A DNA stretch of 20,957 nucleotides from positions 1 to 20,957 of the IMG/VR virus record IMGVR_UViG_3300045135_001738. One strand, written 5' to 3'. This document shows positions 1-20,957 of this stretch, in pieces. Each line of letters opens with the position of its first letter. Positions within the stretch are counted from its first letter, which is position 1. The translations under genes and the position numbers were made by a program. Under the pieces are notes generated by a model, which was given only the letters and a program-made list of their open reading frames with translations, did not search any database and was not told the origin of the DNA. The stretch is from a virus.

Positions 1-372
1 CAGCGCACGCTTTGCAGCTTGCTCCTGAGTAGAGATGCGACCCTCATACTCAGTCATATAGCCCTTATCCAAAACAGACAGGCGCTGCTTATACTGCTCT
101 TGCTGAGCCTGCATCTGCTTGATGTATTCAACAGCAGCCTGAGCCTCTTCCTCAGCTTGGCGACGTGCAGCAGTCAGCTTACGAATGCGGCTCTGAACGT
201 TTTTGCTATACTGCTGAAGATCATCATCATCGCTGTCAGAGGAATCGTCGTCCTCAGAAGCACGAACATTTGTTCGTGTTTCTTCATCAGCAACTTCGTA
301 GTCGGAGTCGTCATTATCCAACTCGACTTCAGTGCCTTCAAAATCTTCGTCTCTTTCTTGAGCTTCAGACAT
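1..372 (-). CDS. Probable capsid scaffolding protein, N-terminal 124 residues (runs off left edge)
   Basis: The gene starts at ATG 372 and is still open at base 1, so only 124 residues are visible. The first 55 residues are very acidic, with runs of Asp and Glu, and contain a DDDD stretch. They are followed by LQQYSKNVQSRIRKLTAARR and a Gln/Glu/Ala-rich coiled coil, then VLDKGYMTEYEGRIS. This layout (acidic head, YS.NVQ.RI..LT..RR, long coiled coil) is what I recall for scaffolding proteins of marine podovirus-like phages, which lie between the portal and the major capsid protein. The ATG is preceded by GAGGA at a 9-base spacing. It is last in the visible late operon, 23 bases after the GroES-like gene, and the capsid gene would be expected just beyond the left edge. 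The assignment rests on architecture and position; another acidic coiled-coil head protein is possible. Confidence 0.6.
   Translation of the reverse strand, partial: MSEAQERDEDFEGTEVELDNDDSDYEVADEETRTNVRASEDDDSSDSDDDDLQQYSKNVQSRIRKLTAARRQAEEEAQAAVEYIKQMQAQQEQYKQRLSVLDKGYMTEYEGRISTQEQAAKRAL
261..278. repeat. Perfect 8-bp inverted repeat CACGAACA-TT-TGTTCGTG inside the scaffold gene
   Basis: CACGAACA and TGTTCGTG are perfect reverse complements separated by TT. The core GAAC-N4-GTTC matches the palindromes found upstream of three accessory promoters (11137-11150, 11913-11924, 12662-12676). Here it lies in coding sequence, so it may be chance or a secondary binding site. Confidence 0.5.
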
Positions 373-395
373 TTAAAATCTTCCTCTTTGTTCCC

Positions 396-884
396 TTATA
401 CATAAGAAATGTCGGTTGGGTCAAGGATTGTGGCTATGATGTTATCGTCATTTATGACACGAACCTCAAGACCTTCCACTTTAAAGCGATTTCCCGCATA
501 CCTTCCTATAAGAACCCAGTCTTTCTCAGCGCACCAAGGCCCTGTCGGGAACTTTTGTTCGTCTTTATAGGCATCGGGGCCAAGCTTAACGACATATGCA
601 GCGACGGTAGCAAATGCCTCACGATCACGAACCTGATCGGGGACAAAAACACCGCCTTTGGTTTTCTCAGGAGGGTAGTAAGGAATAATCAGCATGCGAT
701 AGCCAGTTGGTTGCGGCAAACGCTCTAAAGCCGACTGATCCATGTCTGAAGGGTTGTTTTCATTCTTGTTTTCAGCTTTTGGCTTGCCAAATGCTGTCTG
801 CATTGCAGGAGGAATGTCCTCCATACCCGCAGGCTTGCCCATACGGGCTGCAACGTGGTCTGGAACGTAGAGCTTTTTAGTCAT
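396..884 (-). CDS. GroES-like (Cpn10) co-chaperonin
   Basis: A 162-residue protein. Residues 58-154 read as a Cpn10 beta-barrel: PTGYRMLIIPYYPPEKTKGGVFVPDQ near 59-84, with a mobile-loop-like EKTKGGVFVP, then TVAAYVVKLGPDAY, DWVLIGRYAGNRFKVEG and a closing IINDDNIIATI-like strand (VINDDNIIATI). Bacterial GroES is about 95 residues; here about 57 extra N-terminal residues precede the fold. Known phage co-chaperonins (T4 gp31 and relatives) replace or help host GroES while host GroEL folds the capsid protein, and the position beside the scaffold gene fits that role. No GroEL gene is visible. The start at 884 overlaps the end of the 65-aa gene by 8 bases; only a weak GAG precedes it, so translation is probably coupled. 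Confidence 0.85.
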   Translation of the reverse strand: MTKKLYVPDHVAARMGKPAGMEDIPPAMQTAFGKPKAENKNENNPSDMDQSALERLPQPTGYRMLIIPYYPPEKTKGGVFVPDQVRDREAFATVAAYVVKLGPDAYKDEQKFPTGPWCAEKDWVLIGRYAGNRFKVEGLEVRVINDDNIIATILDPTDISYV

Positions 885-1074
885 CAGCTAACTCAATTGC
901 TTTCATGGCTGTTCGAATTTCATCTTCCATGAACGTAAGGCCCTTAATCTGGCCAACTGCATATCGATACTCTTCAAACGAGCCAATATTACCAGTCCCC
1001 AAGGACACTTCTATGTCCTCACGGCGCTGACGTAGCTTTTTATAGAGGTGATCTGCTAGATGTAGTGCGTCCAT
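877..1074 (-). CDS. Small conserved-looking phage protein of unknown function (65 aa)
   Basis: The protein begins MDALHLADHLYKKLRQRRED, is mostly helical and charged, and ends MKAIELADD. Small proteins starting in this way sit among head genes in related marine phages as far as I recall, but I know no function. The ATG at 1074 is preceded by GGGAG at a 6-base spacing. It overlaps the GroES-like start by 8 bases. Bases 1063-1072, covering the last base of the start codon onward, are the reverse complement of 1151-1160, which covers the stop of the gene upstream; an RNA stem between them could mask the start codon. Confidence 0.7.
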   Translation of the reverse strand: MDALHLADHLYKKLRQRREDIEVSLGTGNIGSFEEYRYAVGQIKGLTFMEDEIRTAMKAIELADD

Positions 1075-1160
1075 GATGTTCTCCCACTAGGAATCTATAC
1101 GATCAAGCGGGAGAAGCAAGAATAAATTACTTTACTTCCGGTATAATGTAGGACGCACTA
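1063..1160 (-). repeat. 10-bp inverted repeat bracketing the gap between two late genes
   Basis: TAGTGCGTCC at 1063-1072 and GGACGCACTA at 1151-1160 are perfect reverse complements, 78 bases apart. On the transcribed strand the upstream arm begins at the TAG stop of the 97-aa gene and the downstream arm overlaps the ATG of the 65-aa gene. The repeat could form a start-masking stem opened by terminating ribosomes, or could be a local duplication. No gene fills the 83 bases between. Confidence 0.55.
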
Positions 1161-1451
1161 GGACTTTTTGGGTTTCTTTTTCGCCGCTGGCTTGCGCTTC
1201 ACGGTTTTCTTAACCCACGCTTCGTTTTCGGGAGTGCTCGGGTCGTCCGCGATGAACTGGCCTTTTTCGTCCCTTGCGCGGACTTCTTCTTCGACGACAG
1301 TGCTATCGCTACCGCTTGTTTTTGCGGATACCCCTCCGACCGCAGCTTTCTGATGTTTTTGCTCACGGTCTTTGAGCTTGTCCCTTTCTTGAGAGGCACG
1401 GTTTTGCTCCTTCTGAATCTCCGCCATCTTGGCGCGAACACTGCTAGTCAT
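1158..1451 (-). CDS. Small charged phage protein, outer frame of a nested gene pair (97 aa)
   Basis: The start overlaps the portal stop as TAATG, with GGAG 7 bases upstream. The N-terminal third is a charged helix (KMAEIQKEQNRASQERDKLKDRE). The C-terminal half, VRARDEKGQFIADDPSTPENEAWV followed by a Lys/Pro-rich tail, matches a pattern I recall from small proteins of marine phages (RDxKGRFxADDPSTPxxNEA). A second gene with its own Shine-Dalgarno lies fully inside it in another frame (1199-1399). Function is unknown. Confidence 0.65.
   Translation of the reverse strand: MTSSVRAKMAEIQKEQNRASQERDKLKDREQKHQKAAVGGVSAKTSGSDSTVVEEEVRARDEKGQFIADDPSTPENEAWVKKTVKRKPAAKKKPKKS
1199..1399 (-). CDS. Nested out-of-frame small basic protein with GTG start (66 aa)
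   Basis: This gene lies entirely inside the 97-aa gene in a different frame. It starts at GTG 1399 with AAGGAG exactly 7 bases upstream, one of the better ribosome sites in the window. The product begins VPLKKGTSSKTVSKNIRKLR and continues SEGYPQKQAVAIALSSKKKSAQ, then a basic tail. The pattern KKGxSxKTxSxNIxxLxxxGxPQKQAVAIAL is, from memory, a widespread family of small basic phage and bacterial proteins, and it begins right at the GTG. A chance alternative frame would not be expected to show both a family signature and a matching ribosome site. The role of the family is unknown; a DNA- or head-associated role is only a guess. Confidence 0.7.
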   Translation of the reverse strand: MPLKKGTSSKTVSKNIRKLRSEGYPQKQAVAIALSSKKKSAQGTKKASSSRTTRALPKTKRGLRKP

Positions 1452-3889
1452 TACTGAGCTCCCTTCATTCTCGCGTTAAGAGCGGCAATGTCGCGCTGCG
1501 TCTGAATGCGATCCTCTGCAACTCTCGTTTTGTCCGCCAAGGCTTCCTCTTGCAGACGTAGGCGCTCCTGCGCCATCCGCGCATCATTGCGCTCTTGCTC
1601 TATATCCAGCTGCTGACGAGCCTCAAACTCTTGCGCCTTACGCTGCATGTCTGCTGCTTTCAGTTGCAGCTCCTGCTTGCGCAACGTAACCAAAGGATCT
1701 TCAGACTGCTGCTCTTGCTCAACGGCCTGAGCATATTGCTCAGTTAGGTCAGCAATAATCATAGCGGCCTGACGCTGAATGGCTGGCTGCAACATCTGCA
1801 TAGCCTGCTCATTCTGCTGAACCTCAGCGCCAGCCTGCTGCATAATCATCTGAGTAGCCTGCTGCTCTGCCAGCAAGCCAATGTGCTCTTGAATATGCCC
1901 CTGCAACGCTGACAGAGCCTGAGGATTCATCTGCACCACAGGCGTGGACAGCATCGCCAAGTGCGCTTCCATATGCGCCTTGTGGTCCTGCTCAGGGAAC
2001 GCCATCAAAGGCGCACCAGTCAAAGCCATGCTGTTTTCCTTCGCAGGATTCATGGGCATTGGCTGTGGGGGCGGTGGCAAAATGGAATCGATGTTGTTGA
2101 CGCCAAGCGCCTCATACATCTTACGATAAGCCTGATACAGCCCCTGAGGACCGCCGTGAATCTGCGGATTGGATTGCACCAATTGAAGCTGCGTTTGGGC
2201 CAAAGCAATCCGCTGCGCCATCGAAAAGATGTTCGGGTCGCTGACAGGCAGAACATCCACACGGGCATCGAAGTCCTGAACAAAAACCTCAGGGCCGAAC
2301 TCAGTCGATGGCATATACGGATATGCTTGAATCGTCTCAGCAAACACCTTCGACAAAAGCTTGAACTCAATCTTCTGCGAGTAATGAAGGCGCTTGTGAA
2401 TCGCGGACATAACCTTCGTTCCGCGCTCCATGATGGCCATTGTGGTGCCCACAGGCGTCTCACCGCCCATGTCACCAATCTTCATGTCGGCCATAGAAGC
2501 AAAGCGGCGACCAGCGTCTACCAGCGTGCCCAGAAGGTTATACAGCGTCCCTGAAGGCTCCTTAAACGGCAAAGGCATCAACGAGCTGCGAATGTCAGTG
2601 CCAGCCACGTCAATGTCGCGGAACTCGCCCGGCTGAATTGGGTTATCCTCGTCGCGTATACGGGCCCCACGGGCCTTGAAGCCAGCTGGAAGGTTAGACA
2701 GCGTGCCAGCGTCGATAAGCTGCCTCAGGATCGACGTAGATGCTTGTGCGAGGCCACCAATCATATGCGTCAGGCCAAGACCATAAAAGCCAAGGCCGGG
2801 CAGGAATTTGTAATGCACAAAATACTGCTTACGACGCTTCATCGGGTCAGCTTCGTTATAGCTGCGACGGATCGACAAAACCTGACCGCTGTCAGCAATC
2901 AAGGTAACGATGTAAGGCAGCTTCAGGCCGCTTGGCTCACCATCATCGCTGACATCCTCAAAGCCGGGCAAATCAAGGTCTGTGTGGATCTCATACAACG
3001 TCAACTCAGACGACATGTTCGACTGATGAACACCCTGAATGTCATCAACAGCTTCAGTGATTTGCTGGTTCTGAAAGTCGCCAGTGCCCTCAGTCGGTAA
3101 GTCTACATCTAAGTAAAACCCTGCCAACTGAAGCTTGCGGACTTCATTCGAGTCCATCTTAATCACATGCGTAATGCGAGGTGCTGACACCAAGTCAGTC
3201 GCGCCATAGGGCACCACCAAGTCTTCAGCGTGAACAAACTTGCTTACCGCACGGCCCTTCAGTGGGTCAAAGTAAACCTTCTTGAACGTCGAACCCACAA
3301 CCGGGAGATAAAACAGCATCTGATCCAGCTCAGGATCATACTCTTCCATCTCGTAGGTAATCATGTAGTTCATGTAGTCTTTGACGCGCTCAGCTTGCTT
3401 TACAAGCATCTCACTCTGCGCGCCCAAAACCTGCGTGCGCACAGGGCCAGTGGCGGGCAGCATCTCACGATACGCTTGCGCCTGAAACTGCGTGACGCTC
3501 TCGGCAAGCAACGGGTGAATAACCCCAGAAGAACCCTCAAACGGCTCTGTGCGGTCTTCATACTTCATCCCAAGGAACTCTAGGCCCTTGCGATACGTAT
3601 CCTCCCAATCCTCGCGCGAGGAAAAGTCGTCATCAATGTCGCCAAGCAAGTCAGAAGAGATTTTGCCTAAGTCAGAGTCTTCCATGACCTCTGCCAAGTT
3701 TCCGTCAAACGGAACCTCTGCAGGCATTTCTTCATCCATATACTCGCCAACAATGGCAGAGCCATCATCCATCTCGTAAACGCCGGGATTAGCCTCAAGA
3801 TCGACAATATCAACGCTGGCCTCCTCAACGGGAACCATGGGGATTACCTCCCCAAGACCGCCAGCGCCCATATCTCTTTCTACTGCCAT
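1451..3889 (-). CDS. Portal protein
   Basis: An 812-residue protein between the large terminase and the scaffold, where a portal belongs. The first 90 residues are acidic. A core follows with features typical of podovirus-like portals: SGVIHPLLAESVTQFQAQAY near 120-140, the pair YMNYMITYEMEEYDPELDQML, then FLPGLGFYGLGLTHMIG, LTN-like dome segments with RQLIDAGTLSNLPAG, and ETPVGTTMAIMERG. The last 170 residues are a Gln-, Met- and Ala-rich coiled coil, the expected barrel or internal extension. It would form the dodecameric DNA entry ring of the prohead and dock the terminase. The ATG is preceded by AAAGG at an 8-base spacing. It ends in a TAATG overlap with the next gene. Confidence 0.88.
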   Translation of the reverse strand: MAVERDMGAGGLGEVIPMVPVEEASVDIVDLEANPGVYEMDDGSAIVGEYMDEEMPAEVPFDGNLAEVMEDSDLGKISSDLLGDIDDDFSSREDWEDTYRKGLEFLGMKYEDRTEPFEGSSGVIHPLLAESVTQFQAQAYREMLPATGPVRTQVLGAQSEMLVKQAERVKDYMNYMITYEMEEYDPELDQMLFYLPVVGSTFKKVYFDPLKGRAVSKFVHAEDLVVPYGATDLVSAPRITHVIKMDSNEVRKLQLAGFYLDVDLPTEGTGDFQNQQITEAVDDIQGVHQSNMSSELTLYEIHTDLDLPGFEDVSDDGEPSGLKLPYIVTLIADSGQVLSIRRSYNEADPMKRRKQYFVHYKFLPGLGFYGLGLTHMIGGLAQASTSILRQLIDAGTLSNLPAGFKARGARIRDEDNPIQPGEFRDIDVAGTDIRSSLMPLPFKEPSGTLYNLLGTLVDAGRRFASMADMKIGDMGGETPVGTTMAIMERGTKVMSAIHKRLHYSQKIEFKLLSKVFAETIQAYPYMPSTEFGPEVFVQDFDARVDVLPVSDPNIFSMAQRIALAQTQLQLVQSNPQIHGGPQGLYQAYRKMYEALGVNNIDSILPPPPQPMPMNPAKENSMALTGAPLMAFPEQDHKAHMEAHLAMLSTPVVQMNPQALSALQGHIQEHIGLLAEQQATQMIMQQAGAEVQQNEQAMQMLQPAIQRQAAMIIADLTEQYAQAVEQEQQSEDPLVTLRKQELQLKAADMQRKAQEFEARQQLDIEQERNDARMAQERLRLQEEALADKTRVAEDRIQTQRDIAALNARMKGAQ

Positions 3890-3901
3890 ATCACTAGCCT
3901 T

Positions 3902-4009
3902 TCAGTGTTGGAGCGGGATACGCTCAACTCGCCTTGTCGCTGCCACGAGGAGCGGCTGCATCAATCGGTCGAGAGGAAACCAAGATGCTTTCTCCCGCCC
4001 CAACCTCAT
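3902..4009 (-). CDS. Very small protein between the 143-aa protein and the portal (35 aa)
   Basis: The ATG at 4009 shares a base with the TAA stop of the 143-aa gene (TAATG), the same junction used by three neighbouring gene pairs, and AAGGA lies 9 bases upstream. The peptide, MRLGREKASWFPLDRLMQPL then VAATRRVERIPLQH, is basic with a possible short amphipathic helix. It ends 12 bases before the portal start. Without it there would be a 119-base gap in an otherwise gapless operon. It could be a real small protein or a translational bridge to the portal. Confidence 0.5.
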   Translation of the reverse strand: MRLGREKASWFPLDRLMQPLLVAATRRVERIPLQH

Positions 4010-4440
4010 TAAAAAATATCCTTAGAACCGCCCTCAAGTGGCTCATTGTCATCCATGTCCTCATAATCAGTCATGGGACCGCCTTCCTCATAGGCGTTGC
4101 AGGTATTTTCAGCAGAACAGACAAAATCAAGCTTGGTGCAGTAGCCCAAACCCTCAGAGTCGCCCATGCCCTCTTCAATGCACTCCATCATTTGCTGACG
4201 GATGTTGTAATACTCGCAAATGCCACACTTCTGCGGCTTCTTTTCCCAGTTGCTAGGCGACGGGCCATACGCGAACTCATCAATGGCATATTGACGGTTC
4301 TCAGCGTTGGCCTCCATGTCATGGGTGACGAGAGGGCAAGAAAACTCGCCCTCCATCTCATTCTCGTAATCGTCATCAACAACCTGATTGATGCCGGAAG
4401 TCAAAGACTCCATGTCGATGTTGATAACGATCTTAGCCAT
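4009..4440 (-). CDS. Cys-rich acidic phage protein, possible metal-binding (143 aa)
   Basis: The start at ATG 4440 shares its A-T with the upstream stop (TAATG) and has GGAG 7 bases upstream. A longer reading to 4494 exists but lacks this junction. The protein is acidic and has six cysteines in its second half: C72-x2-C75 (KCGICEYY), C87, C101 (GYCTKLDFVC), C108 and C114 (CNAY). The C-x2-C...G-x-C...C-x5-C spacing recalls small phage proteins with a high-potential iron-sulfur or zinc-like cysteine cluster, and a similar but shorter pattern occurs in the 73-aa protein at 19351. Metal binding is inferred from spacing only. It lies between the 109-aa protein and the portal. Confidence 0.72.
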   Translation of the reverse strand: MAKIVINIDMESLTSGINQVVDDDYENEMEGEFSCPLVTHDMEANAENRQYAIDEFAYGPSPSNWEKKPQKCGICEYYNIRQQMMECIEEGMGDSEGLGYCTKLDFVCSAENTCNAYEEGGPMTDYEDMDDNEPLEGGSKDIF

Positions 4441-4769
4441 TACTTCACTCCACGGAACTTCGTGCCGCTGATAGCCTTGCCGCCGCCGCGACAAACCTCG
4501 CCGCCATCCATGTAGCCGCGAACCATGCCGCCGCCCATCATGCCACGAGCTTGAGCGTCTTTCGCGCGCTTCACGTTTTTCTTTCGGGCACGCTCATAAT
4601 AATCATCACCATATTCGGCCTCCATGGCGGCATCAAAGCCAGCGCGTTTGGCCCAAAACTCACTATCACTCTTGCTATCACTGCGCGACCACTCTTCGGG
4701 AGAACCATAAACCTGAGTGCCATCCTTCAGCACCTTGGGCTTCAGCGTCTTGCGTTTCTTCTCAGCCAT
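4440..4769 (-). CDS. Small basic protein with Gly-rich VRGY tail (109 aa)
   Basis: Residues 1-75 are charged and helical (SPEEWSRSDSKSDSEFWAKR, AAMEAEYGDDYYERARKK). The tail is Gly-rich: MMGGGMVRGYMDGGEVCRGG then GKAISGTKFRGVK. The 89-aa gene upstream ends in a related tail (VRGYKGGG...GRGGSFKGT). Short proteins with this kind of tail are common near the terminase in marine podovirus-like phages in my memory; their function is unknown. The ATG shares a base with the upstream stop (TAATG), and AAGGGG lies 8 bases before it. Confidence 0.75.
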   Translation of the reverse strand: MAEKKRKTLKPKVLKDGTQVYGSPEEWSRSDSKSDSEFWAKRAGFDAAMEAEYGDDYYERARKKNVKRAKDAQARGMMGGGMVRGYMDGGEVCRGGGKAISGTKFRGVK

Positions 4770-5038
4770 TAGCGTGTCCCCTTAAAGCTGCCACCGCGAC
4801 CGGGCATGACACACCCGCCGCCTTTATAGCCACGGACCTTGCCGCCCTTGGCCTTCTTCTTGATGTAATCCTTCGGCTTCTTACCATAAGCCTCATCGCG
4901 GATCTCTTGCATCTCCATGGCCTTGCGATCCGCAAAATCCATCAAACGCTCCAGAAAAGGAACATTCTGGTTCTCAGGGGGCGTCATCGCCTCAGAGAGA
5001 GCGTTCTGGATATCCTCTTCCATCTTCTTACGGTCCAT
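4769..5038 (-). CDS. Small basic protein with Gly-rich VRGY tail (89 aa)
   Basis: I place the start at ATG 5038 (MDRKKMEEDIQNALSEAMTP), which has AGGGGG 6 bases upstream and lies just after the large-terminase stop; the longer reading to 5125 would run into the terminase gene. The N-terminal 55 residues are helical and charged. The last 35 are basic and Gly-rich (KKKAKGGKVRGYKGGG, one Cys, then GRGGSFKGTR), paralogous in pattern to the tail of the next protein. It joins the next gene by TAATG. Function unknown. Confidence 0.75.
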   Translation of the reverse strand: MDRKKMEEDIQNALSEAMTPPENQNVPFLERLMDFADRKAMEMQEIRDEAYGKKPKDYIKKKAKGGKVRGYKGGGCVMPGRGGSFKGTR

Positions 5039-5048
5039 CACAGGCCCC

Positions 5049-6527
5049 CTAATAGTAAGAACGCTTCCTGCGGCTAAAGTAAGCGTCTTCATCATCATAA
5101 TCAGTCGGAGTGGTAATAAAACCACCCTGCCTAAAGCGCAGTATAGCCTGAGTCATGGAATCCGCCAAGTCATCATGTTCGCCGTTAGGAAAAGCCGCAC
5201 ACTCCTCCATAACCTCGTCAGCAAACTGAGTCTCAGGAGCCCAAACCATGCCGCTCTCAAAAACAGGCGCACAAGCATGCATACGAGTAAACTTATCCGC
5301 ACCACGACCCGGAGTAAAAGGTGTCACAGGAATACCCATGCGCCGCAACTCCTGCGTCAAAGGCATCCCAGAACCCTTTTGCTCAATCAAAATCATGTCA
5401 GGATCATATTCCTTATATAAATCCTGAGCAGCGGCCTTGAGTTCAGGAAACTCCCAACGCCCCCTAACCGCATCCAGCAAGATAATATGATCCTCACCAG
5501 TCTGCTCATGGTGAAAAATACCCCAAGTCGTGATCGCGCTAAAGTCAGCCCTGTCACTCTTCGAAAACGCCGTGTCATAACTCTGAATGATGTAGCTACA
5601 AGGCGGTGGACTGTCCTTCTCCCAGACATTCCACCACTCACGCTTGATAATCGCACCCTCTTCAGCTGTCGGATTCTGCATATACTGGGCATTCCACTTG
5701 CCCACAGGAATCGACGCCTTAACACTCTCCAACTCTTCCAGCGACCAATACTCAGGCCACAAAGGCTTGCCACTCGGCATAATCGCAGGAAACTCAACAA
5801 CCTCCCACTTGTCAGCGCCACGGTCACTCTGCTTAGCCAAAACCTTCGCCGTAAGATCACGAATGCTCCAACGCGTCATCACAATGATAATCGCGCCGCC
5901 GGGCTGTAAACGCTGACGAGGACCAGAAGTATACCACTCGTAAATGTTGTCTAACGCCGTGACACTCAGCGCATCCTGTTCCGATACAGGATCGTCAATA
6001 ATAGCCAAGTCAGCGCCGCGACCAGCCAAGGCACCACCAACACCAACAGCATAATACTCCCCGCCGCCATTCGTAGACCACCTCCCACTCGCTTTCGCAT
6101 CAGTCGCCAAGTTAACATTCGGAAAAACATCACGAAAATCATCAGAATCAATGAGATTCTTTACCTTACGACCAAAACCTACCGCCAACTCAGCCGTGTG
6201 AGTCGCCTGAATAATCTTCAACTCAGGACGACGACCCATCAACCATGTCGGAAATAAATAAGACGCAAACTCAGACTTCGTATGACGAGGAGGCATGTTC
6301 ACAATCAAACGCTTCAACTTGCCATCAGCAACAGCCTGCAACTTCTCAGCGTAAATCTTGTGATGGCGACCCTCAATAAACTGAGGCCAAACATGCTTCA
6401 CAAAACTCATGAAGTTCTGCTGCTTCTCAGTCCTGTCATCTAAAGTCTTAAGCCGCTCCAACATAGGAGCGACCTTCGCTAACTCATCGTCAGTCAGATA
6501 CTTAGTAAAATCACTAAGATCATTCAT
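5049..6527 (-). CDS. terL: Terminase large subunit (ATPase and nuclease)
   Basis: A 492-residue DNA-packaging motor protein. The Walker-A-like loop is PPRHTKSE at 79-86, the phage variant lacking the classical glycines. Walker B is DLAIIDD at 173-179, and the coupling motif IIIVMTRWS is at 213-221. The RNase-H-like nuclease domain follows with acidic residues in the expected order: D318 (QSYDTAFSKSD), E382 (MILIEQKGSG) and D452/D453 (HDDLADSMTQA). All catalytic positions look intact and the length is normal. It would bind the portal, pump DNA and cut the concatemer. It starts one base after the stop of the 947-aa gene, with only a weak ribosome site, so coupling is likely. Its usual partner, the small subunit, is 6.5 kb away at 12998-13525. 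Confidence 0.95.
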   Translation of the reverse strand: MNDLSDFTKYLTDDELAKVAPMLERLKTLDDRTEKQQNFMSFVKHVWPQFIEGRHHKIYAEKLQAVADGKLKRLIVNMPPRHTKSEFASYLFPTWLMGRRPELKIIQATHTAELAVGFGRKVKNLIDSDDFRDVFPNVNLATDAKASGRWSTNGGGEYYAVGVGGALAGRGADLAIIDDPVSEQDALSVTALDNIYEWYTSGPRQRLQPGGAIIIVMTRWSIRDLTAKVLAKQSDRGADKWEVVEFPAIMPSGKPLWPEYWSLEELESVKASIPVGKWNAQYMQNPTAEEGAIIKREWWNVWEKDSPPPCSYIIQSYDTAFSKSDRADFSAITTWGIFHHEQTGEDHIILLDAVRGRWEFPELKAAAQDLYKEYDPDMILIEQKGSGMPLTQELRRMGIPVTPFTPGRGADKFTRMHACAPVFESGMVWAPETQFADEVMEECAAFPNGEHDDLADSMTQAILRFRQGGFITTPTDYDDEDAYFSRRKRSYY

Positions 6528-6528
6528 C

Positions 6529-9372
6529 TCAACCAGCCAAAGACTTCAAAAAACTATCCGCAGCACGGTTCAAACCAACAGCACCGCCAGCACGCATCCG
6601 CAACGGCTGGTCCAAAGGCGCAATCGTCGGAGCACCGCCAGTAATCCGGGCCAAAACATCCTCAAACGTCTCAACAGGACGAACAGGAATGTTAATCGCA
6701 CCAACACCATCAGTCGTTGTCGATGTAGCGTCACCAGACACATCGTCAGCACCAGCAGACGTGCTGCCAATCGGAACACAAGTACCCGTCGCAGGGTCAC
6801 GAATATAACCCTCGGGGCAACCGTCCTGAGCACCAACCTGATCACCGCCAAAGTCAGAGATGCCATAATCACCCATGCCCTGACCAGACTTATAACCGTC
6901 CAACGCAGCCTGAGCAGCGTCAGAGCGGCTCTTCGCAAGCGTATCAGGCGTAATCAAACCATACGTCAAACCACTCAAAATGCCGCCAAAAATAGTCTCA
7001 GCAGTATTCGGCTCAGGGTCCAAGTTCTGCATCGCAGTCTGAACCTGAGAAATCACGTCATTCGTAGTCGTAGACTGCTGTTGAGCCAAAGACTGAGGAT
7101 TATACTGCGCACGATCCTGATTAATCGCACTGTTCGGATCAGTCTCAGAAGTCATCGATGGCGCAGAACTCACCGCCTGACGACCAGACGCAATCGCAGC
7201 GTCTACCTGAGCCTGATCTTGAGACGGCGCCGCAGGAGCCGCAGCTGGAGCCACACCCTGAGCAGATACACTCGGACCAGCCAAACCAGAAACCTCAGAT
7301 GGACTCAAACCAAACTCAGAAGCAATAGACGCAATCTGACCACCACTCAACGGACCCATGTTCTCAACAGTGTCCGCAATCGCCTGAGCCGCAGCAGCCT
7401 GAGCCAAACCACGGTCAATGCCAGACGAAATAGAAGGCGCCGTAGTCGAAGGAGCAGCAGGCGCAGCAACCGAAACAGGCGTCGTGTCCTGATCCAAATT
7501 CGCAACGCTACTGCTAATGTTCGGATCTATGCTAACACTCTTGCCCTGCTTATTCGCCTCTCTGTCAACTATCGACTGAACATCAGTCATGGACAAACCA
7601 CTCTTGTTCGCAATATTCGCAATCTCCTGCTCAGAAATCGATACAACCGAACCACTCTTGTTGACAGTACCGCGAATCGAAGTAATCGCCTCATCAATGC
7701 TCTGCTGAGTGGCACGACCCTGCGTAGAAGCCGCAGGCGAAACAGTCGAACTCGGAGCAGTCGCCGCTGCAGTCGAAGGCGTGACATTAGACAAAGCCAT
7801 CATGTCCTGAGCTATGTCCACAGCAGCAGGAGAAATAGACGGACTTAAACTCGGAGCAACCGAAACAGGCTGAGACATCGCAACATCCTCAGCCGTAATC
7901 CCCTGATTCGTCGCCATCTGAGCAGCAGCAGCCTCATTCGACGCAACATTGCTGCCAGTCCCGCGCGAAATATCACCAATCGCAGAAACAATCCCAGACG
8001 CCTGCGCAGGGCTAACACCGCCACGAGACGCATTCGTAGAAACACTGCCAGTCCCACCCGGAACACCAACAGTAGATGTCCGACCACTCGCAACGTCAGA
8101 AGCCGTAACACCCATGCCCGGTAAACCCGGACCAAAATTCCCACTCGCAATCGAACCACGATCCATCGCAGCGTCAACAGCAGCCTGTGTCGCAGCAGAA
8201 TTCGCCGCCTGAGATGCACTCAAACCCATCATGTCCTGCGCCATGTCAGACGCAATAGACTGACTCATAGACATCGCAGAAGGACTCACATCAACACTCG
8301 GAGCAGAAGGACTAGAAACACTCTGAGAAGAAACACTCGGAGCAGTCATCCCAAACGAAACCTCAGGATCAAACGTGTCCAACATGCTAGTAGGAGCAGA
8401 CGGATTCATAGCCGTGCTCAACTGATCAACAACAGACATGCTCGGCTGAGAAACACTCGTCTGGGCACTCGGACCACTGCCCCAACCACCCAAACCACCC
8501 AACGCCGCAGCAGTCTCAGCCGCAGCCTGTGCACCATAACCACCCAAACCAGACTGACCTAAACCAACATTCGCAGCAGTCGCAGCAGCCTCAGCTACAG
8601 CATCCGCAACCGCAGCAGCCGCAGGAGAACCATAAACATCGCCAAATGCATCAAAACCCGGACCATCACCGCCGCCGCCAAAATCACCCGGACCACCACC
8701 ACCAAATGCACCGCCAACCTCACCCGGACCAACCTCGCCAGTGCCTACACCACCGCCAAATGCCTCGCCAGCACCTAAACCAAAACCACCCTCAGCAGCC
8801 GCATTCTCAGGATACGAAGGAATCCCGCGAGGACCCGGACCACCCCAGCCACCACGAGACTTCAAAAGACCAGCCTCCTCAGGCGTAATATACGCCAACA
8901 TGTGATCCTGACCCTTAATCACAGCACGACGAGGCGCCTCAACATCACCACCAGCTAAACCACCACGCTTCATGCCAACAACAGGACGCTGCATCGGAGA
9001 CTGCATACGACCCTGCATCGAAACAGGACCCCGCATCGGCATCTGACCAGTAAATACATCCATCTGACCCATGCTATCCGCAGAAACAGGCGCAGAAAAA
9101 CGACCCAATGTCGTCTCCAAAAAATCACCAAAACGACGACGACGAGGAGCCCCAACACTCATGCCACCAAAATCAGAACCACTACCCCACTGAGGAGGCG
9201 CCTGAATCGGAGCACCACCCATCGGAGGCGCAGGAGGCATCGGCTGACCCATCCCCATCGGAGGCATCGGCTGACCCATGGGCGCCATACCCGGCATCGG
9301 CGCCATGCCACCCATCGGGGCAGGCATACCCGGCATCGGAGGAGCATTAAATCCAGTCTTAACTGCAGGCAT
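6529..9372 (-). CDS. Large low-complexity protein, probably virion-associated (947 aa)
   Basis: Residues 1-60 are a Met/Pro/Gly repeat (PMPGMAPMGQPMPPMGMGQP). At 155-175 comes GQDHMLAYITPEEAGLLKSR, a motif I recall from marine phage proteins. Residues 176-250 are Gly-rich, then about 500 residues are rich in Ala, Ser, Thr and Pro. Two repeat types stand out: IAQDMMxLS-like at 373-385 and 519-528, and I-A-x-I-A-x4-G-L-S-x3-V at 583-603 and 680-697. A two-cysteine loop, GCPEGYIRDPATGTCVPIG at 851-869, resembles CPxGYxxDPxTxxCVP modules of phage structural proteins. The end is LRMRAGGAVGLNRAADSFLK. ATG 9372 has TTGGAG 9 bases upstream. It lies directly before the terminase, an unusual place for a tail or internal protein. 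Function unknown. Confidence 0.75.
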   Translation of the reverse strand: MPAVKTGFNAPPMPGMPAPMGGMAPMPGMAPMGQPMPPMGMGQPMPPAPPMGGAPIQAPPQWGSGSDFGGMSVGAPRRRRFGDFLETTLGRFSAPVSADSMGQMDVFTGQMPMRGPVSMQGRMQSPMQRPVVGMKRGGLAGGDVEAPRRAVIKGQDHMLAYITPEEAGLLKSRGGWGGPGPRGIPSYPENAAAEGGFGLGAGEAFGGGVGTGEVGPGEVGGAFGGGGPGDFGGGGDGPGFDAFGDVYGSPAAAAVADAVAEAAATAANVGLGQSGLGGYGAQAAAETAAALGGLGGWGSGPSAQTSVSQPSMSVVDQLSTAMNPSAPTSMLDTFDPEVSFGMTAPSVSSQSVSSPSAPSVDVSPSAMSMSQSIASDMAQDMMGLSASQAANSAATQAAVDAAMDRGSIASGNFGPGLPGMGVTASDVASGRTSTVGVPGGTGSVSTNASRGGVSPAQASGIVSAIGDISRGTGSNVASNEAAAAQMATNQGITAEDVAMSQPVSVAPSLSPSISPAAVDIAQDMMALSNVTPSTAAATAPSSTVSPAASTQGRATQQSIDEAITSIRGTVNKSGSVVSISEQEIANIANKSGLSMTDVQSIVDREANKQGKSVSIDPNISSSVANLDQDTTPVSVAAPAAPSTTAPSISSGIDRGLAQAAAAQAIADTVENMGPLSGGQIASIASEFGLSPSEVSGLAGPSVSAQGVAPAAAPAAPSQDQAQVDAAIASGRQAVSSAPSMTSETDPNSAINQDRAQYNPQSLAQQQSTTTNDVISQVQTAMQNLDPEPNTAETIFGGILSGLTYGLITPDTLAKSRSDAAQAALDGYKSGQGMGDYGISDFGGDQVGAQDGCPEGYIRDPATGTCVPIGSTSAGADDVSGDATSTTTDGVGAINIPVRPVETFEDVLARITGGAPTIAPLDQPLRMRAGGAVGLNRAADSFLKSLAG

Positions 9373-9422
9373 GAGTCAAATCTCCAAAAAATCTAACTCA
9401 AACACTACCACCCACACCAAAT

Positions 9423-9662
9423 TTAATCAATGCGCTCCAATAATCCATGACGAATCATGTCCGCAGCCAATACATCCCTCCCACCAAAACGAAACCAACA
9501 ACCACTCCACTCACTCAGCTCAATCGCTAAACGACGCAAAAACCTAACCTCATCCTCACCACTCCCAGTCACATGACGACAGTGCAAAAATGGAACAACC
9601 TCTCCAGCCTCCTGACCGTCAAACTCAACCTCACTGCCATACCGCAACCTAAATCTAGCCAT
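9423..9662 (-). CDS. Small unknown protein, first gene of the late operon (79 aa)
   Basis: A short mixed alpha/beta protein (MARFRLRYGSEVEFDG at the start, RFLRRLAIELSEWSGCWFRF in the middle). I recall similar RLRY...SEWSG.W.RF proteins in other phages but no function. The ATG has GGGGAG 6 bases upstream. It is preceded by a promoter-like sequence at 9694-9723 and followed after 50 bases by the 947-aa gene, so it appears to open the late transcript. Confidence 0.65.
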   Translation of the reverse strand: MARFRLRYGSEVEFDGQEAGEVVPFLHCRHVTGSGEDEVRFLRRLAIELSEWSGCWFRFGGRDVLAADMIRHGLLERID

Positions 9663-9693
9663 GCCAAACTCCCCAATATGCGCTGAGGATAGT

Positions 9694-9723
9694 ATCCTAT
9701 GGGAGTCTCTGGGGACCCGTCAA
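9694..9723 (-). promoter_or_regulatory. Putative late-operon promoter
   Basis: On the minus strand TTGACG (9723-9718) is followed by an 18-base spacer and TAGGAT (9699-9694), about 30 bases before the 79-aa gene. The inverted repeat AGGATA-G-TATCCT (9686-9698) overlaps the -10. A GGGACCC copy touches the -35 and four more lie upstream. Confidence 0.5.
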
Positions 9724-9767
9724 GGGCAAAGGGACCCAAAGAGACCCAAGGGACCCGCTAGGGACCC
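9712..9767. repeat. Array of five GGGACCC repeats upstream of the late promoter
   Basis: GGGACCC occurs at 9712, 9731, 9750 and 9761, with GAGACCC at 9741. The steps are 19, 10, 9 and 11 bases, close to whole turns of the helix. The unit is nearly self-complementary. The array lies at and just upstream of the -35 box, as binding sites for an activator of late transcription would. Confidence 0.6.
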
Positions 9768-9837
9768 GGAAAGGTAGTGAAAAGGTTTCCGTAGGTGGCT
9801 GTGGGTGGGGAACTGGGTGTAGTAGTTCTCGGTGTTC

Positions 9838-9926
9838 GGGCCCGAAAAAAGGGGGGTATAACCCCCCTGTGCCCCCGAACCCGAACAAATGCCCGAACCC
9901 GATAGGGTACCTGCCCGATTGCCCGG
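9838..9926. repeat. CCCGAA/CCCGAT-rich intergenic segment
   Basis: CCCGAA or CCCGAT occurs about six times around and beyond the terminator, all in the same orientation on the plus strand, for example CCCGAACCCGAACAAATG and CCCGAACCCGAT. Similar clusters fill the gaps at 11331-11465 and 12759-12996. The rest of the 9663-9942 gap holds the promoter, GGGACCC array and terminator; I see no gene in it. Confidence 0.5.
9845..9867 (-). terminator. Rho-independent terminator after the amidoligase gene
   Basis: On the minus strand GGGGGGT pairs with ACCCCCC around a three-base loop and is followed by six T. It lies 76 bases beyond the amidoligase stop and would separate that transcript from the late promoter downstream. 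Confidence 0.9.
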
Positions 9927-9942
9927 GCAGGCCGTGGGCGCC

Positions 9943-11037
9943 TTAGCGCCGTTGGTCCAGATCATGCATGCGATCCTGCCACCATTCGAAATCCAGATCA
10001 TCCAGCCCGGCCCAAACGCTGGGCATGCCGCGCCGATTCTCGGGGCGCAAGCGGGCGCCGCTGGTGCGTTCGGTCCAGCTGGTGCGGACCTCATAGCGGG
10101 CAAGGTCGGTGCCATCGCCATATGAGTGGCCGTTGGCCTGCTGGGTGTGCGTGATCACGGCGGCGTCACCCACGCGGGCGCGTATTTCAGATATGCGCCC
10201 CCGGATGTTCTGTTCGCTGGTGCCTGTGGCGTCCATCAGGTCGCGGACTGTGGCACCACCGGGGCGGCGGCAAAGGGTGTAAATCACGCCCACGCGGGCG
10301 CCGCGCCGAAACGGCTGCTCGGGCGTCTCGCGCAATTGTTCGCGTTCGCCGGACTCGATACGCTCGGCGGTGGTCCAGCTGACTAGGTTCAACAGGAACT
10401 TCACCCATGCGATGATCTTGATGGGCTCAATGGTGCCTGCGGCTTGGCGAAACTCAATGGTGCCGCGCTGCCACGTCTGCAAGTTGATGGTGCTGAATTT
10501 GCCGCGCGTGGCGCTCTGCAGCTGGGCCAGCGTCTCGGCGCCTTCCAGCGCGCCAATGCTCACGGGCATGCAATAGCGGTTCTGGGTGCGGCTGGCCGGG
10601 TGCATGCGGTCAATGGTGGCCTGCTGGTAGGTGTAACGATACATGATATCTTTCACCGCGATAGCGTCCAGCGGGTCAAGGTATAGGCCATCGCCCGTGA
10701 TGTAGCGGCCAGTGCGCTCCTTGTGGGCGATGCTTTCGCCTGTGAAGGCGTTGGGGCGGTGGGCGGCGTCCAGCGGCGCGTTGCTAATGTGAACGTGCAA
10801 GCCACAAGCGCGGTTGATGGTGCAGCCTGCGCTTTCCAGCGCGGCGCAGACGTTGTGGATGTATTCCCATGCAACTTGGCCAGCGGCCAGCGGGGGCAGA
10901 ACGATTTCTGCGTCAACGCTGGGGGTGCCATCGGGTTTGACCTCGCACCCTCGTATGCCGCGCGATGCCAAGGCGCGTGTCACGGCGGGGATGCTGGCGC
11001 CGTGGGTTTCGATTTCTATGCCAAATGTGTGTGTCAT
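9943..11037 (-). CDS. Amidoligase (COOH-NH2 ligase, Amidoligase_2 type) fused to a winged-helix-like domain
   Basis: A 364-residue enzyme. The ligase domain (about 4-220) shows the family signatures: FGIEIETHG at 5-13, DAEIVLPPL at 42-50, GLHVHIS at 79-85 and TIEFRQAAGTIEP at 193-205. Families of this glutamine-synthetase/gamma-glutamylcysteine-ligase-like fold join a carboxylate to an amine with ATP. After it, residues 243-298 (ARVGVIYTLCRRPGGATVRD then LMDATGTSEQNIRGRISEIR) look like a winged helix, which is not a standard part of the ligase. I start at ATG 11037, which has AAGGA 8 bases upstream; ATG 11043 is too close to that site and the longer reading to 11109 runs through the promoter. 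The gene is monocistronic, with its own promoter, palindromic operator and terminator, and is GC-rich compared with the late genes. The substrate is unknown. A gamma-glutamylcyclotransferase-like gene at 14770 has a matching operator. Confidence 0.88.
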   Translation of the reverse strand: MTHTFGIEIETHGASIPAVTRALASRGIRGCEVKPDGTPSVDAEIVLPPLAAGQVAWEYIHNVCAALESAGCTINRACGLHVHISNAPLDAAHRPNAFTGESIAHKERTGRYITGDGLYLDPLDAIAVKDIMYRYTYQQATIDRMHPASRTQNRYCMPVSIGALEGAETLAQLQSATRGKFSTINLQTWQRGTIEFRQAAGTIEPIKIIAWVKFLLNLVSWTTAERIESGEREQLRETPEQPFRRGARVGVIYTLCRRPGGATVRDLMDATGTSEQNIRGRISEIRARVGDAAVITHTQQANGHSYGDGTDLARYEVRTSWTERTSGARLRPENRRGMPSVWAGLDDLDFEWWQDRMHDLDQRR

Positions 11038-11064
11038 GCTCATATTCCTTTTTTTGCATGTGTG

Positions 11065-11080
11065 GCCGCAAGCCTGCGGC
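11065..11080 (-). other. Hairpin at the 5' end of the amidoligase mRNA
   Basis: GCCGCA (11065-11070) and TGCGGC (11075-11080) are perfect inverted repeats with a four-base loop, just downstream of the predicted -10 (11089-11094). It would sit at or very near the mRNA start and may stabilise the transcript or act as an operator. Confidence 0.5.
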
Positions 11081-11088
11081 ATAGGTGT

Positions 11089-11117
11089 AGAATATGGGAT
11101 AAATCCCACGTGGGCAA
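11089..11117 (-). promoter_or_regulatory. Amidoligase promoter
   Basis: On the minus strand TTGCCC (11117-11112), a 17-base spacer and TATTCT (11094-11089) precede the gene by about 50 bases. The spacer contains the palindrome TGGGATAAATCCCA next to the -10. Confidence 0.65.
11095..11108. promoter_or_regulatory. Palindromic operator TGGGATAAATCCCA
   Basis: TGGGAT and ATCCCA are a perfect inverted repeat around AA. It abuts the amidoligase -10 box on its upstream side. The same palindrome with TA in the middle (TGGGATATATCCCA, 14726-14739) overlaps the -10 of the cyclotransferase-like gene. A repressor bound here would block polymerase at both. Confidence 0.65.
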
Positions 11118-11136
11118 GCGGAAAAGCGCATAAAGG

Positions 11137-11150
11137 CGAACAATTGTTCG
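11137..11150. promoter_or_regulatory. Palindrome CGAACAATTGTTCG upstream of the amidoligase promoter
   Basis: A perfect 14-bp palindrome, 19 bases upstream of the -35. Read on the minus strand the block is AACCCGAACAATTGTTCG. Copies stand upstream of the next two minus-strand promoters. The GAAC-N4-GTTC form equals the Gram-positive type LexA box, but a phage regulator is as likely. Confidence 0.6.
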
Positions 11151-11300
11151 GGTTTCTGCTGGTGCCGGGCGGCGCCGGGCGCCGGGCTGGTGGTGCTGGA
11201 TCTGACCGGGCGGGCCGGGCCGGGGCGCCGGGCGGTGGCCAGCCGGGGGGGGGCCGGGGGCCGGGCCGGGCGGCAGGGGCGGGGCGTGGGCGTGGGGCGG
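11151..11300. other. Extremely G-rich non-coding segment with G-quadruplex potential
   Basis: The plus strand from about 11160 to 11300 consists largely of GGG and GGGG runs separated by one to four bases (nine G at 11245-11253, then many shorter runs to 11300). Several quadruplex motifs can be drawn. Frames open across it are low-complexity and lack ribosome sites, so I see no gene. Confidence 0.55.
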
Positions 11301-11334
11301 AAAAGAAAAGGGGCCAGCCATGATGGCCAGCCCC
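11301..11334 (-). terminator. Rho-independent terminator after the 110-aa gene
   Basis: On the minus strand GGGGC and GCCCC form the outer stem, a CA/CA internal loop follows, then TGGC and GCCA close on a three-base loop. A TTTTCTTTT tract follows directly. It lies between the 110-aa gene and the G-rich segment. Confidence 0.75.
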
Positions 11335-11465
11335 GATCCCGATTGTCCCGATCCCGATGCCCGATGCTATAGCCCGATATCATATAGCCCGATATCATAT
11401 AGCCCGAACCCGAACCAAATAAACATGAGCCCGATGAAGGCTAGCCAAAAGGCCAGCCCCCCGAT
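11331..11465. repeat. CCCGAT repeat cluster with a 15-bp tandem repeat
   Basis: About ten CCCGAT/CCCGAA units lie in one orientation between the terminator and the 110-aa gene. Within them AGCCCGATATCATAT is repeated exactly at 11371-11385 and 11386-11400, with a third partial copy starting at 11401. An 8-bp inverted repeat (11439-11446 with 11451-11458) follows. The 11038-11476 gap holds these, the G-rich segment and the amidoligase control sites, and no gene. Confidence 0.6.
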
Positions 11466-11476
11466 GATATCCCTGA

Positions 11477-11809
11477 TCATGCTGCCTTCTCCCGCTCCCG
11501 AATCATAACCTCAAGCTGGTTCTGCGCCTCGCATAGCAGGGTCGCAAACGCGATGCGGCAAGCGATGTTGCCGAACGTGTCCCCCGGCTGCGCGATGCCG
11601 CCGCAGTCTTCAAGCCACGCTTCCCCGTCGCTTGTGTCCACGATGGAACACAGATGAATTGCTGCCCCGTAATAGATTGTCCAAGCGTGCCCGTCGCACG
11701 ATTCGTGCAGATACTCGCGCGCCTCGTCTTCGCTGTCGGTATTGTCTAGCGCCTCTCGCGCGATGTTCATGGCCTCAAGGTAAAACTTGGAATAGCTGAT
11801 ATCGATCAT
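11477..11809 (-). CDS. Small unknown phage protein (110 aa)
   Basis: I start at ATG 11809 (MIDISYSKFYLEAMNIAREA), which has AGGAG 8 bases upstream; the reading to 11839 crosses the leader. The middle, EYLHESCDGHAWTIYYGAAI, resembles a motif (HE..DGH.W.IYY) I recall from small early proteins of many phages. The second half contains AWLEDCGGIAQPGDTFGNIA and a hydrophobic helix. Four cysteines are scattered. Function unknown. It is a single-gene unit with promoter at 11838-11866 and terminator at 11301-11334. Confidence 0.75.
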   Translation of the reverse strand: MIDISYSKFYLEAMNIAREALDNTDSEDEAREYLHESCDGHAWTIYYGAAIHLCSIVDTSDGEAWLEDCGGIAQPGDTFGNIACRIAFATLLCEAQNQLEVMIREREKAA

Positions 11810-11837
11810 TGTCTTTTCTCCTATCCTAGACAATCCC

Positions 11838-11866
11838 ACAATCTACTAAGAAGAAGCGCAGGTCAA
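11838..11866 (-). promoter_or_regulatory. Promoter of the 110-aa gene
   Basis: On the minus strand TTGACC (11866-11861), a 17-base spacer and GATTGT (11843-11838). The leader continues GGGATTGTCTAGGATAGGAG, which closely matches the leader of the next operon (GGGATTATCTAGAAAAGGAG). Confidence 0.65.
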
Positions 11867-11912
11867 CAAAAAAATAACGCGTCTGATCTTTTTTAAGTCG
11901 CTGAAACAACAA

Positions 11913-11924
11913 GAACAATTGTTC
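11913..11924. promoter_or_regulatory. Palindrome GAACAATTGTTC upstream of the 110-aa gene promoter
   Basis: A perfect 12-bp palindrome ending 46 bases upstream of the -35, the same distance as the copy at 12662-12676 from its promoter. On the minus strand it is preceded by AACCC as in the other copies. It lies in a 125-base gap that otherwise has only the terminator and promoter. Confidence 0.6.
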
Positions 11925-11934
11925 GGGTTATCGT

Positions 11935-11961
11935 AAAAGAAAAGCCCGGGCTGGCCGGGCT
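11935..11961 (-). terminator. Rho-independent terminator after the three-gene operon
   Basis: On the minus strand AGCCCGG pairs with CCGGGCT around a five-base loop, followed by TTTCTTTT. It lies 5 bases beyond the stop of the 70-aa gene. Confidence 0.88.
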
Positions 11962-11966
11962 GATCT

Positions 11967-12179
11967 TCAGATCTTTTCGATTCGGATAAGCTGTGTTTCG
12001 TGCTCTTCGATTTCCCGAACATCTTCTTCGGTCAAGCTATATTGGCTATGCTCCACCTGAAACTGAACCCGGCGATGCATTTCCTCGGTCGCAAAGTCTA
12101 GCGCTTCCCATTGTTCTTCGAATTCGATCTCGTCCGGCTGCGAGTCCAGCGAATCGATTGCATATGTTACGCGCCACAT
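11967..12179 (-). CDS. Small acidic unknown protein (70 aa)
   Basis: I start at ATG 12179 (MWRVTYAIDSLDSQPDEIEF), with AAGGAG 8 bases upstream. The protein is rich in Glu and reads as a short beta strand followed by helices (EEQWEALDFATEEMHRRVQF), ending LIRIEKI. The shape, strand-helix with a conserved-looking W in EEQWEAL, is reminiscent of small phage proteins but I recognise no family. It is last in a three-gene operon, overlapping the 62-aa gene by 13 bases. Confidence 0.68.
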   Translation of the reverse strand: MWRVTYAIDSLDSQPDEIEFEEQWEALDFATEEMHRRVQFQVEHSQYSLTEEDVREIEEHETQLIRIEKI

Positions 12180-12355
12180 TCTTCTTTCTCCTTTTCTTCT
12201 GCATAACGTGGATTCCCGATATCCCGAATCCATGCTTCCGCTTCCGCTCTTGTTTCAAAGCTAGGTGCATCGTAGGCAATGCGAGACGCTAGGCGTCCCG
12301 CTGAAGTGTAAGCCGCAACATCGATTCCTCGTGCGCTGAAGTAAGTGTAAAACAT
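12167..12355 (-). CDS. Small unknown protein, middle gene of operon (62 aa)
   Basis: A short alpha/beta protein (MFYTYFSARGIDVAAYTSAG, then ETRAEAEAWIRDIGNPRYAEE). The pattern of a strand, a helix with AEAWI and a charged end is like many small phage proteins of unknown role. GGAGG stands 6 bases before the ATG. It starts one base after the stop of the 67-aa gene (TGAGATG) and overlaps the 70-aa gene, so the three are surely co-transcribed. Confidence 0.68.
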   Translation of the reverse strand: MFYTYFSARGIDVAAYTSAGRLASRIAYDAPSFETRAEAEAWIRDIGNPRYAEEKEKEECGA

Positions 12356-12356
12356 C

Positions 12357-12560
12357 TCAAGCCTCCGGGTAATATTCTAGCGCCTCACGAAAACGCCAAC
12401 CAGCTGCGCAATCGCAACCGATGTTATAAATATCGTCTTCGCTCCAGCCCCAAGTGATAAGCTGATCAATCTCGGCTGAAGTAAGCGGCGTGTCAGTGAA
12501 GCCGTAACGCGCGAACATCTGGCAGATACCGGCAAAGCGTTTTGAAGATTTCTTAATCAT
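12357..12560 (-). CDS. Small unknown protein, first gene of operon (67 aa)
   Basis: I start at ATG 12560 (MIKKSSKRFAGICQMFARYG), with AAGGAG close upstream; the longer reading to 12608 covers the promoter. The rest, TPLTSAEIDQLITWGWSEDD then IYNIGCDCAAGWRFREALEYY, is helical with three cysteines. No family recognised. It opens a three-gene operon under the promoter at 12587-12615. Confidence 0.7.
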   Translation of the reverse strand: MIKKSSKRFAGICQMFARYGFTDTPLTSAEIDQLITWGWSEDDIYNIGCDCAAGWRFREALEYYPEA

Positions 12561-12586
12561 AGCCCTCTCCTTTTCTAGATAATCCC

Positions 12587-12615
12587 ACAATATCCCATAA
12601 TAAGGCATGAGTCAA
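12587..12615 (-). promoter_or_regulatory. Promoter of the three-gene operon
   Basis: On the minus strand TTGACT (12615-12610), a 17-base spacer and TATTGT (12592-12587). TGGGATA and TGGGATTA flank or overlap the -10, echoing the operator half-site of the amidoligase promoter. The leader then reads TCTAGAAAAGGAG. Confidence 0.72.
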
Positions 12616-12661
12616 TAGGGGATAATAAAAAAAAGATTGCGCTGGCTTATTCTCGACAACC

Positions 12662-12676
12662 CGGACAATTGTTCGG
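12662..12676. promoter_or_regulatory. Near-palindrome CCGGACAATTGTTCGG upstream of the operon promoter
   Basis: The third copy of the GAACAATTGTTC-type site, with one half-site base changed (GGAC for GAAC), again followed by GGGTTA on the plus strand and 46 bases upstream of the -35. A further degenerate copy, CGAACAATTGTGCG, is at 12743-12756. Confidence 0.5.
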
Positions 12677-12758
12677 GTTACGTATCACGGCATGATACGC
12701 CGCTGGCGCATACCCAGTGGTCATCTGTGTCTTGGGGGTAGACGAACAATTGTGCGGT

Positions 12759-12996
12759 CCCGATCCCGATCATTGGCCCGATCTCGGTCCCGATCCCGAT
12801 TGATTAGGAAAACCCGAAGCCCGATCCCGATTTGGTTAGGTTTTGCCTAATGTGCCCTGAGAGCCACGGAGAGGCCCGTAGAACCCGAACAAATTTTCGT
12901 GGTAGGTCGGCCCGATTTAAGCCCGAATGCCCGATTCTGGGCCCGATTTGGGGCCTTGTGGGGGCCGCGAGGCCAAGCCCGCCAAGCCCAGCCCCG
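12759..12996. repeat. CCCGAT repeat cluster
   Basis: From 12759 to 12831 seven CCCGAT and one CCCGAA occur within 73 bases, in pairs such as CCCGATCCCGAT. Five or more looser copies follow to the small-terminase stop. All are in the same orientation. The 12561-12997 gap holds this cluster, the palindromes and the promoter, and no gene that I can see. Confidence 0.65.
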
Positions 12997-12997
12997 A

Positions 12998-13525
12998 TTA
13001 TTCCCGATCTTCGGTATCCTGAGTTACTGGGATAGCATCGATTTGTTCGTGTTCTTGTTCTGGTGTTACGTCGATCATGCGGTTTTTAGCGCGTGCCATG
13101 AATTCCTGCAGCTGTTCTACGATTTGTTCACGGCTCATGTTATCGACGTGTTCGTGTGTTACGTGGCTACGAGTGACCATTAGCCCGGTGACTTTGAGGC
13201 GTAGTTCTTCTGCTTTGATTGCTGCGCTAAAGTTACCTGCGGCCCACGCTTCATCTCTGAGCCTCTGCATGTCTCGGACGGACTTGGTGATTGTGACGCC
13301 ATATTTCGATTCGAGTTCTTGGCGCATTTCTTCCATGCGTTCCCGAACCGTTGGGTTATTTAGAAGCTGGACTGCTCTGACGTTTGGGTTTGCGTATCCT
13401 GCTGCTCTTGCTGCAGCGGTTTGCGTCATGTCTTTGTGGATATAGTTGTCGAGGAATTTTTGCTGCTGTGGGTTTAGCCTTCTGCCTTTTGGGTCTTTGT
13501 CTGCTTTGATTCCTACTTTTGGCAT
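12998..13525 (-). CDS. terS: Terminase small subunit
   Basis: A 175-residue protein with the layout of the Terminase_2 family: LNPQQQKFLDNYIHKDMTQT at 17-36, the helix-turn-helix segment AAARAAGYANPNVRAVQLLN at 37-56, then PTVRERMEEMRQELESKYG and a helical oligomerisation region with LRDEAWAAGNFSAAIKAEEL. The last 30 residues are acidic. The family recognises the packaging site and loads the large subunit. It follows the 220-aa gene by 4 bases. There is no clear Shine-Dalgarno, which suggests coupling to that gene. It is about 6.5 kb upstream of the large subunit, with accessory units and several terminators between. Confidence 0.88.
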   Translation of the reverse strand: MPKVGIKADKDPKGRRLNPQQQKFLDNYIHKDMTQTAAARAAGYANPNVRAVQLLNNPTVRERMEEMRQELESKYGVTITKSVRDMQRLRDEAWAAGNFSAAIKAEELRLKVTGLMVTRSHVTHEHVDNMSREQIVEQLQEFMARAKNRMIDVTPEQEHEQIDAIPVTQDTEDRE

Positions 13526-13529
13526 TTTG

Positions 13530-14192
13530 CTATCCCGAACAATTTATCTTGTTTCCTGTTGTTTCGATCCACTGTTGCAGATCGATCCACGCTGGAAATG
13601 GTCTGACTTCTCTGCTGCCTTTGCGTCCCCAGTATGGATTGCCTTCTTCGTCCTGCCAATAGTCGGCGTCCAGCTTTGGGTGTCTATAGACGAGCGTCAT
13701 TGTGATGTATTTTGCGATGATTGCACTTGAGCGTGTGTTTTTGTGCAGGATGATAAGTTTCCGCTGATCCCCGATTTCCCGACCGAAGAGTTCTTTGCGT
13801 CCCCGTTTCTTTGGCTTTTTGGTGATTCCTGTTTTCTGTGCGACTTGCGTGTGCACATCTAGGTCGTATCCGGTTTCTGCTGCCTGCCATTCTTCTGTTG
13901 CTTTGAGGAATGCTCTACGCACCCCTGACACGAACAATTTCCCGTCTCTATTTCTGATCCAATAGATGATTGGCGGTCTGCCTCCCCGCCCTGTGTCTCT
14001 GTATCTCCCGACATTTGCCACTGTGTATGCATCGACTTTCCCTTTGTCGATGCGCAGGAATGTTTCCCCGACCTGTGGCAGTTTCTGCATTGAGACGTGC
14101 CACTTGCCCCCTGCTGGGTTCATGAGTTTTGCGCTGGCTTCTGGATTTATGGCTTGCCGGACGCGAAAACGCGATTGCGCTACATCGTTCAT
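13530..14192 (-). CDS. Unknown phage protein (220 aa)
   Basis: A basic, mixed alpha/beta protein. Features include a long beta-rich first half (WHVSMQKLPQVGETFLRIDK, RPPIIYWIRNRDGKLFVSGV), a central basic patch KKPKKRGRKELF, and a second half with LIILHKNTRSSAIIAKYITM and LDADYWQDEEGNPYWGRKGS. I recognise no family; a DNA-binding role is conceivable from the basic patch and the pairing with the small terminase. The ATG has AGGGA at a 7-base spacing, and a promoter lies at 14227-14256. Confidence 0.7.
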   Translation of the reverse strand: MNDVAQSRFRVRQAINPEASAKLMNPAGGKWHVSMQKLPQVGETFLRIDKGKVDAYTVANVGRYRDTGRGGRPPIIYWIRNRDGKLFVSGVRRAFLKATEEWQAAETGYDLDVHTQVAQKTGITKKPKKRGRKELFGREIGDQRKLIILHKNTRSSAIIAKYITMTLVYRHPKLDADYWQDEEGNPYWGRKGSREVRPFPAWIDLQQWIETTGNKINCSG

Positions 14193-14226
14193 CTTGGTAT
14201 CCCTATCCTGTGTCTAAGCAACACTG

Positions 14227-14256
14227 AGCCTACCGCTCTGGGGGCGCATCTGTCAA
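14227..14256 (-). promoter_or_regulatory. Promoter of the 220-aa gene and small terminase
   Basis: On the minus strand TTGACA (14256-14251), an 18-base spacer and TAGGCT (14232-14227), about 35 bases before the ATG. ACATTCCCACA is repeated upstream at 14334 and 14361. Confidence 0.6.
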
Positions 14257-14423
14257 CCGGGTTCCTATCCCCGACCTGACCGATGCGCCCTTTCTATTTC
14301 CCGATACCCGGCTGCGCCTCTGCCCTGCCCTATACATTCCCACACACGTTGCTGCCCCACACATTCCCACATGTGATTCTTGAGCCTGTCGTCCTGACGC
14401 CAACCCGCTTCTCAACATTATAT

Positions 14424-14690
14424 GGGGGGCTCATATATGCCCCCCTATATAGGTATATATAGGGTAACGAGTTTTACGCGTAACGTAAATGCTAGCCATT
14501 GGTTTCTGTAGCTATTTTCCGTCTTTTACGTCAACACCCTAGTCTAACGCGTTTAATAAATTCCTACAAAGCTATGCAAACAAGGACAAATCTACGTTAC
14601 GTTAAAAAAAGCCCTTTAACGTTTTTACGTAAATACACGTTTATCACGAACATTTTCTCGCCTTTTCAACCGTGTTTATTTTCCTTGGCG
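14424..14690. other. AT-rich divergent control region, candidate replication origin
   Basis: The 14193-14769 gap has no gene that I can support. It starts with a hairpin, GGGGGGC (14424-14430) with GCCCCCC (14439-14445), flanked by TATATA runs. Then an AT-rich stretch carries many TTTACG, ACGTAA and ACGTTA words, including GCGTAACGTAAA near 14478, TCTTTTACGTCAAC near 14523, TCTACGTTACGTTA near 14591 and TTTTTACGTAAATACACG near 14622. Repeated short motifs in AT-rich DNA between divergent arms fit a replication origin or a master control region; this is inference from layout. Confidence 0.4.
14599..14622. repeat. Inverted repeat ACGTTAAA / TTTAACGT
   Basis: ACGTTAAA (14599-14606) and TTTAACGT (14615-14622) are perfect reverse complements around an 8-base loop. 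It lies within the AT-rich divergent region and shares its ACGTTA word with the neighbouring repeats. Confidence 0.6.
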
Positions 14691-14707
14691 CTAGCTGGCG
14701 ATTAGCC

Positions 14708-14736
14708 TTGACTGGGCCAATTCTGTGGGATATATC
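14708..14736 (+). promoter_or_regulatory. Promoter of the cyclotransferase-like gene
   Basis: TTGACT (14708-14713), a 17-base spacer and TATATC (14731-14736). The -10 lies inside the palindrome TGGGATATATCCCA. The leader contains TCTAGCGAAGGAG, like the other accessory leaders. Confidence 0.72.
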
Positions 14737-14739
14737 CCA
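14726..14739. promoter_or_regulatory. Palindromic operator TGGGATATATCCCA
   Basis: A perfect 14-bp palindrome over the -10 of this promoter. It differs from the amidoligase site at 11095-11108 by a single base in the central dinucleotide. Confidence 0.65.
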
Positions 14740-14769
14740 TCGATCTTATCTAGCGAAGGAGTGCTTTTG

Positions 14770-15213
14770 ATGTCTGATGATCGTATGCTTTACATGGGCT
14801 ATGGGATGAATATGAACCGTGAGGCGATGTCTGGTCGTTGTCCTGCGGCGAAGTGTTTGGGTGGTTTTTATTTGCCGGGTTATCGTTTGTTGATGCGTGG
14901 TGTTGCGGATTTTCGCCGTGACGCTGACACTGTGTTGCCTGTGGCGTTGTGGGAGATCACGCCTGCTTGTTTAGAGGCGTTGGATCGTTTGGAGGGTTAT
15001 CCGACTTTGTATGGTCGGTATCGTATGAATGGCCGTTGGATTATTTACGACATGAACGGCAACAAGAACATTTTGCGTGAGCCGAGCCGCCATTACTACG
15101 AGATGATCAAAGAGGGTTATGAGTGGCTGGGTTTGGATACGTGGCATTTGAAGAACGCTGTGTATGAGGCGCGCCAATATGATCCGAGCGTTGATTCTGT
15201 GGTTGCATCCTAG
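14770..15213 (+). CDS. Gamma-glutamylcyclotransferase-like (AIG2/GGCT fold) protein
   Basis: A 147-residue protein. The start at ATG 14770 (MSDDRMLYMGYGMNMNREAM) has AAGGAG 8 bases upstream, while the reading to 14725 crosses the promoter. Residues 8-14 (YMGYGMN) match the YGxN substrate loop of the family. P36-L63 carries the G-x-L/Y-LPGYRLLM...VALWEIT core strands, and LDRLEGYP at 71-78 holds the catalytic-type glutamate E75. The length is usual. Members release 5-oxoproline from gamma-glutamyl amines or peptides, and BtrG in butirosin synthesis removes a protecting gamma-glutamyl group. The gene is alone between its own promoter and terminator, and its operator matches that of the amidoligase, so it may undo or finish what that ligase makes. 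The actual substrate is unknown. Confidence 0.85.
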   Translation: MSDDRMLYMGYGMNMNREAMSGRCPAAKCLGGFYLPGYRLLMRGVADFRRDADTVLPVALWEITPACLEALDRLEGYPTLYGRYRMNGRWIIYDMNGNKNILREPSRHYYEMIKEGYEWLGLDTWHLKNAVYEARQYDPSVDSVVAS

Positions 15214-15239
15214 CATTTCCCACGCTAGGGTATTTATGT

Positions 15240-15291
15240 CTTGGCGCCATTGCCGTGGCCCAAGGCTTTGATCCTTTCCTCATGGAGGATC
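15240..15291 (+). ncRNA. Two-hairpin segment before the terminator, possible small RNA or structured 3' end
   Basis: CTTGG-C-GCCA (15240-15249) pairs with TGGC-CCAAG (15256-15264) leaving one bulged C. GATCCT (15270-15275) pairs with AGGATC (15286-15291). The terminator hairpin follows at 15311. The 98 bases between the cyclotransferase stop and the terminator hold no gene, so the segment is a structured 3' UTR or a small RNA cut from it. It is not a tRNA. Confidence 0.4.
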
Positions 15292-15310
15292 TGCCTCGTA
15301 GATTAACTTG

Positions 15311-15338
15311 CCCCCGCCATTTGTGCGGGGGTTTTTTT
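15311..15338 (+). terminator. Rho-independent terminator after the cyclotransferase-like gene
   Basis: CCCCCGC (15311-15317) pairs with GCGGGGG (15325-15331) around a seven-base loop, followed by seven T. Confidence 0.95.
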
Positions 15339-15401
15339 GTGTGCAAAACCCCGGTCCAAAACCCCGATTTTAATTTTGACCTTTTTGAGTGTTTTTTTGT
15401 G

Positions 15402-15429
15402 TTGACTTGTTCTGACTATGGGATAATCT
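15402..15429 (+). promoter_or_regulatory. Promoter of the right-arm operon
   Basis: TTGACT (15402-15407), a 16-base spacer ending TATGGGA, and TAATCT (15424-15429). The leader continues to TCTAGAAAAGAGGAG, as in the minus-strand accessory operons. No other promoter or terminator is evident down to 20843, so it may drive nineteen genes. Confidence 0.7.
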
Positions 15430-15458
15430 AGGAACATCTAGAAAAGAGGAGACTGGCT

Positions 15459-15869
15459 ATGGGCCTTGATATGTTTTTGACTGGCGACGATTACATTCCG
15501 AGTTTTGGCGATTGTGAGCGAGAGGACCGTGATGGTTATCCTATTGCGTCGTATCGTGTTGCGATTGCTGATTGGCGCAAGCACGCGCCTTTGCACTGCT
15601 ACATTGTGAATACCTATGCCGATGGCAAGGATGAGTGCCAAGAGATTGAGCTTTCCCCATCCAACCTTTTGGACATTGCGGATGCTATTGAGTCTGACCG
15701 TTTGCCTTCGAATGAAGAGTGCAGTGGCTTTTTCTTTGGGAGCCCTGAGTGGTGGGATGAGTTGCGTGCTGCGCGTCATGTTCATGCGCAAGTTTTCCGC
15801 GATGCAGCTGCTTGGTGTGATCGTGGCGATGGTGCGTGGCGTTCCTGCATTTACCGTGCAAGCTGGTGA
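15459..15869 (+). CDS. Conserved phage protein of the MGLDM(Y/F)L type (136 aa)
   Basis: The start MGLDMFLTGDDYI and the segment VAIADWRKHAPLHCYIVNTY followed by ADGKDECQEIELSPSNLLDI match a family I recall in many phages and some bacteria (MGLDMYL..., YWRKANAIHxWFV, xGxDxCxExxVSxxxLxxL). Its function is unknown to me. GAGGAG lies 7 bases upstream of the ATG. It is the first gene of the long right-arm operon, so it should be expressed early and strongly. Confidence 0.8.
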   Translation: MGLDMFLTGDDYIPSFGDCEREDRDGYPIASYRVAIADWRKHAPLHCYIVNTYADGKDECQEIELSPSNLLDIADAIESDRLPSNEECSGFFFGSPEWWDELRAARHVHAQVFRDAAAWCDRGDGAWRSCIYRASW

Positions 15870-15877
15870 GGTGTCCT

Positions 15878-16093
15878 ATGAGCAATTACAAACCTTGGAT
15901 GCGTCATTTGCGTGCGTTTAGGTTTTCGCGCGATGGTTTGATGGCGCAAGAGACAGCGCGTGATCAGCGTCTTGCGAACACTCGTGATGCGACTTGTGTG
16001 ATTGTTTCTACTCACCCGAGTTGGCGTGCTGTGAAAGACGCAGATAAGATCCGCTGTAATGGTTTTGTTTTGTATGGGGATTTGCACTCATGA
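15878..16093 (+). CDS. Small basic unknown protein (71 aa)
   Basis: I start at ATG 15878 (MSNYKPWMRHLRAFRFSRDG) with GAGG 6 bases upstream; the reading to 15836 overlaps the previous gene heavily. The rest contains TRDATCVIVSTHPSWRAVKD and ends FVLYGDLHS. Basic, mixed alpha/beta, no family recognised. Eight bases separate it from the gene before; it overlaps the next by ATGA. Confidence 0.65.
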   Translation: MSNYKPWMRHLRAFRFSRDGLMAQETARDQRLANTRDATCVIVSTHPSWRAVKDADKIRCNGFVLYGDLHS

Positions 16094-16227
16094 CCGCGAA
16101 GCAAGCGAAGTTTAAGTTGGAGTTTATGATCATGATGTTGATGTCTGATCGTCTGGAGGATGCTCAGAGGGCTGCGGATAGTTTGTTCGGGTATTTGGAT
16201 GAGCAGATTCGCAAGGAGGCTAAGTGA
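16090..16227 (+). CDS. Very small helical protein (45 aa)
   Basis: The gene starts by an ATGA overlap with the previous stop. The peptide (MTAKQAKFKLEFMIMMLMSD, then RLEDAQRAADSLFGYLDEQI) has a hydrophobic Met-rich helix followed by an amphipathic one. It overlaps the next start by one base (TGATG), and its last codons carry that gene's Shine-Dalgarno. Function unknown. Confidence 0.6.
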   Translation: MTAKQAKFKLEFMIMMLMSDRLEDAQRAADSLFGYLDEQIRKEAK

Positions 16228-16394
16228 TGGGCGTTATTGCTGCGGTTTTGATTTGGCTGAGCGTTGGTTATTTGTGGCTGATGCATTTCCTTTACACATG
16301 GGAGCACGACATGATGGCCATGTTTTTGGCTGGCATGTTGGTTCCGCCTGTTGGCATCATTCACGGCGCTTTAGTTGTGTTTGGGGTTGTGTGA
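16227..16394 (+). CDS. Small protein with two membrane segments, holin-like (55 aa)
   Basis: AAGGAGG stands 7 bases before the ATG, a very strong ribosome site. The peptide has two hydrophobic stretches, about residues 2-23 (GVIAAVLIWLSVGYLWLMHF) and 34-55 (FLAGMLVPPVGIIHGALVVF), joined by the short polar turn YTWEHDMM. This is the shape of a class II holin, but it sits in an early-type operon with no lysin nearby. Another small inner-membrane protein, for example a superinfection-exclusion or host-takeover factor, fits as well. It shares a base with the next gene (TGATG). Confidence 0.65.
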   Translation: MGVIAAVLIWLSVGYLWLMHFLYTWEHDMMAMFLAGMLVPPVGIIHGALVVFGVV

Positions 16395-16591
16395 TGTATT
16401 GGCTGGCGTCTTGTGATGTTTGCCACGGCTGGGGGGAGATTGAGGTTGATCTTCCCCGAAGCTTGGACGCTGAGTGGCAGATTTGTTCGCGTTGTGGCGG
16501 GGACGGTGAGATGGTTGTGCAATGTCCAGATTGTGGCGCGGATATGTTCGTGTCTGATCAGAATCATAATAGGTGTGAGAATTGTCGATGA
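16394..16591 (+). CDS. Small zinc-ribbon-like protein with four CxxC pairs (65 aa)
   Basis: The protein starts MYWLASCDVCHGWGEIEVDL. Its cysteine pairs are C7/C10, C31/C34, C44/C47 and C61/C64, with CxxCxGxG-like contexts (CHGWG, CSRCGGDG, CPDCGAD). Eight cysteines in four knuckles can bind two zinc ions, as in DnaJ-type or tandem ribbon domains. Partner and role unknown. The gene begins at the TGATG overlap and ends at an ATGA overlap with the Myb-like gene; a longer reading to 16160 runs in the wrong frame over two genes. Confidence 0.72.
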   Translation: MYWLASCDVCHGWGEIEVDLPRSLDAEWQICSRCGGDGEMVVQCPDCGADMFVSDQNHNRCENCR

Positions 16592-17145
16592 AAAATGGTG
16601 ATTGGTCGAAGGGTGAGACTGAGGTTTTGCGTGAGATGTATCACGCGGGCACGACCATTGACGCTGTATCGAAGCGTTTGGGTCGGAGTTATAACTCTGT
16701 GAAGGAAAAGGCTGCGCTTATGCGTCGGACTGAGAACCTTCCATTTGCGCAGCGTCGTGCGCGTCCCGATTCGTATAGCAAGGCTGACGAGGAGACGATT
16801 TTGCGCATGTATGAGGATGGTGCGTCCACGAAGCAGATTGGTCAGAAGCTTGGCCGAAACCCGAACAGCATTGCCGGGAAAATTGTTCGTATGCGCGATG
16901 CTGGCGTTGAATTTAAGAACCGCAAGCGGACCAAGGATGGCCGGACGTTGAATGCTTTGATCAAGAAGTATGGCATTCGTTTTGGCACTTTATCTGAGCA
17001 TCTTTCCTCTGACGATTCGACGTTAAGCAGTGACGCTGTTGAGTGGATTTGCGCGCAGGCATTGAACGGTGGCTATGACAGCATTGCTGAGTTTTTGGTG
17101 GACTGTGCTTTGGAGAATTATTTTGAGGAGACTTCCGATGCGTAG
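16588..17145 (+). CDS. DNA-binding protein with two Myb/GcrA-like helix-turn-helix repeats (185 aa)
   Basis: Two similar repeats, residues 6-46 (WSKGETEVLREMYHAGTTID then AVSKRLGRSYNSVKEKAALM) and 63-103 (YSKADEETILRMYEDGASTK then QIGQKLGRNPNSIAGKIVRM), each read as a three-helix HTH with a W/Y-SKxxxExLRxMY start and LGRxxNS before the recognition helix. The second resembles the N-terminal domain of GcrA, an alphaproteobacterial cell-cycle regulator (NAVIGKVHR-type helix). The last 80 residues form a separate helical region. It may bind DNA as a transcription factor for phage or host promoters. It starts by ATGA and overlaps the next gene by 8 bases. Confidence 0.75.
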   Translation: MKNGDWSKGETEVLREMYHAGTTIDAVSKRLGRSYNSVKEKAALMRRTENLPFAQRRARPDSYSKADEETILRMYEDGASTKQIGQKLGRNPNSIAGKIVRMRDAGVEFKNRKRTKDGRTLNALIKKYGIRFGTLSEHLSSDDSTLSSDAVEWICAQALNGGYDSIAEFLVDCALENYFEETSDA

Positions 17146-17446
17146 ATTGATTTGTTCGGCTTTTTTGTTTTTGGCGACGCCTTCTTTTTCTGCGGACGCT
17201 GTGGACGGTTGCCGTCAGTTGTCTGGCTTTATGCAGGCGACTGGTGTTGCCCGAGACATGGGCACGCCGTTGTATGATGCGATGGAGATGATCCCGAGGG
17301 GGAGAAATGTTCGTGAGAAAGAGGTCGAGGGTATGTTGCTGGAGATGATGGTGTTTGCTTACAGCGACGGTCGTCGCTTGAGCCCCGATGATTTGGCTGC
17401 GCGTGCGTTTCGCGTTTGCATGGATATTCTGGGCCGGGAGTCTTGA
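17138..17446 (+). CDS. Secreted or periplasmic small protein with Sec signal peptide (102 aa)
   Basis: I start at ATG 17138, with GAGGAG 7 bases upstream. The N-terminus, MRRLICSAFLFLATPSFSA, is a typical Sec signal peptide with a likely cut after FSA. The mature part, about 83 residues, is helical with two cysteines (GCRQLSGFM near the start and RVCMDILG near the end) that could form a disulfide in the periplasm. Phages use such proteins for superinfection exclusion or lysis control; which applies here is unknown. It overlaps both neighbours, by 8 bases and 1 base. Confidence 0.7.
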   Translation: MRRLICSAFLFLATPSFSADAVDGCRQLSGFMQATGVARDMGTPLYDAMEMIPRGRNVREKEVEGMLLEMMVFAYSDGRRLSPDDLAARAFRVCMDILGRES

Positions 17447-17658
17447 TGATGTCTGATATCCCGAAGCAGGTTAGCAAGGGCGTGCGAGAGGCGATTAAGT
17501 CTCTTCGTTCTGACTGGGAGATTGTGAAGAAGCGCGACCATTATTTTTTGGTGGCAAATGGGCGTCGTATTGTGATTGCCAGCAATTCGTCGCCGGAGAA
17601 GAAGAAGGGTTTTTTGGAAGCCCGAACAATTCGAGAGGTTAATAAGATCGATGGCTAA
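17446..17658 (+). CDS. HicA-like (dsRNA-binding fold) small protein (70 aa)
   Basis: The protein reads helix (VSKGVREAIKSLRSDWEI), strand with a central His (VKKRDHYFLVANGRRIVIAS), then SSPEKKKGFLEARTIREVNK. This is the alpha-beta-beta-beta-alpha order of HicA-type proteins, whose catalytic His sits in a G-[SD]-H context; here it is RDHY (H32). HicA toxins are mRNA interferases paired with HicB antitoxins, but phages also carry solitary HicA-like proteins of unknown role, and I see no HicB nearby. Start ATG 17446 overlaps the upstream stop by one base; ATG 17449 fits the GGGAG site slightly better. Confidence 0.6.
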   Translation: MMSDIPKQVSKGVREAIKSLRSDWEIVKKRDHYFLVANGRRIVIASNSSPEKKKGFLEARTIREVNKIDG

Positions 17659-17995
17659 GTGGGATTTATCAAAGCTGCCAGAGGGGCGTAAACCGTTACC
17701 GGATGAATGGTTCGCGGAGCGCGCGCAGATGCAGGAGCGGATTAAGGAACTGGAGGATAGGCTCAACTTCTTAATCCAGCCTGAGATGATTGCACCGAGC
17801 CTGTCATATCGTGGTTGGCTAATTATAGACGAAAGCGATGGCAACGGCAATTTTTGGTATGCCTACGACTACGACTGGAAATCTGGAGGGTTTGACGACG
17901 ACAAAAACTTTGCGATGGTTAGCGGCGATCTAGACGATGTGATCGAAGCTATTGATAGACGCATCGCAGAACTGACAGGAGGCAAGGATGAGTGA
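17651..17995 (+). CDS. Cassette-array protein with short coiled coil and AELTGGKDE tail (114 aa)
   Basis: The first of the cassette proteins. I start at ATG 17651 (MAKWDLSKLPEGRKPLPDEW), which overlaps the HicA-like gene by 8 bases. Residues 23-42 form a short coiled coil (ERAQMQERIKELEDRLNF). Residues 50-108 are a compact aromatic and acidic domain (YRGWLIIDESDGNGNFWYAY, then GDLDDVIEAIDRRIA). The tail AELTGGKDE is shared with following genes and is encoded by the junction repeat. Codon use shifts here, from T/G-ending toward more C/A-ending codons. Function unknown. Confidence 0.72.
   Translation: MAKWDLSKLPEGRKPLPDEWFAERAQMQERIKELEDRLNFLIQPEMIAPSLSYRGWLIIDESDGNGNFWYAYDYDWKSGGFDDDKNFAMVSGDLDDVIEAIDRRIAELTGGKDE
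17966..17995 (+). repeat. Cassette junction repeat, copy 1
   Basis: A 30-bp unit beginning GCAGAACTGACAGGAGG and ending CAAGGATGAGTGA. It encodes the C-terminal AELTGGKDE, the stop TGA, a perfect AGGAGG and the start of the next gene (ATGAGTGA). Confidence 0.85.
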
Positions 17996-18527
17996 CTATA
18001 AGCAAACCCGTGACGCCGCAGGGAAGGTTACAACGCAGTATGACAAGATGCTGCGCAACCTTGATGATGACGATCTGGTGAAGCGGGCGAGGCATAATGC
18101 CATATCCGACATGCCGCACTATGCAAGCGTTTCACTTATTGGAGAGATGGCCGACCGCATCGAAGAACTTGAGGAACGCCTCAAGGCAGCGACGGATGAC
18201 GCCAAGGAAGCCGAGGCTTATGCGGGGGAACTGGAGGCTGTCCTTGAGAGTATCAAGGCCAAGCTGGCAGCTTGCGAGAAATACCGTGACGTCTACGCAG
18301 AGTGCGACCGCATTGGGACACAGGCTGTGCGTGACCTTGAGGCCAAGCTGGTAAAGGCGGTGGAGGCGTTTAGGGTGCTTTCTGATTATGAAAACTTGGA
18401 CAGGTCTGGAGGATACTATGACGGTGGGTGTTGTATCTTGAGCTATCAGGCACGCAAGCGGTATGGAGACTTTGATGAAATCGCCCGCACCACCATTGCA
18501 GAACTGACAGGAGGCAATGATGAGTGA
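17988..18527 (+). CDS. Cassette-array coiled-coil protein with AELTGGNDE tail (179 aa)
   Basis: Begins MSDYKQTRDAAGKVTTQYDK. A long coiled coil covers about residues 52-130, including EMADRIEELEERLKAATDDA and CDRIGTQAVRDLEAKLVKAV. A small Gly/Tyr/Cys patch (DRSGGYYDGGCCILSYQA) follows, and the end is IARTTIAELTGGNDE. The design (N-terminal MSD, ADRIEELE, C-terminal ARTTxAEL) resembles phage accessory proteins of the Ea22-like kind, of unknown function. It shares a 20-bp exact repeat (18150-18169) with the 83-aa gene at 19632-19651. AGGAGG from the junction repeat drives its start. Confidence 0.75.
   Translation: MSDYKQTRDAAGKVTTQYDKMLRNLDDDDLVKRARHNAISDMPHYASVSLIGEMADRIEELEERLKAATDDAKEAEAYAGELEAVLESIKAKLAACEKYRDVYAECDRIGTQAVRDLEAKLVKAVEAFRVLSDYENLDRSGGYYDGGCCILSYQARKRYGDFDEIARTTIAELTGGNDE
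18498..18527 (+). repeat. Cassette junction repeat, copy 2
   Basis: Identical to copy 1 except for one base (CAATGATGAG in place of CAAGGATGAG), so it encodes AELTGGNDE. CGCACCACCATT precedes it, and a near match precedes copy 4. Confidence 0.85.
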
Positions 18528-18831
18528 CCTGAACCCATACGAGGAAGGTTTGGCGATTGACTTGGCGTTGGCTGAGAACCGCATCAAGGAACTAGAAGAA
18601 GATAATAAACGTCTGCGCCTAGAGGTGTTGCACGCTAACGACACTGCTGATGTGGCCATCAATCAGGTGCGCATTTTGTCGGGCAATGTAGCAAAGCTGA
18701 TTAAAGCATCAAAACCGTTTGCAGCCATCAAAATCAAAGACGGCATGTCACAGCCCGGTGAGATCGGCAGAACCGATGTAACAAACATACGGGCGGCCCT
18801 CGCAGAACTGGCAGGAGGCAAGGATGAGTGA
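18520..18831 (+). CDS. Cassette-array coiled-coil protein with AELAGGKDE tail (103 aa)
   Basis: Begins MSDLNPYEEGLAIDLALAEN and contains the coiled-coil segment RIKELEEDNKRLRLEVLHAN. A less charged middle (NQVRILSGNVAKLIKASKPF) and the tail TNIRAALAELAGGKDE follow. I prefer the second of two adjacent ATG codons (18520), which gives AGGAGG a 5-base spacing, as in the other copies. Function unknown. Confidence 0.72.
   Translation: MSDLNPYEEGLAIDLALAENRIKELEEDNKRLRLEVLHANDTADVAINQVRILSGNVAKLIKASKPFAAIKIKDGMSQPGEIGRTDVTNIRAALAELAGGKDE
18802..18831 (+). repeat. Cassette junction repeat, copy 3
   Basis: Like copy 1 with one base changed (CTGGCAGG for CTGACAGG), encoding AELAGGKDE. Same stop, Shine-Dalgarno and ATGAGTGA. 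Confidence 0.85.
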
Positions 18832-19141
18832 CAGACAGATTAACGAAGTTTTTGGTATGCGTGTTCGCGTTGCTCTTGCGGCAGCGCGAGTTGGGCGGTC
18901 TGAACTTGCCAAAGCGTGCAACGTCTCGCCGCAGGCAGTGCAACGGTGGTGTGATGGGTCATCCCTTCCATCAAGCGGCAACTTGATGCGACTTTGCGAC
19001 CTGACGAGGTGTAGTGCGGAATGGCTTATGTGGCCGCACCCTGTAGACATTCGCAGCACAGAATGGGCCATAAACGGGACGCACATAAAAAACATTGTCC
19101 GCACCACCCTCGCAGAACTGACAGGAGGCAATGATGAGTGA
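18824..19141 (+). CDS. XRE-family (Cro/CI-type) HTH regulator carrying the cassette tail (105 aa)
   Basis: Residues 8-70 form a Cro/CI helix-turn-helix domain: EVFGMRVRVALAAARVGRSE, then LAKACNVSPQAVQRWCDGSS with the recognition helix near 36-45, and LMRLCDLTRCSAEWLMW. After a short linker the protein ends NIVRTTLAELTGGNDE, the same tail as the coiled-coil cassette proteins, which is not part of any XRE domain I know. It is the only recognisable sequence-specific repressor in the window and could bind one of the palindromic operators, though that is not shown. It starts with ATGAGTGA, overlapping the previous gene by 8 bases. Confidence 0.85.
   Translation: MSDRQINEVFGMRVRVALAAARVGRSELAKACNVSPQAVQRWCDGSSLPSSGNLMRLCDLTRCSAEWLMWPHPVDIRSTEWAINGTHIKNIVRTTLAELTGGNDE
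19112..19141 (+). repeat. Cassette junction repeat, copy 4
   Basis: Identical in its 30 bp to copy 2. The preceding CGCACCACCCTC also matches copy 2 upstream sequence at 10 of 12 positions. Confidence 0.85.
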
Positions 19142-19361
19142 TGATAGTCCAGAATGGGAAGCCTTTGTTGCAGTGTATCGCATCAGAGACGATCTAGAAG
19201 CAGCCATCAAAAAAGCGATGGACGTGCTATGGGACGCGCCCGATGGCAATAAATGGGACACCGCTCACAAGGCCGCAGAGGCTGTCTATGAGGACGCAGA
19301 CCTGTGGAACAACCTGCAAACCGTGATCGACGCATTAGAGGAACTGAGCGATGAAGAATGA
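19134..19361 (+). CDS. Cassette-array helical protein (75 aa)
   Basis: Begins MSDDSPEWEAFVAVYRIRDD and is acidic and helical throughout, with three Trp. The end, VIDALEELSDEE, looks like a decayed form of the shared tail. I choose ATG 19134 over 19131 because of the 5-base spacing to AGGAGG used at sister junctions. It overlaps the next gene by 11 bases. No family recognised. Confidence 0.68.
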   Translation: MSDDSPEWEAFVAVYRIRDDLEAAIKKAMDVLWDAPDGNKWDTAHKAAEAVYEDADLWNNLQTVIDALEELSDEE

Positions 19362-19572
19362 TAGTTGCATGACATGCCGTTACTGGATGCACATAGATCA
19401 CCACGCGGACTTCCCAGACGAACCGCTTGCCCACTGGGGTATCTGCCGCAGGTATCCCCCGGCGGTGGGCCACGCTGAGGACAGCGGCTATGGCTTCAAC
19501 TCGAACACGCCCGGCGGCTGGCCGATCACTGACGGCAGCGACTGGTGCGGAGAAGCACGGAGGCAAAGATGA
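19351..19572 (+). CDS. Small four-Cys protein, possible metal-binding (73 aa)
   Basis: The pattern is C6-x2-C9 (SCMTCRYW), C32 in GICRRYPP, and C66 in DWCGEARRQR, with several His near 13-18. Small proteins with CxxCxYW...GxCRRYPP...DWCGE occur widely in phages and proteobacteria in my memory, and likely bind zinc or an iron-sulfur cluster. This protein has no cassette tail. GAGG precedes the ATG, and its end supplies GGAGG for the next gene. A related cysteine layout occurs in the 143-aa late protein (4009-4440). Confidence 0.72.
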   Translation: MKNDSCMTCRYWMHIDHHADFPDEPLAHWGICRRYPPAVGHAEDSGYGFNSNTPGGWPITDGSDWCGEARRQR

Positions 19573-19820
19573 TTGATCCCTTGGTAAAGCGACTACGCAC
19601 TAGTCTTTCCATGTTGGCTCAAGAAGAAGCAGCCGACCGCATCGAAGAACTGGAGGCAAAGCAGAAAAAGGCCGCAGAATACTTTGCCAAAATAATCCTG
19701 CACTGCGCCAACTTTGGCCGAGGCGTTCCATCCATAGATGAACGGATTATTGAGCGGTGCGAGGAGACAGCGGCCAACGCCATTGAATATCTGTCAGGAG
19801 GCAAGGATGGACAGGCGTAG
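19569..19820 (+). CDS. Cassette-array coiled-coil protein with decayed tail (83 aa)
   Basis: I start at ATG 19569 (MIDPLVKRLRTSLSMLAQEE) with GGAGG 5 bases upstream. AADRIEELEAKQKKAAEYFA repeats the coiled coil of the 179-aa protein, including 20 identical bases. The rest is helical (DERIIERCEETAANAIEYLS) and ends SGGKDGQA, a read-through version of the shared tail because the TGA is replaced by GGA. It overlaps the Tat-signal gene by 14 bases. Confidence 0.72.
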   Translation: MIDPLVKRLRTSLSMLAQEEAADRIEELEAKQKKAAEYFAKIILHCANFGRGVPSIDERIIERCEETAANAIEYLSGGKDGQA

Positions 19821-20250
19821 TTTTCTAAAGGGGCTTGCAGCTGCCACAGGTAGCTCATTATTTGCCAGCACGGCAATTGCACGCCTTGCCCCAGTGCCGA
19901 GCGAAGGCAATGTCATTGGCTATGGCTATGAAAATGCCGGTAATGGTTTTTATCGCATCTGGAAAACGGTGCGTGGTAATATGAACGCCGGATTGTCATT
20001 ATCATTCGGTAAAGATGGCTTGCATGTGACGCCAGAAAGCAGGGCGATGCTATCGCAAACAAGCGATGATGAAGTGACGTTTTCTTGTTATATCAAATCG
20101 CCAGATGTGGAGCCGACGATTGACATAATAGAGATGTGGGCAGAGGACAAGGGCGACGACTGGATTGTGAACGAATCTAAACACTATCCGCAAATAGAAA
20201 TTGGGGCAAAGCCTACCAGCTACATCAGGACAGGAGACAAGGATGAGTGA
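19807..20250 (+). CDS. Tat-exported protein with fibre-like (carbohydrate-binding type) domain (147 aa)
   Basis: The start is ATG 19807 with AGGAGG 5 bases upstream in a junction-like sequence. MDRRSFLKGLAAATGSSLFA is a textbook twin-arginine signal (RRSFLK, then an Ala-rich h-region), with cleavage probably after STAIA. The mature part contains ENAGNGFYRIWKTV, VTFSCYIKSPD and PQIEIGAKPTSYIRT. These resemble elements of a beta-sandwich module common in phage fibre proteins (GNGWYR, YTFSVYVKAG, QLExGxxATSYIPT). A Tat signal on such a module is unusual; the product would fold in the host cytoplasm and be exported to the periplasm or envelope. It ends in the shared GDKDE-type junction. Confidence 0.75.
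   Translation: MDRRSFLKGLAAATGSSLFASTAIARLAPVPSEGNVIGYGYENAGNGFYRIWKTVRGNMNAGLSLSFGKDGLHVTPESRAMLSQTSDDEVTFSCYIKSPDVEPTIDIIEMWAEDKGDDWIVNESKHYPQIEIGAKPTSYIRTGDKDE
20227..20250 (+). repeat. Cassette junction repeat, diverged copy
   Basis: AGGACAGGAGACAAGG followed by ATGAGTGA. It keeps the Shine-Dalgarno, K-D-E-stop and 8-base overlap of the strict copies. Less complete copies are GGAGGCAAAGATGA (19560-19573) and CTGTCAGGAGGCAAGGATGG (19791-19810). Confidence 0.7.
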
Positions 20251-20479
20251 CAAACCAAGAGACGGAGAAGTCCGAGCCGTGAATTACATCATCGGCGTAA
20301 CAGATGATGGGGGGCCGATCATCAACCACCGACTTGAGCAATATTACTCAGGCAAGTGGAAGCCGATCCGTGTTTATCACGAGGATGCAGAACTGACAGG
20401 TGGCAATGATGGCCGCAGTGGCTTTGACGAGTATGGTCACTACGGAGAGAACAACCCACCCGTTGGTAGCGGCAAATGA
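20243..20479 (+). CDS. Cassette-array protein with an internal, read-through junction (78 aa)
   Basis: Begins MSDKPRDGEVRAVNYIIGVT. The first 50 residues read as a small beta domain (DDGGPIINHRLEQYYSGKWK). Then AELTGGND appears in frame at 49-56, encoded by a junction copy whose AGGAGG has become AGGTGG and whose stop is lost, and the protein goes on for about 22 polar residues (GRSGFDEYGHYGENNPPVGS). It looks like two cassettes fused by decay of a junction. Function unknown. Confidence 0.65.
   Translation: MSDKPRDGEVRAVNYIIGVTDDGGPIINHRLEQYYSGKWKPIRVYHEDAELTGGNDGRSGFDEYGHYGENNPPVGSGK
20387..20412 (+). repeat. Decayed cassette junction inside a gene
   Basis: GCAGAACTGACAGGTGG then CAATGATGGC matches copies 2 and 4 except that the Shine-Dalgarno is AGGTGG and ATGAGTGA is ATGGCCGC. 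No gene starts here. Confidence 0.75.
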
Positions 20480-20640
20480 CAACCCCCATGCATAAGCACA
20501 GGGCGCGTTCTAACGAGGTATCTTTGAAGATGCGGCTTGCTGCGTCTAAGAACGTTAGGACGCGCCACAGGGATGGAATAAAGATTACTGTTGCGAAAGC
20601 GCCGTGGGAGCGGAAGCCTGAGAGGGAGTCAAAGAAGTGA
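20476..20640 (+). CDS. Small very basic protein (54 aa)
   Basis: Starts at ATG 20476 by an ATGA overlap. The product (MTTPMHKHRARSNEVSLKMR, then LAASKNVRTRHRDGIKITVA and a KPERESKK end) has about one third Lys, Arg and His, suggesting nucleic-acid binding. A 14-bp inverted repeat (20502-20566) lies inside it, which may constrain its sequence. The ribosome site is weak. It ends by a GTGA overlap with the next gene. Confidence 0.55.
   Translation: MTTPMHKHRARSNEVSLKMRLAASKNVRTRHRDGIKITVAKAPWERKPERESKK
20502..20566. repeat. 14-bp inverted repeat with two inner hairpins
   Basis: GGCGCGTTCTAACG (20502-20515) and CGTTAGGACGCGCC (20553-20566) are complementary at 13 of 14 positions, and the odd pair is G-T. 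The 37-base loop contains ATCTT-TG-AAGAT and GCGGC-TT-GCTGC, so the RNA or single strand could form a three-way structure. Confidence 0.65.
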
Positions 20641-20843
20641 CGCCAGAGGACATTGAGAGGATTTGTTCGGATTTTGTTCGTGATGTTCCCATTGAGATAA
20701 GCCGAACAAGTGTTAGGGATATTGTGTGCGAAATCCTGTGGCAGTTAGAGGTTCCGCCGCAGGATTTGCCTTTGCTTATGTTGTTGATTTTAGACAAGTA
20801 TTCGATGTCGAATGTGCTTGAACAGGCACGGAACAGCAGGTAA
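20637..20843 (+). CDS. Small acidic helical protein, GTG start (68 aa)
   Basis: Starts at GTG 20637, overlapping the previous stop as GTGA, with GGGAG 8 bases upstream. The protein (MTPEDIERICSDFVRDVPIE at the start, then VRDIVCEILWQLEVPPQDLP and LLMLLILDKYSMSNVLEQAR) is helical with a hydrophobic middle. No family recognised. It is the last gene I can place with confidence in the operon. Its start region contains GTTC-N7-GTTC (20663-20677). Confidence 0.62.
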   Translation: MTPEDIERICSDFVRDVPIEISRTSVRDIVCEILWQLEVPPQDLPLLMLLILDKYSMSNVLEQARNSR

Positions 20844-20914
20844 AAAAATCGAGCAGGGCGCTTTATCAGAATCAACACTGCAACTCAATTGCTACACCGG
20901 GTGACTCAAGGGTG

Positions 20915-20957
20915 GTGATTTTGGTTATGGTTGAAGCTACCAAATGCGCTAACATTC
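20915..20957 (+). CDS. Possible start of a further gene (partial at right edge)
   Basis: After 71 bases with no gene, a frame opens at GTG 20915 or ATG 20927 and is still open at the edge (MILVMVEATKCANI from the GTG). AAGGGTGG lies just upstream. Too little is visible to assign a product. Confidence 0.3.
   Translation, partial: MILVMVEATKCANI

Follow-up and report, generated by a model that had tools for sequence, protein, structure and literature searches.

Nested genes are classic in phages, gene E within gene D of phiX174 and Rz1 within Rz of lambda being the standard examples. Wholly nested overlaps make up about 30% of annotated viral overlaps (PMC7017920). The stretch of viral DNA analysed here, 20,957 nucleotides long and referred to below as the window, contains a reading frame of 66 codons lying within one of 97 codons, and this raises the question of whether both are genes and, if so, how two conserved proteins came to occupy the same DNA. 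Comparison with related loci makes it likely that two genuine small genes share the DNA behind the portal gene, that the inner one, a member of PHROG 2423, is the older and was overprinted, that a motif was subsequently inserted, and that the complete nesting in the window arose by loss of the inner C-terminus.

The locus behind the portal gene

The initial annotation described a 66-aa frame with a GTG start wholly contained in a 97-aa frame of different phase, and both the coordinates and the two ribosome sites that it gave (AAGGAG-N7-GTG and GGAG-N7-ATG) are correct, with both frames on the minus strand (Table 1). The inner start is offset by 52 nt from the outer start, which places the inner gene in the +1 frame. 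The inner frame is open farther upstream to a GTG at 1441, corresponding to an 80-aa form; positions 1-49 of PHROG 2423 align with residues 1-49 of the 66-aa form, so that homology starts at residue 1 of the latter. From N- to C-terminus the outer protein consists of a lineage-specific N-terminus (TSSVRAKM...), a linker over the inner core, the RARDEKGQFIADDPSTPENEAWV motif, and a K-rich tail. From their positions in the window, the conserved parts of the two proteins adjoin without overlapping.

Table 1. Features of the gene pair and its surroundings in the window.
Feature	Position	Strand	Basis or remark
Portal (head-to-tail connector) gene, 812 aa	1451..3889	(-)	PHROG 1216 portal, E 3e-44
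Portal stop TAA	1453-1451	(-)	Overlaps outer-gene ATG as TAATG, read directly in sequence
Outer gene, 97 aa, ATG start	1158..1451	(-)	ORF translation and motif relatives
GGAG ribosome site of outer gene, 7 nt before ATG	1459..1462	(-)	Sequence
Inner gene, 66 aa, GTG start, PHROG 2423 member	1199..1399	(-)	ORF and profile/tblastn matches
AAGGAG ribosome site of inner gene, 7 nt before GTG	1407..1412	(-)	Sequence
PHROG 2423 core of inner protein, residues 1-36	about 1292..1399	(-)	Coincides with a poorly conserved linker of the outer protein
DDPSTP motif of outer protein, residues 57-82	about 1206..1283	(-)	Inner protein is a basic linker/tail here
TGA ending inner gene early	1199..1201	(-)	Alignment of window, L002 and L003; aligned L002 codon is TCA

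All 30 inner starts that were checked (17 ATG, 9 TTG, and 4 GTG) have a Shine-Dalgarno-like match of 4-6 nt situated 4-12 nt from the start, mostly GGAG at 6-7 nt upstream. When every ATG, GTG, and TTG codon in the region is examined in the same way, 52 of 248 pass, including the 30 inner starts, and the rate for the rest is about 10%. In the sequences of the start check, the outer gene begins either within the portal stop or immediately after it. Ribosomes completing the portal would presumably restart at the overlapping TAATG to make the 97-aa protein, an arrangement suggestive of translational coupling, and the internal AAGGAG-N7-GTG would initiate independently to give the 66-aa PHROG 2423 protein in the next frame. 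We infer from these signals that both frames are translated.

Several other features of the window deserve mention. Between 17576 and 20479 (+), several successive small genes end in an AELTGGxDE tail and overlap the start of the next gene; the DNA that they share, ACAGGAGGCAAGGATGAGTGA with slight variation, has the look of a repeated cassette for ribosome binding and coupling, the tail being its translation. PHROG matches indicate an amidoligase-like gene at 9943-11109 (-) and a gamma-glutamyl cyclotransferase-like gene at 14725-15213 (+). A 479-aa ORF at 6409-7848 (+) lies antisense to a low-complexity 947-aa ORF at 6529-9372 (-) and is probably an artefact of composition.

Relatives of the two proteins and their arrangements

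Searched separately, the two proteins have independent relatives, and the family resemblance that had been noted for both translations holds, but the conserved parts fall on different bases. The inner protein matches the PHROG 2423 profile over almost all of its length (E 2.1e-17, positions 1-49 of 52), a full-length relative (L156) matches it with E 1.4e-16, and tblastn matched 176 phage records. Eighteen core residues are invariant among the 17 clade and outgroup sequences from which the set was derived (P2, L3, G6, S8, T11, S13, N15, K18, L19, E22, G23, P25, K27, Q28, A29, A31, I32, and L34), and the window translation contains all 18. In the outer protein, the segment RARDEKGxFxxDDPSTPENEAW also occurs in Roseobacter and Vibrio phage proteins (best E 7e-6) and, at weak E-values, in cyanophage sequences, and the motif matched hundreds of IMG/VR stretches. 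When the outer N-terminal half of the close relative L002 was compared by tblastn with 50,697 phage records, nothing matched, as would be expected if the gene is young. Neither protein has a significant Pfam or NCBIfam family, and in a non-exhaustive literature search we found no paper that names PHROG 2423 and none that describes the gene pair.

PHROG 2423 genes lie near head genes in some other phages. In the other phages examined the gene stands alone, whereas in the clade of the window it is overprinted. Members of this clade also differ from the profile in that most add a C-terminal GGxVxxFSxIARPQRFxGIF, a segment that stand-alone relatives of the same portal group have too. Two unannotated frames were seen in isolates: a stand-alone PHROG 2423 core in Prochlorococcus phage MED4-184 (L237, 2501-2617), and an open frame with the DDPSTP motif that overlaps the portal 3' end in Synechococcus phage Syn5 (L242, 2438-2695), so that in an unrelated isolate, too, the portal is followed by a protein with this motif.

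The inner core of the relative L003 is modelled confidently as a two-helix hairpin (block pLDDT 84-96, residues 1-40), and the full-length L003 model gave no significant match with Foldseek against the PDB. A sequence search of the PDB with the inner protein found nothing, and its matches to helix-turn-helix profiles are weak (birA_repr_reg, E 0.04; HTH_36, E 0.27). For the outer protein, AlphaFold gave a low-confidence model (mean pLDDT 65, pTM 0.24). Both proteins are basic (pI 9.8 and 12.0) and the genes near the pair encode portal, GroES, and terminase; with these properties and neighbours, and no hydrophobic segment on inspection, an identity as spanins was rejected. As a guess, these two small basic proteins could work in the head or packaging module, and the inner protein may possibly be a nucleic-acid-binding helix hairpin.

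Related loci were fetched from IMG/VR with the portal, outer, and inner proteins each as query. Small profiles, run against three frames of the post-portal DNA of every locus, served to locate four segments: the N-terminus of the outer protein (M), the core of PHROG 2423 (C), the DDPSTP motif (D), and the inner C-terminal GGxVSRFSxIARPQRFxGIF (T). Five architectures were found: C or CT alone, M+C+T, M+C+D+T, M+D+T without the core, and M+D only. The window is of the M+C+D+T type, but both it and L212 have lost T. The same arrangement follows the portal in about 50 other IMG/VR contigs, of which, counting by hand from the locus list, ~32 have M+C+D and ~20 have M+C without D. The closest cultured-phage portals are only about 50% identical, and the overlapped pair is absent from all six cultured relatives whose post-portal region was read; in one isolate, DSL-LC04, with a portal 48% identical, a lone PHROG 2423-like gene begins at the portal end.

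In a portal tree of 72 rows (a quick IQ-TREE search, with the root among long-branched outgroups), the outer gene marks a well-supported clade, with the stand-alone C and CT forms branching outside it. Within this clade the motif D arises and several lineages lack the core; loci with only M and D group as a single clade (support 99). An automatic count gives four changes of M, although three of the rows scored as lacking M carry an outer ORF that falls below the profile threshold, and a single gain of M is probably the simplest reading of the tree. The tree suggests that the PHROG 2423 gene is the older and once stood alone behind the portal, that an ORF starting at the portal stop then overprinted it, that the DDPSTP motif would later have entered the K-rich linker of the inner protein as an in-phase insertion, and that some lineages subsequently lost the core. 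The inner gene of the window would have dropped its C-terminal motif and thereby become fully nested. The initial annotation's suggestion that one gene may have overprinted the other is supported by comparison, with the 97-aa gene as the newcomer and the inner gene as a member of an older and widespread family.

In a DNA alignment, the motif block is seen to have been inserted in phase into the inner linker, between the core and the C-terminal motif. Compared with L126, L026 has 26 aa more in each of the two proteins, and, taking the core as 36 aa and the C-terminal motif as 20 aa, the inner linker measures 41-50 aa where the motif block is present and 7-30 aa where it is absent. With this in-phase insertion, each conserved segment sits where the other protein is a tolerant linker. 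The loss of the core in other lineages likewise left the outer frame intact, together with that of the inner C-terminus. On balance we lean towards the view that overlapping genes can be built cassette-like, through the gain or loss, within the linker of one protein, of in-phase blocks needed by the other, such that two conserved proteins become interleaved by stages that are preserved on one tree; such gain and loss of blocks would be possible because each protein keeps a tolerant, basic, and probably disordered linker. In loci without the core, such as L204, L194, and L065, the inner C-terminal motif persists with a pN/pS of about 0.32, although the inner frame is often stopped in the motif segment; possible ATGs for its translation occur in the GATGAC of DDP.

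Constraint in the two frames and alternative readings

Pairwise changes were classed by their effect in each frame, in the manner of OLGenie but in simplified form, and codons were bootstrapped; the pairs are non-independent through shared ancestry, and transition bias lies outside the model. Over the core segment the inner pNN/pNS is 0.39 (0.25-0.61) and the outer pNN/pSN is 1.17 (0.83-1.72), with no amino-acid constraint detectable in the outer protein by this test. Over the motif segment the outer ratio is 0.15 (0.06-0.27) and the inner ratio 0.42 (0.21-0.77), the latter weakening to 0.54 (0.34-1.05) when the segment is drawn more tightly. The substitutions show what looks like functional segregation, with the inner protein constrained over the core and the outer protein over the motif, and purifying selection is not strong in both frames over any one segment. 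In a control clade without the inner gene the inner-frame ratio is 0.90 (0.61-1.58), and stops occur in 11 of 11 sequences. Inner frames broken in this way, a pattern that the initial annotation had set against its own reading, do occur among homologous loci, but all such loci lack the entire inner core, and it is this loss that accounts for the break. Independent relatives of both proteins, together with two frames that are kept and bear signs of selection, support the existence of two genes and of overprinting on comparative grounds.

Could the inner gene be the only functional one, with the outer frame open by chance and either untranslated or unneeded? The lack of detectable constraint on outer amino acids over the core is what this reading predicts, and the codon make-up of the core does leave the outer frame open in a few percent of cases: random codon resampling for the same inner protein gave an open outer frame in 2-20% of draws (median 6%). 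However, none of the 27 distinct sequences has a stop in either frame over the core, whereas the 62 other, stand-alone cores have 3.5 stops on average in the outer frame and only seven are open, four of which carry the outer gene; on this stop-codon control a chance ORF was rejected. The outer motif, moreover, remains constrained in clades without the inner core (0.19 and 0.43), it is present in unrelated phages, and the outer start is tied to the portal stop, all of which make an inner-only reading very unlikely. With the outer frame open in all these sequences and its amino acids under no detectable constraint, an open frame seems to be needed over the core more than any particular sequence, and here the outer protein may be only a spacer required to stay open. 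A single fused gene, in which a frameshift, whether a sequencing error or programmed, links the segments, has in its favour that the core, the motif, and the C-terminal motif follow one another in alternating frames, and that the C-terminal motif persists without an obvious start in core-less loci. A sequencing or assembly frameshift is rejected because about 50 contigs share the same frames, and the separate start and ribosome sites of the two genes speak against programmed frameshifting, which we consider unlikely; passage from the outer to the inner frame would require a +1 shift, and both proteins exist in stand-alone form. We regard fusion as highly improbable.

There remains the state of the inner gene in the window itself, where the full nesting that drew attention to this locus is real but derived: in most relatives the inner gene, with its C-terminal motif, extends beyond the end of the outer gene, and in the window it is truncated. 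The segment coding for GGxVSRFSxIARPQRFxGIF is missing and the inner frame meets a TGA in place of the TCA of L002, a change that is silent in the outer frame (GTC/GTG, Val). This could mean that the inner ORF of the window is a decaying remnant with a product no longer useful, the working gene being that of its relatives. In the motif segment, changes that are silent in the outer frame and alter the inner protein amount to 9.0 of 16.7 sites between the window and L003, and 4.5 of 16.7 between L002 and L003, and inner-frame constraint in this part of the window looks relaxed. Against decay, the window retains every invariant core residue and the AAGGAG-N7 site, and when its core is compared with those of L003 and L002, substitutions still fall preferentially where they leave the inner protein unchanged (0.47 and 0.37 at NS sites; 0.09-0.19 at NN and SN sites). 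The C-terminal motif is also missing from some stand-alone relatives. We consider decay rather unlikely, and a truncated inner gene that may still work the better reading.

Comparison with known overlapping genes

In the two-component Rz/Rz1 spanins of phage lambda and its relatives, a small gene is embedded in another in a shifted frame (PMC6139136, PMC5295617). The portal-linked pair resembles these in lying on the same strand in shifted frames, in occurring in both embedded and overlapped architectures, and in having an inner gene that is also found alone; it differs in following the portal rather than lysis genes. Furthermore, no spanin family in the Rz/Rz1 survey mixed embedded with other architectures (PMC6139136), whereas the inner family here is nested, partly overlapping, and stand-alone on a single tree. 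Small overlapped phage genes tend to escape annotation because gene callers are biased against them, as noted for spanins (PMC6139136). With gene E of phiX174 (PMC8227390) the pair shares complete internal overlap in different frames, but it belongs to a large tailed dsDNA phage, the nesting appears to be derived, and its relatives show intermediate stages.

Functional segregation has been described in HIV-1 (PMC9119678; Fernandes et al. 2016, as cited in PMC8227390), and the likeness is that in each stretch one protein is constrained and the other tolerates change. In HIV-1, however, segregation was demonstrated by experiments in one virus, while here it is read from substitution patterns, and the segregated blocks of the present pair seem to have come or gone as in-phase insertions or deletions. 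What appears to be new is that one gene pair can be found stand-alone, overprinted, with an inserted motif, fully nested, and with its core lost, all on one tree.

Overlapping genes are usually known only in their completed form, and the route by which two proteins under constraint come to occupy the same DNA has mostly to be deduced. Because several stages coexist within one group of phages, both the order of events and the division of constraint between the two frames are here directly testable.

Follow-up and report, generated by a model that had tools for sequence, protein, structure and literature searches.

Two genes of a marine phage, predicted to encode an amidoligase and a gamma-glutamyl cyclotransferase (GGCT)-like protein, are inherited together and lie in an island of small genes whose promoters recurrently carry a TGGGA element. 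Our preferred reading, to which we give about an even chance, is that the two proteins form a functionally linked pair of amide-making and gamma-glutamyl-amide-cutting enzymes within this island, most likely altering the infected cell. The group of phages that carries the island is abundant, uncultured and marine.

The two proteins and their genomic setting

The DNA analyzed (the window) comprises positions 1 to 20,957 of the 20,957-base IMG/VR virus record IMGVR_UViG_3300045135_001738, and the virus is a marine phage. Many uncultured viral contigs (at least 600 relatives) encode a large terminase ~90% identical to that of the window; among the matches listed, the nearest named phages are 023Pt_psg01, SAR11 phage HTVC027P and DSL-LC04 (~61%), with SAR11 phage HTVC023P at 55%. 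A cellular source of the genes was considered and rejected, as the sole close genome match was a 6.4-kb contig in a Rhodobacteraceae MAG that is probably itself phage. PADLOC returned no match to known anti-phage defense genes, an Rfam search of the window no known RNA element, and no cell-wall enzyme adjoining the pair was identified in the window. The two genes occupy the coordinates given by the earlier note, on opposite strands and 3.7 kb apart, with the small terminase subunit gene between them:

9423-9662, minus strand: 79-aa protein downstream of the amidoligase (contig survey and alignment)
9850-9868, minus strand: terminator-like hairpin behind the amidoligase
9943-11037, minus strand: amidoligase gene, 364 aa, glutamine synthetase (GS)-like fold plus C-terminal winged-helix-like domain (PF12224, AlphaFold, relatives)
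10078-10296, minus strand: C-terminal winged-helix-like domain, residues 248-320 (DUF3489-like, weak MarR-family fold match, stand-alone copies)
10327-11037, minus strand: catalytic GS-like domain, residues 1-237 (alignment of relatives and fold match)
12998-13525, minus strand: small terminase subunit, TerS (PF03592), between the amidoligase and GGCT genes
14770-15213, plus strand: GGCT-like gene, 147 aa (PF06094, phrog_2520, human GGCT profile and fold)
15310-15332, plus strand: terminator-like hairpin behind the GGCT gene

In a profile search, the minus-strand gene product matched Amidoligase_2 (PF12224; E=7e-17, 62.6 bits against a curated cut-off of 22), as did 15 of 15 relatives, which reach up to 81% identity. 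Its AlphaFold model (mean pLDDT 85.9) aligned with glutamine synthetase and YbdK (Z 11.7, rmsd 3.4-3.7 over ~205 residues), and the expected catalytic residues E8, E10, H81, H83, E195 and R197 are invariant in the alignment. Profile and model together point to a PF12224 amidoligase with a GS-like fold, for which ATP-dependent amide ligation is predicted.

The plus-strand gene product passed the GGCT/GGACT profile PF06094 marginally (23.0 bits, cut-off 22.8) and matched the gamma-glutamyl cyclotransferase family PHROG 2520 with E=3e-19, while the top match of its AlphaFold model (mean pLDDT 84) was human GGCT (3cry/2i5t; TM 0.67-0.68). A profile comparison aligned its LD..EG with the LDEQEG of human GGCT, and Y11 and G12 of the N-terminal Y-G motif as well as E75, at the position of the catalytic glutamate, are invariant among GGCT relatives. 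The window protein forms a long branch in the family tree and keeps the expected catalytic residues. It is probably an enzyme of the GGCT-fold type, with release of 5-oxoproline as its predicted reaction.

Few parts of the protein are as conserved as the ligase tail (residues 248-320). A resemblance to DUF3489 is seen there in 12 of 15 relatives (best E=1e-4, short of the cut-off), the window's own tail also scores under the cut-off, and the fold match to the MarR-family protein BpsR is weak (E=0.03). In ~15 contigs, small ORFs upstream of the amidoligase encode this domain by itself. Its likeness to a winged helix and its separate occurrence make it worth asking whether the ligase regulates its own gene or works at DNA. 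Downstream of the amidoligase, the 79-aa protein is present in 50 of the 51 contigs with room for its gene; its C-terminus reads GLLE-x-[IV]D, with the last D in 92%.

Each gene had been credited with its own terminator in the earlier note; a hairpin does lie behind each, but the total of 11 hairpins in the window is not clearly above the 8.2 of shuffled sequences. A further hairpin, in the amidoligase 5' leader, does not outdo shuffled sequences in the window (z -0.2); among three relatives, that of L008 does (z -3.9), the other two scoring -1.9 and -2.0.

Co-inheritance of the two genes

Both genes were found in 59 contigs from a non-redundant set of 130, divergent around TerS in 47 and adjacent on one strand in 12; as many of the contigs had been retrieved by way of either gene, these counts tell whether one gene is accompanied by the other, not how frequent the pair is among phages. 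No record spanning the region held only one of them, contigs with a single gene ending too near the place of the other to be judged (the tightest, L157, 1.8 kb after TerS). Among nine records of 49-60 kb, eight carried both genes—one pair being truncated at the contig end and one ligase frame broken—and one (G002, also termed L051) carried neither. Since L051 is nested within pair-bearing lineages (SH-aLRT 97), it has lost both, and other island genes went along with them; in L051 and L041, a GP88 gene fills the amidoligase slot.

The association extends to distant phages. PF12224 and PF06094 genes lie close together in Bacillus, Arthrobacter, Terrisporobacter and gut phages, at 20-40% identity, and a Porphyromonas phage was the only distant phage examined that had no GGCT gene. 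In the gut-phage group, 73 amidoligase loci have 1.5 kb or more of sequence downstream, and 71 of these contain a GGCT gene; the median gap is 55 bases, and the GGCT gene follows the amidoligase in 69 of all 77 positive loci. The co-occurrence across phages proposed by the earlier note thus holds in 59 non-redundant relatives and in unrelated phages, and the single-gene relatives it had named as counterevidence were absent from every record spanning the region. Such strict co-inheritance across marine and gut phages argues that the two enzymes act in one process.

A TGGGA element in the promoters of the island

Each promoter of the pair carries TGGGATAWATCCCA. We called the promoters by eye, and a promoter scanner lists neither. 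The elements in and around them are:

11089-11117, minus strand: putative amidoligase promoter, TTGCCC (11117-11112), 17 bp, TATTCT (11094-11089) (sequence, L004)
11095-11108, unstranded: TGGGATAAATCCCA, two convergent TGGGA between the -35 and -10 of the amidoligase promoter (sequence)
11137-11150, unstranded: second palindrome CGAACAATTGTTCG, ~30 bp upstream of the amidoligase operator
11833-11838, minus strand: single TGGGAT, promoter of the 11477-11809 gene
11913-11924, unstranded: another GAACAATTGTTC palindrome (second copy), in front of the 11477-11809 gene
12583-12597, minus strand: TGGGA direct repeat, 10 bp apart (12597/12587), promoter of the 12357-12563 gene
14708-14736, plus strand: putative GGCT promoter, TTGACT (14708-14713), 17 bp, TATATC (14731-14736) (sequence)
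14726-14739, unstranded: TGGGATATATCCCA, two convergent TGGGA overlapping the -10 in the GGCT promoter (sequence)
15419-15424, plus strand: single TGGGAT, promoter of the 15459-15869 gene

The earlier note had described these two 14-mers as palindromes at the -10 of both genes. Both are where it placed them, but only that at 14726-14739 is perfect and covers a -10; the copy at 11095-11108 has a mismatched center and fills the spacer between -35 and -10. Searching relatives, as it had proposed, showed the exact 14-mer to be rare and its half-site, TGGGA, to recur in spaced pairs. In L004, the relative closest in the ligase, the amidoligase -10 and one TCCCA are kept and the palindrome is replaced by two TCCCA in direct repeat, 10 bp apart. 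A loose search of the window, allowing 3 mismatches, was unconvincing, its 7 sites being reached in 7 of 100 shuffles.

The real unit is TGGGA, arranged as 10-bp direct repeats or as convergent (palindromic) or divergent pairs. Across relatives, same-strand pairs stand 10 bp apart 185 times and 20 bases apart 24 times, most neighboring spacings being seen 0-8 times; convergent pairs peak at 13 bp (26) and 23 (15), divergent ones at 18 bp (27). As these counts include homologous promoters more than once, spaced pairs were also counted genome by genome. The window holds 3, against 0.07 in shuffles, and five near-complete relatives taken together with the window hold 17 inside the island (~0.1 expected) and 7 outside it (~0.9 expected). 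G002, the record without the pair, has one TGGGA pair, whose sequence recurs in G009, G015 and G016; the correlation between missing pair and missing motif comprises one near-complete record and one fragment, both also without other island genes.

TGGGA arrays precede the ligase, TerS (in 18 contigs), the 15459-type gene, an unnamed 131-aa gene and other small ORFs. We therefore rejected the palindrome as an operator specific to the pair, its half-sites standing at several other gene families and the palindrome itself not being kept in L004. What survives of the single operator claimed for the two genes is an element common to both promoters. The same promoters bear on the many unrelated carriers of the palindrome that the earlier note had named as counterevidence: other genes do carry the half-site, though mostly within the same island and not scattered. 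A genome-wide promoter motif was likewise rejected, as the spaced pairs are concentrated in the island, and from its distribution the shared element appears to serve the island as a whole. The second palindrome behaves differently: GAACAATTG lies upstream of 53 of 79 amidoligases versus 2 of 72 GGCT genes and is thus ligase-side. The TGGGA code offers a testable regulatory element, of which we found no description in the literature cited here.

Possible roles of the pair and known counterparts

Make-and-break chemistry of the pair is plausible. At the expense of ATP, the GS-like amidoligase would couple the amine of a peptide or small molecule to a carboxylate, for which the gamma-carboxyl of glutamate is the likeliest candidate, and the GGCT-fold enzyme would later free the amine with loss of 5-oxoproline. 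The two would be expressed together within an island of short, mostly single-gene units that flank and include TerS, and whose TGGGA elements, spaced by helical turns, may be read by one DNA-binding protein. The likeliest purpose would be a change to the infected cell, such as modified envelope peptides that ward off superinfection. Both enzymes working on one substrate at one time would run a futile cycle, which counts against this explanation, as do the negative results for a cell-wall enzyme next to the pair and for the GATase of phiEco32/LUZ24-type cassettes. An envelope role also leaves the winged-helix-like tail unexplained.

It is rather unlikely that the pair instead serves auxiliary metabolism, in which a short gamma-glutamyl cycle (gamma-Glu-Cys, glutathione) would feed amino acids or shift the thiol balance and no target would be tagged. 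YbdK, a weak glutamate-cysteine ligase, is among the top structural matches of the amidoligase, the second protein matches human GGCT best, and PHROG files its phrog_2520 match under moron/auxiliary metabolic. PF12224, however, is a family of its own, absent from 14 reference genomes, which argues that the ligase is not a borrowed housekeeping enzyme, and the pair sits among co-regulated small accessory genes, not metabolic ones. The separate transcription suggested by the putative promoters in the window, and the simultaneous loss of other island genes in L051, would suit two genes that share nothing but common accessory slots near terminase genes and act on unrelated substrates; with co-occurrence holding in two gene orders, and in distant phages with direct adjacency, we regard this as distinctly improbable.

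To chemistry directed at DNA, where the tail would take the ligase to DNA to modify a base or a DNA-bound protein and the GGCT would trim the modification, we assign a similarly low probability. The high conservation of the winged-helix-like tail, its stand-alone occurrence in ORFs upstream of the ligase, and the position of the pair, which flanks or neighbors TerS in the window and in several gut phages, are in its favor. The stand-alone copies could as easily be autoregulators, though, the structural match obtained for the tail is weak, and no base-hypermodification genes were found among the scanned window proteins. A self-regulating amidoligase, whose tail and stand-alone copies would bind TGGGA and switch GGCT, TerS and the other island genes, with the co-inherited 79-aa protein and its conserved acidic C-terminus as substrate, seems to us very unlikely. 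In pupylation-like PafA/Pup systems, a small tag protein with a C-terminal Gly-Gly-Glu/Gln stands beside a GS-like ligase; the 79-aa neighbor has no such Gly-Gly-Glu end in the alignment.

The earlier note had drawn an analogy to butirosin synthesis. There, a gamma-glutamyl group is made by BtrJ and then removed by BtrG, the remover having a GGCT fold. The likeness holds for this make-then-remove chemistry but not for the ligase folds, BtrJ being an ATP-grasp ligase and the window protein GS-like.

Closer counterparts are found in phages. As phage ligase/cyclotransferase pairs have already been published (PMC11318856, PMC5498523, PMC3890496, PMC5513430), the pair is of a known kind. Such pairs are predicted to remodel the infected cell, with no demonstrated substrate reported in the cited literature, and envelope modification is a published suggestion (PMC5498523; PMC10580990). 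In the accounts of Iyer et al. 2009 relayed by PMC11318856 and PMC10580990, and in PMC5498523 and PMC3890496, the cassettes of phiEco32, LUZ24-like phages and PSA-HP1 resemble the window in joining a PF12224 amidoligase and an AIG2/GGCT protein in one phage accessory region, and additionally carry a class II GATase together with a further ligase, of the ATP-grasp or COOH-NH2 type. Neither the window nor ten related records, of which nine hold the pair at least in part and one lacks it, yielded GATase_6; the COOH-NH2_lig profile PF14395 gave no match, and none in its control either. The small two-gene form without GATase makes a simple set for substrate hunting.

Two-gene pairs are also described for Bacillus phage 031MP004, Terrisporobacter phage TPDSL_ph1, gut 'Heliusvirales' phages and LM41 prophages (PMC11318856), with amidoligase and GGCT within ~1-2 kb and sometimes beside terminase genes, as near TerS in the window. 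Those pairs are usually co-directional and adjacent, whereas the window pair diverges around TerS, and the window ligase, unlike theirs, has a conserved winged-helix-like tail with stand-alone relatives. For the TGGGA element, the nearest parallel is the start-associated sequences (SAS/ESAS) of cluster K mycobacteriophages, a repeated element with inverted repeats at many small accessory genes (PMC3203893). Both are short repeated elements that mark where many small accessory genes of one phage group begin; SAS sits at translation starts, TGGGA in the promoter core, spaced by multiples of a helical turn and concentrated in one island.

Downstream partner of the amidoligase

Downstream of the amidoligase lies the gene for a 79-aa protein. 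Of 51 contigs, 50 have it in this position, and its C-terminal end, GLLE-x-[IV]D, is strongly conserved. It was assigned to no known family. Both genes are missing from L051 and L041, related viral contigs; in lineages without the amidoligase/GGCT pair, the amidoligase slot holds a GP88 (PF17338) gene.

Window 9423-9662, minus strand: 79-aa protein
L051:6144-6857: GP88 gene, amidoligase slot
L041:1583-2311: GP88 gene, amidoligase slot

Leader hairpin and repeats

A hairpin in the amidoligase 5' leader recurs, with altered sequence, in three related contigs (L004, L055 and L008); the window's own hairpin was not significant. The palindrome GAACAATTGTTC, repeated with variants, lies 5' of several promoters in the window, and spacers in the mid-part of this and related viral genomes carry numerous CCCGAACA / CCCGAT repeats.

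Window 11038-11090, minus strand: leader hairpin
Window 11137-11150: palindrome or variant
Window 11913-11924: palindrome or variant
Window 12660-12677: palindrome or variant

Candidate regulator

Window 16582-17145, plus strand: HTH protein

This protein shows weak similarity to GcrA and is a candidate regulator.
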